From assembly GCF_009906855.1 (NCBI RefSeq), contig NZ_CP047650.1, forward strand, positions 5,332,001 to 5,396,000: a DNA stretch of 64,000 bases, read 5' to 3'. Shown piece by piece: positions 1-64,000 of this stretch. Source of the stretch: Xylophilus rhododendri. Lineage in GTDB: Bacteria; Pseudomonadota; Gammaproteobacteria; Burkholderiales; Burkholderiaceae_C. A program made the position numbers and the translations under genes. The notes under the pieces were generated by a model that did no database searches, was not told the origin of the DNA, and was given only the letters and a program-made list of their open reading frames with translations. Positions within the stretch are counted from its first letter, which is position 1, and each line of letters starts with the position of its first letter.

Positions 1-405
1 GCCGCCCTCGCGCACCAGGCGGTCGAGGCGGGGCAGTTCGCGGGTCAGGGCCAGCATCAGGGCGAGGGCGTGTTCGGCCACCGCCTCGGCATTGGCGCCG
101 GCCGCAACCGCGACGGCGATGTCGCGGCGCTGTGCGGATGCCAGGTCGACGCCGTCCGCACCCGCGCCGTTCTTGGCGACGATACGCAAGGCCGGCGCGC
201 TGGCCAGCACCGCATCGGTGATCGGCTTGGGGCCGCGCACGACGAGGGCCTGCGCGCCGGTCTCGGCGAGGCGCTCGGCCAGCGTGGTTTCGTTCACCGC
301 GCCGGTCATGAAATGGATGCGGCCGCCGGCCGCGTGGACGATGGCCTGGGCTTCTTCAGCCCAGTGTTCGGCGGTGACGAGGACCTGGAAAGGCGTGCTG
401 GGCAT
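1..405 (-). CDS. D-2-hydroxyacid dehydrogenase, N-terminal part (runs off window)
   Basis: The reading frame is open from an ATG at 405 to the window edge, giving 135 codons without a stop. It begins MPSTPFQVLVTAEHW and contains the substrate-domain pattern of the phosphoglycerate-dehydrogenase-like family, including a KNGAGADGVDL stretch and the start of the helix before the NAD domain (AEHALALMLAL). The NAD-binding GxGxxG and the catalytic Arg-Glu-His residues lie outside the window. Family enzymes reduce 2-keto acids or oxidise D-2-hydroxy acids with NAD(P). It starts 9 bases after the stop of the upstream Bug gene, so it is probably the last visible gene of the hydroxy-acid operon starting at 5191. 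Confidence 0.8.
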   Translation of the reverse strand, partial: MPSTPFQVLVTAEHWAEEAQAIVHAAGGRIHFMTGAVNETTLAERLAETGAQALVVRGPKPITDAVLASAPALRIVAKNGAGADGVDLASAQRRDIAVAVAAGANAEAVAEHALALMLALTRELPRLDRLVREGG

Positions 406-414
406 GGGGGATTT

Positions 415-1404
415 TCAATCGATCCGGATGTTGTGGGCCTGGATGAGCTGGCCGTAGCGCTGCAGTTCCTGCCGGGTGAAGCGCGCCAGCTCCTGCGGCG
501 GGCCGGACTTGATCTGCACGCCCAGCGCGCCCAGGCGCTCGCGTACATCGGCCTGCGCCAGCACCGCCTGCAGGGTGGTGTTGAGGCGCTCGACGATGGC
601 CGGCGGCGTTTTGGCCGGGGCGTACAGCGCATACCAGGCATTGACCTCGAAGCCGGGATAGCCGGCCTCGGCGAAGGTGGGCACGCCGGGCAGCGAAGGC
701 AGGCGCGCGGGCGCGGCCACGGCCAGGGCGAGCAGCTTGCCGCCCTGCAGCAGCGGGGCGGCGCTGGTGAGGGTGTCCAGGATCATGTCGAGCCGGCCGC
801 TCATCAGGTCCAGGGTGTGGGTGTTGCCGCCCTTGTAGGGCACGTGCTCGATGTTCACCCCGGCCGCCTGCTTGAAGAGTTCCGCCGCCAGATGCAACGG
901 CGAGCCGTTGCCGGAGGAGCCGTAGTGCAGCTCGCCCGGGCGCTTGCGTGCGGCATCGACCAGGCTGCGCAGGTCGCGGTAGGGGCTGTCCTGCGCCACG
1001 GTCATGACCATGGGCGAGAGGCCGATCAGGCCGATGGGCGCGAAGTCGGCCACCGCGTCGTAGCCGGGCCTGGCATAGAGATGCGGGCTGACCGCGTGGC
1101 TGGCCAGCGAGCCCAGCAGGATGGTCTGGCCATCGGCGGGCGCACGCGCGGCCAGGGCGGTGCCGATGGTGGTGCCGGCGCCGGGGCGGTTGTCCACCAG
1201 CAGCGGCTGCTGCAGCGCCTCGCCCATCTTCTGGCCGATGAGGCGGGCCACGGCGTCGTTGGCGCCGCCTGCCGGGTAGGGCACGATCATGGTGACCGGG
1301 CGGCTGGGGTAGCTGCCCTGGGCCTGGGCCGGCAGGGCGCAGGCGGCGGCCGCCAGGCAGGCGATGCCGGCCAGGGCCTGCCGGCGGCCGGGGATGTTGC
1401 GCAT
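415..1404 (-). CDS. Bug/TctC-family periplasmic solute-binding protein (1)
   Basis: A 329-residue secreted protein. The N terminus (MRNIPGRRQ, then an Ala-rich hydrophobic stretch ending ALPAQAQG) is a Sec signal peptide. The mature part starts with the family hallmark YPSRPVTMIVPYPAGGAND, followed by VDNRPGAGTTIGT and HVPYKGG. Bug proteins bind carboxylates in the periplasm and deliver them to tripartite tricarboxylate transporters or to signalling partners. The start at 1404 was preferred over the much longer upstream open frame because it gives a proper signal peptide. It lies 53 bases after the dehydratase gene, in the same orientation. The ligand is unknown; the context suggests a hydroxy or sugar acid. 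Confidence 0.92.
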   Translation of the reverse strand: MRNIPGRRQALAGIACLAAAACALPAQAQGSYPSRPVTMIVPYPAGGANDAVARLIGQKMGEALQQPLLVDNRPGAGTTIGTALAARAPADGQTILLGSLASHAVSPHLYARPGYDAVADFAPIGLIGLSPMVMTVAQDSPYRDLRSLVDAARKRPGELHYGSSGNGSPLHLAAELFKQAAGVNIEHVPYKGGNTHTLDLMSGRLDMILDTLTSAAPLLQGGKLLALAVAAPARLPSLPGVPTFAEAGYPGFEVNAWYALYAPAKTPPAIVERLNTTLQAVLAQADVRERLGALGVQIKSGPPQELARFTRQELQRYGQLIQAHNIRID

Positions 1405-1457
1405 GGTGTGTCTCCTGTTGTTCTTGTCCCGCGCGGCGCGCCCGCGGGCGCGCCGGT

Positions 1458-3017
1458 TCAGCTCACGATGCCGATGTGCCAGGGCACGAACTCGTGGTCG
1501 CCCAAGCCCAGCGCCTCGCTCTTGGTCTTCTCGCCGGAGGCATGGCGCAGGATCTCCTCGAAGATCTTCTGCCCCATCTGCGGCAGCGTGTATTCGCCGT
1601 CCAGCACCGCGCCGCAGTTGATGTCCATGTCCTCTTCCAGGCGCTTGAACATCGGTGTGTTGCTGGCCAGCTTGATGGTCGGCGCCGGCTTGCTGCCGAA
1701 CATCGAGCCGCGGCCGGTCGTGAAGCAGATCAGGTTGGCGCCGCTGGCGATCTGGCCGGTGGCGGCGGCCGGGTCGAAGCCGGGCGAGTCCATGAAGACG
1801 AAGCCGGCCTTGTCGATCGGCTCGGCGTATTCGTAGACCTCCTGCAGCGGCGTGGTGCCGCCCTTCATGGCCGAGCCGAGGGACTTCTCCATGATGTTGG
1901 CGAGACCCCCGGCCATGTTGCCGTGGCCGACCACGCCGTTGAACTGCGCGTTCTGGCCGGCGGCGTATTTCTCCCACCAGGCCAGGCGGTCGAGCAGCTT
2001 CTGGCCGACCTCGGGCGTGACGGCGCGGCGGGTGAGGGTGAACTCCACGCCGTGGATCTCGGGCGTCTCCGACAGGATGGCGGTGCCGCCGTGGCGCACC
2101 AGGATGTCCATGGCCTCGCCGAGCGCCGGGTTGGCGGTGATGGCCGAGAAGCCGTCCGAGCCGCCGCACTCCAGGCCGATCTTGATGTGGCTGGCGCTGC
2201 AGGGCTCGCGCCGCGCTGCGTTGGCCAGGGGCAGCATGGATTCGATGGCGCGCACGCCGGCTTCGATGGTCACCCGGGTGCCGCCGATCTCCTGCATCAC
2301 CATGGTCTGCAGCAGCGGGCCGCGGGCGAGCGATTGCGAATCCACCAGGCCATCCACCTGGTTGCGTTCGCAGCCCAGGCCCACGATGAGCACGCCCGCC
2401 AGGTTGGGATGGCGTGCATAGCCGGCCAGGGTGCGGCGCAGCAGGTCGAAATGTTCGCTGGGCGAGGACATGCCGCAGCCGCTGGTCTGCGCGAAGGCGA
2501 CCACGCCGTCCACGTTGGGATACGCGGCCATGCGTTCGGGCGTGAAGTGCGCGGCGATGGCCTTGATGACGGTGGCCGAGCAGTTGACCGAGGACAGGAT
2601 GCCCACGAAGTTGCGGGTGCCCACACGGCCATCGGCGCGTTTGAAGCCCATGAAGCTGGCGCGCTGGTCTTCGGGCAGGTAGTCCACCGGCCGAACGTCC
2701 TGGCAGAAGCCGGGGTCGAAGTGGAAGTCGGACACCCCCACGTTGTGGCCGTGCACATAGTCGCCGGCCTCGATGTCGCGGGTGGCGACGCCGATCACGG
2801 TGTTGTACTTGCGGATCGGCTGGCCCTGGGCGATGGCGCTGCGGGCGATCTTGTGGCCGGCGGGCACCTGGGCGCGGGCCCGCACGCCAAAGCGCGGGAT
2901 CTCGGCGCCCAGGGCGATCTGGGCCTTGGCGACCAGCACGTTGTCCGCGGGATGCAGGAGCAGCAGGCTGTCGTCGAGGGTCTTGTCGGAGATGTCGGGG
3001 GCGGTGGCGGTCGTCAT
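1458..3017 (-). CDS. UxaA/GarD-family sugar-acid dehydratase
   Basis: 519 residues, the usual length for altronate or galactarate dehydratases (about 495-525). An N-terminal SAF-like domain (about residues 20-100, with HKIARSAIAQG and GDYVHGHNV) precedes the large UxaA-type catalytic domain with GFKRADGRVGTRNFVGIL, VNCSATV, QTSGCGM, GLGCERNQ and GLECGGSDGFS; the conserved cysteines suit the metal-dependent beta-elimination of this family. These enzymes dehydrate aldonic or aldaric acids to 2-keto-3-deoxy acids. Between two Bug genes and downstream of a tartrate/malate-type dehydrogenase, it probably handles the first step in breakdown of an imported sugar acid. Which one (altronate, galactarate or another) cannot be told from the sequence. 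Confidence 0.88.
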   Translation of the reverse strand: MTTATAPDISDKTLDDSLLLLHPADNVLVAKAQIALGAEIPRFGVRARAQVPAGHKIARSAIAQGQPIRKYNTVIGVATRDIEAGDYVHGHNVGVSDFHFDPGFCQDVRPVDYLPEDQRASFMGFKRADGRVGTRNFVGILSSVNCSATVIKAIAAHFTPERMAAYPNVDGVVAFAQTSGCGMSSPSEHFDLLRRTLAGYARHPNLAGVLIVGLGCERNQVDGLVDSQSLARGPLLQTMVMQEIGGTRVTIEAGVRAIESMLPLANAARREPCSASHIKIGLECGGSDGFSAITANPALGEAMDILVRHGGTAILSETPEIHGVEFTLTRRAVTPEVGQKLLDRLAWWEKYAAGQNAQFNGVVGHGNMAGGLANIMEKSLGSAMKGGTTPLQEVYEYAEPIDKAGFVFMDSPGFDPAAATGQIASGANLICFTTGRGSMFGSKPAPTIKLASNTPMFKRLEEDMDINCGAVLDGEYTLPQMGQKIFEEILRHASGEKTKSEALGLGDHEFVPWHIGIVS

Positions 3018-3027
3018 GTGGGCTTTC

Positions 3028-4026
3028 TCATCCCTTCATCAATTCCTTCAGGCGAAGGCGTTCGATGAGGCTGGTTTCCTTGCGGTAGACGGACTCGGCA
3101 TAGGCCTGGTACTGCGGGCCGTCGAGATACATGATGGGGGCGTCGATCTGGGCGCAGACGCGTTTGAACTCCTCGCTGGCGGCGGCCTGGCGGAAGGCAT
3201 CGCGCAGCCTGGCCTCCACGGCCGGGTCCAGGCCGCGCGGTGCACCCACGCCGTTGGGCGCGTCGGTCACCACGTCCCAGCCGAGTTCCTTCAGGGTGGG
3301 AGTCTGCGCGAAACGCGGCGTGCGCTGCTCGCCCCAGGTGGACAAAAGCAGCAGCTTGCCGGATTCCACATGCGGCGCCCAGGAGCTGGAGTCCACCAGG
3401 ATGTCCACATGCCCGCCCAGCACCGCCTGCAGTGCCTCGGAGCCGCCCTTGAAGGGCACGTCGCGCATCTTGATGCCGGCCACGATCAGGAACTCCTCCA
3501 TGCCCACATGGGTGGCGCCGCCCAGGCCCGAATGGGCATAGGTGACTTCGCCCGGATGCGCCTTGGCGTAGTTCACCAGCTCGGCCATGGATTTCCACTT
3601 GCCGTTGGCGGGCACGGCGATGCCGAAGGTCTGGCCGGAGGTGCGGGCGATCCAGGTGATGTCCTTGCGCGGGTCCACGGTGGTCATGCCGAGCTGGTAG
3701 AAGCGGGTGACCGAGATGGGCACCTGGCCGATGGTGTAGCCGTCGGGCCTGGCGCTGGTGATGGCCTTCAGGCCGATCATGCCGGAGGCGCCGGCCTTGT
3801 TCTCCAGCACGACCGGCTGGCCCAGGGCCTTGCCGGCGGCGCTGCACAGGGCGCGCATGGAGGCGTCGGCCGTGCCGCCGGCCGGCCAGGGGCAGATGAA
3901 GTTGATGGGGCGTTCGGGGTACGCCTGGGCACGGGCCATGCCCAGGGGCAGCAGCGCGCTGGCGCCGATGGCGGCGGCGCCGCGCAGCAGGCCGCGGCGC
4001 TGCGCGGCTTGGGTCTTGTCTTGCAT
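3028..4026 (-). CDS. Bug/TctC-family periplasmic solute-binding protein (2)
   Basis: A 332-residue protein with an N terminus resembling a twin-arginine signal (QRRGLLRGAAAIGASALL, then ARAQA), so export may use Tat rather than Sec. The mature region has the Bug signature YPERPINFICPWPAGGTAD, ENKAGASG and DVPFKGGSEAL. It lies 64 bases after the dehydrogenase gene and 10 bases before the dehydratase gene, so it is co-transcribed with both. Two Bug proteins in one operon suggest either two ligands or one with a sensing role. No TctA/TctB membrane genes are nearby. Confidence 0.92.
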   Translation of the reverse strand: MQDKTQAAQRRGLLRGAAAIGASALLPLGMARAQAYPERPINFICPWPAGGTADASMRALCSAAGKALGQPVVLENKAGASGMIGLKAITSARPDGYTIGQVPISVTRFYQLGMTTVDPRKDITWIARTSGQTFGIAVPANGKWKSMAELVNYAKAHPGEVTYAHSGLGGATHVGMEEFLIVAGIKMRDVPFKGGSEALQAVLGGHVDILVDSSSWAPHVESGKLLLLSTWGEQRTPRFAQTPTLKELGWDVVTDAPNGVGAPRGLDPAVEARLRDAFRQAAASEEFKRVCAQIDAPIMYLDGPQYQAYAESVYRKETSLIERLRLKELMKG

Positions 4027-4090
4027 GTCTTGTCTCCGTCTATTTCTTGGTATCTCTCGATGTGCGCCGGCTGGCCCGGCGCGGGCCTTG

Positions 4091-5191
4091 TCAGGCGGTG
4101 GCTGCTTCCTCGGCCAGGGCGGCGGCCACGGCTTCGCCCATTTCGGTGGTGGAGGCCTTGCCGCCCAGGTCCGGCGTGCGCGGGCCTTGCGCCAGCACCT
4201 GCTCGATGGCGCGCAGGATCTCGTCGTGCGCGGCGCGGCCGGCGCCTTCGCCCTGCGTCAGGAAGTCCAGCATCAGCGCGGCCGACCAGATCATGGCGAC
4301 CGGGTTGGCGATGTTCTGGCCGTAGATGTCCGGCGCCGAGCCGTGCACCGGTTCGAAGAGGGACGGGAACTTGCGCTCCGGGTTCAGGTTGGCCGAGGGC
4401 GCCAGGCCGATGGTGCCGGTGGTGGCGGGGCCCAGGTCGGAGAGGATGTCGCCGAAGAGGTTGGTGGCGGCCACCACGTCGAAGCGGCCCGGCTGCAGGA
4501 CGAAGCGGGCGCTGAGGATGTCGATGTGCTGCTTGTCCAGCGTCACTTCCGGGTAGTCCGCGCCGACGGCATCGGCCCGCTTGTCCCACCAGGGCATGCT
4601 GATGGCGATGCCGTTGCTCTTGGTGGCCAGCGTCAGGTGCTTGCGCGGGCGGCTCTGGGCCAGGTCGAAGGCGTAGCGCAGCAGGCGGTCGGCGCCGTGG
4701 CGGCTGTAGACGGATTCCTGGATCACCATCTCGCGGTCGGTGCCCTCGTACATCACGCCGCCGAGCGAGGTGTATTCGCCCTCGGTGTTCTCGCGCACCA
4801 CGTAGTAGTCGATCTCGCCGGGCTTGCGGCCGGCCAGCGGGCAGGGCACGCCTTCGAACAGGCGCACCGGGCGCAGGTTGACGTACTGGTCGAACTCGCG
4901 GCGGAACTTGAGCAGTGAGCCCCACAGGGAAACGTGATCAGGCACGGTGGCCGGCCAGCCGACGGCGCCGAAGAGGATGGCGTCCATGCCGGAGAGCTGG
5001 GCCTTCCAGTCGTCGGGCATCATTTTTCCGTGCTGGGCGTAGTAGTCGCAGTGGGCCCAGTCGAAGTGCTGCAGGTCGAGTTCGATGCCGTGGCGGGCTG
5101 CTGCGGCCTTGAGCACACGCAGGCCTTCGGGCATGACTTCACGGCCGATGCCGTCGCCGGGGATCACGGCAATGCGATAGGTCTTGGACAT
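4091..5191 (-). CDS. ttuC: tartrate dehydrogenase/decarboxylase or D-malate dehydrogenase (TtuC/DmlA type)
   Basis: 366 residues, typical for the isopropylmalate-dehydrogenase superfamily. The start MSKTYRIAVIPGDGIGREV has the family N-terminal motif; later motifs are LRPVRLFEGVP, YYVVRENTEGEY (substrate-binding Arg/Glu), TKSNGI, the metal-ligand block NLFGDILSDL, and FEPVHGSAPDI for NAD binding. The TVPDHVSLWG stretch separates the tartrate/D-malate subgroup from LeuB. These enzymes oxidise and decarboxylate tartrate, D-malate or isopropylmalate in the cytoplasm. It opens the minus-strand operon and is divergent from a LysR gene at 5280, the same arrangement as dmlA/dmlR in Escherichia coli. 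The exact substrate is unproven. Confidence 0.9.
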   Translation of the reverse strand: MSKTYRIAVIPGDGIGREVMPEGLRVLKAAAARHGIELDLQHFDWAHCDYYAQHGKMMPDDWKAQLSGMDAILFGAVGWPATVPDHVSLWGSLLKFRREFDQYVNLRPVRLFEGVPCPLAGRKPGEIDYYVVRENTEGEYTSLGGVMYEGTDREMVIQESVYSRHGADRLLRYAFDLAQSRPRKHLTLATKSNGIAISMPWWDKRADAVGADYPEVTLDKQHIDILSARFVLQPGRFDVVAATNLFGDILSDLGPATTGTIGLAPSANLNPERKFPSLFEPVHGSAPDIYGQNIANPVAMIWSAALMLDFLTQGEGAGRAAHDEILRAIEQVLAQGPRTPDLGGKASTTEMGEAVAAALAEEAATA

Positions 5192-5236
5192 ATTCGGTGT
5201 TCCTTTGGAGAGTGCCGCATTCTTCGCTGCTATCGC

Positions 5237-5275
5237 CGTGAATACAATCCGCCTTCCGTAAAACCATTGTTCACG
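5237..5275. promoter_or_regulatory. imperfect inverted repeat between ttuC and the LysR gene
   Basis: CGTGAATACAAT at 5237-5248 is nearly mirrored by ATTGTTCACG at 5266-5275: the arms agree apart from a two-base insertion, with a 17-base spacer. It sits in the 88-base divergent intergenic region just before the GTG start at 5280, a plausible LysR-type binding site controlling both directions. Confidence 0.4.
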
Positions 5276-5279
5276 AATC

Positions 5280-6209
5280 GTGCAGAAAACCCTTTCCAAC
5301 GACGATCTGCGGGTGTTCGTGGTGGTCGCCCGCAAGGCCAGTTTCAATGCGGCGGCGGAGGAGCTCGGCATGTCCGGCGCATATGTCAGCAAGCGGGTGC
5401 GGCTGCTGGAGCAGGACCTGGGCGTGCGCCTGCTGCACCGCACGACCCGGCGGGTGAGCGTGACCGAGCAGGGCGAGCGGGTGGTGCACTGGGCGCAGCA
5501 GATCCTCGACGACGTGGACCATCTGCACCAGGAGCTGGCCGTCACCCGCAGCGAGCCGCGCGGGCAGCTGCGCATCGTCAGCAGCTTCGGTTTCGGCCGC
5601 AACGTGGTGGCGCCTGCGCTGTCGCGGCTGGTGGAGCGGTATCCGGCGCTGCAGGTGCGGCTGGAGGTGTTCGACCGGCTGGTGGACGTGGCCAGCGAGG
5701 GCTTCGACCTGGACATCCGCGTGGGCGACGAGATCGCGCCCCAGCTGATGGCGCGGCGCCTGGCCGACAACCACCGGGTGCTGTGCGCCGCGCCCGGCTA
5801 CCTGGCACGGCGCGGCACGCCGCGCAGCCTGACCGAGCTGACCGGGCATGACTGCCTGGTCATCAAGGAGCGCGACCATCCTTTCGGCGTATGGCGCCTG
5901 CGATCGGGCGCGCTCGACGAGACGGTGAAGGTGACCGGGCCGCTGTCCGCCAACAACGGCGAGATGGTGGTGCAGTGGGCGGTGGACGGGCGCGGCATCG
6001 CCCTGCGTTCGCTGTGGGACGTGGGGCCGCTGCTGCAGTCCGGCGCGCTGGTGCAGATCCTGCCGGAGTGGCGGCAGGAGGCCAATGTATGGGCCGTCTA
6101 TCCCTCGCGCCTGCATGCCTCGGCCAAGGTGCGGGTGTGCGTGGATTTCCTGCAGGAGCACTTCGCGCAGCATCAGCTGAAGGACATCGCGCGGCCCCTG
6201 GGCGGCTAG
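5280..6209 (+). CDS. LysR-family regulator, DmlR/TtuA-like
   Basis: 309 residues with a GTG start. The N-terminal winged HTH runs over about residues 5-65 (LSNDDLRVFVVVARKASF, then GMSGAYVSKRVRLLEQDLG and LLHRTTRRVSVTEQGE), followed by an effector domain of about 210 residues. The LHRTTRR signature and the effector pattern IRVGDEIAPQLMARRLADN fit the DmlR-like LysR subgroup. It is transcribed away from the tartrate/D-malate-type dehydrogenase and probably activates that operon in response to its hydroxy-acid substrate. The ATG-less start at 5280 was chosen because it includes the whole first helix. Confidence 0.9.
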   Translation: MQKTLSNDDLRVFVVVARKASFNAAAEELGMSGAYVSKRVRLLEQDLGVRLLHRTTRRVSVTEQGERVVHWAQQILDDVDHLHQELAVTRSEPRGQLRIVSSFGFGRNVVAPALSRLVERYPALQVRLEVFDRLVDVASEGFDLDIRVGDEIAPQLMARRLADNHRVLCAAPGYLARRGTPRSLTELTGHDCLVIKERDHPFGVWRLRSGALDETVKVTGPLSANNGEMVVQWAVDGRGIALRSLWDVGPLLQSGALVQILPEWRQEANVWAVYPSRLHASAKVRVCVDFLQEHFAQHQLKDIARPLGG

Positions 6210-6305
6210 TTTTTCGAGGGGTCTTCGGGTAAGTCCCGTAGCTGTTTTGGAGGTGGTTAGCGCTCATACTGCGGCCGCTTCGAACGACTACACAGAGACA
6301 AGACC

Positions 6306-7271
6306 ATGAAACCCACCCCGATCGCCCGGTTCGCCCTGGGCCTGTGCGCCGGCCTGCTTTCCCTGGCCGCGCTGGCGCAGAACGGCGCGCCGCTGCGCAT
6401 CATCGTGCCCTTCAATCCGGGCGGCGGCTCCGACCTGTTCGCGCGGCTGATCCAGCCAGGGCTGCAGCAGAACCTCAAGCGCACCGTCATCGTCGAGAAC
6501 CGCCCGGGCGCGGGCGGCATCATCGGCGCGGACTACGTGGCCAAGGCGCCGGCCGACGGCAACGTGCTGCTGCTGGCGGATTCCGCCGCCTACACCATCA
6601 GCCCGGCGCTCTATCCCGCGCTGCCCTATGCCGCCAAGGACCTGGCGCCGGTGGTGGAGGCCGGCCGTTTCGCCAATGTGCTGCTGGTGCCGGCGCAGTC
6701 GCCATACCGCACGCTGCAGGACGTGATCGCGGCGGCGCGCAAGGATCCGGGCAAGGTGACGATCGCGTCTTCCGGCAACGGTGCCAGCCCGCACCTGACG
6801 GCCGAGAAGCTGATGCGCGAGGCGCGCATCCAGCTCACCCATGTGCCCTACAAGGGCAGCGGCCCGGCGCTGTCGGATGTGCTGGCCGGCCATGTGGACA
6901 TGCTCTTCAGCGGCCTGCCCAGCGTCTCCGAATACCTCAAGGGCGGCAAGCTGCGGGCGATCGCCATCGCCTCGGCCGAGCGTTCGAGTTTCGTGCCGGA
7001 AGTGCCAACCATGGCCGAGTCCGGCCTGCCGGGCTTCGAGTCGCTGATCTCGCAAGGCCTGTTCGCGCCGGCCGGCACGCCGGAGGCGCTCGTCTCGCAG
7101 GTGAATGCCGCCGTGAACCAGTTCCTCAACAGCGCCGAGATGGCGCCGCGCCTGCAGCAGCTGAAGGTGGAGCCGCACCACGACAGCGCCGCCCAGTACA
7201 AGGCCTGGCTGGACAAGGATGCCCAGGGCTGGGCCAGGCTGATCAAGGACGCCGCGATCAAGGTCGACTGA
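6306..7271 (+). CDS. Bug/TctC-family periplasmic solute-binding protein (3)
   Basis: 321 residues with a clear Sec signal peptide (MKPTPIARFALGLCAGLL, ending AALAQN). Mature motifs are LRIIVPFNPGGGSD, VENRPGAGGIIGADYVAKA and HVPYKGSGPALSDVL, as expected for Bug proteins. The end overlaps the convergent LysR gene by 14 bases. It lies on the same strand as the upstream LysR gene at 5280, separated by 96 bases, so it could belong to either neighbouring module. Ligand unknown. Confidence 0.92.
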   Translation: MKPTPIARFALGLCAGLLSLAALAQNGAPLRIIVPFNPGGGSDLFARLIQPGLQQNLKRTVIVENRPGAGGIIGADYVAKAPADGNVLLLADSAAYTISPALYPALPYAAKDLAPVVEAGRFANVLLVPAQSPYRTLQDVIAAARKDPGKVTIASSGNGASPHLTAEKLMREARIQLTHVPYKGSGPALSDVLAGHVDMLFSGLPSVSEYLKGGKLRAIAIASAERSSFVPEVPTMAESGLPGFESLISQGLFAPAGTPEALVSQVNAAVNQFLNSAEMAPRLQQLKVEPHHDSAAQYKAWLDKDAQGWARLIKDAAIKVD

Positions 7272-8157
7272 GCGCCGCAGCCACCTGCACGAACACGGCC
7301 GAGAACTCCTGCGCCAGCAGGCTGGCCGGCGCGCCGGGCTGGTGCACCAGGTAGGTCGGGAACAGGATCTCCGGCTCGAAGGCCCGCTGCACGATGGGCA
7401 GGTGGCCGAAGCTGCGCGCCACCGAGGGGTTGGCGATGCTGATGCCCATGCCGAGCGCCACCATCTGGCAGATGGCCGCCGAGAAATGCGACTGGTGCAC
7501 CAGCCTTCGCTTGTCGCCGCCGGCGGCGAAGACGGCGTCGATCTTCTGGGTGATCGACTCCTGCGGCGAGAGGGACACGAAGGGCTCGCCCGCCAGGTCG
7601 TCCGGCCGCAGCGGCTTGCGGCCGCGGGCCAGGCGGTGGCCGGCGGGCACGATGCAGACGGCGCGCGCCAGGTCCGCCACCTGGTAGCCGATACCCGGGC
7701 TGCTCACCACGTCCGAAGCCACGCCCAGATCGGTCTGCCCAGCCGCGACCGACTGGCAGACCGACACCGAATCGGTTACGTGCAGCGAGATCGTCACGTC
7801 GGGAAACTTCAGCGAGAAGGCCTGCATCGCCTCCGGCACCAGGGCCAGCGAGAAGGAGGGCACGGCCGACAGCCGCAGATGGCCCGCGCCGCGCCGGCCC
7901 AGGGTGGCGGCCGACTGCTCCAGGCCGCGCAGGCCGGTGAAGGCCCGCTCCACGTCGCGAAAGAAGATTTCGCCCTCGCGCGTCGGCGCCAGCTTGCCGG
8001 CGGCCCGTTCGAAGAGCCGCAGGCCGACACGTTTTTCCAGTTGGGCGATGACCCGGCTGATGCTGGGCTGGGTGGTGTGCAGCTCGCGGGCGGCCTGGGT
8101 CATGGAACCGGAAAGCATCACGGCACGGAAGGCTTCGATCTGGCGGAAGTTCAGCAT
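7258..8157 (-). CDS. LysR-family transcriptional regulator
   Basis: 299 residues. The HTH occupies about residues 1-62 (MLNFRQIEAFRAVMLSGSMTQAA, TQPSISRVIAQLEKRVGLRLF), followed by a typical LysR effector-binding domain (LRLSAVPSFSLALVPEA, then a VASDVVSSPGIGY stretch). The GSMTQAARELHTTQPSISR form is common in regulators of amino-acid and opine catabolism. It is divergent from the FAD oxidoreductase at 8275, its most likely target; the 117-base gap between them would carry the operator. The effector is unknown. Confidence 0.9.
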   Translation of the reverse strand: MLNFRQIEAFRAVMLSGSMTQAARELHTTQPSISRVIAQLEKRVGLRLFERAAGKLAPTREGEIFFRDVERAFTGLRGLEQSAATLGRRGAGHLRLSAVPSFSLALVPEAMQAFSLKFPDVTISLHVTDSVSVCQSVAAGQTDLGVASDVVSSPGIGYQVADLARAVCIVPAGHRLARGRKPLRPDDLAGEPFVSLSPQESITQKIDAVFAAGGDKRRLVHQSHFSAAICQMVALGMGISIANPSVARSFGHLPIVQRAFEPEILFPTYLVHQPGAPASLLAQEFSAVFVQVAAALSRP

Positions 8158-8274
8158 TGGCGCGGCAAGCCCATATCAAAGATGCATGGGGTCTGGTTAT
8201 AAAACAATTGGTCACCTCCTCGTCATATTCCTAGGATCGAGCGCAACAGATAGCCCCTTATCGAATTGCGCTGC

Positions 8275-9612
8275 ATGAACCACCAGTTCCTCGAAATCGA
8301 CACCACGCCCGGCTCGCCGCCCGCCGAGGTGGACGTGGCCATCGTGGGTGGCGGCGCCGCCGGCATCGCGACGGCGCTGGCGCTGTCGCGGCACGGTGTG
8401 TCGGTGGCGGTGTTCGAGAAGGGCCGGGTCGCGGCCGAGCAGAGCAGCCGCAACTGGGGCTGGTGCCGCACCCTGGGCCGCGACGCGCGCGAGCTGCCGC
8501 TGGCCCGGCTCAGCGTGGACCTGTGGCGCAATCTGCAGGCATCGACCGGGGTGGACGTGGGTTTCCGCCAGACCGGCGTGGTCTTCGTGACCGACCAGCC
8601 GCGGGAGATGCAGACCTGGCAGGCCTGGCTGGACTCGACGGCGCACCTGGGCCTGTCGGCCCGCATGCTCTCGGCCAGCGAGGCCAATGCCAGCCACGCC
8701 TGGCAGGGCCGGCCCTGGATCGGCGGCATCCGCGCCGATACCGACGGTTATGCCGAACCGGCCCGGGCCATCCCCTCCCTGGCCCGCTACCTGCTGACCC
8801 AGGGCGTGAAGATCTACCAGGACTGCGCCGTCAACGAACTGCTGCTCGAAGGCCGCACGGTGGCCGGCGTGCGCACCGAAAAAGGCGAGGTGCGGGCCCG
8901 GCAGGTGGTGCTGGCCGGCGGCGCCTGGTCCTCGATCTTCTGCCGCAAGCATGGGATCGTGCTGCCGATCCTGCGGGTGCATTCCTCGGCCTCGGCCCGC
9001 TCGGGCATGGCGATCGGCGGCGCCGCCCCGGTGCGTGCGCCGGACTTCTCGATGCGGCCGCGCGGCGACGGCCAGGTGGTGCTGGCCAAGAGCGGCCGGG
9101 GCACCATGCACATCGTGCCGGACACGCTGCGCTACGGCCTGAAGTTCCGCAGCCTCTACCGGGCGCGCAAGGCCAAGGTCGGACTCCAGCTGGGGCGAGA
9201 GTTCTTCGCGCAGGCCTGGTCAGAATTCCGCTATTTCCACCTGGGCGATGCGCCCTTCGCACGCCAGCGCATCCTGGATCCGGCGCCCGACATGGGCCTG
9301 GTGCAATCCGCCTGGCAAACCGCCAGCCAGGCCCTGGCCCCCGGCGCGGCCGGCACCGGCCCGGCCGCCTCGGCCTGGGGCGGGGTGATCGACAACACGC
9401 CCGACGGCGTGCCCGTGATTTCCGGCGTGCAAGGCACACCGGGCCTTTTCCTGTGCACCGGTTTCAGCGGGCACGGATTCAGCTCATCGATGGGCGCCGG
9501 CCACAGCCTGGCGCAGCAGATGGTGGAGGGGACATCCAGCCTGGACCTGAGGCCGTTCGCCTACGAGCGCCTGGTCGCAAAAGACGGGCTCAAGCCCAGC
9601 ATTCTGTATTGA
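8275..9612 (+). CDS. FAD-dependent amine/amino-acid oxidoreductase (DAO family)
   Basis: 445 residues. The Rossmann dinucleotide motif VDVAIVGGGAAGIATALALSR begins near residue 21, followed by the EQSSRNWGWCR segment seen in gamma-glutamylputrescine-oxidase-like DAO enzymes, and the second FAD contact near the C terminus (GLFLCTGFSGHGFSSSMGAG). Such enzymes oxidise the C-N bond of amines or amino acids, producing a keto acid or aldehyde. The ATG at 8275 was chosen over an upstream TTG. A Bug gene and a GhrA-like reductase follow in the same direction, suggesting an operon that imports and oxidises an amino compound. Substrate unknown. Confidence 0.87.
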   Translation: MNHQFLEIDTTPGSPPAEVDVAIVGGGAAGIATALALSRHGVSVAVFEKGRVAAEQSSRNWGWCRTLGRDARELPLARLSVDLWRNLQASTGVDVGFRQTGVVFVTDQPREMQTWQAWLDSTAHLGLSARMLSASEANASHAWQGRPWIGGIRADTDGYAEPARAIPSLARYLLTQGVKIYQDCAVNELLLEGRTVAGVRTEKGEVRARQVVLAGGAWSSIFCRKHGIVLPILRVHSSASARSGMAIGGAAPVRAPDFSMRPRGDGQVVLAKSGRGTMHIVPDTLRYGLKFRSLYRARKAKVGLQLGREFFAQAWSEFRYFHLGDAPFARQRILDPAPDMGLVQSAWQTASQALAPGAAGTGPAASAWGGVIDNTPDGVPVISGVQGTPGLFLCTGFSGHGFSSSMGAGHSLAQQMVEGTSSLDLRPFAYERLVAKDGLKPSILY

Positions 9613-9638
9613 TCAACCACACCGCAGGAAAGCCCACC

Positions 9639-10598
9639 ATGTTCCCTCGTTCGGCCTTGAAGATTCTCGGTTCATTGCTTGCCGGCCTGGCTTTGGCCGC
9701 CCACGCGGAGGATTATCCGAAGCGCCAGATCGAATTCGTCGTGCCGTATGCGCCCGGCGGTTCCACCGATGCCTTTGTGCGGGTGCTGGCGCCCAAACTC
9801 GCCGAGCAGCTGAAAACCCCGGTGGTCATCGTCAACCGCCCGGGCGCCGCCGCCGTCATCGGCAGCAGTTATGCGCTGGCCACCACCGACGGCTACCGCA
9901 TATTCGCCGCCGGTCCGTCCAATATGGGCACGGCGCTGATCGTGGGGCCCAAGCCGCCTTATAGCGTGGAAGACGTGGCGCCGATCGCCCAGGTGCTGAT
10001 GAACCAGATGGTGCTGGTCAGCAAAAATGGCCGTTTCGCCAGTTTCGATGCCTTTTTGAAAGAGGCCCGGGAAAAGCCGGACACCGTCACCATCGGCAGC
10101 TGGGGTTTGCGTTCGCTGAGCCATTTCTATGTGGAGCAGCTGCAGCAGGCGCTCAACATCAAGGTCCGGCATATTCCCTACGACAGCGGTTCCAAGGAAA
10201 TGGTCGCGGCCATGGGCGGGGAAGTCGATGCCGCGGTGGTGACGGCGGCCGCGGCCCGCACCAATATCAATGGCGGCACCGTGTCCGGCCTGTTCGTGAG
10301 CACCGAGCAGAAGCTGGCCGACCTGCCCGGCGTCGAGTCGATCAAGACCCTGGGTTACCCGGGCGCCGTGGCCTTTTCCTTCGAGGGCATCGCCACCAGC
10401 GCCAAGGTGCCGGCCGAACGCATCGCCATCCTGCGCCAGGCTTTCGACAAAATCCTGAGCGATCCGCAGACGGTCGCGGCGATTCGCGCCACCGGGTCCG
10501 AGCCGGCTTATCTGCCGGGTCCGCAATATGGGCAGCAGATTCGCAGCAACCTGGCCACGCTTCAGCAGATCGCCAGCCGCGTCAAAATGGACGATTGA
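9639..10598 (+). CDS. Bug/TctC-family periplasmic solute-binding protein (4)
   Basis: 319 residues with a Sec signal (MFPRSALKILGSLLAGLALA, ending AHAED). Family motifs are YPKRQIEFVVPYAPGGSTD, VNRPGAAAVIGSSYA and HIPYDSGSKEM; the usual PYKGG is replaced by PYDSGS, a mild divergence. An AGGAA ribosome site lies just before the ATG. The gene follows the FAD oxidoreductase by 26 bases and precedes the reductase by three bases, so the three are very probably co-transcribed. GC content is lower here than in neighbours. Confidence 0.9.
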   Translation: MFPRSALKILGSLLAGLALAAHAEDYPKRQIEFVVPYAPGGSTDAFVRVLAPKLAEQLKTPVVIVNRPGAAAVIGSSYALATTDGYRIFAAGPSNMGTALIVGPKPPYSVEDVAPIAQVLMNQMVLVSKNGRFASFDAFLKEAREKPDTVTIGSWGLRSLSHFYVEQLQQALNIKVRHIPYDSGSKEMVAAMGGEVDAAVVTAAAARTNINGGTVSGLFVSTEQKLADLPGVESIKTLGYPGAVAFSFEGIATSAKVPAERIAILRQAFDKILSDPQTVAAIRATGSEPAYLPGPQYGQQIRSNLATLQQIASRVKMDD

Positions 10599-10601
10599 GG
10601 C

Positions 10602-11528
10602 ATGAGTTTTCTCTACAAGGCCGATCCGGTGCGTGGTGCGCGCTGGGCGGAGCGGTTTGCCGAACAGGCGCCGGATATCGATTTCCGCATCTGGCCCGAT
10701 ATCGGCGATGCCTCCCGTGTCGAATATCTCGCCACCTGGGTGCCGCCACAAGACATGGCGCGGCAGTTCCCGAATCTCAAGGCCGTGTTTTCGACCGGCG
10801 CGGGTGTGGATCAGATCGATTTTTCGCAAGTCCCGGCGCATGTTCCCATCGTGCGTATGCTGGAGCCGGCGATTGCCGACCACATGGTCGAATATGTGGT
10901 GCATGCGGTTCTGACGGTGCACCGCGAATTTGGAGAATACGGTGTCGATCAGCGCGAAGGCCGATGGCAGGTCCGGCCCAACCGATTGGCGCGGGATATC
11001 CGGGTGGGCGTGCTGGGATTGGGGCAATTGGCCCGGGCGGTCTTATCGCGGCTGCGCCTCTTCGATTATTCCTGTGCGGGCTGGAGCCGTTCCGCGCATC
11101 ACATCGAGGGCGTGGCGTGTTTTTCCGGCGAGGCCGGTCTGGAGGCACTGCTCGCGCGCAGCGACATCCTCGTCTGCCTGCTGCCGCTGACACCGCAGAC
11201 CCGCGGCATCCTCGGCGCCGAATTGCTCGGCAGGCTGCCGGCGGGCGCCTCCCTGGTGCAGACGGGCCGCGGCGCGCATCTGGACCAGCAGGCCTTGCTG
11301 GATCTGCTCGATACCGGGCACCTGCGATGGGCCTTCCTGGATGTGACCGAGCCGGAACCGCTGCCGCCGGATCACCCGCTGTGGCGCCATCCCCGGGTGC
11401 GTATCACGCCCCACATCGCCAGCTCGACGAATCCCGACACGGCGGTGACGGCGGTGCTGGAAAACCTGGCCCGGCTGCGGCGAGGCGAGCGGCTGGATGG
11501 CGAAGTCGATCGCGAGCGGGGATATTGA
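10602..11528 (+). CDS. ghrA: glyoxylate/hydroxypyruvate reductase A-like D-2-hydroxyacid dehydrogenase
   Basis: 308 residues, matching the GhrA length. The NAD(P) motif VGVLGLGQLARAVLSRL is followed by SRS at the cofactor-specificity loop (as in NADP-preferring GhrA). The catalytic triad is visible: Arg in QTGRGAHLD, Glu in DVTEPEPLP, His in ITPHIASST. GhrA enzymes reduce glyoxylate and hydroxypyruvate. Coupled three bases behind the Bug gene and downstream of an amine oxidoreductase, it may remove the 2-keto acid the oxidoreductase forms. The gene name is by family resemblance only. Confidence 0.82.
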   Translation: MSFLYKADPVRGARWAERFAEQAPDIDFRIWPDIGDASRVEYLATWVPPQDMARQFPNLKAVFSTGAGVDQIDFSQVPAHVPIVRMLEPAIADHMVEYVVHAVLTVHREFGEYGVDQREGRWQVRPNRLARDIRVGVLGLGQLARAVLSRLRLFDYSCAGWSRSAHHIEGVACFSGEAGLEALLARSDILVCLLPLTPQTRGILGAELLGRLPAGASLVQTGRGAHLDQQALLDLLDTGHLRWAFLDVTEPEPLPPDHPLWRHPRVRITPHIASSTNPDTAVTAVLENLARLRRGERLDGEVDRERGY

Positions 11529-11662
11529 ATTCTGGAAGACTGGTATTCCGTCGGAAGATTATTGTGCGTATTTGTTTTTAATTGTTAATTTCTCGGGTTT
11601 TAATCGTTTGATGCTAGCTACTTCTGCTTATTGCTACAGAATTTCGTGAATGTATTCTTCGG

Positions 11663-11675
11663 CCTCCATTGGAGG
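11663..11675 (+). promoter_or_regulatory. inverted repeat overlapping the ribosome-binding site of the PEP-CTERM gene
   Basis: CCTCC at 11663-11667 faces GGAGG at 11671-11675 across three bases. The GGAGG is the ribosome site for the ATG at 11680, so the hairpin could mask it in RNA. The stem is only five base pairs, so the effect is uncertain. Confidence 0.35.
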
Positions 11676-11679
11676 TTGT

Positions 11680-12065
11680 ATGTGTAAATTTCTTGAGATT
11701 CCCCTGGTTCTGGCCGCGCTTCTTTCTATGCCTTCGGGTGTGGCGCTGGCCGCTGTTTCAGATCGCGCTTCCACCGTGTGTCCCAACGGGCAACTCGATT
11801 CCCATTGCTCATCCATCGATTATCAAGATTTATCGCCCCTGAATCTGAGATTGTCCGAATATCACGCTTCGGTGACTCCTGCTGTTTTCTCGGGTTCCTC
11901 GATTCCGTTGGGGATGGCAATGGCGGGGTGTTGGAAGGCATAGGCCCGACCGGCACGGTGACCACCATCGTGGTGGGCGCGGTTCCGGAGCCGGAAACCG
12001 GCGCCATGCTGCTCGCGGGCCTGGGCGCGATGGCCATGGTGATGCGCCGGCGGCGCCGTCGTTGA
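11680..12065 (+). pseudogene. frameshifted small PEP-CTERM-anchored secreted protein
   Basis: Frame 1 from the ATG at 11680 gives a signal peptide (MCKFLEIPLVLAALLSM, cleavage after ALA) and about 60 mature residues, then stops at 11943. An overlapping frame continues to 12065 and ends with a classic PEP-CTERM tail: VPEPETG, a hydrophobic stretch (AMLLAGLGAMAMVM) and an Arg cluster before the stop. Neither frame alone has both ends; a shift somewhere around 11830-11910 would join them. PEP-CTERM tails are cut by exosortase and anchor exported proteins near the cell surface. The body is very short for the family. Either a decayed gene or a sequencing error is possible; programmed shifting is less likely. 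Local DNA is AT-richer than its surroundings. Confidence 0.6.
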
Positions 12066-12144
12066 GGAATCTCCTTACAGCGCCGGCCCCGGATTGCGGC
12101 GAGCATCGAGGGGTGTGCCGCCCGAGCCTTGCCGGAGATTCGAG

Positions 12145-12360
12145 ATGGAGCTGGACGATTTCAATTCCAGGCTGTTCGCAGCCCGGGCCGACGCCCAGGA
12201 AGCCATGCAGCGTGCCGCCTTCCAGCGCGCCCAGTGCAACCTGACACGGCTGAAGCTGGAACGGGCTCGCCGGGCCCTGCGGGACTCGGTGCCGGGGCTG
12301 GCGTCGGACCTGCCAAGCTTCGAGCCGAGAACCGTGTTTTCTTTACCCAAAACGGGTTGA
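12145..12360 (+). CDS. hypothetical small protein, charged and helical
   Basis: A 71-residue frame starting MELDDFNSRLFAARADAQ with GGAG at 12134-12137 as a possible ribosome site. The middle is rich in Arg, Ala, Leu and Gln (AMQRAAFQRAQCNLTRLKL), suggesting one long amphipathic helix; the tail is Pro/Ser-rich. I do not recognise a family. A longer frame starts at 12094, but it has no better ribosome site. It is the first of two small genes between the PEP-CTERM remnant and the metallopeptidase. Confidence 0.45.
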   Translation: MELDDFNSRLFAARADAQEAMQRAAFQRAQCNLTRLKLERARRALRDSVPGLASDLPSFEPRTVFSLPKTG

Positions 12361-12383
12361 GGTTCACATTGTTGCCAACTGTA

Positions 12384-12404
12384 TGTAGACTTTGCCGGTC
12401 TACA
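12384..12404. promoter_or_regulatory. perfect 7-bp inverted repeat upstream of the small gene at 12431
   Basis: TGTAGAC (12384-12390) and GTCTACA (12398-12404) are exact reverse complements separated by seven bases. A further 12-base palindrome, CCGGCTAGCCGG, lies at 12412-12423, eight bases before the ATG. The 70-base gap between genes is AT-richer and may be a regulated promoter. Confidence 0.4.
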
Positions 12405-12430
12405 CCCCATTCCGGCTAGCCGGGCATCCC

Positions 12431-12646
12431 ATGAGTCTCGTCAGCTCGGTCATCGGTCAGAACTCCCAGGCGGTCTGGAACACGGTGCGCGATACCGTGC
12501 GCGGCGCCGCCAATGGCGATGTGGGCGATATCGCCAAGGTGGCGGTGGGCGTGGCGATCGCCACCGGCGCGGTGCCGGTCAGCAACGGCGTGGCCGCGCT
12601 GGCCGGTGGCGCGGTGGCGGGCCGGCTGCTCGACGTCTTCGTCTGA
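12431..12646 (+). CDS. hypothetical small Gly/Ala/Val-rich protein
   Basis: A 71-residue frame starting MSLVSSVIGQNSQAVWNTV. The second half (VAVGVAIATGAVPVSNGVAAL, then AGGAVAGRLLDVFV) is hydrophobic and small-residue-rich and could form one or two membrane helices, as in holin-like or bacteriocin-like peptides, but I see no specific family signature. It is flanked upstream by two inverted repeats and downstream by a metallopeptidase gene starting 38 bases later. Confidence 0.5.
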   Translation: MSLVSSVIGQNSQAVWNTVRDTVRGAANGDVGDIAKVAVGVAIATGAVPVSNGVAALAGGAVAGRLLDVFV

Positions 12647-12683
12647 GGGGGCTTTCGGCGGCCTCGGCGAAAATCGCCGTCGC

Positions 12684-13208
12684 ATGACCCACGCTTCCGA
12701 CGCTTCCGACGCTTTCCCGCTTCCTTATCTCACCGGCTATGCGCCCGACCTGCTGGCCCAGGTGCGCGGCCTGATCGCCGACGGCCGCCTGAGCGGCATC
12801 CTGGCACAGCGTTATCCCGACACCCATGAGGTGCGCACCGAGCGCGCCCTCTACGACTATGTGAGCGATCTCAAGGCGCGCCACATGAAGAGCGCGCCGC
12901 CGCTGGCCAAAGTTGCCTACGACCCGCGGCTGCAGACGGTGCGCAACGCGCTGGGCACCCACAGCAGCGTCTCGCGGGTGCAGGGCGGCAAGCTGAAGGC
13001 CAAACGCGAGATCCGCATCGCCGCGCTGTTCAAGGAGGCGCCGGCCGACTTCCTGCGCATGATCGTCGTGCACGAGCTGGCCCACCTGAAGGAGCGCGAG
13101 CACGACAAGGCCTTCTACGCCTTGTGCCGCCACATGGCGCCGGACTACCACCAGCTCGAATTCGACCTGCGCCTGTGGCTGACCGCGCGCGAGCTGCCGG
13201 CCTCCTGA
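12684..13208 (+). CDS. YgjP/SprT-like zinc metallopeptidase
   Basis: 174 residues with the zincin motif HELAHLKEREH near residues 130-140: His130 and His134 with Glu131 as catalytic base, and His140 as the likely third metal ligand. The preceding block (LRMIVV) and the KLKAKREIRIAALFKEAP strand resemble the DUF45/YgjP and WLM-type minigluzincins. The product is probably cytoplasmic, with no signal peptide. The N terminus is repetitive (ASDASDA). It is convergent with the TauD-like gene. A role in protein turnover or DNA-protein crosslink repair is family-level inference only. Confidence 0.75.
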   Translation: MTHASDASDAFPLPYLTGYAPDLLAQVRGLIADGRLSGILAQRYPDTHEVRTERALYDYVSDLKARHMKSAPPLAKVAYDPRLQTVRNALGTHSSVSRVQGGKLKAKREIRIAALFKEAPADFLRMIVVHELAHLKEREHDKAFYALCRHMAPDYHQLEFDLRLWLTARELPAS

Positions 13209-13226
13209 TCAACAGCCCGGCGCGGT

Positions 13227-14189
13227 TCAGGCGGTGGTGGCGATCAGCGTGTCGATATGCGCGTCGTTGGTCGCCTCCGGCCGGATGCGGGTGCGGCTGC
13301 GCTGGCCGTCGATGGACACGGCCGAGTCGCCATGCACCGTCACCCGGCGCACCACCCGAGGCTGGTTGCCGTAGTCGTTGATCGCGAAATGCTGGGTGGC
13401 GCGGTTGTCCCAGATCACCACGTCGTTCTGCCGCCAGGACCAGCGCACCGTGTTTTCCAGCCGCACCACGCGGTTCTGCAGCAGCTCGAAGATGCGGGCG
13501 GATTCGTTGCTCGACAGGCCGGCGATCTTCTTGACGAAATGGCCCAGCAGCAGGGCGCGTTCGCCGCTGACGGGGTGTACGTGCACCACCGGATGCTCGG
13601 CCTCGAACAGGGCCGAGACGAAGACCTTGGCGTGGTGCTCCAGGCGCTTGTCTTCCAGCTGCACCCGGTCGGCGCCGTAGTCGTAGTCGTTGCTGTGCAC
13701 TGCCCACAGGCTGTCGGCCAGCGCTTTCAGGTGCGCCGGCAGGCGTTCGTAGGCGGCGGCGGTGTTCGCCCAGACGGTGTCGCCGCCGAAGGCCGGGATG
13801 GTCACGCCGCGCAGGATGGAGATCTTGGGAAAGGCATCGACGAAGGTCACGTCGGTATGCCAGGAGTCTGCCCGGCCGCCGCCCTTGGAGGCATCGAGTT
13901 CGAAGAGCTTGGTGCCGTCGGGCGCCGGCACGGTGGGGTGCGCCACGGTGCGGCCGAAGAGGGCGCCGAAGGCCTGGTGGGCGGCGTCGTCGAGATGGTC
14001 CTGGCCGCGGAAGAACAGCACCTTGTGTTGGACCAGCGCGGTGTTCAGGTCGGCGATGGCTTGGGCGGGCAGGTCGGCGCCGAGACGGTAATCGAGCACC
14101 TCGCCGCCGAGGCTGCCGGCGACGCGGCGGATGCGCAGGTCGGCGATGCTGGTGTCGATCGCGTCGGGGTGGGGGGCGGCGGTGCTCAT
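13227..14189 (-). CDS. TauD/TfdA-family 2-oxoglutarate/Fe(II) dioxygenase
   Basis: 320 residues. The facial triad is His111 and Asp113 in SWHTDVTF plus His267 in NRATQHFAIND; the 2-oxoglutarate-binding Arg is in QPRVVRRVTVHGD. The GGDTVWANTAAAYERLP stretch is characteristic of taurine- and alkylsulfonate-type members. These enzymes hydroxylate the carbon next to a sulfonate, sulfate ester or ether, releasing sulfite, sulfate or an aldehyde. The gene is divergent from a DszC/SfnB-like gene at 14306 and close to an ABC importer, so a role in sulfur scavenging is likely. The actual substrate cannot be read from the sequence. Confidence 0.88.
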   Translation of the reverse strand: MSTAAPHPDAIDTSIADLRIRRVAGSLGGEVLDYRLGADLPAQAIADLNTALVQHKVLFFRGQDHLDDAAHQAFGALFGRTVAHPTVPAPDGTKLFELDASKGGGRADSWHTDVTFVDAFPKISILRGVTIPAFGGDTVWANTAAAYERLPAHLKALADSLWAVHSNDYDYGADRVQLEDKRLEHHAKVFVSALFEAEHPVVHVHPVSGERALLLGHFVKKIAGLSSNESARIFELLQNRVVRLENTVRWSWRQNDVVIWDNRATQHFAINDYGNQPRVVRRVTVHGDSAVSIDGQRSRTRIRPEATNDAHIDTLIATTA

Positions 14190-14252
14190 CTCTGGTTCTC
14201 CTGATCCGAAAGGCGACCAGTGTCGATTTGCCTGCGCAGCCGCGCTGGAACG

Positions 14253-14276
14253 ATTCCGCATAAGGTCCTGCGGGAT
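14253..14276. promoter_or_regulatory. near-palindrome in the TauD-like/DszC-like divergent region
   Basis: ATTCCGCA (14253-14260) and TGCGGGAT (14269-14276) match as reverse complements in 7 of 8 positions with an 8-base spacer. It lies between two divergent genes of the putative sulfur cluster and could bind a shared regulator such as a LysR protein. Confidence 0.3.
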
Positions 14277-14305
14277 CGGTCTAAACGGAGGACCCGCGCG
14301 CGGGG

Positions 14306-15499
14306 ATGCTCGCCGCCATGCTTTTCGAACCCGATCTCTCCACTCCCTATCTGCGCGAGGCCGCCCGGCTGCGCGATGCCTTCGCCGTCGATGCCGTCGC
14401 GCACGACCAAGCCGGCGGCCGGCCGCTGGACCAGTTGCGCCTGCTGAAGGACAGCGGCCTGCTGCGCCTGACCCTGCCGCGCGCCTTCGGCGGCGAGGGC
14501 CAGCCCTGGTCCACCGCCCTGCGGGTGGGCCGCGAATTCGCCAAGGCCGATGGCTCGCTCGGCCATCTCTTCGGCTACCACTGCTCGTCCCAGCATGCGG
14601 CCCATGTGCGGGGCAGCCCACGGCAGGCCGAGGCGCTCTACCGGGCGTCGGCCGAAGGCAACTGGTTCTGGGCCAACAACGCCAACTCGGCCGCGCGCAG
14701 CCTGCTGGGCAAATGGCAGGGGGACCACTGGCTGCTCAACGGCAGCAAACCCTTCACCTCGGGCAGCCATATCGCCGACCGGGTACACATCACCTGGATC
14801 GACGAGGACTCGGGCCGCACCCTGGACGCCACCATCCCGGCCGACCGCGCCGGCTGGCGGGCACTCGATGACTGGGATGCCTTCGGCCAGCGCCAGACCG
14901 GCAGCGGCGCCTGCCGCTACGAAAACGTCCGCGTGGAGGCCGAAGAGGTCTTCGAGCGTACCGGCCCTGCGGATGCGGCCTATCGCACGCTTACCCCTTT
15001 CATCCAGCAGAGCGTGCTGCTCAACGTCTTCCTCGGCACGGCCCAGGGCGCACTGCTGGCGGCGCGCGACTACACCGTGAACGAAAGCCGGCCCTGGGTG
15101 CATTCGGGCGTGGAGCGGCATGTGGACGACCCTTGGGTCAAGCGTGTTTACGGCGACCTCTACACCCGCACCCTGGCCGCGACCGCGCTGGCCGATCAGG
15201 CGCTGGAGGTGCTGGACCGCGTCTGGGAGAAGGGCGATGCCCTGACCGCCGCCGAACGCGGCGAAGCCTCGATCACGCTGGCGGCCGCCAATGCCTTCGC
15301 CGGCAACACGGCGCTGGATGTGACCAGCAAGATCTTCGAAGTGACCGGCGCCCGCTCCACTGCCCGCGGCCTGGGCCTGGACCGCTTCTGGCGCAATGTG
15401 CGCACGCATACCCTGCACAACCCGGAGGAGTACAAGACCCGCAACGTGGGCTACTGGTTCCTGACCGGCGAGCCGCCGGTGCCCAGCGGCATCCAGTGA
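14306..15499 (+). CDS. DszC/SfnB-like acyl-CoA-dehydrogenase-fold flavin monooxygenase
   Basis: 397 residues with the acyl-CoA dehydrogenase fold: an N-terminal helical part (LLKDSGLLRLTLPRAFGGEG), a beta domain (NGSKPFTSGSHIADRV) and a C-terminal helical domain ending LDRFWRNVRTHTLHNPEEYK, a hallmark of the DszC/SfnB subgroup rather than true acyl-CoA dehydrogenases. Such enzymes use reduced flavin and O2 to oxidise organosulfur or N-containing compounds. The catalytic Glu of beta-oxidation enzymes is not evident. An alternative start is the ATG at 14318. It is divergent from the TauD-like gene and convergent with the ABC transporter genes. Confidence 0.82.
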   Translation: MLAAMLFEPDLSTPYLREAARLRDAFAVDAVAHDQAGGRPLDQLRLLKDSGLLRLTLPRAFGGEGQPWSTALRVGREFAKADGSLGHLFGYHCSSQHAAHVRGSPRQAEALYRASAEGNWFWANNANSAARSLLGKWQGDHWLLNGSKPFTSGSHIADRVHITWIDEDSGRTLDATIPADRAGWRALDDWDAFGQRQTGSGACRYENVRVEAEEVFERTGPADAAYRTLTPFIQQSVLLNVFLGTAQGALLAARDYTVNESRPWVHSGVERHVDDPWVKRVYGDLYTRTLAATALADQALEVLDRVWEKGDALTAAERGEASITLAAANAFAGNTALDVTSKIFEVTGARSTARGLGLDRFWRNVRTHTLHNPEEYKTRNVGYWFLTGEPPVPSGIQ

Positions 15500-17062
15500 T
15501 CAGGCGGCCCGCGCCAGTGCGGGCACGGCGGCGATCAGCTGCCGGGTGTAGGGGTCGCGCGGACGGCCCAGCACCTCGGCCGCATCGCCGTATTCGCGCA
15601 GCTCGCCGTGGCGCAGCACCGCCACCTGGTGGCTCACCTGGCGGATCACACCCAGGTCGTGGGAGATGAAGAGACAGGCCACGCCGGTCTCGCGCTGCAG
15701 TGCGGCGATCAGGGCCAGGATCTGCTTTTGCACCGAGACGTCGAGGGCGGAGACGGGTTCGTCCAGAACCACCACCTGCGGTTCCACCGCCAGGGCGCGG
15801 GCGATGGCCACACGCTGGCGTTGGCCGCCGGACAGGGTCAGCGGGCGGCGGGCGGCCAGGGCCGGGTCCAGCCCGACCTTGCCCAGCCACACGGCGATGC
15901 GTTCTTCATGGCGCGCAGCCGGCTCGCGGCCGAAACGCAGCCACAGCGCCTCGCCGATGACCCGACCCACGGTGTAGCGCGGATCGAAGGCCGAGAGCGG
16001 ATCCTGGTGCACGAACTGGATGGTCCGCGCCCGGCTGGGCGCCGGCGCCAGGGCCTCGGTGCGGATGCGGCCCTCGCTGGCCGTCTCCAGCCCGGCGACG
16101 ATGCGGGCCAGCGTGGTCTTGCCCGAGCCCGATTCGCCGACCAGGCCGAGGGTGCGGCCGCGCCGCAGTTCGATGCTCACCCCGCGCAGGGCCTCGCGCC
16201 CGGCGAAGCGTTTGGAGATGTCGTCGGCATGCAGGATCACCGGCGCGCTGCCGGCATCGGCCGCCAGCCCAGGGCCATCGAAATGCGGGATCGCATCGAT
16301 CAGGCTGCGGGTGTACTCGTGCGTGGGATGGTGCAGCACCCGCGCCATGTCGCCGCTCTCCACCACCTGGCCCTGGCGCAGCACCAGCACCCGGTCGGCC
16401 AGGCGCGATACCACGCCCAGGTCGTGGCTGATGAGGATCAGGGCGATGCCCTGGCGCTTCAACTCGGCGAAGAGGGCGAGGATCTCCTGCTGTACCGATA
16501 CGTCGAGGGCGGTGGTGGGCTCGTCGGCGATCAGCACCGGCGGCCGGCCGGCGATGGCGGTGGCGATCAGCGCGCGCTGGCGCAGGCCGCCCGAGAGCTG
16601 GGCGGGGTATTCGCCGTAGCGGGTGGCCGGCTCTGGCATCTGCGCCTGGGCCAGCAGCTCCAGTCCACGGGCGCGCAGGGCGCCGCGCGGGGCGGAGCCG
16701 GTGGCGCGAATGGCTTCCTCCAGCTCCTGGCCGATGGTGCGCAGCGGGTCCAGCGAGACCAGCGCGTCCTGCAGGATGTAGCCGACGCCCTGGCCGCGGA
16801 TGCCGCGCCAGGCGCGTTCGCCCAGGCCGAGCAGGTTCTGTCCGTCCAGCTCCAGCGCATCGGCCTCGATGCGGGCATTGGGGCTGTTCAGGCCGATCAG
16901 GCACCGCGCGCTGACACTCTTGCCCGAGCCCGATTCGCCGACCAGGGCCACGCATTCGCCGGGCCGCACGTCGAAGCTCACACCGGATACGGCACGGCGC
17001 AGCTGGCCATGGGCCTCGAAGCTCACCCGCAGGTTGCGTACATGGACCAGGGGCGCATTCAC
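15500..17062 (-). CDS. ABC importer, fused two-domain ATPase (GsiA/YejF type)
   Basis: 520 residues with a GTG start; GTGA at 17059-17062 overlaps the stop of the upstream permease gene. Two complete ABC modules are present: Walker A GESGSGKSVSA, signature LSGGLRQRALIA and Walker B VLIADEPTTALD in the first; GESGSGKTTLA, LSGGQRQRVAIA and VVVLDEPVSALD in the second, each followed by an H-loop (ISHDLGV). The Pro-rich region after each domain is the oligopeptide-transporter type. It powers import of a peptide-like or other bulky solute with the permeases and binding protein upstream. Same-strand overlaps show tight translational coupling. Confidence 0.93.
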   Translation of the reverse strand: MNAPLVHVRNLRVSFEAHGQLRRAVSGVSFDVRPGECVALVGESGSGKSVSARCLIGLNSPNARIEADALELDGQNLLGLGERAWRGIRGQGVGYILQDALVSLDPLRTIGQELEEAIRATGSAPRGALRARGLELLAQAQMPEPATRYGEYPAQLSGGLRQRALIATAIAGRPPVLIADEPTTALDVSVQQEILALFAELKRQGIALILISHDLGVVSRLADRVLVLRQGQVVESGDMARVLHHPTHEYTRSLIDAIPHFDGPGLAADAGSAPVILHADDISKRFAGREALRGVSIELRRGRTLGLVGESGSGKTTLARIVAGLETASEGRIRTEALAPAPSRARTIQFVHQDPLSAFDPRYTVGRVIGEALWLRFGREPAARHEERIAVWLGKVGLDPALAARRPLTLSGGQRQRVAIARALAVEPQVVVLDEPVSALDVSVQKQILALIAALQRETGVACLFISHDLGVIRQVSHQVAVLRHGELREYGDAAEVLGRPRDPYTRQLIAAVPALARAA

Positions 17063-17928
17063 AGCCGGCCCTCCGAGCGCTGCTGCAGCCAGCGGCCGAG
17101 CAGGGTGGTGCTCATCACGAACAGGGTGATCGCCACGCCGGGAAACACCGCGGCCCACCAGCCCATCACCAGGAAGTTGCGGGCATTGGTCAGCATGGCG
17201 CCCCATTCCGGCGAGGGCGGCGGGTTGCCCAGGCCCAGGAAACTCAGGGCCGCGCCCGCCAGCGTGGCGCTGCCCAGGCCCATGGTGGCCACCACCACCA
17301 GCGGCCGCAGCGCGTTGGGCACGATGTGGCGCAGGATCACTTCCGGGCCGCTCAGGCCCAGGGCCCGCGACGCCTCCACATAGCTGGCCGAACGCACCCG
17401 CAGGGTCTCGGCCCGCACGATGCGGGTGTAGTAGGGAATGCCGGCGATGCCGATGGCGATGGCCGCGTTGAACACGCCGCTGCCGAACAGCGAGACGATG
17501 AAGACGGCCAGCAGCAGCTCCGGAAAGGCCGCGCCGATGTCGGTGATACGCAGCACCACGGTCGGCACCACACGCCTTGTCAGTCCGGCCAGCAGGCCGA
17601 GCACCGTGCCCACCGCCAGCGAGATCGCCACCGCCCCGATGCCCAGCAGGATCGACGGCCGCGCGCCGTGCACCACCCGGGTGTAGACATCGCGCCCGAT
17701 CTGGTCCGTGCCCAGCAGGTGCTGTGTCGAGGGCGCTTCCAGGATGTGCCGGCGGTCGGCGCCCAGCGGGTCGCTCGGCGCCAGCAGGTCCGGCCACAGC
17801 GCGGCGCAGAGCAGCAGCAAAAAGACCGCCAGGCTCAGGCCCGCGGCCACGGTGGAGGCGCGCGGCAGGCGCCAGCGGCGCACCGCCGGGCCGTGCCAAG
17901 GCGGTGTCGTCAGGAGGGTGGTGTTCAT
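17059..17928 (-). CDS. ABC importer permease, DppC/GsiD type
   Basis: 289 residues with about six membrane segments; the N-terminal segment is VAAGLSLAVFLLLLCAALW. The LLGTDQIGRDVYTRVVHGARPSI block and the EAA loop (YVEASRALGLSGPEVILRHIVPN) are diagnostic of DppC-like peptide permeases. The ATG overlaps the stop of the DppB-like gene (ATGA, 17925-17928), and its own stop overlaps the ATPase start. It forms half of the membrane channel. Confidence 0.93.
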   Translation of the reverse strand: MNTTLLTTPPWHGPAVRRWRLPRASTVAAGLSLAVFLLLLCAALWPDLLAPSDPLGADRRHILEAPSTQHLLGTDQIGRDVYTRVVHGARPSILLGIGAVAISLAVGTVLGLLAGLTRRVVPTVVLRITDIGAAFPELLLAVFIVSLFGSGVFNAAIAIGIAGIPYYTRIVRAETLRVRSASYVEASRALGLSGPEVILRHIVPNALRPLVVVATMGLGSATLAGAALSFLGLGNPPPSPEWGAMLTNARNFLVMGWWAAVFPGVAITLFVMSTTLLGRWLQQRSEGRL

Positions 17929-18875
17929 GGGGCGGGCGCCGTCTTCAGGCGGTGGTCGATGAGGATGTAGGCGAAGTCGATCAGGGTGTTGACCAGCACG
18001 AAGGCGATGGTGCTCACGCTGACCAGCCCGAGCACCAGCGGCATGTCCTGCCGCGTCACGGCATTGACCAGCAGGCGGCCCAGGCCGGGCCGGCCGAACA
18101 GGGTCTCGGTGATGGCCGCGCCGCCCAGCAGCGCGCCGAAACCGAAGCCCAGCATGGTGAGGTAAGGGATGAGCGCATAGCGCAGCGCATGGCGCAGCTT
18201 CACGCCCAGCACCGAGAGGCCGCGGGCGCGGGCGGTGGTGATGAAGGGCTGCTCCAGCACGTCCTCCATCGCCCGCCGCAGCACCTGCGCCAGCGGCGCG
18301 GCGGTGGGCAGGGCGATGGTCAGCGCCGGCAGGATCAGGGTGCGCAGGTCGCCCGCGTCCAGCATCGGGAACACCCGCCACCAGACCGAGAACAGCAGCA
18401 TCAGGAGGAAGCCGATCCAGAACACCGGCGTGGAGGCCAGCACCAGTTCGACCGCACCGGCGATCGCGCTGGCGCGGCGGCGGCCGGCGCTCAGCACCCC
18501 GGCCGCCAGCGACAGCAGCACCGCGAAGCCGCTGGCCAGCCCCGCCAGCGCCAGGGTGGGCCGGGCCTGCTCGGCGATCAGCGCGGCCACCGGCTGCTCC
18601 TGCACATAGGACATGCCCAGGTCGCCGTGCAGCAGGCGGCCGAGATAGAACAGGTACTGCAGCGGCAGCGGCTGGTCGAGGTGGTATTCGCGGCGGATCG
18701 CGGCCAGCACCTCGGCGGTGATCGCCACCGCGTCGCCGCCCGCGCCGGCGATCACGAAGGCCGGGTCCACCGGAACCAGGCGCAGCGCGAAGAAGGCCGC
18801 GGTGAGGGCGCCCAGCACGGTGAGCGCGGCCAGGCCCAGTCGCCGGGCGATGCGGAACAACCGGGAATCCGCCAT
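17925..18875 (-). CDS. ABC importer permease, DppB/GsiC type
   Basis: 316 residues. The first membrane helix contains LAALTVLGALTAAFFALRLVP, followed by the HLDQPLPLQYLFYLGRLLHGD block typical of DppB. The EAA loop is present (FITTARARGLSVLGVKLRHAL) and the C terminus has GLVSVSTIAFVLVNTLIDFAY. It follows the binding-protein gene by five bases in the same operon. It is the partner permease for the DppC-like protein. Confidence 0.93.
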   Translation of the reverse strand: MADSRLFRIARRLGLAALTVLGALTAAFFALRLVPVDPAFVIAGAGGDAVAITAEVLAAIRREYHLDQPLPLQYLFYLGRLLHGDLGMSYVQEQPVAALIAEQARPTLALAGLASGFAVLLSLAAGVLSAGRRRASAIAGAVELVLASTPVFWIGFLLMLLFSVWWRVFPMLDAGDLRTLILPALTIALPTAAPLAQVLRRAMEDVLEQPFITTARARGLSVLGVKLRHALRYALIPYLTMLGFGFGALLGGAAITETLFGRPGLGRLLVNAVTRQDMPLVLGLVSVSTIAFVLVNTLIDFAYILIDHRLKTAPAP

Positions 18876-18880
18876 GGCGC

Positions 18881-20551
18881 TTACTTGCCGATCCAGGCGT
18901 CGAAGAGATAGGGCTGCGGCCAGGCCTTGTCCCAGGCCACGCCGTGCACGTTCTTCTGGATGGCGACCAGCCGGGCGCGCGAGTACAGCGGCACCGAGGG
19001 CGCGAAGTCGGGCAGGATCTCCTGCGCCTCGGCGTAGTAGCGCGCACGGTCGGGCGACTTGCCGGAGGAGCGTGCCTGGGCCAGCACCGCGTCGAGTGCC
19101 GGGATGCGCAGGAAGGACGCGTTCGATCCCACCGTGCTGCCGTCGCTGATGTTGTCGCTGCCGTAGAGCCGCCACAGCTGCATGCCGGTGGCCTCCGACT
19201 GGAAGGTGCCGAGCAGGCCGTAGTTGCCGTTGTAGAGGCGCTCGGGCAGGTCGGTCACCGGCTGCAGCTGGATGTCGAAGCCGAGTTTCCTGGCGTCGAT
19301 CTGCACCTGCTCCAGCGTGCGCTGGGCCAGCTGGTCGTTGTCGGCATAGGGGATGAAGGAGGCCAGGCGCTTGCCGTCCTTGCTGCGGAAGCCCTGGGCG
19401 TCGCGCTGCTTCCAGCCGGCCTCGTCGAGCAGGCGGGCGGCCTGTTCGGGGTCGTACTGGATCCGGTTCTTCAGGTCCTTGGCGAAGTCGGGGGTGGTGC
19501 TGGCCAGGTACTCCTGCACGGGATAGGCGCCGAAGGTGGCGCTGGCGACGATCTCCTCGCGGTTCAGGCCATGCAGCAGGGCCTTGCGCACTTCGACCTG
19601 GTCGAAGGGCGGGCGGCGGGTGTTGAGGTGCAGGCTGTAGCCGACGCCGGGCAGCAGGAACTCCTGGGTCTGGAAGTCGGCATTGGCCTTGACCTGCTTG
19701 GCGTACTCGGGCGCGATGAAGTCGACCACATGGGCTTCCTTGGTGGCCAGGGCGTTGAAGCGGGTCTGGTCCTCGGGCAGGAAGACGTACTTGATGCTGT
19801 CCAGGTAGGCCGCGCCCTGGTGGAAGGGGGCGGGAGCCCAGTGGTAGTCGTCGTTGCGCACATAGGTCAGGCTCTGGCCCTTGACCCAGTTGTCGAACTT
19901 GAAGGGGCCGGTGCCTATGAGTTTGGTGGCCAGCGACTTGGGGTCCTGCTCGATCTGCTGCCTGGACAGGATGCCGAAGTAGGGCGCCGCGATCAGCGTG
20001 AGGAAGCTCGATTCCGGCGTGCCCAGCTTCACCGAGACGGTGTACTCATCGACGACGGTGGCCACCGGCTTGAGTTTGGCCGTGGAGCCGGTGGACTTGT
20101 TGGCCGGGTTGTTCACGTAATCGAAATTGGCCTTGACCGCCTCGGCGTTGAAGGGCGTGCCGTCGTGGAACTTCACGTCCTTCCTCAGGTGGAAGACATA
20201 GGTGCTGGCGTCGTCCGACACCTCCCAGCTGCTGGCCAGCCAGGGCTCGTAGCTGCCGTCGCCCTTGTCCCAGACCAGCGAGTCCAGGGCGGGACGCACC
20301 GAATGCGCGCCCGAGCCCTGGTCCACCAGCGGATTGAGCTGCGCCGGCTCGGCGCGGATGGCCACCACCAACTGGCCGCCGCGCACCGGTTCGGTCTGCG
20401 CGGTGGGGGTCGTGTCCGGCGCGGCTTCGGGCGCAGCCTCCTTCTTGGAGCAGGCCGCCAGCGCCAGTCCGACCAGGCTGACGCCCACGGTCAAGGCCAG
20501 TCTGCGGGTGAAAAAAGAGCCGAGGCGCTTAGACGGAATCTGCCGGGTCAT
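18881..20551 (-). CDS. ABC importer solute-binding lipoprotein (SBP family 5)
   Basis: 556 residues. The N terminus has a lipoprotein signal with lipobox LAAC (GVSLVGLALAACSKKE), followed by an Ala/Glu/Pro/Thr linker. The body has the family-5 patterns GGQLVVAIRAEPAQLNPL, YVFHLRKDVKFHDGTPFNA, FGILSRQQIE and IGTGPFKF. It captures the substrate outside the inner membrane for the permeases and ATPase encoded downstream. Family members bind peptides, glutathione, nickel chelates or opines; neighbouring sulfur-type oxygenases suggest an organosulfur compound, but this is inference. First gene of the transporter operon. Confidence 0.92.
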   Translation of the reverse strand: MTRQIPSKRLGSFFTRRLALTVGVSLVGLALAACSKKEAAPEAAPDTTPTAQTEPVRGGQLVVAIRAEPAQLNPLVDQGSGAHSVRPALDSLVWDKGDGSYEPWLASSWEVSDDASTYVFHLRKDVKFHDGTPFNAEAVKANFDYVNNPANKSTGSTAKLKPVATVVDEYTVSVKLGTPESSFLTLIAAPYFGILSRQQIEQDPKSLATKLIGTGPFKFDNWVKGQSLTYVRNDDYHWAPAPFHQGAAYLDSIKYVFLPEDQTRFNALATKEAHVVDFIAPEYAKQVKANADFQTQEFLLPGVGYSLHLNTRRPPFDQVEVRKALLHGLNREEIVASATFGAYPVQEYLASTTPDFAKDLKNRIQYDPEQAARLLDEAGWKQRDAQGFRSKDGKRLASFIPYADNDQLAQRTLEQVQIDARKLGFDIQLQPVTDLPERLYNGNYGLLGTFQSEATGMQLWRLYGSDNISDGSTVGSNASFLRIPALDAVLAQARSSGKSPDRARYYAEAQEILPDFAPSVPLYSRARLVAIQKNVHGVAWDKAWPQPYLFDAWIGK

Positions 20552-20631
20552 AGAAGAAATTCATTCGTTTGGGTGCTTAAGAGTCAAAAGTATGATCCAT
20601 AAGAAATGTGTTTGTTATTAGGTTTGTGTAT
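20552..20631. promoter_or_regulatory. divergent promoter region between ABC importer and second monooxygenase set
   Basis: Eighty AT-rich bases in otherwise GC-rich DNA separate the binding-protein gene (minus) from the DszC-like gene (plus). A small TATG-ATC-CATA inverted repeat lies in the middle. The region must carry promoters in both directions; I cannot assign a regulator. Confidence 0.4.
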
Positions 20632-21891
20632 ATGAATTCACGTTTCCGGATGGACGGCCTGTCCCTTGGTTTCGAAGGCGCGCAGGCCCAGGCGCTGGAT
20701 GCGGTGTTGACGACGCTGGCGGACAAAGCGGCCGAGCGCGACCGGCTGGGCGGCTCGCTGGCGGCCGAGCTGCGGCAGCTGGCCGAGGCCGGCGCCACAT
20801 CGGCCCGGCTGCCGGTGGCCCAGGGGGGGCGCGGTTTCTCGTATTCGCAGAACGTCGATCTGCTCATCGCCCTGGCCCGCGCGGACTCCAGCGCGGCGCA
20901 GAGCCTGCGTTCGCACTTCCTCTACGTGGAGCACCTGGTCAGCGCGCCCGAACTCCCGGGCAGCGACTTCGGCGCGGCCGAGGTGGCGCGCGGCCGGCTC
21001 TTCGCCAGCGCCACGACGGAAATCGGCAACGTGGCCGTGGGGGCCGTCGGCACCACCGTGCTGCCGGACCTGCAGGGCCGGTTGCGGCTGGACGGCTCCA
21101 AGTTCTATACGACCGGGGCGGGCTACGCGGACTGGGTCAATGTCTTCGCGGGCGATGCCGAAGGGCAGCATGTGATCGCCACCGTGGAGCGCGAAACCCC
21201 CGGCGTGACCGTGGTGGACGACTGGGACGGCGTGGGCCAGCGACTCACCATGAGCGGCACCATGCAGTTCGACCAGGTGGCCGTCGATCCGGCCCGGGTG
21301 CGGCGGCGTTCGCAGTCGGAGGACCGGCCCTCCGGCCGCCACGACGCCATGGCCCAGCTCACCCACCTGGCCACACTCACCGGCATCGCCATCCGCGCCT
21401 TCGAAGATGCGGCTGGCTGGCTGCAGGGCCGCAAGCGCCATTTCAGCCATGCGGCGGCGCCGGTGCCTGCGTTGGATCCGCTGGTGCAGGAATTGATCGG
21501 CCGCCTTTCGGCTGTGGCCGGCACTGCGCTGCTGGCCGTGCGCTCGGCCGCGCGCCAGCTTGAAACCCCGCGTGCCGATGCCTCGGGCGACCCCTTCGCC
21601 GATGCCCACCGCAGCGTGACCCAGCTGCAGGTGGTGCTGCCGGCGCTGGTGCTCGATGCCACGCAGGCCCTGTTCGACATCGGCGGCGGCTCCATGGTGG
21701 TGGCCGGCCGGGGCTTCGACCGCCACTGGCGCAACGCCCGCACGCTGGCATCGCACAACCCTTCGCCGCAGAAGGCGCGGGTGCTGGGCAACGAGGCCCT
21801 GAACGGCGTGGCGCTGCCGGACATCTGGTATGCCGGCACGGCGGCGCCGGCGGCCTCGCCGGGCGTGGTCCGCAGCGGAGTGGCGGGATGA
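20632..21891 (+). CDS. DszC/SfnB-like acyl-CoA-dehydrogenase-fold flavin monooxygenase (second copy)
   Basis: 419 residues from the ATG at 20632 (20650 is also possible). It shares the fold and C-terminal pattern with the gene at 14306: FDRHWRNARTLASHNPS close to the end, DGSKFYTTGAGYADWVNVF in the middle, and ARADSSAAQSLRSHF in the N-terminal half. This marks the organosulfur/nitrogen monooxygenase branch rather than beta-oxidation. The stop overlaps the start of the LLM monooxygenase (ATGA), implying co-translation; DszC-like and DszA-like enzymes often work together with a shared flavin reductase, which is not encoded here. Confidence 0.82.
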   Translation: MNSRFRMDGLSLGFEGAQAQALDAVLTTLADKAAERDRLGGSLAAELRQLAEAGATSARLPVAQGGRGFSYSQNVDLLIALARADSSAAQSLRSHFLYVEHLVSAPELPGSDFGAAEVARGRLFASATTEIGNVAVGAVGTTVLPDLQGRLRLDGSKFYTTGAGYADWVNVFAGDAEGQHVIATVERETPGVTVVDDWDGVGQRLTMSGTMQFDQVAVDPARVRRRSQSEDRPSGRHDAMAQLTHLATLTGIAIRAFEDAAGWLQGRKRHFSHAAAPVPALDPLVQELIGRLSAVAGTALLAVRSAARQLETPRADASGDPFADAHRSVTQLQVVLPALVLDATQALFDIGGGSMVVAGRGFDRHWRNARTLASHNPSPQKARVLGNEALNGVALPDIWYAGTAAPAASPGVVRSGVAG

Positions 21892-23159
21892 GCGGTTTCA
21901 TCCTCAACGCCAATGTCTACGACTTCGGCGCCGACGCCGGTGCCTGGCGCGCGCCGGGCACCCAGGCGCTGGACAACCTGGACGAAGCCTTCTGGCGCCG
22001 GATCGCCCGCACGGCGGAAGACGGCGGGCTCGACGGCATCTTCCTGGCCGACGGCCCGGGCCTGTCGTCCAACCCCGCGATCCGGCCCAACCGCATGGTG
22101 GAGCCGCTGGCCACGCTGGCGGTGGTGCTGTCGGAGACCACACGCCTGGGCGTGATCGCCACCGTCTCGACCGGCGCCAACGATCCGCTGGAGCTGGCCG
22201 GCCGTCTGCTGGACTACAACCTGCTGTCCCAAGGCCGCTTCGGCTGGAACGTGGTGACCGGCTTGCCGGTGCTGTCCGCGCAGGATTTCCAGGTGCCGCA
22301 GGCGCCGGAGCGCGAGGACCGGTATGCCCGGGCGACCGAGTTCCTGGCGGTGTACCGGGGCTATCTGGCGGCAGTGCAGCAGGGCTCGGGCTTCGAGCAT
22401 GCGGGCGAGCGTTTCCGTTATTCCGTGAGCGCTGAAGAGTTGCCCACGCAAGGCCCGGCCGCGCGTTTCGCTGCCGCGGTCAGCCCGCTGATCGTGCAGG
22501 CCGGCGGCTCCGAGCAGGGCCGGCGCCTGGCCGCCGGCAGCGCCGATGCGGTGTTCTCGGCCGAGACCGTCTTCGAGGTCGCGCGCCGCAATCGGCAGGA
22601 GCTGCACACCATGGCACGTGAACTCGGCCGCCGTCCGCCGGTGGTGCTGCCGGGTGTGCATCTGGTGATCGGCTCGACCGAGGCGGAAGCCGAGGCGCGT
22701 TTCCAATTGGTGCACCAGCGCGGCCCCGAGGGCTATGTGCTGAAGCGCTTCGCCAGCCTGCTGGATGTGGATGCGGCGCTGCTCGATTTGGAAGCCCCCG
22801 CCTCCGCGCTGGACCAACTGGCCGGCTCCACCGAACGCGGCTCGGCGGGTTTCCGCAAGGCGATCACCGCCTACGGCAAGGCCAATGGCCTGAGCATCGC
22901 CCAACTGGTGCGCCACTTCTCCGGCTTCGGCCACCAGTTCTTCGTCGGCACGCCCGAGCAGTTCGCTGATGTGGCCGAACGCTGGTGGCGCGGCGATGCG
23001 GCCGACGGCTTCAATCTGCTGTTCGACGCCAATCCGCTGGGCATGCAGGAATTCGTGGACCAGGTGGTGCCGGTGCTGCGCCAACGCGGCCTGGTGGCGC
23101 CGGAGCCGCCGTCGCGCCATGTGCCCTTCGCGCAAAGACTCAAGGAGCTGTCGGCATGA
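21888..23159 (+). CDS. LLM-class flavin monooxygenase, NtaA/DszA-type
   Basis: 423 residues, the normal size for the NtaA/SnaA/DszA/SoxA group. Family patterns are FWRRIARTAEDGGLDGIFLAD, RMVEPLATLAVVLSETTRLG, ATVSTGANDPLELAG and SQGRFGWNVVTG. These enzymes use FMNH2 from a separate reductase to oxidise sulfones, sulfonates or aminopolycarboxylates. It overlaps the preceding DszC-like gene and the following LLM-like gene by ATGA junctions, so three proteins are made from one message. Together with the ABC importer this resembles a sulfur-source utilisation unit. Confidence 0.88.
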   Translation: MSGFILNANVYDFGADAGAWRAPGTQALDNLDEAFWRRIARTAEDGGLDGIFLADGPGLSSNPAIRPNRMVEPLATLAVVLSETTRLGVIATVSTGANDPLELAGRLLDYNLLSQGRFGWNVVTGLPVLSAQDFQVPQAPEREDRYARATEFLAVYRGYLAAVQQGSGFEHAGERFRYSVSAEELPTQGPAARFAAAVSPLIVQAGGSEQGRRLAAGSADAVFSAETVFEVARRNRQELHTMARELGRRPPVVLPGVHLVIGSTEAEAEARFQLVHQRGPEGYVLKRFASLLDVDAALLDLEAPASALDQLAGSTERGSAGFRKAITAYGKANGLSIAQLVRHFSGFGHQFFVGTPEQFADVAERWWRGDAADGFNLLFDANPLGMQEFVDQVVPVLRQRGLVAPEPPSRHVPFAQRLKELSA

Positions 23160-23977
23160 GTGTCATCCTCGATATCTCAGGTTTGGCGCTGGCCGAACTC
23201 ACCGCCGCGCTGGCCGTGGGCGGACCGCAGGCCGCATCGCTCGGCAAGGCGCTGGACCGGCTACCCGTGGCCGCCTTCTCGCTGGGCTTGAACGAGGCCG
23301 GCGGACGGCCACGCGATGCCTTGGTGCTGGCCTCCTTCCTGCTGGCCCATACCCGCAGCAGCCGTTTCGTGGCCGGGGCCGATCCGGCCCGCCAGCATCC
23401 GATCAACCTGGCGCGCAATCTCTCCACGCTGAGTGCGCTGCACGGCCAGCGCATCGCCGTGGGGCTGTGGGCCGATGCGCCGACCGTGGCCTGGTTCCGG
23501 CCCGACGCGGCTTCGCCCGCCACGCCCGCGGATTACCTGCGCCTGCTGTCCTCGCTGTGGGACAGCTGGCCGCTGCAGGCCATGGTGGGCGACAGCGAGG
23601 CCGGCGTCTTCGTGGATGCGGGCCAGCTGGTGCGGATCGCCGATCCGGCCTATGCCTCGATCGGCGGGCCGCTGACCCTGCCGACGGACCAGTCCGCCAA
23701 GCCGCCGCTGGTGTTGCTAGGCGCTGGTGCGGCCGACCCGGCCATCGACCTGCACCTGCTGCCTTCGGGCGCGGCCCGCTTCGAAGGCCGGGGCGCCGTG
23801 TTGCTGACCGGCCTGCAGACACTGGATGCACTGCTGGCCTGGAGCCCGCCCGAAGGCATCGAGGCGAAGACAGTCCCCGGCCCGATCCGCCAGGCCCTGG
23901 GCCTGGGCCCCAGCCGCAAGACCGCCACCGCCGGGGAAGCCGTGTTCCGCGACCCGCTCAAGGCCGCGCAGGTCTGA
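23156..23977 (+). CDS. short LLM-like protein of unknown role
   Basis: 273 residues from an ATG overlapping the preceding stop. The pattern ALVLASFLLAHTRSSRF, then PINLARNLSTLSALHGQRIAVG copies the part of the luciferase-like fold where other members have a longer barrel, so the protein looks like a trimmed relative of the flavin monooxygenases. It is about 80-150 residues shorter than usual, and I could not place the flavin-contact segment seen in the neighbour. It might be a non-catalytic partner subunit (as LuxB is to LuxA) or an enzyme with a reduced fold. Confidence in the family is moderate. Confidence 0.6.
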   Translation: MSVILDISGLALAELTAALAVGGPQAASLGKALDRLPVAAFSLGLNEAGGRPRDALVLASFLLAHTRSSRFVAGADPARQHPINLARNLSTLSALHGQRIAVGLWADAPTVAWFRPDAASPATPADYLRLLSSLWDSWPLQAMVGDSEAGVFVDAGQLVRIADPAYASIGGPLTLPTDQSAKPPLVLLGAGAADPAIDLHLLPSGAARFEGRGAVLLTGLQTLDALLAWSPPEGIEAKTVPGPIRQALGLGPSRKTATAGEAVFRDPLKAAQV

Positions 23978-23998
23978 AGCAAAAGGCGCGGCTCCAGC

Positions 23999-24973
23999 CT
24001 ACTCCGGCTGGATGCCCGCCTCCTTCACCACCTTGCCCCACTTCACCAGATCGGACTTGATCAGCGCCGCGTACTCCTCCGGCGTGCCGCCCTGGATCTC
24101 GATGCCGGCGGCTTCGAGCTTGGTGCGCACGTCGGGCATCTTCAGGGCCGCGTTGATCTCGGCATTGAGCTTCTGCACGATGGCCTTGGGCGTGCCGGCC
24201 GGCGCCAGGAAGCCGCCATTGGTGTTGGCGTCGTAGCCCTTCAGGCCTTGCTCCTCGGCGGTCGGCACGTCCGGCAGGCTGGCCGCGCGTTTGCGGGTGG
24301 ACACGGCCACCGCCCGCACATTGCCGCCCTTGACCTGCGACTGGATGGCGCTGACGGTGTCGATATAGAGCGAGGTGCGGCCGGCCAGCAGGTCGGGCGC
24401 GGCGGCGGACGATCCCTTGTAGGGCACCAGCAGCATCGGCACGCCGCTGGCCATGCGGAACATCTCGGCCGCCATCTCCTGCGCGCTGCCGCGGCCCGAG
24501 GTGGCGACCTTGGCGGCGTCCGGATGGGCCTTCATCCAGGCGATGAACTCCGGCAGTGTCTTGGCGGGGATCTGCGGATAGATCGCGAACACCAGCGGCA
24601 CCTCATGGGTGTAGACGATGGGCTCGAAGCTCTTCTCCGGATCCCAGCCCAGGTTCTTGAACAGGAACTTGTTGATGTTGTGGCTGCCGCCCACGATGCC
24701 GATGGTGTAGCCGTCCGGCGGCGACTTGGCCAGCACGTCGGTGCCCAGGTTGTTGGAGGCGCCGGGGCGGTTCTCCACGATCACGGCCTGGCCGAGCGAG
24801 GTGGTGAGTTTGTCGCCGACCACCCGGGCGATGATGTCGATCGCGCCGCCGGGCGGGGCCGGCACGATGATCTTGATGGGCCGCGTAGGATAGGCGGCGT
24901 CGGCCGCCCAGGTGGGCAGGCTGGCCAGGCAGGCCGTGGCGGCCAGCAGGCGGATGAGGGTCTTGCGTTGCAT
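23999..24973 (-). CDS. Bug/TctC-family periplasmic solute-binding protein (5)
   Basis: 324 residues. Signal peptide MQRKTLIRLLAATACLASLP, ending TWAADA. Mature motifs are YPTRPIKIIVPAPPGGAIDI, VENRPGASNNLGTDVLAKS and LVPYKGSSAAAPDLLAG. It is the last gene of a four-gene minus-strand operon (hydroxyacid dehydrogenase, FAH-family hydrolase, SDR, Bug), 28 bases behind the SDR. Its ligand is likely a small organic acid fed to these enzymes. Confidence 0.92.
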   Translation of the reverse strand: MQRKTLIRLLAATACLASLPTWAADAAYPTRPIKIIVPAPPGGAIDIIARVVGDKLTTSLGQAVIVENRPGASNNLGTDVLAKSPPDGYTIGIVGGSHNINKFLFKNLGWDPEKSFEPIVYTHEVPLVFAIYPQIPAKTLPEFIAWMKAHPDAAKVATSGRGSAQEMAAEMFRMASGVPMLLVPYKGSSAAAPDLLAGRTSLYIDTVSAIQSQVKGGNVRAVAVSTRKRAASLPDVPTAEEQGLKGYDANTNGGFLAPAGTPKAIVQKLNAEINAALKMPDVRTKLEAAGIEIQGGTPEEYAALIKSDLVKWGKVVKEAGIQPE

Positions 24974-25001
24974 GTCTTTGTCTCCTTGGATTTGCTTTTC
25001 T

Positions 25002-25784
25002 TCAGCCGCGCCCGACGAAGGGCATGGCGCTGGCCATCACCGTCAGGTTGAGGATGTTGGCGCTCAGCGGCAGGCCAGCGATATGGCGCACCGCGTCTGC
25101 CACGTGCCTGGCGTCCATCATGGGTTCGGGCGCCGTCGTGCCGTTGGCCTGCAGCACGCCGCGGGTCATGCGTTCGGAGAGTTCCGTCAGCGCATTGCCG
25201 ATGTCCACTTGGCTGGCCACGATGTTGTAGGCCCGGCCGTCCAGCGCCAGCGCCTTGGTGATGCCAGTCACCGCGTGTTTGCTGGCGGTGTACGGCGCGG
25301 TGAAGGGCCGCGGCGTGTGCGCCGAGATCGAGCCGTTGTTGATGATGCGGCCGCCCTGCGGCGACTGCCGCCGCATCAGCCCGAAGGCGGCGCGGGCGCA
25401 GAGGTAGACGCCGGTCACGTTGGTGTTGATGACGTTGAACCACTTCTCCAGCGGCAGCTCGTCCATGGGCAGCGCGGGGGCGTTCACGCCGGCGTTGTTG
25501 AAGAGCACGTCGAGGCGGCCGAAGCGGCTTTCGATGGCGGCGAAGAGTGCTTCGACGCTGAGCGGATCGGTCACGTCGGTGGGCACGGCCAGGGCGGTCT
25601 GGCCGCGCGCGGCGGCTTCGTCGGCGATGGCCTGCAGGGGCTCGGCGCGGCGGCCGGCGAGCACGACGGTCCAGCCGTCTTCGAGCATGCCGAGCGCCAC
25701 GCAGCGGCCGATGCCGCTGCCGGCGCCGGTCACCAGGGCGATCTTGGGGGTGGGGGTGGTGGTCAAAGATGTGTCTCCTGTCAT
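25002..25784 (-). CDS. short-chain dehydrogenase/reductase
   Basis: 260 residues of the classical SDR type. The cofactor motif TGAGSGIG, the NNAG motif (FNNAGVNAP), Ser in NNGSISAHT and the catalytic YTASK are all present. The ARG-type residue after the second strand (GRRAEPL) suggests NADP preference. The start overlaps the stop of the FAH gene (ATGA, 25781-25784). SDRs oxidise alcohols or reduce ketones; within this operon it probably acts on the same carbon chain as the upstream hydrolase and hydroxyacid dehydrogenase. Confidence 0.9.
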
Positions 25785-26461
25785 CGGATCTGCATGGAAA
25801 TTTCGGCGATGCCTTCGATGCCGGCGCGCAGCGTGTCGCCGCGCAGCAGCGGGCCGACGCCGGCCGGCGTGCCGGTGAAGACCAGGTCGCCGGGCAGCAG
25901 GCGCACCGAGCGCGAGAGCATGGCGACCAGTTCGGGCACGCTCCAGAGCAGCTCGGCGAGGTCGGAGCGCTGGCGGTCCGTGTCGTTCACCGACAGCCAG
26001 ATCGCGCCCGCTTCGGGGTGGCCGATGTCGGCGGCCGCCCGCAGCGGCGAGCAGGGCGCGGAATGGTCGAAGGCCTTGGCGGGCTCCCAGGAGCCGCCCT
26101 CGCGTTTGGCCTGCTGCTGCAGGTCGCGGCGGGTCATGTCCAGTCCGAGCGCGTAGCCCCAGATGTGGTGCTGCCCATCGGCGGGCGCGATGTCCTGGCC
26201 GGCCCGGCCTATTGCCGCGACCAGTTCCACTTCATGGCAGAAATCCGCGGTCTGCGGCGGGTAGGGCAGGGCGCCCTCGGCGGGCACCACGGCGGTGGCG
26301 GGTTTCATGAACCAGCCCGGCATCTGCCGGGGCCGGGGCTCGCCGGCGGTCCAGGGATAGTTGCGGCCGATGCAGAACACCCGGTGGATGGGAAAACGCG
26401 CGGCCTGGCCGTGCACCGCCAGGCTGGCCTGCGCGGGCGGGGGGATGACGTAGTCCGTCAT
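25781..26461 (-). CDS. FAH-family hydrolase (fumarylpyruvate/acylpyruvate hydrolase-like)
   Basis: 226 residues, the short form of the fumarylacetoacetate hydrolase family. Metal-binding patterns are FMKPATAVV, the acidic [10 protein letters not shown], and the late [18 protein letters not shown]-family enzymes hydrolyse C-C bonds of beta-diketo acids such as fumarylpyruvate, or act as decarboxylases or dehydratases. It lies 11 bases after the hydroxyacid dehydrogenase gene and overlaps the SDR gene by four bases. The operon looks like a complete route for an imported keto or hydroxy acid; the compound is not identifiable. Confidence 0.88.
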
Positions 26462-26472
26462 GGCGCCGTCCC

Positions 26473-27429
26473 TCAGGTGGTCAGGCTCATGGCCGGGCGC
26501 TGGCCGGCCAGGGCCTGGGCCACGCTGTCGAGCACCATGCGGGCCATGGCGGCGCGGGTCTCCCAGGTGGCGCTGGCGCGGTGGGCCTGCAGGGTGACGC
26601 GGTCGGACCGGCGCAGGGCGTCGGGCACGCGGGGTTCGTCCACGAACACGTCGAGCCCGGCGCCGGCGATGCGGCCGGCGACGATGGCGGCGGCGAGGTC
26701 GTCCTCGTTGACCAGCCGGCCGCGCGCCACGTTCACCAGGAAGCCGCGGGGGCCCAGGGCATCAAGCACGGCGGCATCGACGATGCCCTCGGCCTTGTCG
26801 GCGGCGGCGCAGAGCACCAGGGCGTCCGAATCGCGGGCCAGTTCGACCAGATCGGGCACGAAGCGGTGGGGCACGTCGTCCATCGCACGCAGGTCGGTAT
26901 AGGCGATGGGACAGCCGAAGGCGGCGGCGCGCTGGGCGACGGCCCGGCCGACACGGCCCAGGCCGACGATGCCGACCCGCATGCCGCTGAAGCGCCGCGC
27001 CAGCGGAACGGCGCTGGGCTGGGGATGCTGCTCCCATTGGCCGTCGCGCACGAAGCGGTCCACCGCGCAGAGGTTGCGGCAGGCGGCGATCAGCAGGCCG
27101 ATGGCCAGGTCGGCCACGTCCTCGGTCAGCGCGCCCAGGGTGGCGGTCACCGGCAGGCCGCGTGCCCGGCAATAGGCCAGGTCGACCGCATCGGTGCCCA
27201 CGCCGTTCACGGCCACCACCTTCAGCGCCGGCAGCCGCTCCAGCATGGGCACGGCGATGCCGGTGTGGCCGCCGGTGATCACGGCCTGGATGCTCGCGCC
27301 GTGCTCTTGCAGCCAGGCTTCGGGATCGGCCATCTCGAAATGGCGGTGCATCTGGTAGAGCGAGGCCAGCTCGTCGTTGACCTCGGGAATCAGGATGGGG
27401 TTGAGCTGCAGGACCTGGGGTTTCGTCAT
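26473..27429 (-). CDS. D-2-hydroxyacid dehydrogenase (GhrB/phosphoglycerate-dehydrogenase-like)
   Basis: 318 residues. The NAD motif is VGIVGLGRVGRAVAQRAAAF, and the catalytic residues are Arg in VNVARGRLVN, Glu in DVFVDEPRVP and His in LQAHRASAT. The usual PHIAS near the catalytic His reads AHRAS, a small departure. It is the first gene of the minus-strand operon and diverges from the HTH-citrate synthase gene at 27527, with an inverted repeat between them. Family enzymes interconvert 2-keto and D-2-hydroxy acids. Confidence 0.9.
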   Translation of the reverse strand: MTKPQVLQLNPILIPEVNDELASLYQMHRHFEMADPEAWLQEHGASIQAVITGGHTGIAVPMLERLPALKVVAVNGVGTDAVDLAYCRARGLPVTATLGALTEDVADLAIGLLIAACRNLCAVDRFVRDGQWEQHPQPSAVPLARRFSGMRVGIVGLGRVGRAVAQRAAAFGCPIAYTDLRAMDDVPHRFVPDLVELARDSDALVLCAAADKAEGIVDAAVLDALGPRGFLVNVARGRLVNEDDLAAAIVAGRIAGAGLDVFVDEPRVPDALRRSDRVTLQAHRASATWETRAAMARMVLDSVAQALAGQRPAMSLTT

Positions 27430-27477
27430 CGTTTGTCTCCGTGCCGGCATCCTAGTGAGGCATTGATCGAAAAGGCA

Positions 27478-27500
27478 ATGTTGACGGGTAAGATCAACAT
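27478..27500. promoter_or_regulatory. perfect inverted repeat between hydroxyacid dehydrogenase operon and HTH-citrate synthase
   Basis: ATGTTGA (27478-27484) and TCAACAT (27494-27500) are exact reverse complements with a 9-base spacer; the match extends outward imperfectly (GCA before, ATTGC after). It sits 26 bases before the ATG of a protein that carries its own HTH domain, in the only gap between two divergent units: a good candidate autoregulatory operator. Confidence 0.55.
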
Positions 27501-27526
27501 ATTGCTTTCCCTGATGTACCAAAGAC

Positions 27527-28669
27527 ATGGCTACCTGGATCACGATGGACGAGGTGTGCACCCAGCTCGGCGTGCAGCCGCAGACGGTGTATGCCTACGT
27601 CAGCCGTCACAAGCTGGAGGCCACGCCCGACCCTGCCGACCCGCGCCGCAGCCTCTACCGGGCCGAGGACGTCGCCGTGCTGGCACAGCGCAAGCAGGCC
27701 GGCCGCAAGCCGGAGACGCTGGCGGCCAACACGCTGTTCGGCTCGCAGCCGAGCATTCCGACGGCGCTGTCCACCTTCCATCGCGGCCGGCTGTACTACC
27801 GCGGCCGGGATGCCGTCGAACTCGCCCGCGGCGCCACGCTGGAAGAGGTGGCGCGCCTGCTGTGGGGCGCGCAGCAGCCGGTGGTGTTCGCCTGCCCGGC
27901 GGCGGCGCGGGTGGCGCGGCCGGGCCGGGTGGCGGCCTTCACCGGCCTGGCCGGCCTGGCGGCGACCGGCCATTCCACCCAGGGCCGGCTGACGGCGGTG
28001 CTGCACGAGGAGGCCCAGTCGCTCGTCGGCCCCCTGGCCGCGGCCTTCGGTGCCGGCACCGGCAAGGCGCCGCTGCACCTGCGTTTCGCCCAGGGCTGGC
28101 GGCAGCCGGCCGATGCGGCCGAGCTGCTGCGTTCGGCCATGGTGCTGCTGGTGGACCATGAGCTGACCAGCTCGGCCTTCACCGCCCGCATCGCCGCCTC
28201 CGCCGGCGCCAGCCTGCCGGCCTGCCTGCTGGCGGGCATGACGACCCTGTCCGGCCCGCTGCATGGCGATGCCTCCGGCCGGGTGCAGGCCTTGTTCGGC
28301 GAGGTGGAGCGTTCGGGCGAGGAGCAGGTGCTGACGCATTACCTCTCCACCGGCCTGCCGCTGGCCGGCTTCGGCCACCATCTCTATCCCGACGGCGATC
28401 CGCGTGCGGCGGCCTTGCTGGCGCTGTTCGAGCCGCCGCCGGTGATCGCGCGTTTCATCGCCAAGGTGCAGAAGCTGACCGGGCTGCGGCCCAATATCGA
28501 TGCGGCGCTGGCCGCGCTGGTGGCCCATTGCCGGCTGCCGGCGGATGCGGCCTTCGGCCTCTTCACCACCGCGCGCAGCATCGGCCTGCTGGCGCACAGC
28601 CTGGAGCAGCTGTCGGTGGCGCAGGTGATCCGCCCGCGCGGCCGCTACGTCGGGCCGCCGCCGGGCTAG
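27527..28669 (+). CDS. citrate synthase-family protein with N-terminal HTH domain
   Basis: 380 residues. Residues 1-55 look like a MerR/excisionase-type winged HTH (WITMDEVCTQLGVQPQTVYAYVSR, then SLYRAEDVAVLAQRK). The rest is a citrate-synthase fold with the catalytic residues in place: His246 in SGPLHGDASG, His284 in GFGHHLYPDGDPR and Asp325 in RPNIDAALA, plus Arg370 in VIRPRGRYVG. The canonical HGGAN and GHRVY motifs are altered to HGDAS and GHHLY. It may be an enzyme that condenses an acyl-CoA with a keto acid, a ligand-sensing repressor, or both. It is divergent from a hydroxyacid/FAH/SDR/Bug operon which it may control. Confidence 0.85.
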   Translation: MATWITMDEVCTQLGVQPQTVYAYVSRHKLEATPDPADPRRSLYRAEDVAVLAQRKQAGRKPETLAANTLFGSQPSIPTALSTFHRGRLYYRGRDAVELARGATLEEVARLLWGAQQPVVFACPAAARVARPGRVAAFTGLAGLAATGHSTQGRLTAVLHEEAQSLVGPLAAAFGAGTGKAPLHLRFAQGWRQPADAAELLRSAMVLLVDHELTSSAFTARIAASAGASLPACLLAGMTTLSGPLHGDASGRVQALFGEVERSGEEQVLTHYLSTGLPLAGFGHHLYPDGDPRAAALLALFEPPPVIARFIAKVQKLTGLRPNIDAALAALVAHCRLPADAAFGLFTTARSIGLLAHSLEQLSVAQVIRPRGRYVGPPPG

Positions 28670-28683
28670 GAGCCTGGGCCGGC

Positions 28684-29712
28684 TTACTGGAGCACCAGTT
28701 CCACCCGCCGGTTCTTCGCACGGCCTTCTTCGGCGGCATTGCTGGCCAGCGGCGCCAGGCTGGCGACGCCGCGGCCGACCATGCGCGCAGCCTCGATCTT
28801 GTAGCTGGCGGCCAGCGCGCCGGCCACCGCCTGCGCGCGCTGCTGGGACAGCGCCATGTTGGATTCCAGCGAGCCCTGGTTGTCGGTATGCCCGACGATG
28901 TAAACCCGCAGCGCCGGCTGCGCCTTCAGCAGCTTGGCCATCTCGGCGAGCTGGGCCGTCGATTCGGGCTTGATCTGGGCCTTGCCGGTATCGAAGAACA
29001 GGCCGTAGAGGGCGATCCTGCCCTCGGCCTTCAGGCCCTTGTCCAGCGCCTCGGTATCCACCGTGACCTGCCCGGTCGGCATGGCCTTGGGTTCGGCCAC
29101 CTGCACGAAGGTGGCGGCCTGGTTGGTGCTGATATCGCTGGCCACCGAGCTGTAGATGAGCACATGCACCAGCTGCCCGTTGCGTGGCAGGGTGCCGTAC
29201 CAGAAGCGGCCCTGCTCGGTGGTCGCCGTGCCGGCGTTCAGGCTGTAGCGGCTTCCGGTGGGGGTGATCACGCTGCCCGCGGCCCAGGTCATGCCCGAGG
29301 TATAGGCATCGTTGCGGCGCATGGCGCGGTAGAGCGGCGCGCACTGGCTCTCGCAGGAAAAGCGGCGCTGGAAGCCGGCGCCGGTCAGCGCCTGCTCGTA
29401 ATTGCGGAAGACTTCCAGCGGCGACTTGCCGGGCGGGGAGACATAGATCGCCTTGGTCACACGGCCTTCGACCGTGACCGGATCGACCCAGCTCTCGTCC
29501 TTGACGGCCATGCCGCTCGGAAAGCTCGCCTGCTCCCATTCGTTGAACTTGTAGCCCGCCATCCAGGAGCCGCTGAAGCGCTGGATCAGCGGATGGTCGC
29601 GCCCGCCCTTGACATCGGCCTGAACCGCGTCGGCGGCGGCCATGCCGGCGGAGCCTGCCAGCAGCAGAGCGCCTGCCAGGAACCAGTTGCGTATCCGTCC
29701 CCTGTCGATCAT
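28684..29712 (-). CDS. OmpA-family outer-membrane protein with DUF4892-like N-terminal domain
   Basis: 342 residues with a signal peptide (NWFLAGALLLAGSAGMAAAD). Residues about 45-215 resemble the DUF4892 domain (YVSPPGKSPLEVFRNYEQAL, ending in a VHVLIYSSVASD strand). The C-terminal 120 residues are an OmpA/MotB peptidoglycan-binding domain (LYGLFFDTGKAQIKPES, VGHTDNQGSLESNMALSQQR, AKNRRVELVLQ). It probably tethers the outer membrane to the cell wall. The start at 29712 was chosen because AAAGGA lies eight bases before it; that site is inside an 18-base palindrome. Confidence 0.87.
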   Translation of the reverse strand: MIDRGRIRNWFLAGALLLAGSAGMAAADAVQADVKGGRDHPLIQRFSGSWMAGYKFNEWEQASFPSGMAVKDESWVDPVTVEGRVTKAIYVSPPGKSPLEVFRNYEQALTGAGFQRRFSCESQCAPLYRAMRRNDAYTSGMTWAAGSVITPTGSRYSLNAGTATTEQGRFWYGTLPRNGQLVHVLIYSSVASDISTNQAATFVQVAEPKAMPTGQVTVDTEALDKGLKAEGRIALYGLFFDTGKAQIKPESTAQLAEMAKLLKAQPALRVYIVGHTDNQGSLESNMALSQQRAQAVAGALAASYKIEAARMVGRGVASLAPLASNAAEEGRAKNRRVELVLQ

Positions 29713-29717
29713 GTGTC

Positions 29718-29735
29718 GTTCCTTTGTAAAGGAAC
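29718..29735 (-). promoter_or_regulatory. palindrome enclosing the ribosome-binding site of the OmpA-like gene
   Basis: GTTCCTTT at 29718-29725 and AAAGGAAC at 29728-29735 are exact reverse complements with a two-base centre. On the minus strand the AAAGGA ribosome site for the ATG at 29712 is within the 3' arm, so folding of the leader would hide it. Thermal or protein-mediated control of translation is possible. Confidence 0.5.
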
Positions 29736-29760
29736 GCATGATAGGGGGCGGTGGACGCCG

Positions 29761-30162
29761 CTACATCATCCAGCCGGCCGTCTGTCGGATGTCGAGGGCG
29801 CCGATGATTTCGCGGAAGGCCCGACTGCGCGCCAGGCAGTAATCCGGATCGCGCGGGTCTTCCACCCGGGTATGGGTGGGCGGGTTGCGGCTGAGATCCA
29901 TGGCCGCTCCGCGCAGTGTTTCACGCTGCTCCATGGTCAGGCGGCTGATGGCCGAGCCCAGGCGGCGATGCACCGCGTAGAGTGCGGATTCCCAGTCCTG
30001 CGGGCTCTTGTCGTGCAGGTCGAGTTCGCCGAAGCGGGGCTGGCCCGGCGCCACCAGGTCGAGCACCGCGTGGAAGGCCTCGATGCGGCCGACGTAATAT
30101 CCACGGGGATTGGGCCGCGTCACGGCCTCTCGTCGGCTTGTCGCGGCATGGGTGCTGTGCAT
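29761..30162 (-). CDS. hypothetical protein, 133 residues
   Basis: No family recognised. A charged, soluble protein starting MHSTHAATSRREAVTRPNP, with a central helix-rich part (GELDLHDKSPQDWESALYAVH, then RRLGSAISRLTMEQRETLRG) and a C terminus ending IRQTAGWMM. No signal peptide or membrane segment. The codon bias matches neighbours, and the antisense frame has no better candidate, so it is probably real. Confidence 0.55.
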   Translation of the reverse strand: MHSTHAATSRREAVTRPNPRGYYVGRIEAFHAVLDLVAPGQPRFGELDLHDKSPQDWESALYAVHRRLGSAISRLTMEQRETLRGAAMDLSRNPPTHTRVEDPRDPDYCLARSRAFREIIGALDIRQTAGWMM

Positions 30163-30301
30163 GGTCCGGCCTTCCGTCTCGTCGGTGCAACTGAACGCCT
30201 GCTATTTACACAGGCAACAGCTTCATCGCGGCGGAAATCAGCTTTTCGGATGCGATGAACGCGAGTCCATTATGCCCATTTGCCGGGGCTTATGGTCATG
30301 A

Positions 30302-31057
30302 ATGCCCTACGGGGAGAACGGAGTAACGATCTTGCCTGGTGCGCACCCCGCCGATTCCTTCAACCGCCAGCGACGCAACCTGCTGACCGCGAGCACCGCG
30401 CTGGCCTTGATCGGCGGCGCCGAGCTGCGCATAGAGCAGTTGCCGATCTGGGACAACGCATTCAATGCGGACAAGGTGTGGGTGCTGTACCTGGTGATCT
30501 GGGCAGTGTGTTTCTACTGCCTCTTGGGCTTCGTGGTGCACCTGCTGTCGGAGCGCTCCACGCGGCTGGGCGGCATCCTGGAGGACGCCAAACGCTCAGG
30601 TGTGCGGCAGTACCTGCACCGGCTCGGCCAGAAGCGGGGCGGGCGCGCCGAGCACACCGAGACGCCGGATCCGGTCTCGGTCTGGCCGATGGATATCGAG
30701 GTGGAGATCCACAAGCATTTCGAGGCCGAACGCCTGCGCGGCACACAGGGCGAAGGCGGGCCGGCCGTCCTGGTGGAGCGCGACATCGTCCAGATCAACC
30801 GTCCGCTGTGGGCCGCGCTGGTGCTGCGTGGCGTGCTGCTGCGCCTGGGTTCGGGCACGGTGTTCCTGGAATACGTGCTGCCGCTGCTGTGGTTCCTGCT
30901 GGCGCTCTGCATCGCCAACGGCACCGACTGGCCGGGCGCGTTCCATCAGATCTGGCAGCAGGCCTTCAGCGATTCCGAGGTGGTGCGGCAAGCCGATGCG
31001 CTGTCGGGCCTGTCGCAGACCTTATGTGTCTGGCCGCGCCGCAACCTGCTGCACTAG
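30302..31057 (+). CDS. hypothetical membrane protein
   Basis: 251 residues with three or four likely membrane segments: a first one around LLTASTALALIGGAELRIE, a clear one at WVLYLVIWAVCFYCLLGFVV, and one at LEYVLPLLWFLLALCIAN. Between them lies a charged cytoplasmic or periplasmic loop (RYLHRLGQ-like Arg-rich segment, VWPMDIEVEIHKHFEAERL). I do not recognise the family. It stands alone, with 116 bases to the next gene. Confidence 0.6.
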   Translation: MPYGENGVTILPGAHPADSFNRQRRNLLTASTALALIGGAELRIEQLPIWDNAFNADKVWVLYLVIWAVCFYCLLGFVVHLLSERSTRLGGILEDAKRSGVRQYLHRLGQKRGGRAEHTETPDPVSVWPMDIEVEIHKHFEAERLRGTQGEGGPAVLVERDIVQINRPLWAALVLRGVLLRLGSGTVFLEYVLPLLWFLLALCIANGTDWPGAFHQIWQQAFSDSEVVRQADALSGLSQTLCVWPRRNLLH

Positions 31058-31173
31058 GAGCCTGGGGGTCGTTTTCCGACAGCGGGCATCCGGGTTCGAC
31101 CGACACGGACCGCCGCGCGGCGATCGCAATCTGACTCACATCGAGACAGGCCTGCACGGCCCAGGAGACCTCC

Positions 31174-31365
31174 ATGCCCCAAGGCGACAAATCCAGCTAC
31201 ACGGACAAGCAGAAGCGCGAAGCCCGCCACATCGAGCAAGGCTACGAGCAGCGCGGCGTCGGCAAGAACGAGGCCGAACGCCGGGCCTGGGCCACCGTCA
31301 ACAAGGAAAGCGGCGGCGGCCGCAAGAGCGGCTCCGGGCGCAAAGCGGCCGGGCGGTCTTCCTGA
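31174..31365 (+). CDS. small Lys/Gly-rich 'plasmid stabilisation'-type protein
   Basis: 63 residues. The pattern GDKSSYTDKQKREARHIEQGY, then ERRAWATVNKESGGGRKSG is a widespread small family in Burkholderiales often labelled plasmid stabilisation protein, although no toxin partner is next to it here. It is highly basic and probably nucleic-acid-binding or a general stress protein. AGGAG just upstream of the ATG supports the start. Confidence 0.7.
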   Translation: MPQGDKSSYTDKQKREARHIEQGYEQRGVGKNEAERRAWATVNKESGGGRKSGSGRKAAGRSS

Positions 31366-31371
31366 GGCCTG

Positions 31372-31650
31372 TCAGGCGGCTGTGGTCGTGTTGGGCAAAG
31401 GCGTGGTCTGACCGTCGATCCCGACGATGGCGCCCGGGCTGCCGTCGTCGATCTCCAGCGCCACGCCCAGGAAGCTGTCCTTCTCCGGCGGGGGGACGTC
31501 GCCGAGGGCGGTGCGGCCGGTCTGCCGCAGTTCCATCAGCTCGCGGTACTGCGTGCTGCCGATGATCAGCTTCCGGGGATTCTGGTTGCCATGCGCCGTC
31601 CAGTGGGCGCGCAGGGCGCCGACGAGGCTTTCGTAGATATTGCTGCTCAT
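31372..31650 (-). CDS. hypothetical protein, 92 residues
   Basis: Starts MSSNIYESLVGALRAHWTAH, with KLIIGSTQYRELMELRQTGR in the middle and an acidic region (LGVALEIDDGSPG) near the end. I do not recognise it. A longer start at 31677 is possible but adds residues without a better ribosome site. It ends 6 bases after the convergent basic small protein. Confidence 0.5.
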   Translation of the reverse strand: MSSNIYESLVGALRAHWTAHGNQNPRKLIIGSTQYRELMELRQTGRTALGDVPPPEKDSFLGVALEIDDGSPGAIVGIDGQTTPLPNTTTAA

Positions 31651-31691
31651 GCCGCCATTGTCCCAGCGTGGCGGCACGGGCCGACCTAGCT

Positions 31692-32324
31692 TCAGTCGAT
31701 CAGCTTGTTCTTCAGCGCGTAGTAGGTCAGGTCGCTGTTGGAGGCGAGGTTCATCTTCTCCATCAGCCGGGTGCGGTAGGTGCTGACCGTCTTCACGCTC
31801 AGCGACAGCGACTTGGCGATATCGCCGGCCGTCTCGCCCTTGGCCAGCTTCAGGAAGACCTGGAACTCGCGCTCCGACAGCAGCTCGTGCGCCGGCACGT
31901 CGTCCTTGCGGTTGAGTTGCTGGGCCAGCAGTTCCGCCACGCTGGGCGTGATGTAGCGCCGGCCCAGGGAGATGGTGCGCACCGCGTTGACGATCTCCAT
32001 CGGATCGCAGTCCTTATTGAGATAACCGCTGGCACCCTGGCGGATGAGATTCATCGCGTAGTGCTCTTCGGGGTATCCGCTGAGGATCAGGATGCCCAGG
32101 TCGGGTGCCTTGGCGCGGATCATGCCCAGCGCGTCGATGCCGGTCTGGCCGGGCATGGAGAGGTCCATCACCAGCACATCGAGCTCGGTGTTGCGCACCA
32201 GGTCGATGGCTTCGCGACCATTGGAGGCTTCGCCGGCGACTCGCAGATCCACATGGTCCGCGAAGAATTGCTTGAGTCCCGAACGTACGACGGAGTGGTC
32301 GTCGACGATGCCGATCTTGATCAT
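31692..32324 (-). CDS. NarL/LuxR-family response regulator
   Basis: 210 residues. The receiver domain has the acidic pair Asp8/Asp9 (IVDDH), the phosphoacceptor Asp54 in VLVMDLSMPG and the conserved Lys104 in YLNKD. The C-terminal LuxR-type HTH (residues about 145-205) is LSEREFQVFLKLAKGETAGD, then SLSVKTVSTYRTRLMEKM. No histidine kinase lies next to it, so its partner is encoded elsewhere. An AT-rich leader of 123 bases separates it from nikR. Related regulators (UvrY/RcsB-like) control motility, biofilm or stress genes; the target here is unknown. Confidence 0.92.
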   Translation of the reverse strand: MIKIGIVDDHSVVRSGLKQFFADHVDLRVAGEASNGREAIDLVRNTELDVLVMDLSMPGQTGIDALGMIRAKAPDLGILILSGYPEEHYAMNLIRQGASGYLNKDCDPMEIVNAVRTISLGRRYITPSVAELLAQQLNRKDDVPAHELLSEREFQVFLKLAKGETAGDIAKSLSLSVKTVSTYRTRLMEKMNLASNSDLTYYALKNKLID

Positions 32325-32427
32325 GTGTTTTTATTTGCCGAAAGACTGATGGTTTGACCCGTCGAGGGTAACCGGCCCGACGGTGCGATATGCATCACGG
32401 CGTTTCAAACTTCTATGTCTTTCCACA

Positions 32428-32450
32428 TGATCGGCGCAAAAAACCGATCA
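32428..32450 (-). terminator. possible terminator hairpin at the end of nikR
   Basis: TGATCGG (32428-32434) and CCGATCA (32444-32450) are exact reverse complements around an A-rich nine-base loop; the distal arm includes the nikR stop codon. There is no clear run of T after the stem on the minus strand, so intrinsic termination is uncertain. Confidence 0.4.
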
Positions 32451-32930
32451 GTTGATGGGCCGCAGGTGCACATGCGCGCCCGGCGTGCCATGGGAATGGC
32501 GATGGGCATGGCCGCTGGCGTTGAGCGGCACGAAATGCGCATGGCCATGGCGCACGCCACGCAATGCCACCAGCTGGTCGGCGAAGGCGCGCACCGAGTC
32601 GGTGGGGCCGCGCAGCACCACGGTCTCCAGGCAGTTGTCGTGGTCGAGGTAGGTATGCACGCTGGTCACGACGAGGTCGTGGTGGTCGTGCTGCAGGTCG
32701 AGCACCCGGGTGGTGATGGTGGGCTCGCGGTGGTCGTACACGAAGCTCACATTGGCCACGCACCATTCGGCATGGTGGCCATCCTGCGGGGCGTCGAGGG
32801 AGACGCTGCCGATGCGCGAACGGATCAGGTCGCGGACGGCTTCGGAGCGGTTGACATAGCCCTTGGCGGCGATGAATTCATCGAACTGCCGGGCCAGGCT
32901 GTCGTCGAGCGAGAAGGTGAGGCGCTGCAT
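32448..32930 (-). CDS. nikR: NikR-family nickel-responsive regulator with His-rich tail
   Basis: 160 residues. An N-terminal ribbon-helix-helix (LTFSLDDSLARQFDEFI, then RSEAVRDLIRSRI) is followed by an ACT-like metal domain. Aligning to E. coli NikR ligands His76/His87/His89/Cys95 places His81, His92, Tyr94 and Cys100 here, so one ligand is Tyr rather than His. The C terminus extends about 25 residues beyond E. coli NikR and is His-rich (HAHRHSHGTPGAHVH). NikR normally represses nickel uptake genes when Ni is bound; none lie in the window. The altered ligand may change metal or affinity. Confidence 0.88.
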   Translation of the reverse strand: MQRLTFSLDDSLARQFDEFIAAKGYVNRSEAVRDLIRSRIGSVSLDAPQDGHHAEWCVANVSFVYDHREPTITTRVLDLQHDHHDLVVTSVHTYLDHDNCLETVVLRGPTDSVRAFADQLVALRGVRHGHAHFVPLNASGHAHRHSHGTPGAHVHLRPIN

Positions 32931-32943
32931 GAACGGATGCTGG

Positions 32944-32994
32944 GCTGAGGGAGCCGGCCATCATAGGTGTCCTATGTGACCGGCCCGCCTCAGC
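32944..32994. promoter_or_regulatory. 51-base imperfect palindrome between DUF3309 gene and nikR
   Basis: Nested arms: GCTGAGG/CCTCAGC at the ends, GCCGG/CCGGC inside and CATAGG/CCTATG around a central TGT (32968-32970). It does not match the GTATGA-N16-TCATAC NikR box. It could be a terminator for the DUF3309 gene (no T run) or an operator before nikR. Confidence 0.45.
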
Positions 32995-32995
32995 C

Positions 32996-33151
32996 TCAGA
33001 TCCGGCCCATCAGCAGCAGCACGATGACGATGACCAGGACCAGGCCGATGCCGCCGCTCGGGCCATAACCCCAGGAGCGGCTGTGGCCCCAGGTGGGCAG
33101 CACGCCGAGCAGCAGCAGGACCAGGACGATAAGCAGGACGGTGGAAATCAT
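32996..33151 (-). CDS. DUF3309-family small membrane protein
   Basis: 51 residues: MISTVLLIVLVLLLLGVLP, a short GHSRSWGYGPSGG loop and a second hydrophobic helix (GLVLVIVIVLLLMGRI). This is the common DUF3309 hairpin membrane peptide of proteobacteria; its function is not known. It lies upstream of nikR on the same strand, separated by a large palindrome. Confidence 0.8.
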   Translation of the reverse strand: MISTVLLIVLVLLLLGVLPTWGHSRSWGYGPSGGIGLVLVIVIVLLLMGRI

Positions 33152-33312
33152 GATGAGGCTCCTCGGGGTGTTGTCGTTGACGGGCGGCTTCTGCTGCCCT
33201 GGACGCATTCTTCGGGCCGCGCATCACCCGGAGCGCAGGCGCTGCGCCCCAGGGCTCGTCAGCCTGGACCGATGGCGCGTGAAGTCCTGCGGCGGGTCGG
33301 CCGCCCGCGGGC
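33152..33312. other. intergenic region upstream of the DUF3309 gene
   Basis: 161 bases between the kinase stop and the DUF3309 start, both minus-strand genes. A short GCGCAG-GCG-CTGCGC hairpin lies at 33233-33247; otherwise I see nothing specific. It must hold the DUF3309 promoter. Confidence 0.4.
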
Positions 33313-34800
33313 TCAGCCGGGCAGGGCGCCCAGGTCGCGCTGCAGCGCGGGCCGGTCGGCCTCGCTGGCGGCATCGAGCAGCAGCTGCACGAAGCGCGCC
33401 CTATCCCCGACGCTCTGTTCGGCCGCACGCCGGACCACCACCTTGGCGATGGGGCCCAGGCTCTTGACCATGACCTGCAGCGCACGCGTCTTGAAGTCTT
33501 CGCTGAGCGGCGTCGCGGGGCTGGCGGCAGGTGCCGCGAGCGCCGTCCCGCCCAGGGCCGTGGCCTGGCTGGGCGCCGCCGCCACGCCGCTGGCCGCGGG
33601 CTGCGCCTGGCTGCTGGCGGTGGCCGCGCCGATGAACTGCTGGCGCCTGGTTGGCTCGGCGATATGCGCCGAGACGGCGGTGGCCAGGCTGAACACATCG
33701 CTGCACTGGGCGGCGGCCTGGCGCACCATCAGCCGGGCCATGGGGCCGACATGGCTGGCCAGGGCCTTCTCGATGCGGCTCAGGGCCTGCTGGTCCCAGC
33801 CGGCGAGGGCGGCCATGGCGGTGCCGCTCATGGAAGGCCGGGCGCTCGACGTGGCCTGGCTGGGCGCGGCGACACGCGCGGGTGCGGCGGCCTCCACTGC
33901 CTTGGCCCAGTAGCCGGGCGGCACGATCACGGTGCTGTCGTTGCCAGCCGCCTCGACGACCGGCTTGGCGGCGCCGCTGGCCACGTCCATCAGCGCCTGG
34001 CGCATCTGCGCCGCGCTGGCGAAGCGATGGGCCGGGTCCTTGGCCAGGGCGCGCGCCACCACGGCGTCGTAGGCCGGGTTGCGCCGGCCTTCGGTCAGCA
34101 GGCTGGGGGCGGGCGGCTGTTCGTTGAGGATCTTGTACATGACGACCTCAGCGCCGCCGCTGAAGGCCGGCTTGCCGGTCAGCATGCGGTAGAGCAGCAC
34201 GCCGCAGGCGAATAGATCCGCCCGGTGGTCCACACCTTCACCCATGTACTGCTCGGGCGCCATGTAGCCGGGCGTGCCGATCATGGAAGACACTTGCGTC
34301 AGCCCCGCATGCTCGATGCGGGCGATGCCGAAATCAGTCAGCTTGACCTGGCCCGATGCCGTCAGCAGCAGATTGGCCGGCTTGATGTCGCGGTGCCACA
34401 CGCCCTGCTCGTGGGCGGCGGCCAGCGCCGTGAGCAGCTGGTCCATGATGCGTAGCAGCTGGGCCTCTTCCAGCAGCGGCGTGCCGGCCAGCACCTGGTC
34501 GAGGTTGCGGCCCTGCACGAACTCCATGGCGATGTAGGCGGTGTTGTCGTCCTCGCCGAATTCATAGATGGCCACCACGCCCGGATGGGCGATGCGGCCC
34601 ACCGCCTGGGCCTCGTTGCGGAAACGCGCGGCGATCGAATCCACCGCATCGGCGTCGCCCAGCAGCTCCTTGTGGATCACCTTGATCGCCACCGGCCGGT
34701 GGATGTGCGGATCGAAGCCCTTGTAGACCACGCCCATGGCCCCCTGGCCGAGGACTTCGGAGATCTGGTACTTGCCGATGCGCTCGGGAACTGCAGCCAT
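33313..34800 (-). CDS. Ser/Thr protein kinase with two C-terminal repeat domains
   Basis: 495 residues. The kinase domain (about 8-270) is complete: glycine loop LGQGAMGVVYKG, Lys40 in VAIKVIHK, Glu63, HRDIKPANLLL (136-146), DFG at 156-158 and APEQ. The remainder is not a membrane segment but a low-complexity Ala linker and two related modules with the pattern GPMARLMVRQAA and GPIAKVVVRRAA, each followed by an acidic helix, resembling DUF8082-type repeats of bacterial kinases. The gene is nine bases after a heme-HAMP sensor and ends an operon with tagF and a sheath protein, so it is probably the PpkA-like kinase of this T6SS-like island. Confidence 0.88.
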   Translation of the reverse strand: MAAVPERIGKYQISEVLGQGAMGVVYKGFDPHIHRPVAIKVIHKELLGDADAVDSIAARFRNEAQAVGRIAHPGVVAIYEFGEDDNTAYIAMEFVQGRNLDQVLAGTPLLEEAQLLRIMDQLLTALAAAHEQGVWHRDIKPANLLLTASGQVKLTDFGIARIEHAGLTQVSSMIGTPGYMAPEQYMGEGVDHRADLFACGVLLYRMLTGKPAFSGGAEVVMYKILNEQPPAPSLLTEGRRNPAYDAVVARALAKDPAHRFASAAQMRQALMDVASGAAKPVVEAAGNDSTVIVPPGYWAKAVEAAAPARVAAPSQATSSARPSMSGTAMAALAGWDQQALSRIEKALASHVGPMARLMVRQAAAQCSDVFSLATAVSAHIAEPTRRQQFIGAATASSQAQPAASGVAAAPSQATALGGTALAAPAASPATPLSEDFKTRALQVMVKSLGPIAKVVVRRAAEQSVGDRARFVQLLLDAASEADRPALQRDLGALPG

Positions 34801-34809
34801 GGAGGTCTT

Positions 34810-35679
34810 TTATTCCTCGAGCATCTTCATGGCGTGGGCCAGGCTCTTTCGCATGCGGCCGAAGGATTCCGACAGCACGCCGATCTCGTCCTTTGACTTG
34901 ACCTCGAACTCCGGCGCTTCCTCGCCCATGGACACCTTGTCGGCGATGCTGGACAGGCGCGACACCGGCTGGATCACCAGCTTCCACAGCATGAAGTTGA
35001 GCGCCGCGCCGATCAGCAGGAACACCGCCGCCAGCACGCCGACGACGACCAGCAGGGCCTGGTCGGCACGCTGCATCGGCACCGTCATCGGCACCGAGAC
35101 CACCTGCGCGCCCATCACCTCGTTGAGCTTCCAGCCGAAGCCGTTGGACGGGCCGTAGCGGTCCACCAAAGTCTTGGGCGCCATCTCGGGCGTGGTGTGG
35201 CAGCTCATGCAGACCGGGTTGGTGATGCGGATCGGCCGGGCGATGTAGAGCGAGGTGCCGGTGGGTGTCTCGCGCTGGCCGATGAATTCCTTCATGCCGG
35301 GTGTCTTGATGAACTGGTTGACCACGTCCTCTTCCCAGGCGACGGCCTTGTCGCGCGGGTTGGTGGGGTTGAGCATGGCCGACTTGAAGCCGTATTCCGG
35401 ATAGGTCTTCTGCAGCGTGGCCAACACCTCGGCGGCCGAGTAGGCCGGCACCGACTGGGGCAGGAAGGTGTACTTCATCTGCGTTTCCAGCAGCGGCTTG
35501 ATCTGGTCCGCGGTATAGGTGCTGACCGCATTGGCCTTCTCGATCAGCAGGCGCGCGCGGTCGGCCACTTCCTCGGTGGCGGCCTTCTGCAGCAGGCCGC
35601 GGGCGACCAGGCTGGAGCCGGCCAGGCCGACCAGGAAGACCAGCAGGAATATCAGGTTGAACTTGAGGAGCAGCTTCAT
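34810..35679 (-). CDS. membrane c-type heme sensor with HAMP domain (DUF3365/Tll0287-like)
   Basis: 289 residues: membrane helix at about 5-27, a periplasmic domain of about 180 residues, second helix at about 208-230, then HAMP (QPVSRLSSIADKVSMGEE, ending AMKMLEE). The periplasmic part contains one heme-attachment site CMSCH (157-161) in the DUF3365-type context. No output domain follows the HAMP, so it must signal through a partner, possibly the kinase encoded nine bases later. It likely senses redox state or a small gas at the periplasmic face. It follows the FecR gene by 27 bases. Confidence 0.85.
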   Translation of the reverse strand: MKLLLKFNLIFLLVFLVGLAGSSLVARGLLQKAATEEVADRARLLIEKANAVSTYTADQIKPLLETQMKYTFLPQSVPAYSAAEVLATLQKTYPEYGFKSAMLNPTNPRDKAVAWEEDVVNQFIKTPGMKEFIGQRETPTGTSLYIARPIRITNPVCMSCHTTPEMAPKTLVDRYGPSNGFGWKLNEVMGAQVVSVPMTVPMQRADQALLVVVGVLAAVFLLIGAALNFMLWKLVIQPVSRLSSIADKVSMGEEAPEFEVKSKDEIGVLSESFGRMRKSLAHAMKMLEE

Positions 35680-35706
35680 GGCGAGTTCGTCGGTTCGTGG
35701 GTGTTC

Positions 35707-36564
35707 TTATCGGTACGCCGGCTTGGGCGGCGGCGGGTTCAGGATCGGATCCCATTCCGGATGCGCCTTCAGGCCGGCGGCCAGGCCGCGGCGGAATTCG
35801 GCGTCGCGCAGCAGGGGCCGCCAGCGCGGCAGGTTGGCGCGGCGCAGGGCGACCGATTCGGCGTCCAGCCAGGGCTGGGCATCGGCATAACTCAGCGGAC
35901 CGATCTTCTGCGGCTCGACTTCCTTGCCCTGGAACCTGGCGGCGCGCGGGGGCAGGGCGTCCATGAAGGCGCGCGGCAGGGTGGAGACGAAGGCCTGGGT
36001 CGGCCGGTTGGCCAGTTCCGGCTGGGCGCCGGCCGTGGCGGCCAGGCCGAGCAGTTCGCCGGTCTTCACGACCTGGACGGCGCCCGCGTTGCCCGGGCGG
36101 CGCACGGCGGCCTCGCCGTTCTCGGCGAAGACCTGCGCCGCCTCGGGCCGCACTGCCAGCACGATGGTGCCGCCGGTGGTGGCGACGTCCAGTGCCGGCG
36201 ACAGCACGCTGGCCGCCACGCCCTTGGGCGCACTCAGCTTGACCCAGCCGGCCAGCAGATAGGTGCGCGCACCGCCGCGGTCGCCCTTGAGCCGAGGCGC
36301 CAGCAAGGCCCGGCTGCCCGGGCCCAGCGCCAGGCTCAGTCCGTCGGCGTATTCCAGCCGCGCCAGCTTGCCCTGCGCCGGCACTTCCAGGATGTCGTCC
36401 GGCCGCAGTGCCACGCCTTCGGCCAGGGCCAGCCGGGCGTCGTCGCGCAGCAGGAAGGCATCGCGATCCAGGATGGTCAGCAGCGGGCCGGCCGGCGCCG
36501 CGTGGGCGATGGTGCAGACCATGCCCAGCGCGCTCAGGGTGAAGATACGTCGGCTTACAAACAT
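35707..36564 (-). CDS. FecR-domain periplasmic protein
   Basis: 285 residues. A signal peptide (RRIFTLSALGMVCTIAHAAP) is followed by a FecR-like beta domain: VALRPDDILEVPAQGKLARLEY, LALGPGSRALLAPR, TYLLAGWVKLSAP and TTGGTIVLAVRPEAAQVFAENGEAAV. The C-terminal third is Arg/Pro-rich (WRPLLRDAEFRRGLAAGLKAH). No TonB receptor or ECF sigma factor is adjacent, so it is not a classic iron-signalling FecR. It sits between the sheath-fusion gene and the heme sensor in one operon; its role in that set is unknown. Confidence 0.8.
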   Translation of the reverse strand: MFVSRRIFTLSALGMVCTIAHAAPAGPLLTILDRDAFLLRDDARLALAEGVALRPDDILEVPAQGKLARLEYADGLSLALGPGSRALLAPRLKGDRGGARTYLLAGWVKLSAPKGVAASVLSPALDVATTGGTIVLAVRPEAAQVFAENGEAAVRRPGNAGAVQVVKTGELLGLAATAGAQPELANRPTQAFVSTLPRAFMDALPPRAARFQGKEVEPQKIGPLSYADAQPWLDAESVALRRANLPRWRPLLRDAEFRRGLAAGLKAHPEWDPILNPPPPKPAYR

Positions 36565-36646
36565 GGCCGCATTATCGCCGTCGGATATGGCTGCTTCGTT
36601 GAGGAAAACATCCACTTTGCGCAGGCGTGAAGCGGCCGGCGGGTGT

Positions 36647-38500
36647 TCAGCCCAGCGACGCCAGCAGGGCCTTGAGATCGGCGTCCATCTCGTCTTCCGC
36701 AGCGGCGGGTTCGGCCTCGGCATCCGCGGCGGCCGGTTCCGGGTCGGCCAGGCTGGCGAGCAGGGCGGCGAGTTCGTCGTCCTCGGCGGCGGGCTGCTCG
36801 CCGGACGCGGGTACCTCGGCTGCCGGGGTGTCCAGCAGGGCGGCGAGTTCGTCGTCCACCGAGCTTTCGGTGGCGGCGTCCTCCTGCGTTTCGGCCTCGG
36901 CTTCTTCGGCCGCCAGCTTCTGCGCCGGCGCACTCATGCCCACGGTGCCGGCGCTGCGTGCGGCCGGGGTCCATTCGGTCTTGACCCGTTCGCTGGCGGC
37001 GCTGCCGATGCTGGCGCGGCTGTCGGCGGGCTTCTTGCGCGGCGCGCCGACGGCGCTGGCCAGGCCGTCGCCGTTGAGGGCTTCCAGGCCGGCCAGGCGC
37101 ACCATGGCTTCGCCCTTGCGCGCCATCACGGCATTGATGCCGAAGTCGCGCAGCAGGGTGGCGGCCTCGGTGCCGATCAGGCGTTCGGTGCAGGGCAGAG
37201 CGATGGTGTCGCCGTCGCCATCGACGAAGTAGTGGAAGGCCAGGTCGCCGATATTGAGCTCGGCGCCGCGGGTGGCCAGCACACTCACCGCCAGCAGCGC
37301 CGGGTGGCCCCAGAGCATGCCGCGCAGGCCTTCGGCGCGCGTGAACTCCTCGAAGCTGAAGCTGCTGATCGGATCGCTCTTCTTGCCGTAGGGGTGGCGC
37401 AGCAGGAAACGCGGCGCCATCAGCGCGAGGTAGGAGGCGTCCGGCAGGTCCTTGAGCGCCTCGAAGGCCTCGCGCACCAGGCGGTGCGGCGGCTCGCGGC
37501 GGTCGGTGAAGGCATCGGGGGCGATGGCGGTGATGAAGGGCGCGCCGGCATGGGCGGCCACCCGGGCGGCGCGGCCCAGCAGTTCGGCATGCGGCGGCGT
37601 GGCCTCGAAACGGAAGCAGCCGGCGATGTAGGCGTAGCCGCCGTCGGCGTCTTCGGCGGGCTTGCTCACCAGCAGCTGGTAGAGGCCGCTGTCGGCCAGG
37701 TCGTCCACGCTGCTGAGGTCGGCGGCGAGTTCCTCGGCGCTGATGTCGATCAGCTGCACCTGCAGCTGGTGGCTGGTTTCCAGGCGGCGCAGCAGGAAGT
37801 CGACGCCGCGCCAGAGCGATTCGATGTTCTGGAAATCGGGCTGGTGCAGCACGGCGCGCATCGCATCGCTCAGGGCCTTGTCGAGGCTGGCGACCAGTGC
37901 GTCCTTGTTGGGGGCGGCCGCCGGCACCACGAAGGGGCTGACCAGCTTGCGCAGCAGGGCGTTGACCGAGACTTCCGCGCCCTGGGCAGCCGGCGCGCGG
38001 CCGGTGAGGCGTGCGAAGTCGTCCAGGGTGGAGCCGCCCGAGGGCGCCGCGCCCTTGGCCCGGCTGCGCAGGGCGACCTGGGAGGCGGCGGGGTCGGTGT
38101 CCAGGCCCCAGTCCTTCATCTCGGCCGCGGCGGCGGCGAAGGTGGCGGTGTTGTTCAGGCGCTTGCGCAGCGAGGCCAGGGCGGTGAAGACCTCCAGGTT
38201 GCGATACAGCTCATCGGGGTGGAAGGACTCCAGCTCCGACACGGCGACCTGCACCGGCGCGCCGCCGGCGCCCAGGGGCAAGGTCATCTCCAGCTGCAGG
38301 CGGCCGAGGGCGTCTTCCAGCGTGTCGAATTCGACCTTCAGCGGCTTGCGTTTGGCCAGGGCCGCGCCGGTCTCCAGCCGGCCGGCGAGGGCGCCGCCGC
38401 CGAAGTCGCCCAGGATGGCGATGCGCATCGGGCGCTTGGTGTTCCAGCTGGGCGGGTTCTGGCCGATGCCGCCGAAATTGGGTGTCCAGTCAGTGCTCAT
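36647..38500 (-). CDS. fused TssB-TssC type VI secretion sheath protein with acidic repeat tail
   Basis: 617 residues. The first ~170 residues match TssB/VipA (PMRIAILGDFGGGALAGRLE, KPLKVEFDTLEDAL, SFHPDELYRNLEVFTAL); about residues 175-500 match TssC/VipB (LVASLDKALSDAMRAVLHQP, FQNIESLWRGVDFLLRRLE, LQVQLIDISAEELAADL, FAYIAG-like strand). Normally these are two genes. After ~residue 520 an acidic, Ala/Glu-rich tail has three copies of a short motif: VDDELAALL, EDDELAALLASL and DADLKALLASLG. It starts overlapping the tagF stop (ATGA, 38497-38500). It could build a contractile sheath or act as a sheath-like scaffold in this reduced island. Confidence 0.82.
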   Translation of the reverse strand: MSTDWTPNFGGIGQNPPSWNTKRPMRIAILGDFGGGALAGRLETGAALAKRKPLKVEFDTLEDALGRLQLEMTLPLGAGGAPVQVAVSELESFHPDELYRNLEVFTALASLRKRLNNTATFAAAAAEMKDWGLDTDPAASQVALRSRAKGAAPSGGSTLDDFARLTGRAPAAQGAEVSVNALLRKLVSPFVVPAAAPNKDALVASLDKALSDAMRAVLHQPDFQNIESLWRGVDFLLRRLETSHQLQVQLIDISAEELAADLSSVDDLADSGLYQLLVSKPAEDADGGYAYIAGCFRFEATPPHAELLGRAARVAAHAGAPFITAIAPDAFTDRREPPHRLVREAFEALKDLPDASYLALMAPRFLLRHPYGKKSDPISSFSFEEFTRAEGLRGMLWGHPALLAVSVLATRGAELNIGDLAFHYFVDGDGDTIALPCTERLIGTEAATLLRDFGINAVMARKGEAMVRLAGLEALNGDGLASAVGAPRKKPADSRASIGSAASERVKTEWTPAARSAGTVGMSAPAQKLAAEEAEAETQEDAATESSVDDELAALLDTPAAEVPASGEQPAAEDDELAALLASLADPEPAAADAEAEPAAAEDEMDADLKALLASLG

Positions 38501-39192
38501 GGCGATTCGCTCGTGTCGATGGAGAGGGGGAGGGGCTGCAGGGCGGATCCGCTCAGCAGGGTCTGGAAGATGTGGGCGCGGGGCAGGCCGTCCAGCACCT
38601 GCATGTGCTGGCCGCCCTGGGCGCCGATGGCGAACCACAGGCTGTGGCCGGCGGGCTGTGTTTGCAGGTCGAGGTCCGAGGAGGCGTCGGTGCCCGCGTC
38701 GTCGAGACCGCCGCCGCAGGGCGCGGGGCCGGCCTGTTCGAGCGCGGATTCGAGCTGCTCGATGCTCCAGTCCTCGTGCAGTGCATCGACGGCGATGTCG
38801 TCGAGCTGCCGCAGCCAGCGCAGCAAGGCCTCGGTGGCCGCGCCCGGCTCCGGCAGGCGTGCGAGCGGCAAGGCCAGGGTCAGCGGGAAATAGCGGCCGA
38901 CGCGGTCCACCGAGGGCATCAGCACCCCGGCCCAGGCGGTGCGCGCACCGGCCATGGCGATGACGCCGGGCGTGAGGATGAAACGCCAGCTCGGCCCGGC
39001 CAGGTAGTCGTGCAGCCACTGCTCGGGCGCCTGCGCGCGCCAGTCGGCCAGGCCTTGCGCCAGCCAGTCGTCCCAGGCCTCGATGAATCCGGCATCCAGC
39101 CGCCGCGAGGCGAAGTCGCCCAGCGTGGGCAGCTTGCCGTACCAGCCCGCGGGCCCGGCAGCCGTCGCGGCGAATGAATCAGGGGTTGACAT
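38497..39192 (-). CDS. tagF: TagF, type VI secretion-associated protein
   Basis: 231 residues. The N-terminal signature GWYGKLPTLGDFASRRLDAGF and WDDWLAQGLAD, then WRFILTPGVIAMAGARTAWAG and VDRVGRYFPLTLALPL are diagnostic of TagF/ImpM. In Pseudomonas TagF restrains T6SS firing post-translationally, opposing kinase-dependent activation by PpkA; a kinase gene lies in the same operon here. It is the first gene of the minus-strand operon, divergent from the Ala/Ser-rich protein at 39284. Confidence 0.92.
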   Translation of the reverse strand: MSTPDSFAATAAGPAGWYGKLPTLGDFASRRLDAGFIEAWDDWLAQGLADWRAQAPEQWLHDYLAGPSWRFILTPGVIAMAGARTAWAGVLMPSVDRVGRYFPLTLALPLARLPEPGAATEALLRWLRQLDDIAVDALHEDWSIEQLESALEQAGPAPCGGGLDDAGTDASSDLDLQTQPAGHSLWFAIGAQGGQHMQVLDGLPRAHIFQTLLSGSALQPLPLSIDTSESP

Positions 39193-39283
39193 GGCCGACT
39201 TTGTAACTGAAGGTTGTGAACTTTAGCAGGGCTCCTCTGTGCGCCGGTGTGTAATCCGGCCGCAACCGATACGGAAAACCACC

Positions 39284-40363
39284 ATGAGCTGTTTCTGCCC
39301 TGCGCCGCTGGCTTCCCTCACTTCCTCGCTGGGATCGCTGCCTTCGCTGAGCGGCCTGGTGCCGGGGATGTCGATGAGCCTGGTGGCGCAGATCAACGCC
39401 GGGCTCGGGCTGAACCCGGCCCTCGGCCTGGCCGCCAGTGCGCAGGCGAACGCGCAGGCGGCGGCGGTGGCCAATCTCTCGGCCATGGCCAGCGCCTCGG
39501 CCGCCATGCAGGCGGCGCTCGGGATGAACCTGGCCACGGCCGTGTCCGCTTCGGCGCAGGCCAGCGCGCAGGCCGGCATGGCCGCGGCGATCAATGGCTA
39601 CAACGCCAACAGCGGCGCGCTGACGCCGCACCTGGACCTGCTGGCGCGCCTGCTGGCCGAGCTGTCGGGGCTGGTGAACCTGTCCGGGATCCTGCTGGCG
39701 ATCAAGGCCGCCTTCGGCATCGACATGCGTGCCGGCGGTGCCATCGCCGCCCTGCAGGCGCGGCTGGCCGCGAGCGCCAGTGCAAGCGCCACCGCCTCGG
39801 CCAGCGCCCACGCATCGGCGGTCGCCTCCCTGATGGCCGCGCTGGGCCTGAAGGCCGATGCCCAGGGCGCGTTGACGGCCAGCGCGCAGGCGCAGGCGCT
39901 GGCCAGGATGACGGCGGGGCTGCCGGCCATCGGCTCCTTCCATCCGCTTGCGCTGTTGCAGGCCGTGCTGGCCATGCTGGCTTCGGTGCGTGCGGGGCTG
40001 GGCGTCCATCTCACGGCGCCGACGGCCATGGCCGATCTGCGGGCCAGCCTGTCCGGGCTGCCGCTGAGTGCGCTGGCGCAGTTGTCGGCCTCGGCTTCCG
40101 CCTCCGCTTCCGCCAGCGCTTCGGCGTCCGCTTCCGCCAGCGCGGCGGCCAATGCGGCGGCGGCGCTGGATCTTTCCGGCGTGGCCAGCGCGAACCTGTC
40201 GGCTGTGGGTCAGGTGTCGGCGCTGATGAACGTGATGGCCCAGGGCGGCATCGGCCTGCCGGCGGGCAGCTGCGGCATGCCTTGCCCGCTGGCGCTGGTC
40301 AGGAGCGGGCCGGCCTTGACGTCCGCCTCGGCATCCGGGGCTGCGTCGGCCTTCGCGCGCTGA
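39284..40363 (+). CDS. Ala/Ser-rich silk-like repeat protein, function unknown
   Basis: 359 residues of low complexity, very rich in Ala, Ser, Leu, Gly and Met. There are alternating Ser-Ala runs near residues 165-185 and 267-290, with Ala-Gln and Ala-Met repeats between; no charged clusters and no standard signal peptide. Cysteines are restricted to the two ends: MSCFCPAPLASL at the start and GSCGMPCPLALVRSG near the C terminus. It is divergent from tagF across 91 bases, so it is likely expressed with the T6SS-like operon. It might be a secreted, aggregating or surface protein, or a structural substrate. I know no close family. Confidence 0.65.
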   Translation: MSCFCPAPLASLTSSLGSLPSLSGLVPGMSMSLVAQINAGLGLNPALGLAASAQANAQAAAVANLSAMASASAAMQAALGMNLATAVSASAQASAQAGMAAAINGYNANSGALTPHLDLLARLLAELSGLVNLSGILLAIKAAFGIDMRAGGAIAALQARLAASASASATASASAHASAVASLMAALGLKADAQGALTASAQAQALARMTAGLPAIGSFHPLALLQAVLAMLASVRAGLGVHLTAPTAMADLRASLSGLPLSALAQLSASASASASASASASASASAAANAAAALDLSGVASANLSAVGQVSALMNVMAQGGIGLPAGSCGMPCPLALVRSGPALTSASASGAASAFAR

Positions 40364-40381
40364 GCAGGCCGCGCCCCCGGC

Positions 40382-42055
40382 TCAGGCGGTGGCAGCCAAC
40401 TGCGCCAGGTGCGCATGGATCTGCGCCACCGCGGCCGCGCCTTCGCCGATGGCGCCGCCCACCCGCTTGACCGAGCCGGAGCGCACATCGCCCACGGCGA
40501 ACACGCCCGGCACATTGGTCTCCAGCCCGCCCGGGGCCGGCTTGTCGCCGCCCGGGTCGACGCCGGTGCGCACGAAGCCGTGGTGGTCCACCGCCACGCC
40601 GCAGTCCTTCAGCCAGTCGGCCTCGGGTTCGGCGCCGACGAACAGGAAGAGGTTGCGCGCCGGGCAGTCGTGCTGCTGGCCGCTGCGCGAATCGCGCCAG
40701 GTGGCGCCGTCCAGGCCGGTGGCCGGCTCGCCGTGCAGGCCGACCAGCTCGGTATGGGGATGCAGCACGATGTTGGGCGAGGCCTCGATGCGGTCTATCA
40801 AATAGCGCGACATGCTGGCCGCCAGCGAAGGCCCGCGCACCAGCACATTGACCCGCGCCGCATGCTGCGACAGGAACACGGCGGCCTGCCCGGCCGAGTT
40901 GCCGCCGCCGACCAGCGCCACTTCCTGCTTGGCGCACATGCGTGCCTCGATGGCCGAGGCCCAGTACCACACGCCGCGGCCCTCGAACTCCGCCAGCCGC
41001 GGCACCCGGGGCCGGCGGTAGCGCGCGCCGCTGGCCACCACCACGGTGCGCGCGCGCAGCTGCCGGCCGTCGGACAGGCCCACCCGCAGCCCCTCGCCGG
41101 CCTCGATGCCGCTGCAGTCCAGCGATACCGCCTTGGCCGGGATCATCATCTCGGCGCCGAACTTCTGCGCCTGCACGAAGGCCCGCCCGGCCAGCGCGCC
41201 GCCGGAGATGCCGGTGGGGAAACCCAGGTAGTTCTCGATGCGTGCACTGGCTCCCGCCTGGCCGCCATAGCTGCGGCAGTCCAGCACCATCACCCGCAGC
41301 CCCTCGGATGCCGCATAGACGGCGGTGGCCAGCCCGGCCGGCCCGGCGCCCACCACGACGACATCGAACAGGCCGGCATGTTCGGAGCCGTCGATCATGC
41401 CGATGCAGCGCGCCAGCGCCTCCTCGCTCGGGTTGACCAGCACCGCCCCGTTGGGGCAGGCCACCAGCAGGCTGGCCTCGCCGTACTGCTGCAGCAGGGT
41501 GGCGGCATCCCGGTCGGTGGAGGAGTCCACCACGTGATAGGGATGGCCGTTGCGGCCCAGGAAATTCTGCAGCCGCAGCACGTCGGCCGAATCTGGCGGC
41601 CCCATCAGCACCGGGCCGCTGGCGCCGGCATCGATCAGCGCCACGCGGCGCAGGATCAGCGCCCGCACGATGCGTTCGCCCAGGTCGGCCTCGGCCACGA
41701 TCAGGGCGCGCAGCTGATCGGGCGGCACCAGCAGGGCTTCGACGTCCTCGTTGGCATGGCCGTCCACCAGGGCCGGCTGACCCGACAGCGTTCCGACCTC
41801 CGCCAGGAACTGCCCGGGCCCCTGCACCGCCACCGGCGTGATGCGGCCCAGGCCGTCGCGCTGGGTGATGGCCACCGTGCCGGCCAGCACCAGGTACAGG
41901 CCGGCGCCGGGTTCGCCGGCGGTGAACAGGCAGTCGCCGCGCCGGTAGTGGCGCAGTTCGCCGAAGCGCCGGACCCGCGCGGCGTCGGCGGCGTCCAGCG
42001 CCGGGAACATCTGGTGGTTTCGGGTTTCGACTTCGATCGGGTCAGGGGTGGCCAT
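40382..42055 (-). CDS. cyclic-nucleotide-binding / thioredoxin-reductase-like flavoprotein
   Basis: 557 residues. Residues about 15-130 form a cNMP-binding domain (FGELRHYRRGDCLFTAGEPG, GPGQFLAEVGTLSGQ). After a thioredoxin-like linker comes a TrxR-type FAD/NADPH domain: VVVVGAGPAGLATAVYA, GGQAGASARIENYLGFPTG, EVALVGGGNSAGQAAVFLS and GVFAVGDVRSGS. The redox CxxC of true thioredoxin reductases is absent; the corresponding region reads SAIEARMCAKQ, with a single Cys. It probably transfers electrons in response to a nucleotide or other ligand. It is convergent with the silk-like gene. Confidence 0.85.
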   Translation of the reverse strand: MATPDPIEVETRNHQMFPALDAADAARVRRFGELRHYRRGDCLFTAGEPGAGLYLVLAGTVAITQRDGLGRITPVAVQGPGQFLAEVGTLSGQPALVDGHANEDVEALLVPPDQLRALIVAEADLGERIVRALILRRVALIDAGASGPVLMGPPDSADVLRLQNFLGRNGHPYHVVDSSTDRDAATLLQQYGEASLLVACPNGAVLVNPSEEALARCIGMIDGSEHAGLFDVVVVGAGPAGLATAVYAASEGLRVMVLDCRSYGGQAGASARIENYLGFPTGISGGALAGRAFVQAQKFGAEMMIPAKAVSLDCSGIEAGEGLRVGLSDGRQLRARTVVVASGARYRRPRVPRLAEFEGRGVWYWASAIEARMCAKQEVALVGGGNSAGQAAVFLSQHAARVNVLVRGPSLAASMSRYLIDRIEASPNIVLHPHTELVGLHGEPATGLDGATWRDSRSGQQHDCPARNLFLFVGAEPEADWLKDCGVAVDHHGFVRTGVDPGGDKPAPGGLETNVPGVFAVGDVRSGSVKRVGGAIGEGAAAVAQIHAHLAQLAATA

Positions 42056-42081
42056 GGGTTCTCGGCCGCCGGGGCGACAGC

Positions 42082-42372
42082 TCAGGAGGATGGAGGGTCG
42101 CCGCATTCTGCTTGCGCGGGGGCGGACTGTGCTGCGCAATGCACCGTCAGGCCGTAAATCGCGAGCAGCCCGACCACATGGGCGATGGTCACGCCGGGCT
42201 CGCCCGATTCGATGCGGCCTATGGTCTGCACATGCACGCCGAGCCGCGCCGCGGCCTGCGCCTGGCCTTGTCCGGCGGCCAGCCGGGCCTGGCGGGCGGC
42301 GGCGCCCAGCGCCTGGATCGCGCGCAGCGCGTCCTCACCGATATCCGTGGAAATTCGTTTGCCTTGGGCCAT
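42082..42372 (-). CDS. XRE-family HTH regulator
   Basis: 96 residues. The HTH (about 25-75) reads RQARLAAGQGQAQAAARLGV, then HVQTIGRIESGEPGVTIAHV. It resembles antitoxin-like or small repressor XRE proteins (HipB-type spacing), but no HipA or toxin gene is beside it. It follows the ThDP enzyme gene by 21 bases on the same strand and could be part of that operon. Confidence 0.75.
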   Translation of the reverse strand: MAQGKRISTDIGEDALRAIQALGAAARQARLAAGQGQAQAAARLGVHVQTIGRIESGEPGVTIAHVVGLLAIYGLTVHCAAQSAPAQAECGDPPSS

Positions 42373-42393
42373 CGCCGGATTTTGCCTGCACCC

Positions 42394-43977
42394 TCAATCG
42401 AGCCAGGCCTCGATCAGCATCGGGCCCGATGTGGCATAGGAGCGTTCCAGGGCGGTGCACAGGCCTTCGGCATCGTCCACCCGCAGGGCCGGCACGCCGT
42501 GGCCCCTGGCGATCGCCACCCAGTCGGGGTCCGGCCGGTCCAGCCGCAGCAGGTCGCGGGCGCTGCGGCCGGCTTCGCCCGCACCCATGTTCTTCCACTC
42601 GCCCTGCAGGATGGCGTAGCTGCGGTTGGCGTAGATGACCACCGTCACGTCGCAGCCCTCGCGTGCCATGGTCCACAGCGCCTGGCTGGTGTAGAAGGCG
42701 CTGCCGTCGCCGACCAGGGCCAGCACCCGCCGTTCGGGGCAGGCGATGGAGGCGCCGAGTGCCACCGGCAGGCCGTAGCCGATCGAGCCGCCCATGTTGT
42801 TGATCCAGTCGTGCGGGCCGACGGCCACGCAGGCCTCGTAGGTCTGCAGCCGGCCGGTGGTGACCGCCTCGTCGACCACGATCGCATGGTCGGGCAGGGT
42901 GCTGGCGATGGCCTCCGCCACGGTCTGGTGGGCGAGGGCGCCTTGCGGTCGCTCAGGGCGTTGCCGGGGCTGGTCCGGTGCATCGGATTCGTCCACATCC
43001 AGGAAGGCGGCCAGCGCCTTCAGCGCCGCGAGCGGGTGCGTGCCTTCGGGCACCGGGTCCAGCACCTCGCAGCCGTCCTCGACCAGCATGCTGGGTTTGC
43101 CGGGATAGGCGAAGAAGGCCACCGGTGTAGGCGCGCCGATGCGCACCAGCGCCCGCACGCCCTGCATGAAGGCCAGGGCCTGGTCGATCGGATAGGGCAC
43201 ACGCGCCACCCGCGGTATGCCGGGGCCGCGCTGCATGCGGCTGTTGGAACTCTGGCCGGCCATGCGGCATTGCAGCGATCGGGCGATGGCGGCGGCCAGG
43301 CGGATGCCTTCGGCGTTCAGCGTGGCGCCGCCCAGCATCAGCATGCCGGCCGCGCCGTGCCGGCGCAGCAGGGCGGCAGCCGCGCGGATGCGGTCTTCAT
43401 CCACCGGCTGTTCCGCCGCGACGCGCGGCGCCGGCGCGGCCACGGCGCCCGGGCTGGGCGCGGACCATGCGGCATCGGCCGGCATCACCAGGGTGGCGAT
43501 GCGGCCCGGGCCGCCGCGGGTGGCCGCCACCGCCTCGGCCGTCCTGGCCGCCACTTCGTCGGCGCTCAGGGCCCGGCCCAGCCAGTGCGACACGGTGCGT
43601 GCCAGGCCGTCGAGGTCGGAGGTCAATGGCGCGTCGTACTCCAGGTGGTGCGTGGCATGGTCGCCCACGATGTTGAGCACCGGCGTCGCGGCCTTGCGCG
43701 CGTTGTGCAGGTTGGCGATGCCGTTGGCCAGGCCCGGTCCCAGGTGCAGCAGGGTGGCCGCGGGCTTGCCGCTCATGCGGGCATAGCCGTCGGCGGCGCC
43801 GGTGGCCACGCCTTCGAACAGGGCCAGGATGGAGCGCACGCCGGGGTGGCGGTCCAGCGCCGCCACCATGTGCATCTCGGAGGTTCCGGGGTTGGCGAAG
43901 CAGGTGTCCACGCCCTGCGAGAGGAGGGACTGCACCAGCAGGTCGGCGCCGGTCTGCGCGAATGTGGGCTCGGTCAT
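42394..43977 (-). CDS. acetolactate synthase-like ThDP-dependent enzyme
   Basis: 527 residues, typical for ThDP decarboxylases. The cofactor-activating Glu55 is in ALFEGVATGAADGYARM; the ThDP-Mg motif is GDGSAFYTSQALWTMAREG, then YANRSYA. The GTSEMHMVAAL start and GSIGYGLPVALGASIA middle fit acetolactate-synthase/benzoylformate-decarboxylase relatives. FAD residues of AHAS are not clear, so it may be a decarboxylase of a 2-keto acid. It lies 12 bases after an IclR regulator gene, in an operon with an M19-type hydrolase. Confidence 0.85.
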   Translation of the reverse strand: MTEPTFAQTGADLLVQSLLSQGVDTCFANPGTSEMHMVAALDRHPGVRSILALFEGVATGAADGYARMSGKPAATLLHLGPGLANGIANLHNARKAATPVLNIVGDHATHHLEYDAPLTSDLDGLARTVSHWLGRALSADEVAARTAEAVAATRGGPGRIATLVMPADAAWSAPSPGAVAAPAPRVAAEQPVDEDRIRAAAALLRRHGAAGMLMLGGATLNAEGIRLAAAIARSLQCRMAGQSSNSRMQRGPGIPRVARVPYPIDQALAFMQGVRALVRIGAPTPVAFFAYPGKPSMLVEDGCEVLDPVPEGTHPLAALKALAAFLDVDESDAPDQPRQRPERPQGALAHQTVAEAIASTLPDHAIVVDEAVTTGRLQTYEACVAVGPHDWINNMGGSIGYGLPVALGASIACPERRVLALVGDGSAFYTSQALWTMAREGCDVTVVIYANRSYAILQGEWKNMGAGEAGRSARDLLRLDRPDPDWVAIARGHGVPALRVDDAEGLCTALERSYATSGPMLIEAWLD

Positions 43978-43989
43978 GGAAGGCCTTGT

Positions 43990-44874
43990 TTAGTTTCGAT
44001 GCGTGCGCGGGCCGCTCACGGCGGCCAGCTTGCGGGAGATCTGGCGGGCGCACTGCAGCAGCGGCGGCAGCAGTTCCTGGCGCACCCGCTCCACCGTCCA
44101 GCGCGGAAAGGGCACGGCGATGTTGATGGCGCTGCGCACCTCGCCGTCATGGTCGGTCAGCGGCACGGCCAGCGAGATGTCGCCGATGAAGGCTTCCTGG
44201 TCGTTGATGACGAAGCCCTCGCGCCGGGCTGTCTCCAGCAGGGCCAGCAGGCCGGCCATGTCGGTCACCGTGTGTTCGGTCATGGCCTTGCGGCGGCCGG
44301 CCAGCACCGCGTGCACATCGTCCTTCGACATATTGGCCAGGATCGCCCGGCCAGCCGCGGTGCAGAAGGCGGGCAGGCGCGAGCCCACATGCAGGTCCAC
44401 GCTGACCGGATGCGAGCTGGGGTAGCGCAGCACGTAGACGATGTCGCGGCCCTCCAGCTCCATCAGGTTGACGGTCTCCCGGCAGGCCTGGTTGAGTTCC
44501 TGCAGGAAGGGCTCGGCGATCTCGCGCACGATGTCCACCTGCAGCACGCTGTGGCCGAACTCCAGCAGACGGGGCGAGAGCTGGTAGGCGCGTGTCTGCG
44601 CATGCTGGCGCAGGTAGCCCAGCTTGCAGAGCGTGTGGGTGAGGCGCTGCGCGGCGCTCTTGTCCAGCCCGGAGAGCTGGGCCAGTTCGCCCAGGCTCAA
44701 GGCCCGCTGGGCCGCGCTCATGCATTCGAGCAGGTGGAAGCATTTGCCGACCGAGAGGATGAACAGCCGGTCGCCGGCGAATTCGGCCAGCAGGTCCTGC
44801 GGTGCCTCGGCCTGCGGTTCTGCCGTTTCGGGTGCCGTCCCGGTTGCTGCAGCCTTGCCGGATCCTCGGCTCAT
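43990..44874 (-). CDS. IclR-family transcriptional regulator
   Basis: 294 residues with an Ala/Glu-rich N-terminal extension. The HTH (about 40-100) is FHLLECMSAAQRALSLGELA, then QLSGLDKSAAQRLTHTLCKL; the effector domain has VGSRLPAFCTAAGRAILANM and ISLAVPLTDHDGEVRSAINI. Its start overlaps the stop of the M19-type gene (ATGA, 44871-44874), so regulator and enzyme are coupled. Its likely site is the perfect 17-base palindrome at 45899-45915 in the divergent promoter. Confidence 0.92.
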   Translation of the reverse strand: MSRGSGKAAATGTAPETAEPQAEAPQDLLAEFAGDRLFILSVGKCFHLLECMSAAQRALSLGELAQLSGLDKSAAQRLTHTLCKLGYLRQHAQTRAYQLSPRLLEFGHSVLQVDIVREIAEPFLQELNQACRETVNLMELEGRDIVYVLRYPSSHPVSVDLHVGSRLPAFCTAAGRAILANMSKDDVHAVLAGRRKAMTEHTVTDMAGLLALLETARREGFVINDQEAFIGDISLAVPLTDHDGEVRSAINIAVPFPRWTVERVRQELLPPLLQCARQISRKLAAVSGPRTHRN

Positions 44875-45872
44875 GCCCAGGCCTGGCCGAAGGCGCGCAG
44901 GAAGTTGCCGCCGGCCACGCCATCGACCTCGCTTGCCGAGAAGCCGGCCTGCTCCAGCGCCTGCAGGATCAGCGGGAAATCGCGCGGCGTGGGCGTTTCC
45001 TGCGGATAGCGGCCGACCAGCTTGTTGCCGAAGGCATTGATGAACACGCCGGCCGGGCCGGGATAGTTGCGGCTCAGCTCCAGGATGCGGTCGACCTCGC
45101 CGACATCCTGCACGCAGGCGAAATCGGTGCCTATGCCCACATGCTCGATGCCCACCAGATCGGCGATGTAGCGCACATGCTTGATGAAGTTGGCCAGCGT
45201 CGGCGGCGACTGCGGATCGCCGTTCCAGTTGAGGAAGCCGTGGATGCTGGTGCCGATGACACCGCCGGTGCGCGCCACCGCGCGGATGGCCTCGTCGCTC
45301 TTGTTGCGCACCCGCGCATCGACCGCCTTGGCGTTGGCATGCGTGAGGAACACCGGCCGGCTGCTGAGTTCGCAGGTCTCCAGCACGGTGCGTTCGGAGC
45401 AATGGCTCAGGTCGATGGCGATGCCCAGGCGGTTGAACTCCTGCACCACCTTGCGGCCGAAGCCGGTGAGGCCGCCGTTGCGTTCCTCGCTGCAGCCGTC
45501 GGCCACGAAATTGGCCTCGTTGTAGGTGAGCTGCGCCACCCGCAGGCCCAGGGCGTGGAAGCCGGTGATGCGGTCCAGCGAGCCCTCCAGCGGCCAGGTG
45601 TTCTGCCAACCCATGATCAGGCCGGTCTTGCCCTCGGCTTGGGCGGCGGCGATGTCTTCGGCCTTCTCCACCAGCTTCCAGCCGGAGGCCGGATCGTGCG
45701 CGATGCGGCGCCAGCGGCTCATCGCATCGAAGGCCGACTGCGCGCCCTCCAGATAGGGCGCGACGGTGATGTTGGCCGCCGTCACCCCGCCGCTGCGCAG
45801 CGGCTCCGGGTTGCCGTCGGCGTGGAAGACCAGGCCATCGATCACGATTCTGGAGGATGGGTTCTGCGGCAT
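44871..45872 (-). CDS. M19-family (renal dipeptidase-like) metallohydrolase
   Basis: 333 residues with the dipeptidase barrel: GKTGLIMGWQNTWPLEGSLD, LRVAQLTYNEANFVADGC, GIAIDLSHCSERTV, VFLTHANAKA and HVGIGTDFACVQDV. The zinc ligands of the C-terminal half (His in DLSHC and THANA) are visible, but the first HxD pair of classic dipeptidases is replaced (IDGLVFHADGNPE), as in a subgroup of proteobacterial relatives. It may hydrolyse a small amide or dipeptide-like compound. First gene of the minus-strand IclR/ThDP-enzyme operon. Confidence 0.8.
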   Translation of the reverse strand: MPQNPSSRIVIDGLVFHADGNPEPLRSGGVTAANITVAPYLEGAQSAFDAMSRWRRIAHDPASGWKLVEKAEDIAAAQAEGKTGLIMGWQNTWPLEGSLDRITGFHALGLRVAQLTYNEANFVADGCSEERNGGLTGFGRKVVQEFNRLGIAIDLSHCSERTVLETCELSSRPVFLTHANAKAVDARVRNKSDEAIRAVARTGGVIGTSIHGFLNWNGDPQSPPTLANFIKHVRYIADLVGIEHVGIGTDFACVQDVGEVDRILELSRNYPGPAGVFINAFGNKLVGRYPQETPTPRDFPLILQALEQAGFSASEVDGVAGGNFLRAFGQAWA

Positions 45873-45898
45873 GCGGGGCTCCTGAAAATAGACAATCT

Positions 45899-45915
45899 AT
45901 ATTGCAATGCAATAT
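45899..45915. promoter_or_regulatory. perfect 17-base palindrome in the IclR-operon/Bug divergent promoter
   Basis: ATATTGCA (45899-45906), one central A, and TGCAATAT (45908-45915) are exact reverse complements. A second, weaker copy follows (ATTGCAGAACAATAT at 45920-45934). The 113-base gap lies between the M19/IclR operon and the Bug gene, making this the best operator candidate for the IclR protein. Confidence 0.55.
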
Positions 45916-45985
45916 GGCACATTGCAGAACAATATTATGTTGGCTATTCTCGATCGCACACAACGATTCTTTTCAGGGAGTAGTC

Positions 45986-46960
45986 ATGTTCAAGCGTTTC
46001 ACGGGATTGCTGGCCGCGGCCAGTCTGGTTCTGCTCAGCGGCGCGGCGCTGGCGGCGGATGTCTTTCCTTCCAGGACGGTGAATATCGTGGTCGCCTATC
46101 CGCCCGGCGGCAGCACCGACGTGGCGGCGCGGCTGCTGGCCCAGACCCTGGCCGCCAAGCTCGGCCAGCCCTTCGTGGTGGACAACCGCGCCGGTGCCGG
46201 CGGCATGATCGGCGCGGCCTACGTGGCGCATGCGGCGCCGGACGGCTACAGCCTGCTGTTCGGCTCCTCCGCCGAGCTCTCCCTCGCGCCGGTGGTCAAG
46301 AAGAACCTGCCGATCTCGGTGGAGCAAGACCTGCGCCCGGTCGCCATGGTGGCCAGCGTGCCCTTCGTGCTGGTGGCCAACAACAGCTTTCCGCCCAACA
46401 ACGTGACCGAGCTGATCGCCTATGCCAAGGCCCATCCCAACGAAGTGAATTTCTCCTCCTTCGGCAACGGCACTTCCAGCCATCTGGCCGGCGAGCTGCT
46501 GAACCTGCAGGCCGGCATGCACATGATGCATGTGCCCTACAAGGGCAGTTCGCCGTCGCTCACCGACCTGATGGGCGGCCAGATCCAGGTGAGTTTCGAC
46601 ACCATCACCGCGGTGATGCCGCTGATCCAGGCCGGCAAGATCAAGCCCCTGGGCATCGCCACGCTGGCGCGCTCGCCGCTGCTGCCCCATGTGCCGACGG
46701 TCTCCGAAAGCGGCATGCCCGGCTTCGTCGGCGGCACCTGGTTCGGCCTGATGGCGCCCAAGGCCACGCCCGATGCGGTGGTCGCCACCATGACCCGCGA
46801 AGTCACCGCCGCCCTGAAGACCGGCAAGCTCGCCAACGAACTGATCGCCCGCGGGCTGGATCCGGCGCCGCGACCGGCCGGCGAACTCAACGACTTCATG
46901 AAGTCCGAGACCGCAAAATGGAAGCGTGTGGTGGATGCCATCGGCCTGCAGCCCGAGTGA
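45986..46960 (+). CDS. Bug/TctC-family periplasmic solute-binding protein (6)
   Basis: 324 residues with a Sec signal (MFKRFTGLLAAASLVLLSG, ending ALAADV). Mature motifs are FPSRTVNIVVAYPPGGSTDV, VDNRAGAGGMIGAAYVAHA and HVPYKGSSPSLTDLMGG. An AGGGAG ribosome site precedes the ATG. It is divergent from the M19/IclR operon and followed by a DadA-like oxidoreductase, suggesting that the three units handle one imported amino compound. Confidence 0.92.
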   Translation: MFKRFTGLLAAASLVLLSGAALAADVFPSRTVNIVVAYPPGGSTDVAARLLAQTLAAKLGQPFVVDNRAGAGGMIGAAYVAHAAPDGYSLLFGSSAELSLAPVVKKNLPISVEQDLRPVAMVASVPFVLVANNSFPPNNVTELIAYAKAHPNEVNFSSFGNGTSSHLAGELLNLQAGMHMMHVPYKGSSPSLTDLMGGQIQVSFDTITAVMPLIQAGKIKPLGIATLARSPLLPHVPTVSESGMPGFVGGTWFGLMAPKATPDAVVATMTREVTAALKTGKLANELIARGLDPAPRPAGELNDFMKSETAKWKRVVDAIGLQPE

Positions 46961-46991
46961 GCCCCGAGCGGCGAAAGATAGAACCAGAAAG

Positions 46992-48248
46992 ATGAGACAA
47001 ACTGAAATGCGCACTGCCCTGGTGGTAGGCGCCGGCATCGTGGGCCTGACCGTGGCCAAGGCCCTGATGGATGGCGGACATGCGGTGCGCCTGGTGGATC
47101 CGTCCGCACCCGGCAGCGGGTGTTCCTCGGGCAATTCGGGCGCGCTGTCGTCCGGCTCGGTGGCGCCGCTGGCCATGCCCGGCCTGCTGCGCAGCACGCT
47201 GCCGATGCTGCTCGACCCGGCCGGCCCCCTGTATGTGCCGCTGCGCTACTGGCCTCGCGCCGCATCCTGGCTGTGGCAGTTCGGCCGCGCCGCGCAACCC
47301 CGGCGGGTGGCGGCGATCGCCGATGCCCTGCATGCCCTGCTCAGGGGTTCGGTCGATCACCATGCGGCGCTGGCACGCGAGGTCGGCTGCGCGGAACTGG
47401 TGCGGCGCACCGGGCAACTGCATCTTTATCCCGATGCACAAGCCGTGGGCAAGGACGCTGCCGGCTGGGCACTCAAGCAATCCCACGGCCTGCGGCTGGA
47501 GGCGCTCGATGCCGGCGCCATCGCCGAGCTGGAGCCCGCGGTGGACAACCGGGCCTACACCGCCGGCTATTACCTGCCCGACGAGGGCAGCGTGAGCGAT
47601 CCGCTGCGCTACTGCCAGGCGATCGCCGCCTGGCTGCGCCAGCAGGGCGCCGTTTTCGAAACCGCCCGCATCGACCGGTTGCAGCGCCTGCCCCGGGGCT
47701 GGCAAGCCTCGGCCGGCGAGCGCGGCTGGTCGGCCGACCATGTGGTGATCTGCGCTGGCGCATGGTCCGCCGAGCTGCTGCGGACACTGCAGATCAAGGC
47801 CCCCCTTCAGACCCAGCGCGGCTACCACCTGCAGTACCCGGAGATCGACGGGCTGCTGTCGCGTGTCGTGGTGCTGGCCGACCGCAAGGTCTTCATCAAT
47901 CCGATGCTGGGCGGGCTGCGCGTCGGCGGCACGGTGGAGATCGATGCGCTGGACGAGCCGCCCCATCTCGAAAGAGCCCGGCGCCTGGAGCAGCATCTGC
48001 AGGCCGGCCTGCGGGTGCCGCTGAAGCTGGGCCAGCCCAGCAGCTGGATGGGCCACCGGCCCTGCATGCCCGATTCGATGCCGGTGATCGGCGAGGTGCC
48101 CGGCCGGGCGGGGCTGTGGTGCGCCTTCGGCCATGGCCACCTGGGGCTGACGGGATCGGTCAATACCGCGAGATGGATCGCCGACGCCGTGGCCGGCAAG
48201 CCGCTGGATGCGGCGGCGCGGCATTTCTCGGTCGCGCGCTTCGCCTGA
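46992..48248 (+). CDS. DadA-like FAD-dependent amino-acid dehydrogenase
   Basis: 418 residues. The FAD motif TALVVGAGIVGLTVAKALMD is followed by DPSAPGSGCSSGNSGALSSG, as in DadA-type D-amino-acid dehydrogenases, and the C-terminal HRPCMPDSMPVIGEVPGRAG, then FGHGHLGLTGS, closes the FAD site. These membrane-associated enzymes oxidise D-amino acids to keto acids and pass electrons to the respiratory chain. It lies 31 bases after the Bug gene. The ATG at 46992 was preferred; 47007 is an alternative. Confidence 0.88.
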   Translation: MRQTEMRTALVVGAGIVGLTVAKALMDGGHAVRLVDPSAPGSGCSSGNSGALSSGSVAPLAMPGLLRSTLPMLLDPAGPLYVPLRYWPRAASWLWQFGRAAQPRRVAAIADALHALLRGSVDHHAALAREVGCAELVRRTGQLHLYPDAQAVGKDAAGWALKQSHGLRLEALDAGAIAELEPAVDNRAYTAGYYLPDEGSVSDPLRYCQAIAAWLRQQGAVFETARIDRLQRLPRGWQASAGERGWSADHVVICAGAWSAELLRTLQIKAPLQTQRGYHLQYPEIDGLLSRVVVLADRKVFINPMLGGLRVGGTVEIDALDEPPHLERARRLEQHLQAGLRVPLKLGQPSSWMGHRPCMPDSMPVIGEVPGRAGLWCAFGHGHLGLTGSVNTARWIADAVAGKPLDAAARHFSVARFA

Positions 48249-48272
48249 GGCGCGCGGCCGCCTTCGGCGCTT

Positions 48273-48563
48273 TCAGAGGCCTTCGATGATGCGGATCTCG
48301 CGGTCCGCGCCGTCGCCCAGGGCGCGCAGCGCTTCCTGATAGGCCGGGCTGTCGTGGGCCGCGACGGCCTGCTCGACGCTGTCGAATTCCAGCAGCACGG
48401 TGCGCTGCACCAGGCCCAGCTCGAACACCTTGGCGGGTTCGCCGCGGGCGAGGAAACGTCCGCCGTTGCTCGTCAGGGCCGGACCGGCCAGCTTGGCGTA
48501 GGCGGCCATCTTCTCCGGGTCCTTGACTGCTCGGTATGCGCTGATCCAGTAGGCTTTCGACAT
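48273..48563 (-). CDS. DUF1330-family protein
   Basis: 96 residues: MSKAYWISAYRAVKDPEKMA, then LAGPALTSNGGRFLARGEPA, with FELGLVQRTVLLEFDSVEQA near the end, the typical ferredoxin-like alpha/beta fold of DUF1330. Members often sit next to catabolic genes as small dimeric proteins. It is convergent with the DadA-like gene. Function unknown. Confidence 0.85.
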   Translation of the reverse strand: MSKAYWISAYRAVKDPEKMAAYAKLAGPALTSNGGRFLARGEPAKVFELGLVQRTVLLEFDSVEQAVAAHDSPAYQEALRALGDGADREIRIIEGL

Positions 48564-48740
48564 GGTTTCAATCGTCTCGCTGTGAGGGTTTGAGAGGCTC
48601 TGTGAGGTGAGCCGACATTATGGGTGGGGTGTCCGGCGCATCGAACGGACTTGTTCGGGTCATGGCCCTTACACAAGGTATCGGCAGACTGTGGTGTGTA
48701 ACTGAACCGATACCGAAGTCCTCCGCATATACCCTCGACC
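48564..48740. other. intergenic region upstream of PHP lipoprotein
   Basis: 177 bases between divergent genes (DUF1330 minus, PHP lipoprotein plus). It is somewhat AT-richer near 48640-48730 and must hold promoters. I see no clear repeat or operator. Confidence 0.4.
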
Positions 48741-50453
48741 ATGACCCCGAACGTCCAGCATCCATCCGCCACTTCGTTTCGTCCCACCACCACCGCACTG
48801 CTGTGCAACCTGCTCTTCGGCAGCCTGCTGCTGGCCGGCTGCGGCGGCAGCAACGATCCCATCGTCGTCAGCGACGCCAAGCCCGTGACGCCGGTCGTTC
48901 CGGTGGTCGTGCCGCCGACCGTCGTGCCCCCGGTCGTGGTCTCGAACGAACGCTGGACCGTCGGCGACCTGCATGTGCACACCTTCCAGTCCGACGACAC
49001 CCAGCAGACCACCACGCTGGACCAGGTTCTGGCCAAGGCCTTCACCACCTACGGACTGGATTGGGCGGCCATCTCCGACCACCTGCGCGTATCGAACTAC
49101 GACAACAACGGCAACCGCCTGCCCGCCGCCATTCCCTTCTCGAAGGGCATGGCCGACTACCAGGTGCCGCGCATCAAGGCGCTGCAGGCCGCAGGCACCT
49201 ATGCCGACAAGACCATCTTCGCCGCCTTCGAATGGGACATGCCCACGCATGACCACGCCAACATCGGCATCCTGACCGACACCCCCATGTCGGCGGCCGC
49301 CCTCAAGGCCGCCAACCAGTTCGAATACCTGTTCACCAACCGCGCGGCCAGCGACTTCCTGCCCGCCGACGTGGCCGCCTGGAACGCCGCCGACACGAAG
49401 GCCTTCAGCACGCATGCGGACGCGATGGCCGCCATTGCCTGGCTCAAGAAGAACTATCCCGAGACCAGCTACATGCAGATCAACCATCCCTCGCGCAACC
49501 TGGGCAGCTACACCATCGCCCAGCTGCGCGAGATGAACGATCTGGCCCCGCGCATCATGTTCAGCATCGAAGGCATGGTGGGCAACCAGATGGAGCCCGA
49601 CCGCGGCGGCTACACCCAGGCCTCGGCCACCACGCCCAACCCGGTGGCGCTGACCTACGGCGGCGTGGATTACCTGGTCGCCACCCTGGGCGGCACCTGG
49701 GACGCGCTGCTCTCGGAAGGCCGCCACATCTGGAACGTGGCCGACTCCGACTACCACTTCAAGACCAACGGCGCCAACAGCAGCGGCTACTCGCCCGGCG
49801 AATACGCCAAGAACCACCTCTGGGGCGAGATCAAGGACCCGAAATCCCTGCTGGCCGCCATGCGCGGCGGCAAGGTGTACGGCACCTACGGCGACCTGAT
49901 CAGCGCGCTCGACTTCCGCGTGACCAGCAGCGCCGGCACCGGCGAGATGGGCTCGGACATGACCGCCAAGCTCAACGAAACGCTGACCGTGACCGTGCGC
50001 TTCAAGTCGCCCGACCGCAACAACTACGAGTTCCAGGTCGGCAGCGGCGTGCCCGCCAACCTCAAGCCGCAGGTCGACCACATCGACATCATCGCGGGCA
50101 ACATCACCGGGCTGGAAGTGGCGGGCACCGCCGGCTACTCGCGCGCCACCAATCCCTCGACCCGTGTGGTCAAGCGCCTCACCGCATCGGACTGGAAGCT
50201 CGACGCCGACGGCTACTACGCCGCCAGCTACACCATGCCGGCCACCACCAGCACCTACTTCCGCCTGCGCGGCACCAACCAGGGCGTGAACGTGGCCGGC
50301 GAGACCTCCAACGGCGAACCGCTGGCTGACGTGAGCATCAAGGCCAGCGTGGTGACGGATGCCGCCACCCGTTTCAATGCGATCAACGCACGCAACTACA
50401 GCGATCTCTGGTTCTATTCGAACCCGGTGTTCGTGAAGGTCGGCGGGGCCTGA
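48741..50453 (+). CDS. PHP-domain/CehA-like metal-dependent lipoprotein
   Basis: 570 residues. The N terminus is a lipoprotein signal with lipobox LAGC (LLFGSLLLAGCGGSN), followed by a Pro/Val-rich linker. The catalytic part starts with GDLHVHTFQSDD, has WAAISDHLRVSNYDNN, and later VADSDYHFKTNG, the metal-ligand pattern of PHP-fold phosphoesterases; His in MPTHDHANIG and INHPSRNLG may also bind metal. It is probably an outer-membrane-anchored phosphodiesterase or phosphatase, perhaps for phosphorus scavenging. It stands alone with its own 177-base upstream region. Confidence 0.82.
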   Translation: MTPNVQHPSATSFRPTTTALLCNLLFGSLLLAGCGGSNDPIVVSDAKPVTPVVPVVVPPTVVPPVVVSNERWTVGDLHVHTFQSDDTQQTTTLDQVLAKAFTTYGLDWAAISDHLRVSNYDNNGNRLPAAIPFSKGMADYQVPRIKALQAAGTYADKTIFAAFEWDMPTHDHANIGILTDTPMSAAALKAANQFEYLFTNRAASDFLPADVAAWNAADTKAFSTHADAMAAIAWLKKNYPETSYMQINHPSRNLGSYTIAQLREMNDLAPRIMFSIEGMVGNQMEPDRGGYTQASATTPNPVALTYGGVDYLVATLGGTWDALLSEGRHIWNVADSDYHFKTNGANSSGYSPGEYAKNHLWGEIKDPKSLLAAMRGGKVYGTYGDLISALDFRVTSSAGTGEMGSDMTAKLNETLTVTVRFKSPDRNNYEFQVGSGVPANLKPQVDHIDIIAGNITGLEVAGTAGYSRATNPSTRVVKRLTASDWKLDADGYYAASYTMPATTSTYFRLRGTNQGVNVAGETSNGEPLADVSIKASVVTDAATRFNAINARNYSDLWFYSNPVFVKVGGA

Positions 50454-50485
50454 GCGCGCTGGCGGCCGGCGAGCAGGGCGCCAGC

Positions 50486-50812
50486 CTAAGACTCCGGCCG
50501 GCGGGCCTCGTCGGCGTCGAAATCCTTGACGGAGCTGATCTGGCTGCGGTCGCGGATGCTGAGCATCAGCGGCCCGGAGTAGGGCTCCGCGAATGTGTAG
50601 GTGAGGTAGTCGCGGCCGCCTTGCAGTTCCTCCCGTCCCTCGGTCGTCACCAGCAGGAGATGGGCGCCCCGATTGAGGTGCCGGTACTTGAAGGAGCGCA
50701 GGTTCCTGAAGATGCAGCGCGCCTTGCCTCCGTCCGTGTGATGCGGAAAGAAGATTCCGCCGTCCAGGAAGAAGGCGCCGTCTGAAAGAAGGAATGTTTC
50801 CAGATCGATCAT
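50486..50812 (-). CDS. hypothetical protein, 108 residues
   Basis: Starts MIDLETFLLSDGAFFLDGGI. Further motifs are CIFRNLRSFKYRHLNRGAHL, VTTEGREELQGG and the tail SSVKDFDADEARRPES. I do not recognise it. The frame continues upstream into the Bug gene region without a better start, so the ATG at 50812 is taken. It lies between the convergent PHP gene and the Bug gene. Confidence 0.5.
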   Translation of the reverse strand: MIDLETFLLSDGAFFLDGGIFFPHHTDGGKARCIFRNLRSFKYRHLNRGAHLLLVTTEGREELQGGRDYLTYTFAEPYSGPLMLSIRDRSQISSVKDFDADEARRPES

Positions 50813-50856
50813 GGGCCGATTCTGGGATCCGGCCGCACCGGCTGGAAGCCCCCGGT

Positions 50857-51825
50857 CTAGTCGATTGAGATATTGGCGGCCTTCACCACCGAGCCCCAGC
50901 GCTGCTGCTCGGCCAGCACGAACTTCGCCAGGTGTTCCGGCCCCTGCACATCGGGCACGGCGGCCTGCAGGCGGTAGGTGTCCTGCACGGCAGGGTCCTT
51001 CATGGCATCGGCCACCAGCCGGGCCAGGTTGCGGGTGATCTCGGCCGGCGTGCCGGCCGGCGCGTGGAAGGCGAACCAGTTGCCGACCGACTGGTCCACG
51101 CCCAACTCGCGCAAGGTGGGAACCGCCGGCATCAGTTCCAGCCGTTTGTCCGCGGCCACGCCCAGCAGCTTGACCCGGCCGGCCTTGGCCGCGGCATCGG
51201 CGCCGCCGGCCGTCAGCAGCATGGTGTCCACATGGCCGCCTTCCACCGCCAGCAGGCCGGGCGACTGGCCCTGGAAAGCGACATGGTTCAGCTCGATGCC
51301 CAGCGCGCGCGAGAGCAGCTCCATGCCGATGTGCGAGGTGCTGCCCTGGCCCCAGGAGGCATAACTCAGCCCGCCGGGCTTGGCCTTGGCCGCGGCGATG
51401 AAGGCGTTCAGGTTGACGATGTCCGGCCGCGAAGGCCCGGCGATCAGGGCGAAGGGCACGCGGGCGAAGAGGGTGATCGGCACGAAGCTCCTGGTCGCTT
51501 CGTAGGTCAGGGTCTTGTAGATGAACGGTGCCAGGGCGTGCGTGTCGGCGTTGGACATCAGCAGCGTCAGGCCGTCCGGCGCCGCGTTCGCCACCGCCTG
51601 CGAGCCGATGCGGCCGCCGGCACCGGGCCGGTTGTCCACCACGAAGGACTGTCCGCTGGCCCTGGACATGGTGTTGCAGATCGCGCGTGTCAGCACGTCT
51701 GCCGCTGCGCCGGCGTTCCAGGGCACGACGACTCTCACAGTCCTGGCCTGCGCGCGGGACAGGGTGGGGGCACCGGCCGCCAGGGCGGCGAGGGCGGTCA
51801 GGGTGCTGCGGCGGGAGAGAGGCAT
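50857..51825 (-). CDS. Bug/TctC-family periplasmic solute-binding protein (7)
   Basis: 322 residues. Signal peptide MPLSRRSTLTALAALAAGAP, ending SRAQA. Mature motifs are RTVRVVVPWNAGAAADVLTRA, VDNRPGAGGRIGSQAVAN and HVAFQGQSPGLLAVEGG; the normal HVPYKG is changed to HVAFQG. No other enzyme gene is beside it, so its transport partners and regulator are elsewhere. Its promoter probably lies in the AT-rich bases at 51826-51942. Confidence 0.9.
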   Translation of the reverse strand: MPLSRRSTLTALAALAAGAPTLSRAQARTVRVVVPWNAGAAADVLTRAICNTMSRASGQSFVVDNRPGAGGRIGSQAVANAAPDGLTLLMSNADTHALAPFIYKTLTYEATRSFVPITLFARVPFALIAGPSRPDIVNLNAFIAAAKAKPGGLSYASWGQGSTSHIGMELLSRALGIELNHVAFQGQSPGLLAVEGGHVDTMLLTAGGADAAAKAGRVKLLGVAADKRLELMPAVPTLRELGVDQSVGNWFAFHAPAGTPAEITRNLARLVADAMKDPAVQDTYRLQAAVPDVQGPEHLAKFVLAEQQRWGSVVKAANISID

Positions 51826-51942
51826 GGCTGGGCTTTCGGAGGGTTGGATGGGGTCGTCCGCTGTCGGTCACTTCGAGTGACAACGGATGACCGTCATACA
51901 ATCCTACATATTCGCCCTGCGAAACCCGCTAGGGAAATCCCG

Positions 51943-52320
51943 TCAGTGAAGCGCGGGGCGGTGGAGCACCTGGAAGCGCTCGGCCAGGGCCGCAAGACGC
52001 CGGTCCAGGGTCCACAGGCTGGCACCTGCGGTCATCAGCGTGGAGCTCAGCAGCATCAGATCGATCAAGCCGCAGCCGCGGCCGAACAGTTCTTCGCGCT
52101 CCGTGAAGGCAATCACCTCGGCCAGGGTCGCCTGATGCGGCGACTGCAGTGAGCCCAGGTCCTGCAAGGTTCTTCTGCGGTCTGGCGGGGTCCCGCAAGC
52201 AATTTCTCCCAGCACCATCGGGTGCACCAGCACCTGGTCCGTGGCCAGGAGGTCAATCAACCCGTCCTGAGGTGCGCGGAAATGCGCGACCCATACGGAT
52301 GTATCCACCAAGACCGTCAT
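51943..52320 (-). CDS. vapC: VapC-type PIN-domain toxin
   Basis: 125 residues. The acidic PIN residues are Asp6 in VLVDTSVWV, Glu in VLGEIACG, Asp in [10 protein letters not shown] and Asp in LWTLDRRLA, so the Mg site is complete. VapC toxins cut tRNA or rRNA when the antitoxin is lost. The start overlaps the VapB stop (ATGA, 52317-52320), the usual coupling. The active site looks intact, so this is probably a working pair. Confidence 0.9.
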
Positions 52321-52520
52321 GGCACAGAGTCGTCACGGCGGCGCGGCGGCTCCGCCATGTCCGGAGCTTTCCCCCCGAGCGCGGCAAGGCGTTTGCCAGC
52401 CTGAACACGGACGAAGGTCTTGACGGCCTCTCTGAAGAGATCCGCCTTGTCCATCGCGGGATCCGCCACCTCCATCGCTTTCTCGTAGAGAGCGTCGTCG
52501 ATCGTCACGGTGGTTCGCAT
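52317..52520 (-). CDS. vapB: VapB-type antitoxin (ribbon-helix-helix)
   Basis: 67 residues. RHH motif [20 protein letters not shown], then [20 protein letters not shown], followed by a flexible tail ending RRRDDSVP that would wrap the toxin. This is the short RHH type often found with VapC. It is upstream of and overlapping the toxin gene and probably autoregulates both. Confidence 0.88.
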
Positions 52521-52554
52521 CTCGGTCCTCCATCAAAACGAGCATCATTTTGCA

Positions 52555-52780
52555 TCAGGCGGAGATCGCCATGCGGGTCTCGTTGGCGTTGAAGGTGGCC
52601 AGGGCTTCGACAGGGCGCCGCTTCAGGACGTGGATGACGATATGGGTGTCGAGCAGATAACGCAGCATCAGAGCGGCTCCCGCTCCGATTGGTGCTGGCT
52701 GGCGCGCTCCTGCAGAAAGTCGTCGCTGACAACGGGGCCTTCCATCAAGCGCACCACCTGCCCGACTCCGGATCCAGCCA
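52555..52780 (-). pseudogene. VapBC remnant
   Basis: Two fragments on the minus strand. An upstream frame ends in a VapB-like tail (RLMEGPVVSDDFLQERASQ, QSEREPL, stop at 52668); overlapping it by TGATG is a frame starting MLRYLLDTHIVIHVLKRRPV that has the PIN N-terminal Asp but stops after 37 residues at 52555. The antitoxin lacks its N-terminal DNA-binding part and the toxin lacks three of its acidic residues. A decayed toxin-antitoxin locus directly upstream of an intact one. The outer limit is approximate. Confidence 0.6.
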
Positions 52781-52916
52781 GTGGTTTTTCTGCTGAGCCC
52801 CGGCACGCCCTGTGGTTTCTCCCTCGTTCGATTCACCCGGGCACGTATGCTTTTCCGCGCCATATCCGGCGTATTGCCTGCCCCACGAGCCTTACCGAAC
52901 CCACATAACCATAAGC

Positions 52917-54881
52917 ATGAAATTTTCCGATCTGGATCTCAGCACCAAATTGCCGGTCGTCGTATTTCTGGTCGTCAGCGTGGTATTCGCCGGCTTTGTG
53001 ATCGGCATCAGCCATTCGGTTTCCGAAATGGTCAACCACCGGGCCAATGTGGAAGTCGGCGAAAAGACCAAACTGGTGGTGGACCTGCTGGACGCACTCG
53101 ACAAGGACCGGCGCGAGAGAACCGGCGAACTGGCCAGATCCTTGCAGGGGAAACTGGCCGGCAGCTTCGAATTGGAGAATCCGCCTGCGCAAGCCGACGG
53201 TACTGCGCTGCCTTCTTTGAAACTCGACGGCCGGCCCATCGATACCGACCTCGAACTGGTGGACCGCTTCACCGCCGACACCGGCGCCGTGGCGACGGTA
53301 TTCGCCCGGCGCGGCGATGATTTCGTGCGTGTGGTGACCTCGCTCAAGAACGACAAGGGCCAGCGCTCCGTCGGTTCGCTGCTGGCGCGCGATCACCCGG
53401 CCTACAAGGCCATATTGGATGGCAAGGCCTTCATCGGGTTCGCGACGCTGTTCAATCGCCAATACATCACCCAATACGACCCTATCCGCGATGCGCGCGG
53501 CGCGCTCATCGGAATCTCCTTCGTCGGGCTGGATATCTCCGGCTATATCAAGCAGCTGAAATCCACCGTCACCAGCCTGAAAGTCGGCAAGACCGGCTAT
53601 TTCTACATCCTGGACGCCAGGCCCGGCGCGACCCTGGGCACCGTGGTTGCCCACCCGGATGCCGAGGGCAAGAATCTCCTGGAAGCTAAGGACGCCGACG
53701 GCCGTGCCTACGTGCAGGAGATCTTCGAGCGCCGCAACGGCACGCTGCGCTACCGCGCGCTGGATCCGGCGGGCGGTGCGCGCGAGCGCGTCGTGTCCTT
53801 CAGCTCTTTCGGCAGTTGGCAATGGGTGATCGCCGGCGGCGCCTATGCGGACGAGTTCACCGAGGAAGTGCGCCAGCTGCGCAACCTCTATGCCCTGCTC
53901 GGCGTCGCCCTGGTGCTGCTGATGACGGGGCTGGTGTACTGGCTGATCCGCCGCCTGGTCATCCGCCCGCTCGGGCAGGCCAGCCAGGCGGCGCAGGCGT
54001 TGGCGCAAGGCGACCTGAGCATCGATGTGCGCATCGAGCGCCAGGACGAGATCGGCCGCCTGCTCGCCTCCATCAACCAGATCGGGCGCGGCCTGACGGA
54101 TGTCGTCAGCACCGTGCGCCAGGGCTCCGAAGGCGTGGCTACGGCCAGCGCCCAGATCGCCCAGGGCAACCAGGACTTGTCCGCCCGCACCGAGTCGCAG
54201 GCCGGCACGCTGCAGCAGACGGCGGCCAGCATGGAAGAGCTCGGCACCACCGTCAAACAAAATGCCGACAACGCCCGCCAGGCCAACCAGCTCGCCCTCA
54301 GCGCCAGCACCGTGGCCGTGCAGGGCGGCGAAGCGGTGGCGCAAGTCGTGCAGACCATGCAGGGCATCCAGGATGCGTCGCGCAAGATCACCGACATCAT
54401 CAGCGTGATCGACGGCATCGCCTTCCAGACCAATATCCTGGCCCTCAACGCCGCCGTGGAAGCGGCCCGCGCGGGCGAGCAGGGCCGAGGTTTCGCGGTG
54501 GTGGCGGCCGAGGTGCGTGGCCTGGCGGCACGTTCGGCGACCGCGGCCAAGGAGATCAAGACCCTGATCGACGACAGCGTGGCGCGTGTGGAACAAGGCA
54601 GCACGCTGGTGGACCGGGCCGGCGCCACCATGCAGGAGGTGGTGAGCGCGATCCGCCGCGTCACCGACATCATGGGCGAGATCAGCAACGCCAGCAGCGA
54701 GCAGAGCCTGGGTGTCAGCCAGGTCGGCAGCGCGGTCACGCAGATGGATCAGGCCACGCAGCAGAACGCTGCGCTGGTCGAGGAGATGGCCGCAGCGGCG
54801 GACAGCCTGAAGACCCAGGCGCAGGCGCTGGTGAGTACGGTGGCGGTGTTCAAGCTGAGCCGGCAGCACGCCACGGCCTGA
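52917..54881 (+). CDS. methyl-accepting chemotaxis protein with Cache domain
   Basis: 654 residues. Membrane helix at about 10-33 ([20 protein letters not shown]), a periplasmic Cache3-Cache2 type domain ([51 protein letters not shown]), second helix near [24 protein letters not shown], then the MCP signalling hairpin with [20 protein letters not shown] and [18 protein letters not shown]. No CheA/CheW or flagellar genes are near. The ligand is unknown, but Cache3-Cache2 receptors often sense carboxylic acids, in keeping with the many Bug proteins. The C terminus lacks a CheR-tethering pentapeptide. Confidence 0.93.
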
Positions 54882-54900
54882 GCCGCGGCCGAGGATGTCC

Positions 54901-54920
54901 GGCGGCGGTTCGCAGCCGCC
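54901..54920. terminator. GC-rich hairpin between convergent genes
   Basis: GGCGGC (54901-54906) and GCCGCC (54915-54920) with an eight-base loop, immediately after the chemoreceptor stop and before the DHH gene stop. It has no T run, so a role as terminator for both strands is only plausible. Confidence 0.35.
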
Positions 54921-55853
54921 TCAGCCGTCCTGGTTGATCTGCTTCGTCAGCTCCGCCAGCACCTGCGAGGCCCGGTCGTTCTCCACCTGGCAGGTGCCCG
55001 CGTTTTCATGCCCGCCGCCGCCGTACTGCAGCATCAGCGCGCCGATATTGGTTTTGGAACTGCGGTTGAGGATGGACTTGCCCGTGGCGAATACCGTGTT
55101 CTGCTGCTTCAGGCCCCAGAGCACATGGATGGAGATATTCGTCTCGGGATACAGGGCGTAGATCATGAAGCGGTTGCCCGCGTAGATCGTTTCTTCCTGG
55201 CGCAGGTCCAGCACCACCAGATTGCCGGTCACGGTGGAACAGCGGCGCAGCTGTTCGTTGAATTTCTCGCGGTGTTCGAAATACATGGTCGAGCGTTCGA
55301 CCACGTCCGGCAGCTGCATGATCTCGTCGATTCCCAGCCGGGCGCAGGCATCGATCAAATCCATCATCAGCTGGTAATTCGAGATGCGGAAATCCCGGAA
55401 ACGGCCCAGGCCGGTGCGTGAATCCATCAGGTAATTCAGCAAGACCCAGCCCTGCGGATCGAGTATTTCCTCGCGCGTGAAACGGGCCGCGTCGGCCTTG
55501 TCCACCGCGGCCATCATGCCTTCCCAGGCTGGTGGGAAAACCTGCTCGCCGCCGAAATGCCGGTAAACCACCCGCGCCGCGGACGGCGCGCTGGCATCGA
55601 TCACGTAATTGGCCGTGCCGTCGCCATTGCGGGCGAGTTCGGAGGAATGGTGGTCGAACACCATGTGGGCGCCGGGCACATAAGGCAGGTTGGTGGTGAT
55701 GTCCCTCGGGCCGATCTCGATTTTCCCGTCCTGCATGTCCTTGGGGTGCACGAACTTGATGTCGTCGATCATGTCCAGGTGCTTGAGCAGGACGGCGCAG
55801 ACCAGGCCGTCGAAATCGCTGCGGGTGACCAGTCGGTATTTGGGGGGTGCCAT
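54921..55853 (-). CDS. DHH-family phosphoesterase (exopolyphosphatase/NrnA-like)
   Basis: 310 residues. N-terminal metal motif TRSDFDGLVCAVLL, the family's DHH at residues 67-69 (VFDHHSSEL), and the C-terminal DHHA1 motif YGGGGHENAGTCQVEN. These enzymes hydrolyse short phosphodiesters such as nanoRNA, pAp, cyclic di-AMP or polyphosphate with Mn. The start at 55853 was chosen because the longer upstream part (to 56000) is not family-like. It is convergent with the chemoreceptor and diverges from the mobile mystery gene across 241 bases. Confidence 0.87.
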   Translation of the reverse strand: MAPPKYRLVTRSDFDGLVCAVLLKHLDMIDDIKFVHPKDMQDGKIEIGPRDITTNLPYVPGAHMVFDHHSSELARNGDGTANYVIDASAPSAARVVYRHFGGEQVFPPAWEGMMAAVDKADAARFTREEILDPQGWVLLNYLMDSRTGLGRFRDFRISNYQLMMDLIDACARLGIDEIMQLPDVVERSTMYFEHREKFNEQLRRCSTVTGNLVVLDLRQEETIYAGNRFMIYALYPETNISIHVLWGLKQQNTVFATGKSILNRSSKTNIGALMLQYGGGGHENAGTCQVENDRASQVLAELTKQINQDG

Positions 55854-56094
55854 ACGCTTTCTTTCTCGCCAGGGTGATTGCCGGCATGTCGGCGGGTCAT
55901 ACATGGACTCGCGTGCATCCAAGCATACCTTTGAAGATCGAAGTGGTGATCCAATGCTTGGAGCACCGGCCTCGGTTCGTCGTCCGCAGATGGTGAACAC
56001 CGCTTTAAGCTTCTTCTTGGCGAAGCAAAAAATCCTAAAATGCTGCCCTATTGGCTATCATTCGCCTCGACATAAATAGCCTATAGGCCAGCAA
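55854..56094. other. AT-richer intergenic region upstream of mobile mystery protein A
   Basis: 241 bases between divergent genes. The part from 56010 to 56090 is distinctly AT-richer than its surroundings (AAAAAATCCTAAAATGC, then CTATTGGCTA and ATAGCCTATAG), as expected for an acquired module's promoter. The CTATAGG/CCAGC area could be a regulator site; no perfect palindrome longer than six bases per arm was seen. Confidence 0.4.
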
Positions 56095-56556
56095 ATGTCT
56101 CCCGAACTCAAGCAACTCCGCCTGGATCAGCTGCAAGCCAGCGTGTCCCCCTACGCCCCGCTGGTCGCCCGCAAACCGCCTGCTCGCGGCTGGCTCAAGC
56201 TGGTGCGGGAATCACTCGGCCTGACCGAACGTCAGCAAGCGCAGCGCCTGGGCATCACCGGCCCGACACTGCACAAGTCCGAGCAGGCCGAATCGGAAGA
56301 CCGCATCTCGCTCGGCCAGTTGCGCAAGCTCGCCGATGGCCTGGACTGCGAACTCGTCTATGCCCTGGTGCCCAGGCGTCCGTTGACCGAGGTGGTCCAC
56401 GAGCGCGCGCGCGCCATCGCGCTGGAAGAAGTCGGCGGCGTGGCGCACACCATGGGCCTGGAGGACCAGCGGCCCACCGATGCGCGCATCGCGCGGCAGG
56501 TGGAGCGCCGGGCGGAGGAGTTGCTGCGTGGCCGGTGGTCGGTGTTGTGGCGCTAG
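56095..56556 (+). CDS. mobile mystery protein A (HTH antitoxin-like)
   Basis: 153 residues. The HTH reads GWLKLVRESLGLTERQQAQR, then LGITGPTLHKSEQAESEDRI, followed by LADGLDCELVYALVPRRPLT, then ERARAIALEEVGGVAHTMGLE, the distinctive pattern of mobile mystery protein A. In other genomes this gene precedes mobile mystery protein B, a Fic-domain protein, as a likely toxin-antitoxin-type pair. Here the partner is reduced to a C-terminal fragment starting inside the end of this gene. Its tail, RRAEELLRGRWSVLWR, is intact. Confidence 0.85.
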   Translation: MSPELKQLRLDQLQASVSPYAPLVARKPPARGWLKLVRESLGLTERQQAQRLGITGPTLHKSEQAESEDRISLGQLRKLADGLDCELVYALVPRRPLTEVVHERARAIALEEVGGVAHTMGLEDQRPTDARIARQVERRAEELLRGRWSVLWR

Positions 56557-56741
56557 ACCTGGATTCGCGGCTGATGGCCGACGTGATTCTGCGGGGCATG
56601 GGCCAGCCGGCGTTTTCCTGGGGCGGGGGAGGGGGCCGGCTGGCCAGTGCCAACGACCAGGCCCGCAAACGCTATCTGGCGGGCCTGCGGGCGGCCGATC
56701 AGGGCGACTACGGCCTGCTGCTGGCCTTTGTGCGGAGTTGA
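56535..56741 (+). pseudogene. C-terminal remnant of mobile mystery protein B (Fic domain)
   Basis: A 68-residue GTG-initiated frame overlapping the antitoxin-like gene. It reads SRLMADVILRGMGQPAFSWG, then ARKRYLAGLRAADQGDYGLL and LAFVRS, matching the end of Fic-type mobile mystery B proteins, which normally follows the HPFxxGNGR active-site motif. That motif and everything before it is gone, so no AMP-transfer activity is possible. The deletion removed roughly the first two thirds of the partner and left the HTH gene joined to the tail. Confidence 0.75.
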
Positions 56742-56759
56742 AGCGCCAGCCGGAGCAGA

Positions 56760-57083
56760 ATGCCCCGACACAGCAACTCATGGGAAATGGCGATGGCATA
56801 CGCGGTGGAAGCTGTCCAGTGGGCGCCGGATCGAACAGTGAAGTCGGTGCGGTGGCACAGCTTCGAATACGTGGACGGAGAGCTGGAGAAAGGCGATTCG
56901 GTGGTCAGCAGCATCGCCGCCGTGGCGGTCGCGGCATCGCGGGGCCATGACCTGTACCTGTGCTATCACGGCGCCGTGGGCCGCAAGATCGAAGTGGTCG
57001 ATCTTCCCGACGGGCGCAAGACCCTGGTGGATCTGCCCGTCGGCGACCAGGCCCAGGCCCTGGCGGATCTGCCGCAGTTCTGA
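56760..57083 (+). CDS. hypothetical protein, 107 residues
   Basis: Starts MPRHSNSWEMAMAYAVEAVQ with GGAG four bases before the ATG; later ATGs at 56787 and 56793 are alternatives. Contains WHSFEYVDGELEKGDSVVSS, IAAVAVAASRGHDLYLCYHG and VDLPDGRKTLVDLPVGDQAQ. No family recognised. It is on the same strand as the Fic remnant and convergent with the large mutase gene, 27 bases from its stop. Confidence 0.5.
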   Translation: MPRHSNSWEMAMAYAVEAVQWAPDRTVKSVRWHSFEYVDGELEKGDSVVSSIAAVAVAASRGHDLYLCYHGAVGRKIEVVDLPDGRKTLVDLPVGDQAQALADLPQF

Positions 57084-57110
57084 TCGAGCCGCCGCGCGCG
57101 GTTCGGAGCA

Positions 57111-60100
57111 TCACCCTGCCGGGGACTGCGGCGGTGCGCTGGCGTCAGGTGTCTTCAGGATCTGATCCAGCACATCCTTCGCGCTGCTCGGTATGCTGGT
57201 TCCAGGACCGTAGATGCCCCGCACGCCAGCCTCGAACAGAAACGCATGGTCTTCCGGCGGAACGATGCCGCCGACGAATACGACGATGTGATGCGCCCCC
57301 AGGTCCTTCAGTGCCTGGATGAGCGCTGGAACCAGCGTGCGATGGCCCGCCGCCAGGCTGCTGATGCCGACGGCATGGACCTCGTGCTCGATGGCCTGCC
57401 GGGCGCATTCGTCGGCGGTCTGGAAGAGCGGTGCCGTCACCACCTCGAAGCCCAGGTCCGAGAACGCGCTGGCCACCACCCTGGCGCCCCGGTCGTGTCC
57501 GTCCTGTCCGAGCTTGGCGATCATCAATCGGGGGAGGCGGCTTCTTGCTGTTTCGAAGGCCAGGACTTCACCCCGGAGCTTCTCCCAGTCCTCGGCCGAC
57601 TCGAAGGCCTCGGCGTAGACACCGCTGACCTGCGGGCTGTCGGCATGGTGGCGACCGTAGACCAGCTCCAGCGCGTCGGACACCTCGCCCACCGTCGCCC
57701 GGGCGCGCATGGCGTCGATGGTCAGCGCCAGGAGGTTGCCCTCTCCGGAACGGGCGGCATCGCTCAGGGCGTCCAGCGTGGCAGCCACCGCAGCGCCGTC
57801 GCGCCGCGAACGGACCTGCCGCAGCGACACGATCTGATCCGCCAGCACCGCCTGGTTGTCGATCGACCGGTGATCGATGCGGGTCTCGCCCGGCGACCGG
57901 TACTTGTTGACCCCCACCACCACATCCCGGCCGGAGTCGATACGAGCCTGCTTGCCCAATGCCGCGGCCTCGATCTGCATCTTGGCCCAGCCGCTTTCCG
58001 CCACCGCCGCCATGCCGCCGCGCCGGTCGATCTCCTCGATGGTCTTCCACGCGGCCTCGGCCATGTCGTGGGTGAGTTTCTCCATCGCGTGGCTGCCGGC
58101 CCAGGGGTCGATGACGCCGGGGATGCCGGTCTCTTCCTGCAGGATCAGCTGGGTGGCCCGTGCGATCCGGGCGCTGGCCTCGGTCGGCAGCGCGATGGCC
58201 TCGTCCAGCGCGTTGGTGTGCAGGCTCTGGGTGCCGCCAAAGGCCGCGGCCATGGCCTCGATGGTGGTGCGCACCACGTTGTTGTGCGGATCCTGCGCGG
58301 TCAGCGAGCAGCCCGAGGTCTGGCAGTGCATGCGCAGCATCAGGCTGCGTTCGTTGCTCGCGCCCAAGCCCCGCATGATCCGGCACCAGAGCAGGCGGGC
58401 CGCGCGCAGCTTGGCGATCTCCAGGTAGAAATCCATGCCCACGCCGAAGAAGAAGGACAGCCGGCCCGCGAAGCCATCCACGTCCAGGCCGCGCGCCATG
58501 GCGGTCTGCACGTACTGGCGCCCGTTGGCCAGGGTGAAGGCCAGCTCCAGCGCGGGGCCGGCCCCGGCCTCCTGCAGGTGGTAGCCGCAGACGCTGATCG
58601 AGTTGAAGCTCGGCATGTGCGCCGCCGCGTGGGCCATGACGTCGCCCACGATGCGCATCGACGGCCCGGGCGGGTAGATGTAGGTGTTGCGGACCATGAA
58701 CTCCTTGAGGATGTCGTTCTGGATGGTCCCCCTCAGCCGCGCCTGCGGCACGCCCTGTTCCTCCGCCGCCACCACGTAGGCGGCCAGCACCGGCAGCACG
58801 GCGCCGTTCATGGTCATGGAGACACTGGTGCCGCCGAGCGCAATGCCGTCGAACAGGGCCTTCATGTCCTCCACGCTGTCGATGGCCACGCCCGCCTTGC
58901 CGACCTCGCCGGCCACCCGCGCATGGTCGCTGTCGTAGCCGCGCTGGGTCGCCAGGTCGAAGGCCACACTCACGCCCTGGGCGCCGCTGTGCAGGGCTTC
59001 GCGGTAGAAGGCGTTGGACTCACGGGCGGTCGAGAAACCGGCGTACTGGCGGATGGTCCAGGGCCGGGTGGTGTACATGGTGGGCTGGGGTCCACGCACG
59101 AAGGGAGCAAAGCCGGGCAGGGTGTCTTTGGCGGGCAGCGCGGCGGTGTCGGCCGCGGTGTAGAGCGGCTGGACCACGATGCCTTCGGGTGTGATGCGGT
59201 TCAGGGCTGACAGATCGCCGCCCGGTGCCGCGGCAGTGGCGGCGCGGCGCCAGGCATCGAGGTCGGCAGGCGCGGCCTCTGCGACACCACTGGCCGCGCG
59301 AGCCGACACGGTGGTGCGCACCCGCGCGAGCGTGCGGCCGTGGCGGGGGCAGCGGATCTCCACTTCCAGGCAGGTCCCGGCCTCGGCCGCGCTGCTGCCG
59401 CGCCAGACGATTTCCACCTCGTGGCCCACGTCGAGGTTGCCCAGGTACAGGCATTCACGTTCGACCACGCGGTCCTGCGCGCCCAGCAGTTGCCACGAGA
59501 AAAGCGCCCGATCGGCCCAGGCCGTGAAGGTCGCGAAATAGACGAGGCCGGCGCCGTTGAAATCCCCACGCGGGCAGGACATCAGCCGCAGCGACTGCGC
59601 TCCCGCCGCAGGCGCGGCCTGCGCGGCGACGGCAGTGCGCCACTCGCGTGCCCGGTCGGCCAGCGCCCGGGCCGCGGCGGGCTCGGCATGTGTGCCCGCA
59701 TCGCGCATCGGCACCCGGCGCACCGAACGGTTGGAGCCGTCCTCGCCGCGTCCCACGAACACCGACAGCATTTCCAGCTGCCCGATCTCGCCCTCGCCGG
59801 TGCTCAGCCGGTGCCGGCTCCAGGCCTGCGAACGGCCCAGCGGACTCAGCTGACTCCTCAGGCCGAGCCGCTGGCCTTCCCGCACCTCGCCCAGCCGTGC
59901 CGACCGCAGCCGCACGATGCCGAAGGCCGCGTACACCCGCTGCCCGGCCGGGTCGGTCCACAACTCGGCCGGCCGGCCCAGGCTGGCCGCCAGGCCGCGC
60001 CAGTGCAGCTCGCCGCAGGTCTTCTGCAGCCAGGTTTCGGAGAGCCCGCAGCCGTCGAGCTGCGGCATGCCCAGGGTGACGGAACTACGCGCCGTCCAGG

Positions 60101-60179
60101 GGCGAGGCCGGGGCGGGGCGGCCGGCTCATCCGCCAGCGCGGGCTCCACCCAGGACGAGGTCAGCGTTCGGTCATCCAT
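57111..60179 (-). CDS. LnmK/Pnap_2097-like domain fused to methylmalonyl-CoA mutase
   Basis: 1022 residues, about 300 more than a normal single-chain mutase. Residues ~30-295 resemble LnmK/Pnap_2097-family double-hotdog acyltransferase/decarboxylases: [40 protein letters not shown] and [20 protein letters not shown]. From ~305 the mutase barrel has [48 protein letters not shown] and [20 protein letters not shown]; the substrate-specific Tyr, Arg and His of methylmalonyl-CoA (not isobutyryl-CoA) mutases are present. The last ~130 residues bind B12 (DGHDRGARV). It could make methylmalonyl-CoA from succinyl-CoA and decarboxylate or transfer it in one protein. It starts 14 bases after the Nit1C flavoprotein gene. 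The N-terminal family call is less certain than the mutase. Confidence 0.87.
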
Positions 60180-60193
60180 GGCGGCGGTGGTCC

Positions 60194-61483
60194 TCAGGCC
60201 GGCGAGGCTTCGGCTTCCCGCACCGAGGCCAGCTCCCGCTGCAGGGCCATCCGGTGCTGCGCGATCTGGCTGGCGATGAAGGCCGCGTCGTCGGCCACGC
60301 CGGAGAAGCGTCCCGAACCCCAGGTGTGCAGCCAGGGCAGGCCGATGAAGAACAGCCCCGGCACCTGGGTCACGCCGCGCCGGTGCACCGGATGGCCCTG
60401 GCCGTTGAAGACCGGTGCGTCCAGCCAGCGGAAATCCGGCGCGAAGCCTATGCACCAGATCACCGACGTGATGCCGGAATCGGCCAGCGACAGCGTCTCC
60501 CGCTCGCCCTCGGGCGACCACACCGGCTGGTAGACGGAGGCCTCGCCGGCCTGGATGCCCTGCTCGGCGATGTACTTGTCGATGGCCGCGTTGATGCCGT
60601 TGTAGGTGCGGTCGGCGCTGTCCAGCGCGGCGGCCAGCGAGGGCCGGAAACGCAGGGTGTCGCCCTCCAGCGCTTCGAGCTGGCCGTAGAGCTGCATGCC
60701 TTCGAGGGCGAAGCGGCGCAGGTCGATGTCGCGTCCGCCGTCGCGGCCGGTGACGTAGTGGTTGGTGTTGTCGCGCACGCCTTCGCGCAGCGGATGCTGG
60801 TCCACCGGCATGCGGTAGTAGCCCATGTCGGCCAGCCAGTCGACCACGTCCCGGCCGCGGTAGAAGCGGGCGCAGCGCGGCGCGTCGCCCACGGCCAGCA
60901 CCACCTCGCGGCCGGCCAGGTGCAGGTCCTCGGCGATCTGCGAGCCGCTCTGGCCCGAGCCCACCACCAGCACCTTGCCCGGCGGCAGCTGCGCGGCATT
61001 GCGGTAGTCGGCCGAGTGGATCTGCGCCACCGACGCGGGCAGGCGCTCGGCCAGGCGCGGGACGATGGGCAGGTGGTAGCCGCCGGAGGCCACCACCACC
61101 TGCTCGGCCAGGCATTCGCCCTCGCTGCTGCGGATGCGGAACAGCCCGCCTTCCTGGCGGATGCCCTGCACCGCCACGCCTTCGTGCAGGGGCGGCGCGA
61201 CCCGGGCGCGGAAGCCGTCGAGGTAGTCGGCGATCTGCTCCTTCTTCATGAAGCCGTGCGGATCGTCGCCGGCATAGGGATGGCCGGGCAGGGCGCATTG
61301 CCAGTTGGGGGTGACCAGGCAGAAGTTGTCCCAGCGCTGGCTGCGCCAGCTGTGCATGGCGCTGTGTTTCTCGAAGACCGCATGGTCCAGGCCCTGCTGG
61401 CGCAGGAAATGGCTGACCGACAGGCCGGCCTGGCCGCCGCCGACGATGACGACGCTGTATTGAGGGATGCTGGATGGGCTCAT
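60194..61483 (-). CDS. Nit1C flavin-dependent oxidoreductase (MSMEG_0569 type)
   Basis: 429 residues. The FAD motif [20 protein letters not shown], the FxGxxxHxxxW-like region [18 protein letters not shown], and a second nucleotide motif [20 protein letters not shown] define a class-B-type flavin oxygenase/oxidoreductase. The [22 protein letters not shown] end matches the flavoprotein found in nitrilase-1 (Nit1C) clusters of mycobacteria, cyanobacteria and Burkholderiales. Nit1C has been tied to nitrogen-starvation response and growth on cyanide. The next gene downstream is the mutase fusion, 14 bases away. Confidence 0.85.
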
Positions 61484-61512
61484 GGGAAAACTCCTTGGAT
61501 GGAATGCCGGGC

Positions 61513-61809
61513 TCAGGCGGTGCCGGTGTCGAAGGCGACGACATGCACCTGCGCGCCGGGCGTTTCGCTGAAATCCCGTGCGCGGGTTTCGATCTCGACC
61601 AGCTGGTCGGCCGCCATCGAGCAGGCGAAGCCGAACTTGGCGCGTACCCGGTCGCTCGCGATGGCGGTGGCCTCGCGCACGCGGCGCAGGAAGTCGTCCA
61701 GGGGATAGTCCTGGCCCGGCTGGAAGAAGTCCTGGATCACCAGCGAGGGCGAATAGCAGGTGCTCTGCGTGGCGTCGGGCCAGCGGACGGTGTAGTGCAT
61801 GGCGGGCAT
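61513..61809 (-). CDS. MSMEG_0570-family nitrogen-starvation protein
   Basis: 98 residues: [60 protein letters not shown]. This short family occurs in Nit1C clusters and is called a nitrogen starvation response protein; the biochemical role is not known. It is 25 bases after the glycosyltransferase gene and 29 bases before the flavoprotein gene. Confidence 0.87.
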
Positions 61810-61834
61810 GGGTTCTCTCTCTCAATCTTCGGGA

Positions 61835-63029
61835 TCAGTGTTCGGCCAGCGGGCGCGCGGCCCGCACTAGCGCCGACCGGTACCAGCTCTCGTGCCGCTC
61901 GGCGCTGGCGTCCCAGCCATGCGCCAGGCAGACGGCCGGCGTGGTCTTGCCGCGCGGCAGCAGCGCGGCGGCCTGCAGGCCGGCGGCGATGGAGGCGATG
62001 TCTTCCGGATCGCACCAGGCGACCAGCGGCTCGCCCGCCAGGTGTTCGGTGAAGGGCGCCCGGCGCGACACCAGCGCCGGTGTGCCGCAGGCCAGGGCCT
62101 CCAGCGCCACCAGGCCGAAACCCTCCACCAGCGAAGGCATGGCCAGCACACGGGCGCGGCGCATCAGGGCGGGCAGCAGGGCATCGGGCAGGGGACCGGT
62201 GCGCCAGACCGGCTGGTCGGGGCCTTCGGTCCAGCCCAGGCCCTGCAGGGTGTCGGCCCAGCCGCGCTGCGATGCGCTGTGGTCCAGCAGGCTGGCGCCG
62301 CCGGCCATCACCAATTGGGCTGCGGCCCAGGCGCGATCGGTGGCGCGCAGCCGGGCGAAGGCCTGCAGCAGGCGCAGGCTGTTCTTGCGATGCTCCACGC
62401 CGCCGACGGCCAGGCAGACGAAGCCGGGGCGCAGGCCCAAAGCGCGCAGCGCCGCCGCATCGCCCGGCACGCCGGCTGTGTGGAAACGCCTCAGATCGAC
62501 ACCGTTGTAGAGGCGCTGCGGCGTGCGGCCATGCGCCTCGCGCAGCTGGCCGCACCAGGTGTCGCTGACGCAGCCGATGGCGTCCGCGGACTGCCAGGCG
62601 CGCGCCTGCCAGATATCGAGCTGCGGCTCGCTGAACTGGTCCAGGTGGTGGATGGTGCGCACCCAGGGCGGCAGCGCATGGCCCTCGTCGGCCAGGTCGG
62701 CCAGGGCATTGCCGCCCAGGCTGTCGTGCACATGCAGCAGATCGAAATCCGCGCTGGCCAGCACCTCTGGCAGGCCGAGGCGGATGGCGGCGATGCGCTG
62801 GCGCACCTGCTCCACCAGCGGGCCCTGGATGGCGCCGGTCGGCAGCAGGGCCACCCGCACCGGTGCGCCCGGGCCGCCGGGCTGGCGGAACAGGGACTGG
62901 CCCGGGTCGGCCGGCGCCACTACCGTCACTGCATGGCCGCGCCGCGCCAGCGCGCCGGCCAGTTCCAGCGTGTGCACCACGCCGCCGCGCGGCAACACCG
63001 AATGCGTCAGCAGGCCGATGGTCAGGCGG

Positions 63030-63037
<8 letters not shown>
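61835..63037 (-). CDS. MSMEG_0565-family glycosyltransferase (GT4)
   Basis: 400 residues. N-terminal GT-B fold (MRDRLTIGLLTHSVLPRGGV, VVHTLELAGALARRGHAVTV, FDLLHVHDSLGGNALADL), and in the C-terminal half the donor site VLAMPSLVEGFGLVALEALA with CGTPALVSRRAPF, the GT4 EX7E pattern. It matches the glycosyltransferase that accompanies Nit1C genes. Start at 63037 was chosen over an upstream frame because it begins directly with the first beta strand; it overlaps the AIR-synthase-like gene by eight bases. Confidence 0.88.

Positions 63038-64000
<963 letters not shown>

Follow-up and report, generated by a model that had tools for sequence, protein, structure and literature searches.

An LnmK-like domain and a methylmalonyl-CoA mutase in one open reading frame at the end of a Nit1C-type cluster of Xylophilus rhododendri

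In Escherichia coli, the conversion of succinyl-CoA to a propionyl product via methylmalonyl-CoA is divided between two separate enzymes (Scp; Sbm and YgfG), the second of which is a decarboxylase of the crotonase type. The isomer formed by methylmalonyl-CoA mutase is the 2R form. LnmK, a methylmalonyl-CoA:ACP acyltransferase/decarboxylase, is a separate protein that works with the carrier LnmL (PMC9570651), and the title of a paper in the reference list of PMC8666670 (Lohman and Shen 2020) states that LnmK specifies (2R)-methylmalonyl-CoA. PMC8666670 also describes the malonyl-ACP decarboxylase MadA, which combines a GNAT domain with a hotdog decarboxylase that has a catalytic loop Asn, and it is from there that we take the catalytic role of the hotdog loop Asn. 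A search of the openly licensed literature by family name found no function for Pnap_2097 family proteins.

The gene core of the locus described here recurs in published Nit1C clusters (PMC1199592 and PMC11049912); a glycosyltransferase is noted in those of Burkholderia and Rubrivivax (PMC1199592), and in Pseudomonas a divergent sigma-54-type regulator, NitA, is described and the cluster is required for growth on cyanide (PMC11049912). A 2016 report (PMC4751646) lists an operon from the Red Sea whose last two genes encode a conserved hypothetical protein and a putative methylmalonyl-CoA mutase, so that the unfused form of the neighbourhood considered below is already in print, though with no function attached.

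A fused frame closing a Nit1C-type cluster

In the window (the whole 64,000-nucleotide stretch of X. rhododendri DNA analysed here), the two halves lie in a single open frame, ATG to TGA, that no stop codon interrupts (table 1), which confirms the fused frame for this assembly. The open frame extends upstream of the chosen start (57111–61544, 1477 aa), and the likely start of the fused gene is the ATG at 60179, which lies 14 bases downstream of the stop of the preceding gene. The initial annotation had described an LnmK-like domain joined to a mutase in one polypeptide, and the 1022-aa frame, with the profiles of both parts above their cut-offs, agrees with that description.

Table 1. Features of the fused gene and of the cluster genes inside the window
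Feature	Position	Strand	Basis
Fused gene, LnmK/Pnap_2097-like domain + methylmalonyl-CoA mutase, 1022 aa	57111..60179	-	frame and profiles
LnmK/Pnap_2097-like domain, residues 34-289, with Tyr83 (aligned to LnmK Tyr62) and Asn208	59313..60080	-	profiles and alignment
Ala/Gly-rich linker, residues ~290-307, boundaries approximate; site of the ATGA stop/start overlap of L015	59259..59312	-	
GTG codon 291, start of the 732-aa mutase of the public protein set	59307..59309	-	no ribosome-site-like stretch seen ahead
Mutase barrel, PF01642, residues 330-842	57654..59192	-	Pfam-A
B12-binding domain, residues 882-1009, with DGHDRG (His895)	57153..57536	-	NCBIfam
MSMEG_0569-type flavin-dependent oxidoreductase (taken as NitH)	60194..61483	-	TIGR04046 667.9 bits, cut-off 498.35
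MSMEG_0570-family protein, 98 aa (taken as NitG/ORF6)	61513..61809	-	TIGR04042 127.6 bits, cut-off 79.85
MSMEG_0565-family glycosyltransferase	61835..63037	-	TIGR04047 376.3 bits, cut-off 259.85
AIR-synthase-like protein of the sll0787 family, truncated at the edge of the window	63030..64000	-	TIGR04049 439 bits, cut-off 321.3

The N-terminal part scores above the NCBIfam cut-offs of both TIGR04099 (Pnap_2097; 225.9 bits against 125, residues 36–288) and TIGR04098 (LnmK; 222.7 bits against 100, residues 34–289); Pfam-A identifies only the mutase and B12 domains on the fusion, with no match for this part. Solved LnmK chains are matched at E-values of 4e-13 (10-row profile) and 1.6e-13 (56-row profile), and the next structural match, the hotdog thioesterase 4k00, is weak (E 0.0004–0.0015). 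Tyr83 aligns with Tyr62 of LnmK, which we take to be an active-site residue, and Asn208 with the LnmK loop Asn (in the loop that precedes the helix of the second hotdog half); neither column varies across the 56 rows of an alignment that includes the window. Two LnmK-type motifs quoted in the initial annotation are present, and in the same alignment 8 of 12 residues of one and 8 of 13 of the other are invariant or nearly so, a degree of conservation which, on this alignment, is far beyond chance. By profile and alignment, then, the N-terminal half is a member of the LnmK/Pnap_2097 family, as had been proposed.

The remainder of the protein has the attributes of a complete, B12-binding methylmalonyl-CoA mutase, again in line with the initial annotation. 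PRK09426 scores 1135.4 bits over residues 303–1010 (NCBIfam cut-off 876), TIGR00640 scores 171.1 bits over residues 882–1009 in the B12 half (cut-off 57.45), and the PF01642 and B12-binding domains exceed their Pfam-A cut-offs. Tyr379, Arg497, His534, Lys889, Asp893 and His895 align with Tyr89, Arg207, His244, Lys604, Asp608 and His610 of the Propionibacterium enzyme (1req). The fusion is the sole mutase-family match in its own genome in a PF01642 search.

The fused gene closes a Nit1C-type cluster. The cluster extends beyond the window, where a GNAT, a radical SAM protein, a nitrilase and an MSMEG_0572 protein (locus L002) all score above cut-off. The NitB-to-NitH core is complete and in order, each member above cut-off, with the glycosyltransferase inserted, and the divergent gene is MocR-like (GntR and aminotransferase domains) and not a NitA of the sigma-54 type. 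No carrier protein was found among the genes of the window cluster with NCBIfam, and with Pfam for three of them; one may be encoded elsewhere in the genome. One LnmK-like homologue outside Nit1C (L089) has as neighbours a phosphopantetheinyl transferase and an NRPS that includes a carrier domain. Membership of a Nit1C cluster had escaped the initial annotation, as had the commonness of the unfused pair.

The public protein set holds the gene as a mutase (P0002) read from the GTG at codon 291, and the 120 matches listed (of 128) from that set include no protein of this contig that corresponds to the LnmK-like half by itself. The LnmK-like half has no stop codon of its own, so that translation from its ATG must yield the fusion unless a base is wrong; a short mutase from GTG 291 may be made alongside. 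In the same genus, the nearest species, Xylophilus sp. GOD-11R (genome G299, locus L015), has the pair as two genes that overlap by ATGA, with GGGAG preceding the mutase ATG; compared with this locus, the window junction has 1 + 9 extra bases and retains neither start nor stop nor the GGGAG ribosome site. Third-position G+C remains high across the join, and the LnmK-like half differs from that of L015 at 25.6% of first, 21.1% of second and 43.5% of third codon positions, a pattern that a protein under selection should give. From these features we infer that the fusion is expressed as a single chain. A missed start that separates the two parts had been named in the initial annotation as grounds for doubt; the internal GTG of the public set speaks for such a start, whereas the stopless LnmK-like half and the loss of the L015 signals speak against it.

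The unfused pair and its distribution

In 51 of 80 related loci (read out of 179 relatives counted, of which the remaining 99 could hold fusions), the LnmK-like gene is followed on the same strand by a mutase gene of its own. None of the 80 is fused in this survey of conservation, which the initial annotation had proposed. With the window and ten more loci, cut around matches of other searches (six are identical to loci among the 80 and so are counted twice), a mutase is downstream in 55 of 91, and the window alone is fused. Start and stop overlap by four bases in at least 34 of the 54 unfused pairs under a rule that considers the first three possible starts only; damaged pairs include a truncated mutase (L047), broken frames (L040, L042) and a gap of ~1.2 kb (L049). 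In 29 of the 80 loci no mutase lies downstream in the DNA examined; L041 and L094 are counted as mutase-less, yet have less than 1.4 kb of contig after the gene.

The idea that the fusion is a common architecture was rejected, with no second case in the 90 other loci read, as were two long frames (G060, 799; G358, 702) that end at the LnmK-like gene's own stop. Searched against public proteins of 562–1790 aa, the LnmK-like region gave no match at E 0.001 among the 8000 candidates sharing most words with it, a set from which gene callers may have cut other fusions likewise. Of a whole-protein search of the public set, none of the 120 matches listed (of 8000) covers more than 72% of the query, and the 120 of 128 matches listed for the LnmK-like half are all of 350 aa or less, partly owing to the length limits of the search; the nearest standalone relatives among those listed share 61–71% identity with it. 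No second fusion was thus found in the other loci or among the public-set matches listed. On present data, the fusion is private to one species, and the finding of wider reach is the conserved pair of separate genes.

In a tree of 48 mutases, those of the window and L015 fall outside a clade of 18 other cluster mutases (100/100), and a second tree agrees. Apart from the window, 53 cluster mutases are listed, of which 18 or 19 entered the mutase trees; sequences that have a stop or fewer than 550 aa in the aligned stretch, L118 among them, were dropped. The window and L015 mutases sit in an unresolved fork beside canonical betaproteobacterial mutases, including that of G300 (same genus, 72% identity), and their presumed shared recruitment is read from gene order, not from the tree. 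When 56 LnmK-like domains are placed in a tree, those of the window and L015 are sisters (100/99) nested among relatives that lack an adjacent mutase (100/99, 95/91), and the strongly supported branches force at least three label changes, whether gains or losses. Both sets of trees point to at least two separate origins of the pairing. The simplest reading would be that a canonical mutase was placed beside the LnmK-like gene independently in this genus, with fusion following in a single species; an older cluster mutase could also have been replaced.

The distribution of mutases across genomes is as expected if the LnmK-like enzyme uses methylmalonyl-CoA from any source. A canonical mutase elsewhere in the genome (PF01642; the line of 750 bits was set after the scores were known) occurs in none of 43 genomes with a cluster mutase (a number that includes the damaged cluster mutases of G720, G723 and perhaps G721), versus 26 of 31 with an LnmK-like gene and no cluster mutase. 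Of the other five, G706 and G716 have matches cut by contig ends, G697 has a mutase of 681.6 bits, G713 has only an IcmF-like mutase (a label read from score and frame length) and G703, a MAG, has no mutase. G723 has a truncated cluster mutase only, three cluster-mutase genomes (G732, G734, G738) have a second mutase of 641–649 bits, and many have an IcmF-like mutase. Of 200 genomes sampled across the order, 14 contain a mutase of at least 750 bits and 64 contain any family match. Fisher values (2.6e-15, 2.7e-5 and 6.3e-12) are indicative only, related genomes being taken as independent. The first 30 genomes were chosen by hand to span groups, and the count leaves out L045, L046, L052, L055, L057, L062, L065, L066, L075, L078 and L103.

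MeaB and epimerase were searched in 30 genomes. MeaB is above cut-off in none of nine genomes with a cluster mutase, and TIGR00750 gives no match above cut-off in the window's own genome; it is above cut-off in 14 of 16 with an LnmK-like gene and no cluster mutase, with G701 missing by ~2 bits. Within the genus, G300 and G301 combine a mutase with MeaB but lack the LnmK-like gene; in G020, G148 and G232 not one of the three exceeds its cut-off. The cluster mutases seem to work in genomes in which MeaB was not found, an observation relevant to how the activity of B12 mutases is maintained. Epimerase (TIGR03081) is above cut-off in 5 of the 30, all of them alphaproteobacteria judging from the record names; its score in the window's own genome is 24.5 bits. 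Absence of the epimerase was set aside as weak evidence of direction, several betaproteobacteria with a canonical mutase scoring only 38–47 bits.

A proposed propionyl route and its alternatives

We hypothesize, with a probability of roughly 0.6, that the fusion is a single chain in which the mutase makes (2R)-methylmalonyl-CoA and the LnmK-type half delivers a propionyl group to an acceptor, relatives doing so from neighbouring genes. The C-terminal, adenosylcobalamin-dependent mutase would convert succinyl-CoA to (2R)-methylmalonyl-CoA, in the direction we propose, and the N-terminal half would convert this to CO2 and a propionyl group by a putative decarboxylation; the intermediate may be channelled between the halves. 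The linker is short and Ala/Gly-rich. An epimerase would be unnecessary if the LnmK-like half uses the 2R isomer, the one that the mutase makes. Candidate acceptors are a carrier encoded elsewhere or a housekeeping one, CoA, a compound of the cluster, or an amine handled by the GNAT. The putative coupled reaction finds good comparative support in the pairing in 51 of 80 loci, the start/stop overlaps, the more than one apparent origin of the pairing and the mutual exclusion of cluster and canonical mutases. Some observations run against this reading: no carrier was found in the cluster though LnmK uses one, 29 of the 80 loci have no mutase downstream in the DNA examined, G703, G713 and G723 are exceptions, and the public set has the GTG start. 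More tentatively, and at something short of even odds, the single chain would be independent of MeaB, need no epimerase and propionylate a carrier or the Nit1C product from succinyl-CoA by handover from half to half.

It is quite unlikely, to our reading, that the main product is something other than the single chain, whether through a base error in the assembly that joins two frames or because most translation starts at GTG 291 and yields mainly a separate mutase. The start chosen in the public set would fit this account, as would the lack of any other fusion in the 80 loci or among the public-set matches listed; no second assembly of the species was seen. The differences from L015 at the junction, however, amount to more than one base error; third-position G+C is high through the join, the LnmK-like half keeps its invariant residues and an excess of third-position changes, and its translation runs into the mutase unless a base is wrong.

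The N-terminal half could also act on methylmalonyl-CoA in a way that differs from LnmK. It might do no more than hydrolyse it, do no more than decarboxylate it to free propionyl-CoA (and so functionally replace ScpB/YgfG of E. coli), or hand over the methylmalonyl group unchanged. That no carrier was found in the cluster, that the next, weak structural match is a hotdog thioesterase (4k00) and that the cluster GNAT and glycosyltransferase could handle other acceptors all lend this some plausibility; we nevertheless regard it as unlikely, given that TIGR04098 and TIGR04099 are both above cut-off, that the LnmK-aligned Tyr and Asn are invariant in the 56 rows and that the L089 homologue has a phosphopantetheinyl transferase and an NRPS with a carrier next to it. 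It is scarcely credible that the LnmK-like half is a helper of the mutase in place of MeaB and no enzyme at all: the MeaB counts (0 of 9 versus 14 of 16) would suit such a role, but the LnmK-like gene also occurs alongside MeaB, its presumed catalytic residues are conserved, cluster mutases may simply manage without MeaB, and we know of no hotdog protein that serves as a mutase helper.

If propionyl delivery by the coupled halves is correct, the fusion would be a natural Rosetta stone, revealing that in many proteobacteria the Nit1C pathway includes a propionylation step. These clusters are widespread, and two of their accessory genes would gain a testable reaction, the supply of methylmalonyl-CoA and the transfer of propionyl.

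Comparison with known systems

The N-terminal half belongs, by profile and chain match, to the family of LnmK of leinamycin biosynthesis (PDB 4hzn, 4hzo, 4hzp, 6x7l), with Tyr62 and the loop Asn kept; it differs from LnmK in being fused to a mutase, in its place in a Nit1C cluster and in that no carrier gene was found alongside. Pnap_2097 proteins (TIGR04099) close extended Nit1C clusters at the orthologous position, as in the window, but are separate in every other locus read. With methylmalonyl-CoA mutase (PRK09426; PDB 2xij, 1req) the fusion has in common the full barrel, the B12 domain and the active-site residues, whereas it carries an extra N-terminal enzyme domain and its genome has no MeaB above cut-off. 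IcmF, an isobutyryl-CoA mutase with its own G-protein, is likewise a B12 mutase chain with an accessory domain, but with a different partner and order, and its profile scores only 353 bits on the fusion against a cut-off of 1500. MadA resembles the fusion as a hotdog decarboxylase joined to another domain and differs from it in hotdog family, partner and malonyl substrate. The route proposed here can be set beside E. coli Scp, which it would resemble in course, with an LnmK-type enzyme and a single chain used in the window.

Exceptions to the LnmK-like/mutase pairing

Among the loci carrying an LnmK-like gene, the clearest exception to its pairing with a downstream mutase is L085 (Cupriavidus campinensis LMG 19282), which retains the LnmK-like gene, lacks the cluster mutase and has elsewhere in its genome only an IcmF-like mutase. 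The cluster mutase of L047 (Pseudomonas sp. ZH-FAD) is reduced to ~200 aa, and the gene that adjoins it is QatA-like (Qat anti-phage ATPase; 599.3 bits, slightly below the cut-off of 600); a defence island was perhaps inserted at the shortened mutase. The LnmK-like gene of L089 (Stappia sp. MMSF_3263) lies beside genes for an NRPS, whose domains are adenylation, carrier and condensation, for a class II aldolase and for a phosphopantetheinyl transferase; it appears to represent the same enzyme family as the LnmK-like domain employed in a different pathway.

Mutases in genomes with no MeaB over cut-off

Profile searches of genomes G000, G299 (the nearest species, with the unfused pair), G358, G488, G691, G692, G694, G695 and G698 found no MeaB, the usual mutase helper, over cut-off (TIGR00750), and the mutases of these genomes nevertheless seem to function. 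G691 and G695 have IcmF-like matches with a G domain of their own (judged by score and frame).

Surroundings of the fused gene and its cluster

The gene for Mobile mystery protein A is convergent to the fused gene, ~0.55 kb beyond its stop; the small ORF next after it had no match in the NCBIfam profile search.

Coordinates of the features discussed
Feature	Location	Strand	Evidence
Shortened cluster mutase and opposite-strand neighbour	L047 10732-12476		
LnmK-like gene and neighbours, without Nit1C genes	L089 8995-14937		
Mobile mystery protein A	window 56095-56556	+	TIGR02612, 129.1 bits (cut-off 122.6)
Small ORF	window 56760-57083		
MocR-like regulator-like gene (GntR and aminotransferase domains)	L002 (DNA of the window's Nit1C cluster) 13540-14904, just beyond the window	+	profile matches

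The MocR-like gene is divergent from the window's Nit1C cluster and differs from the regulator of Pseudomonas Nit1C, NitA, which is described as sigma-54-type (PMC11049912).
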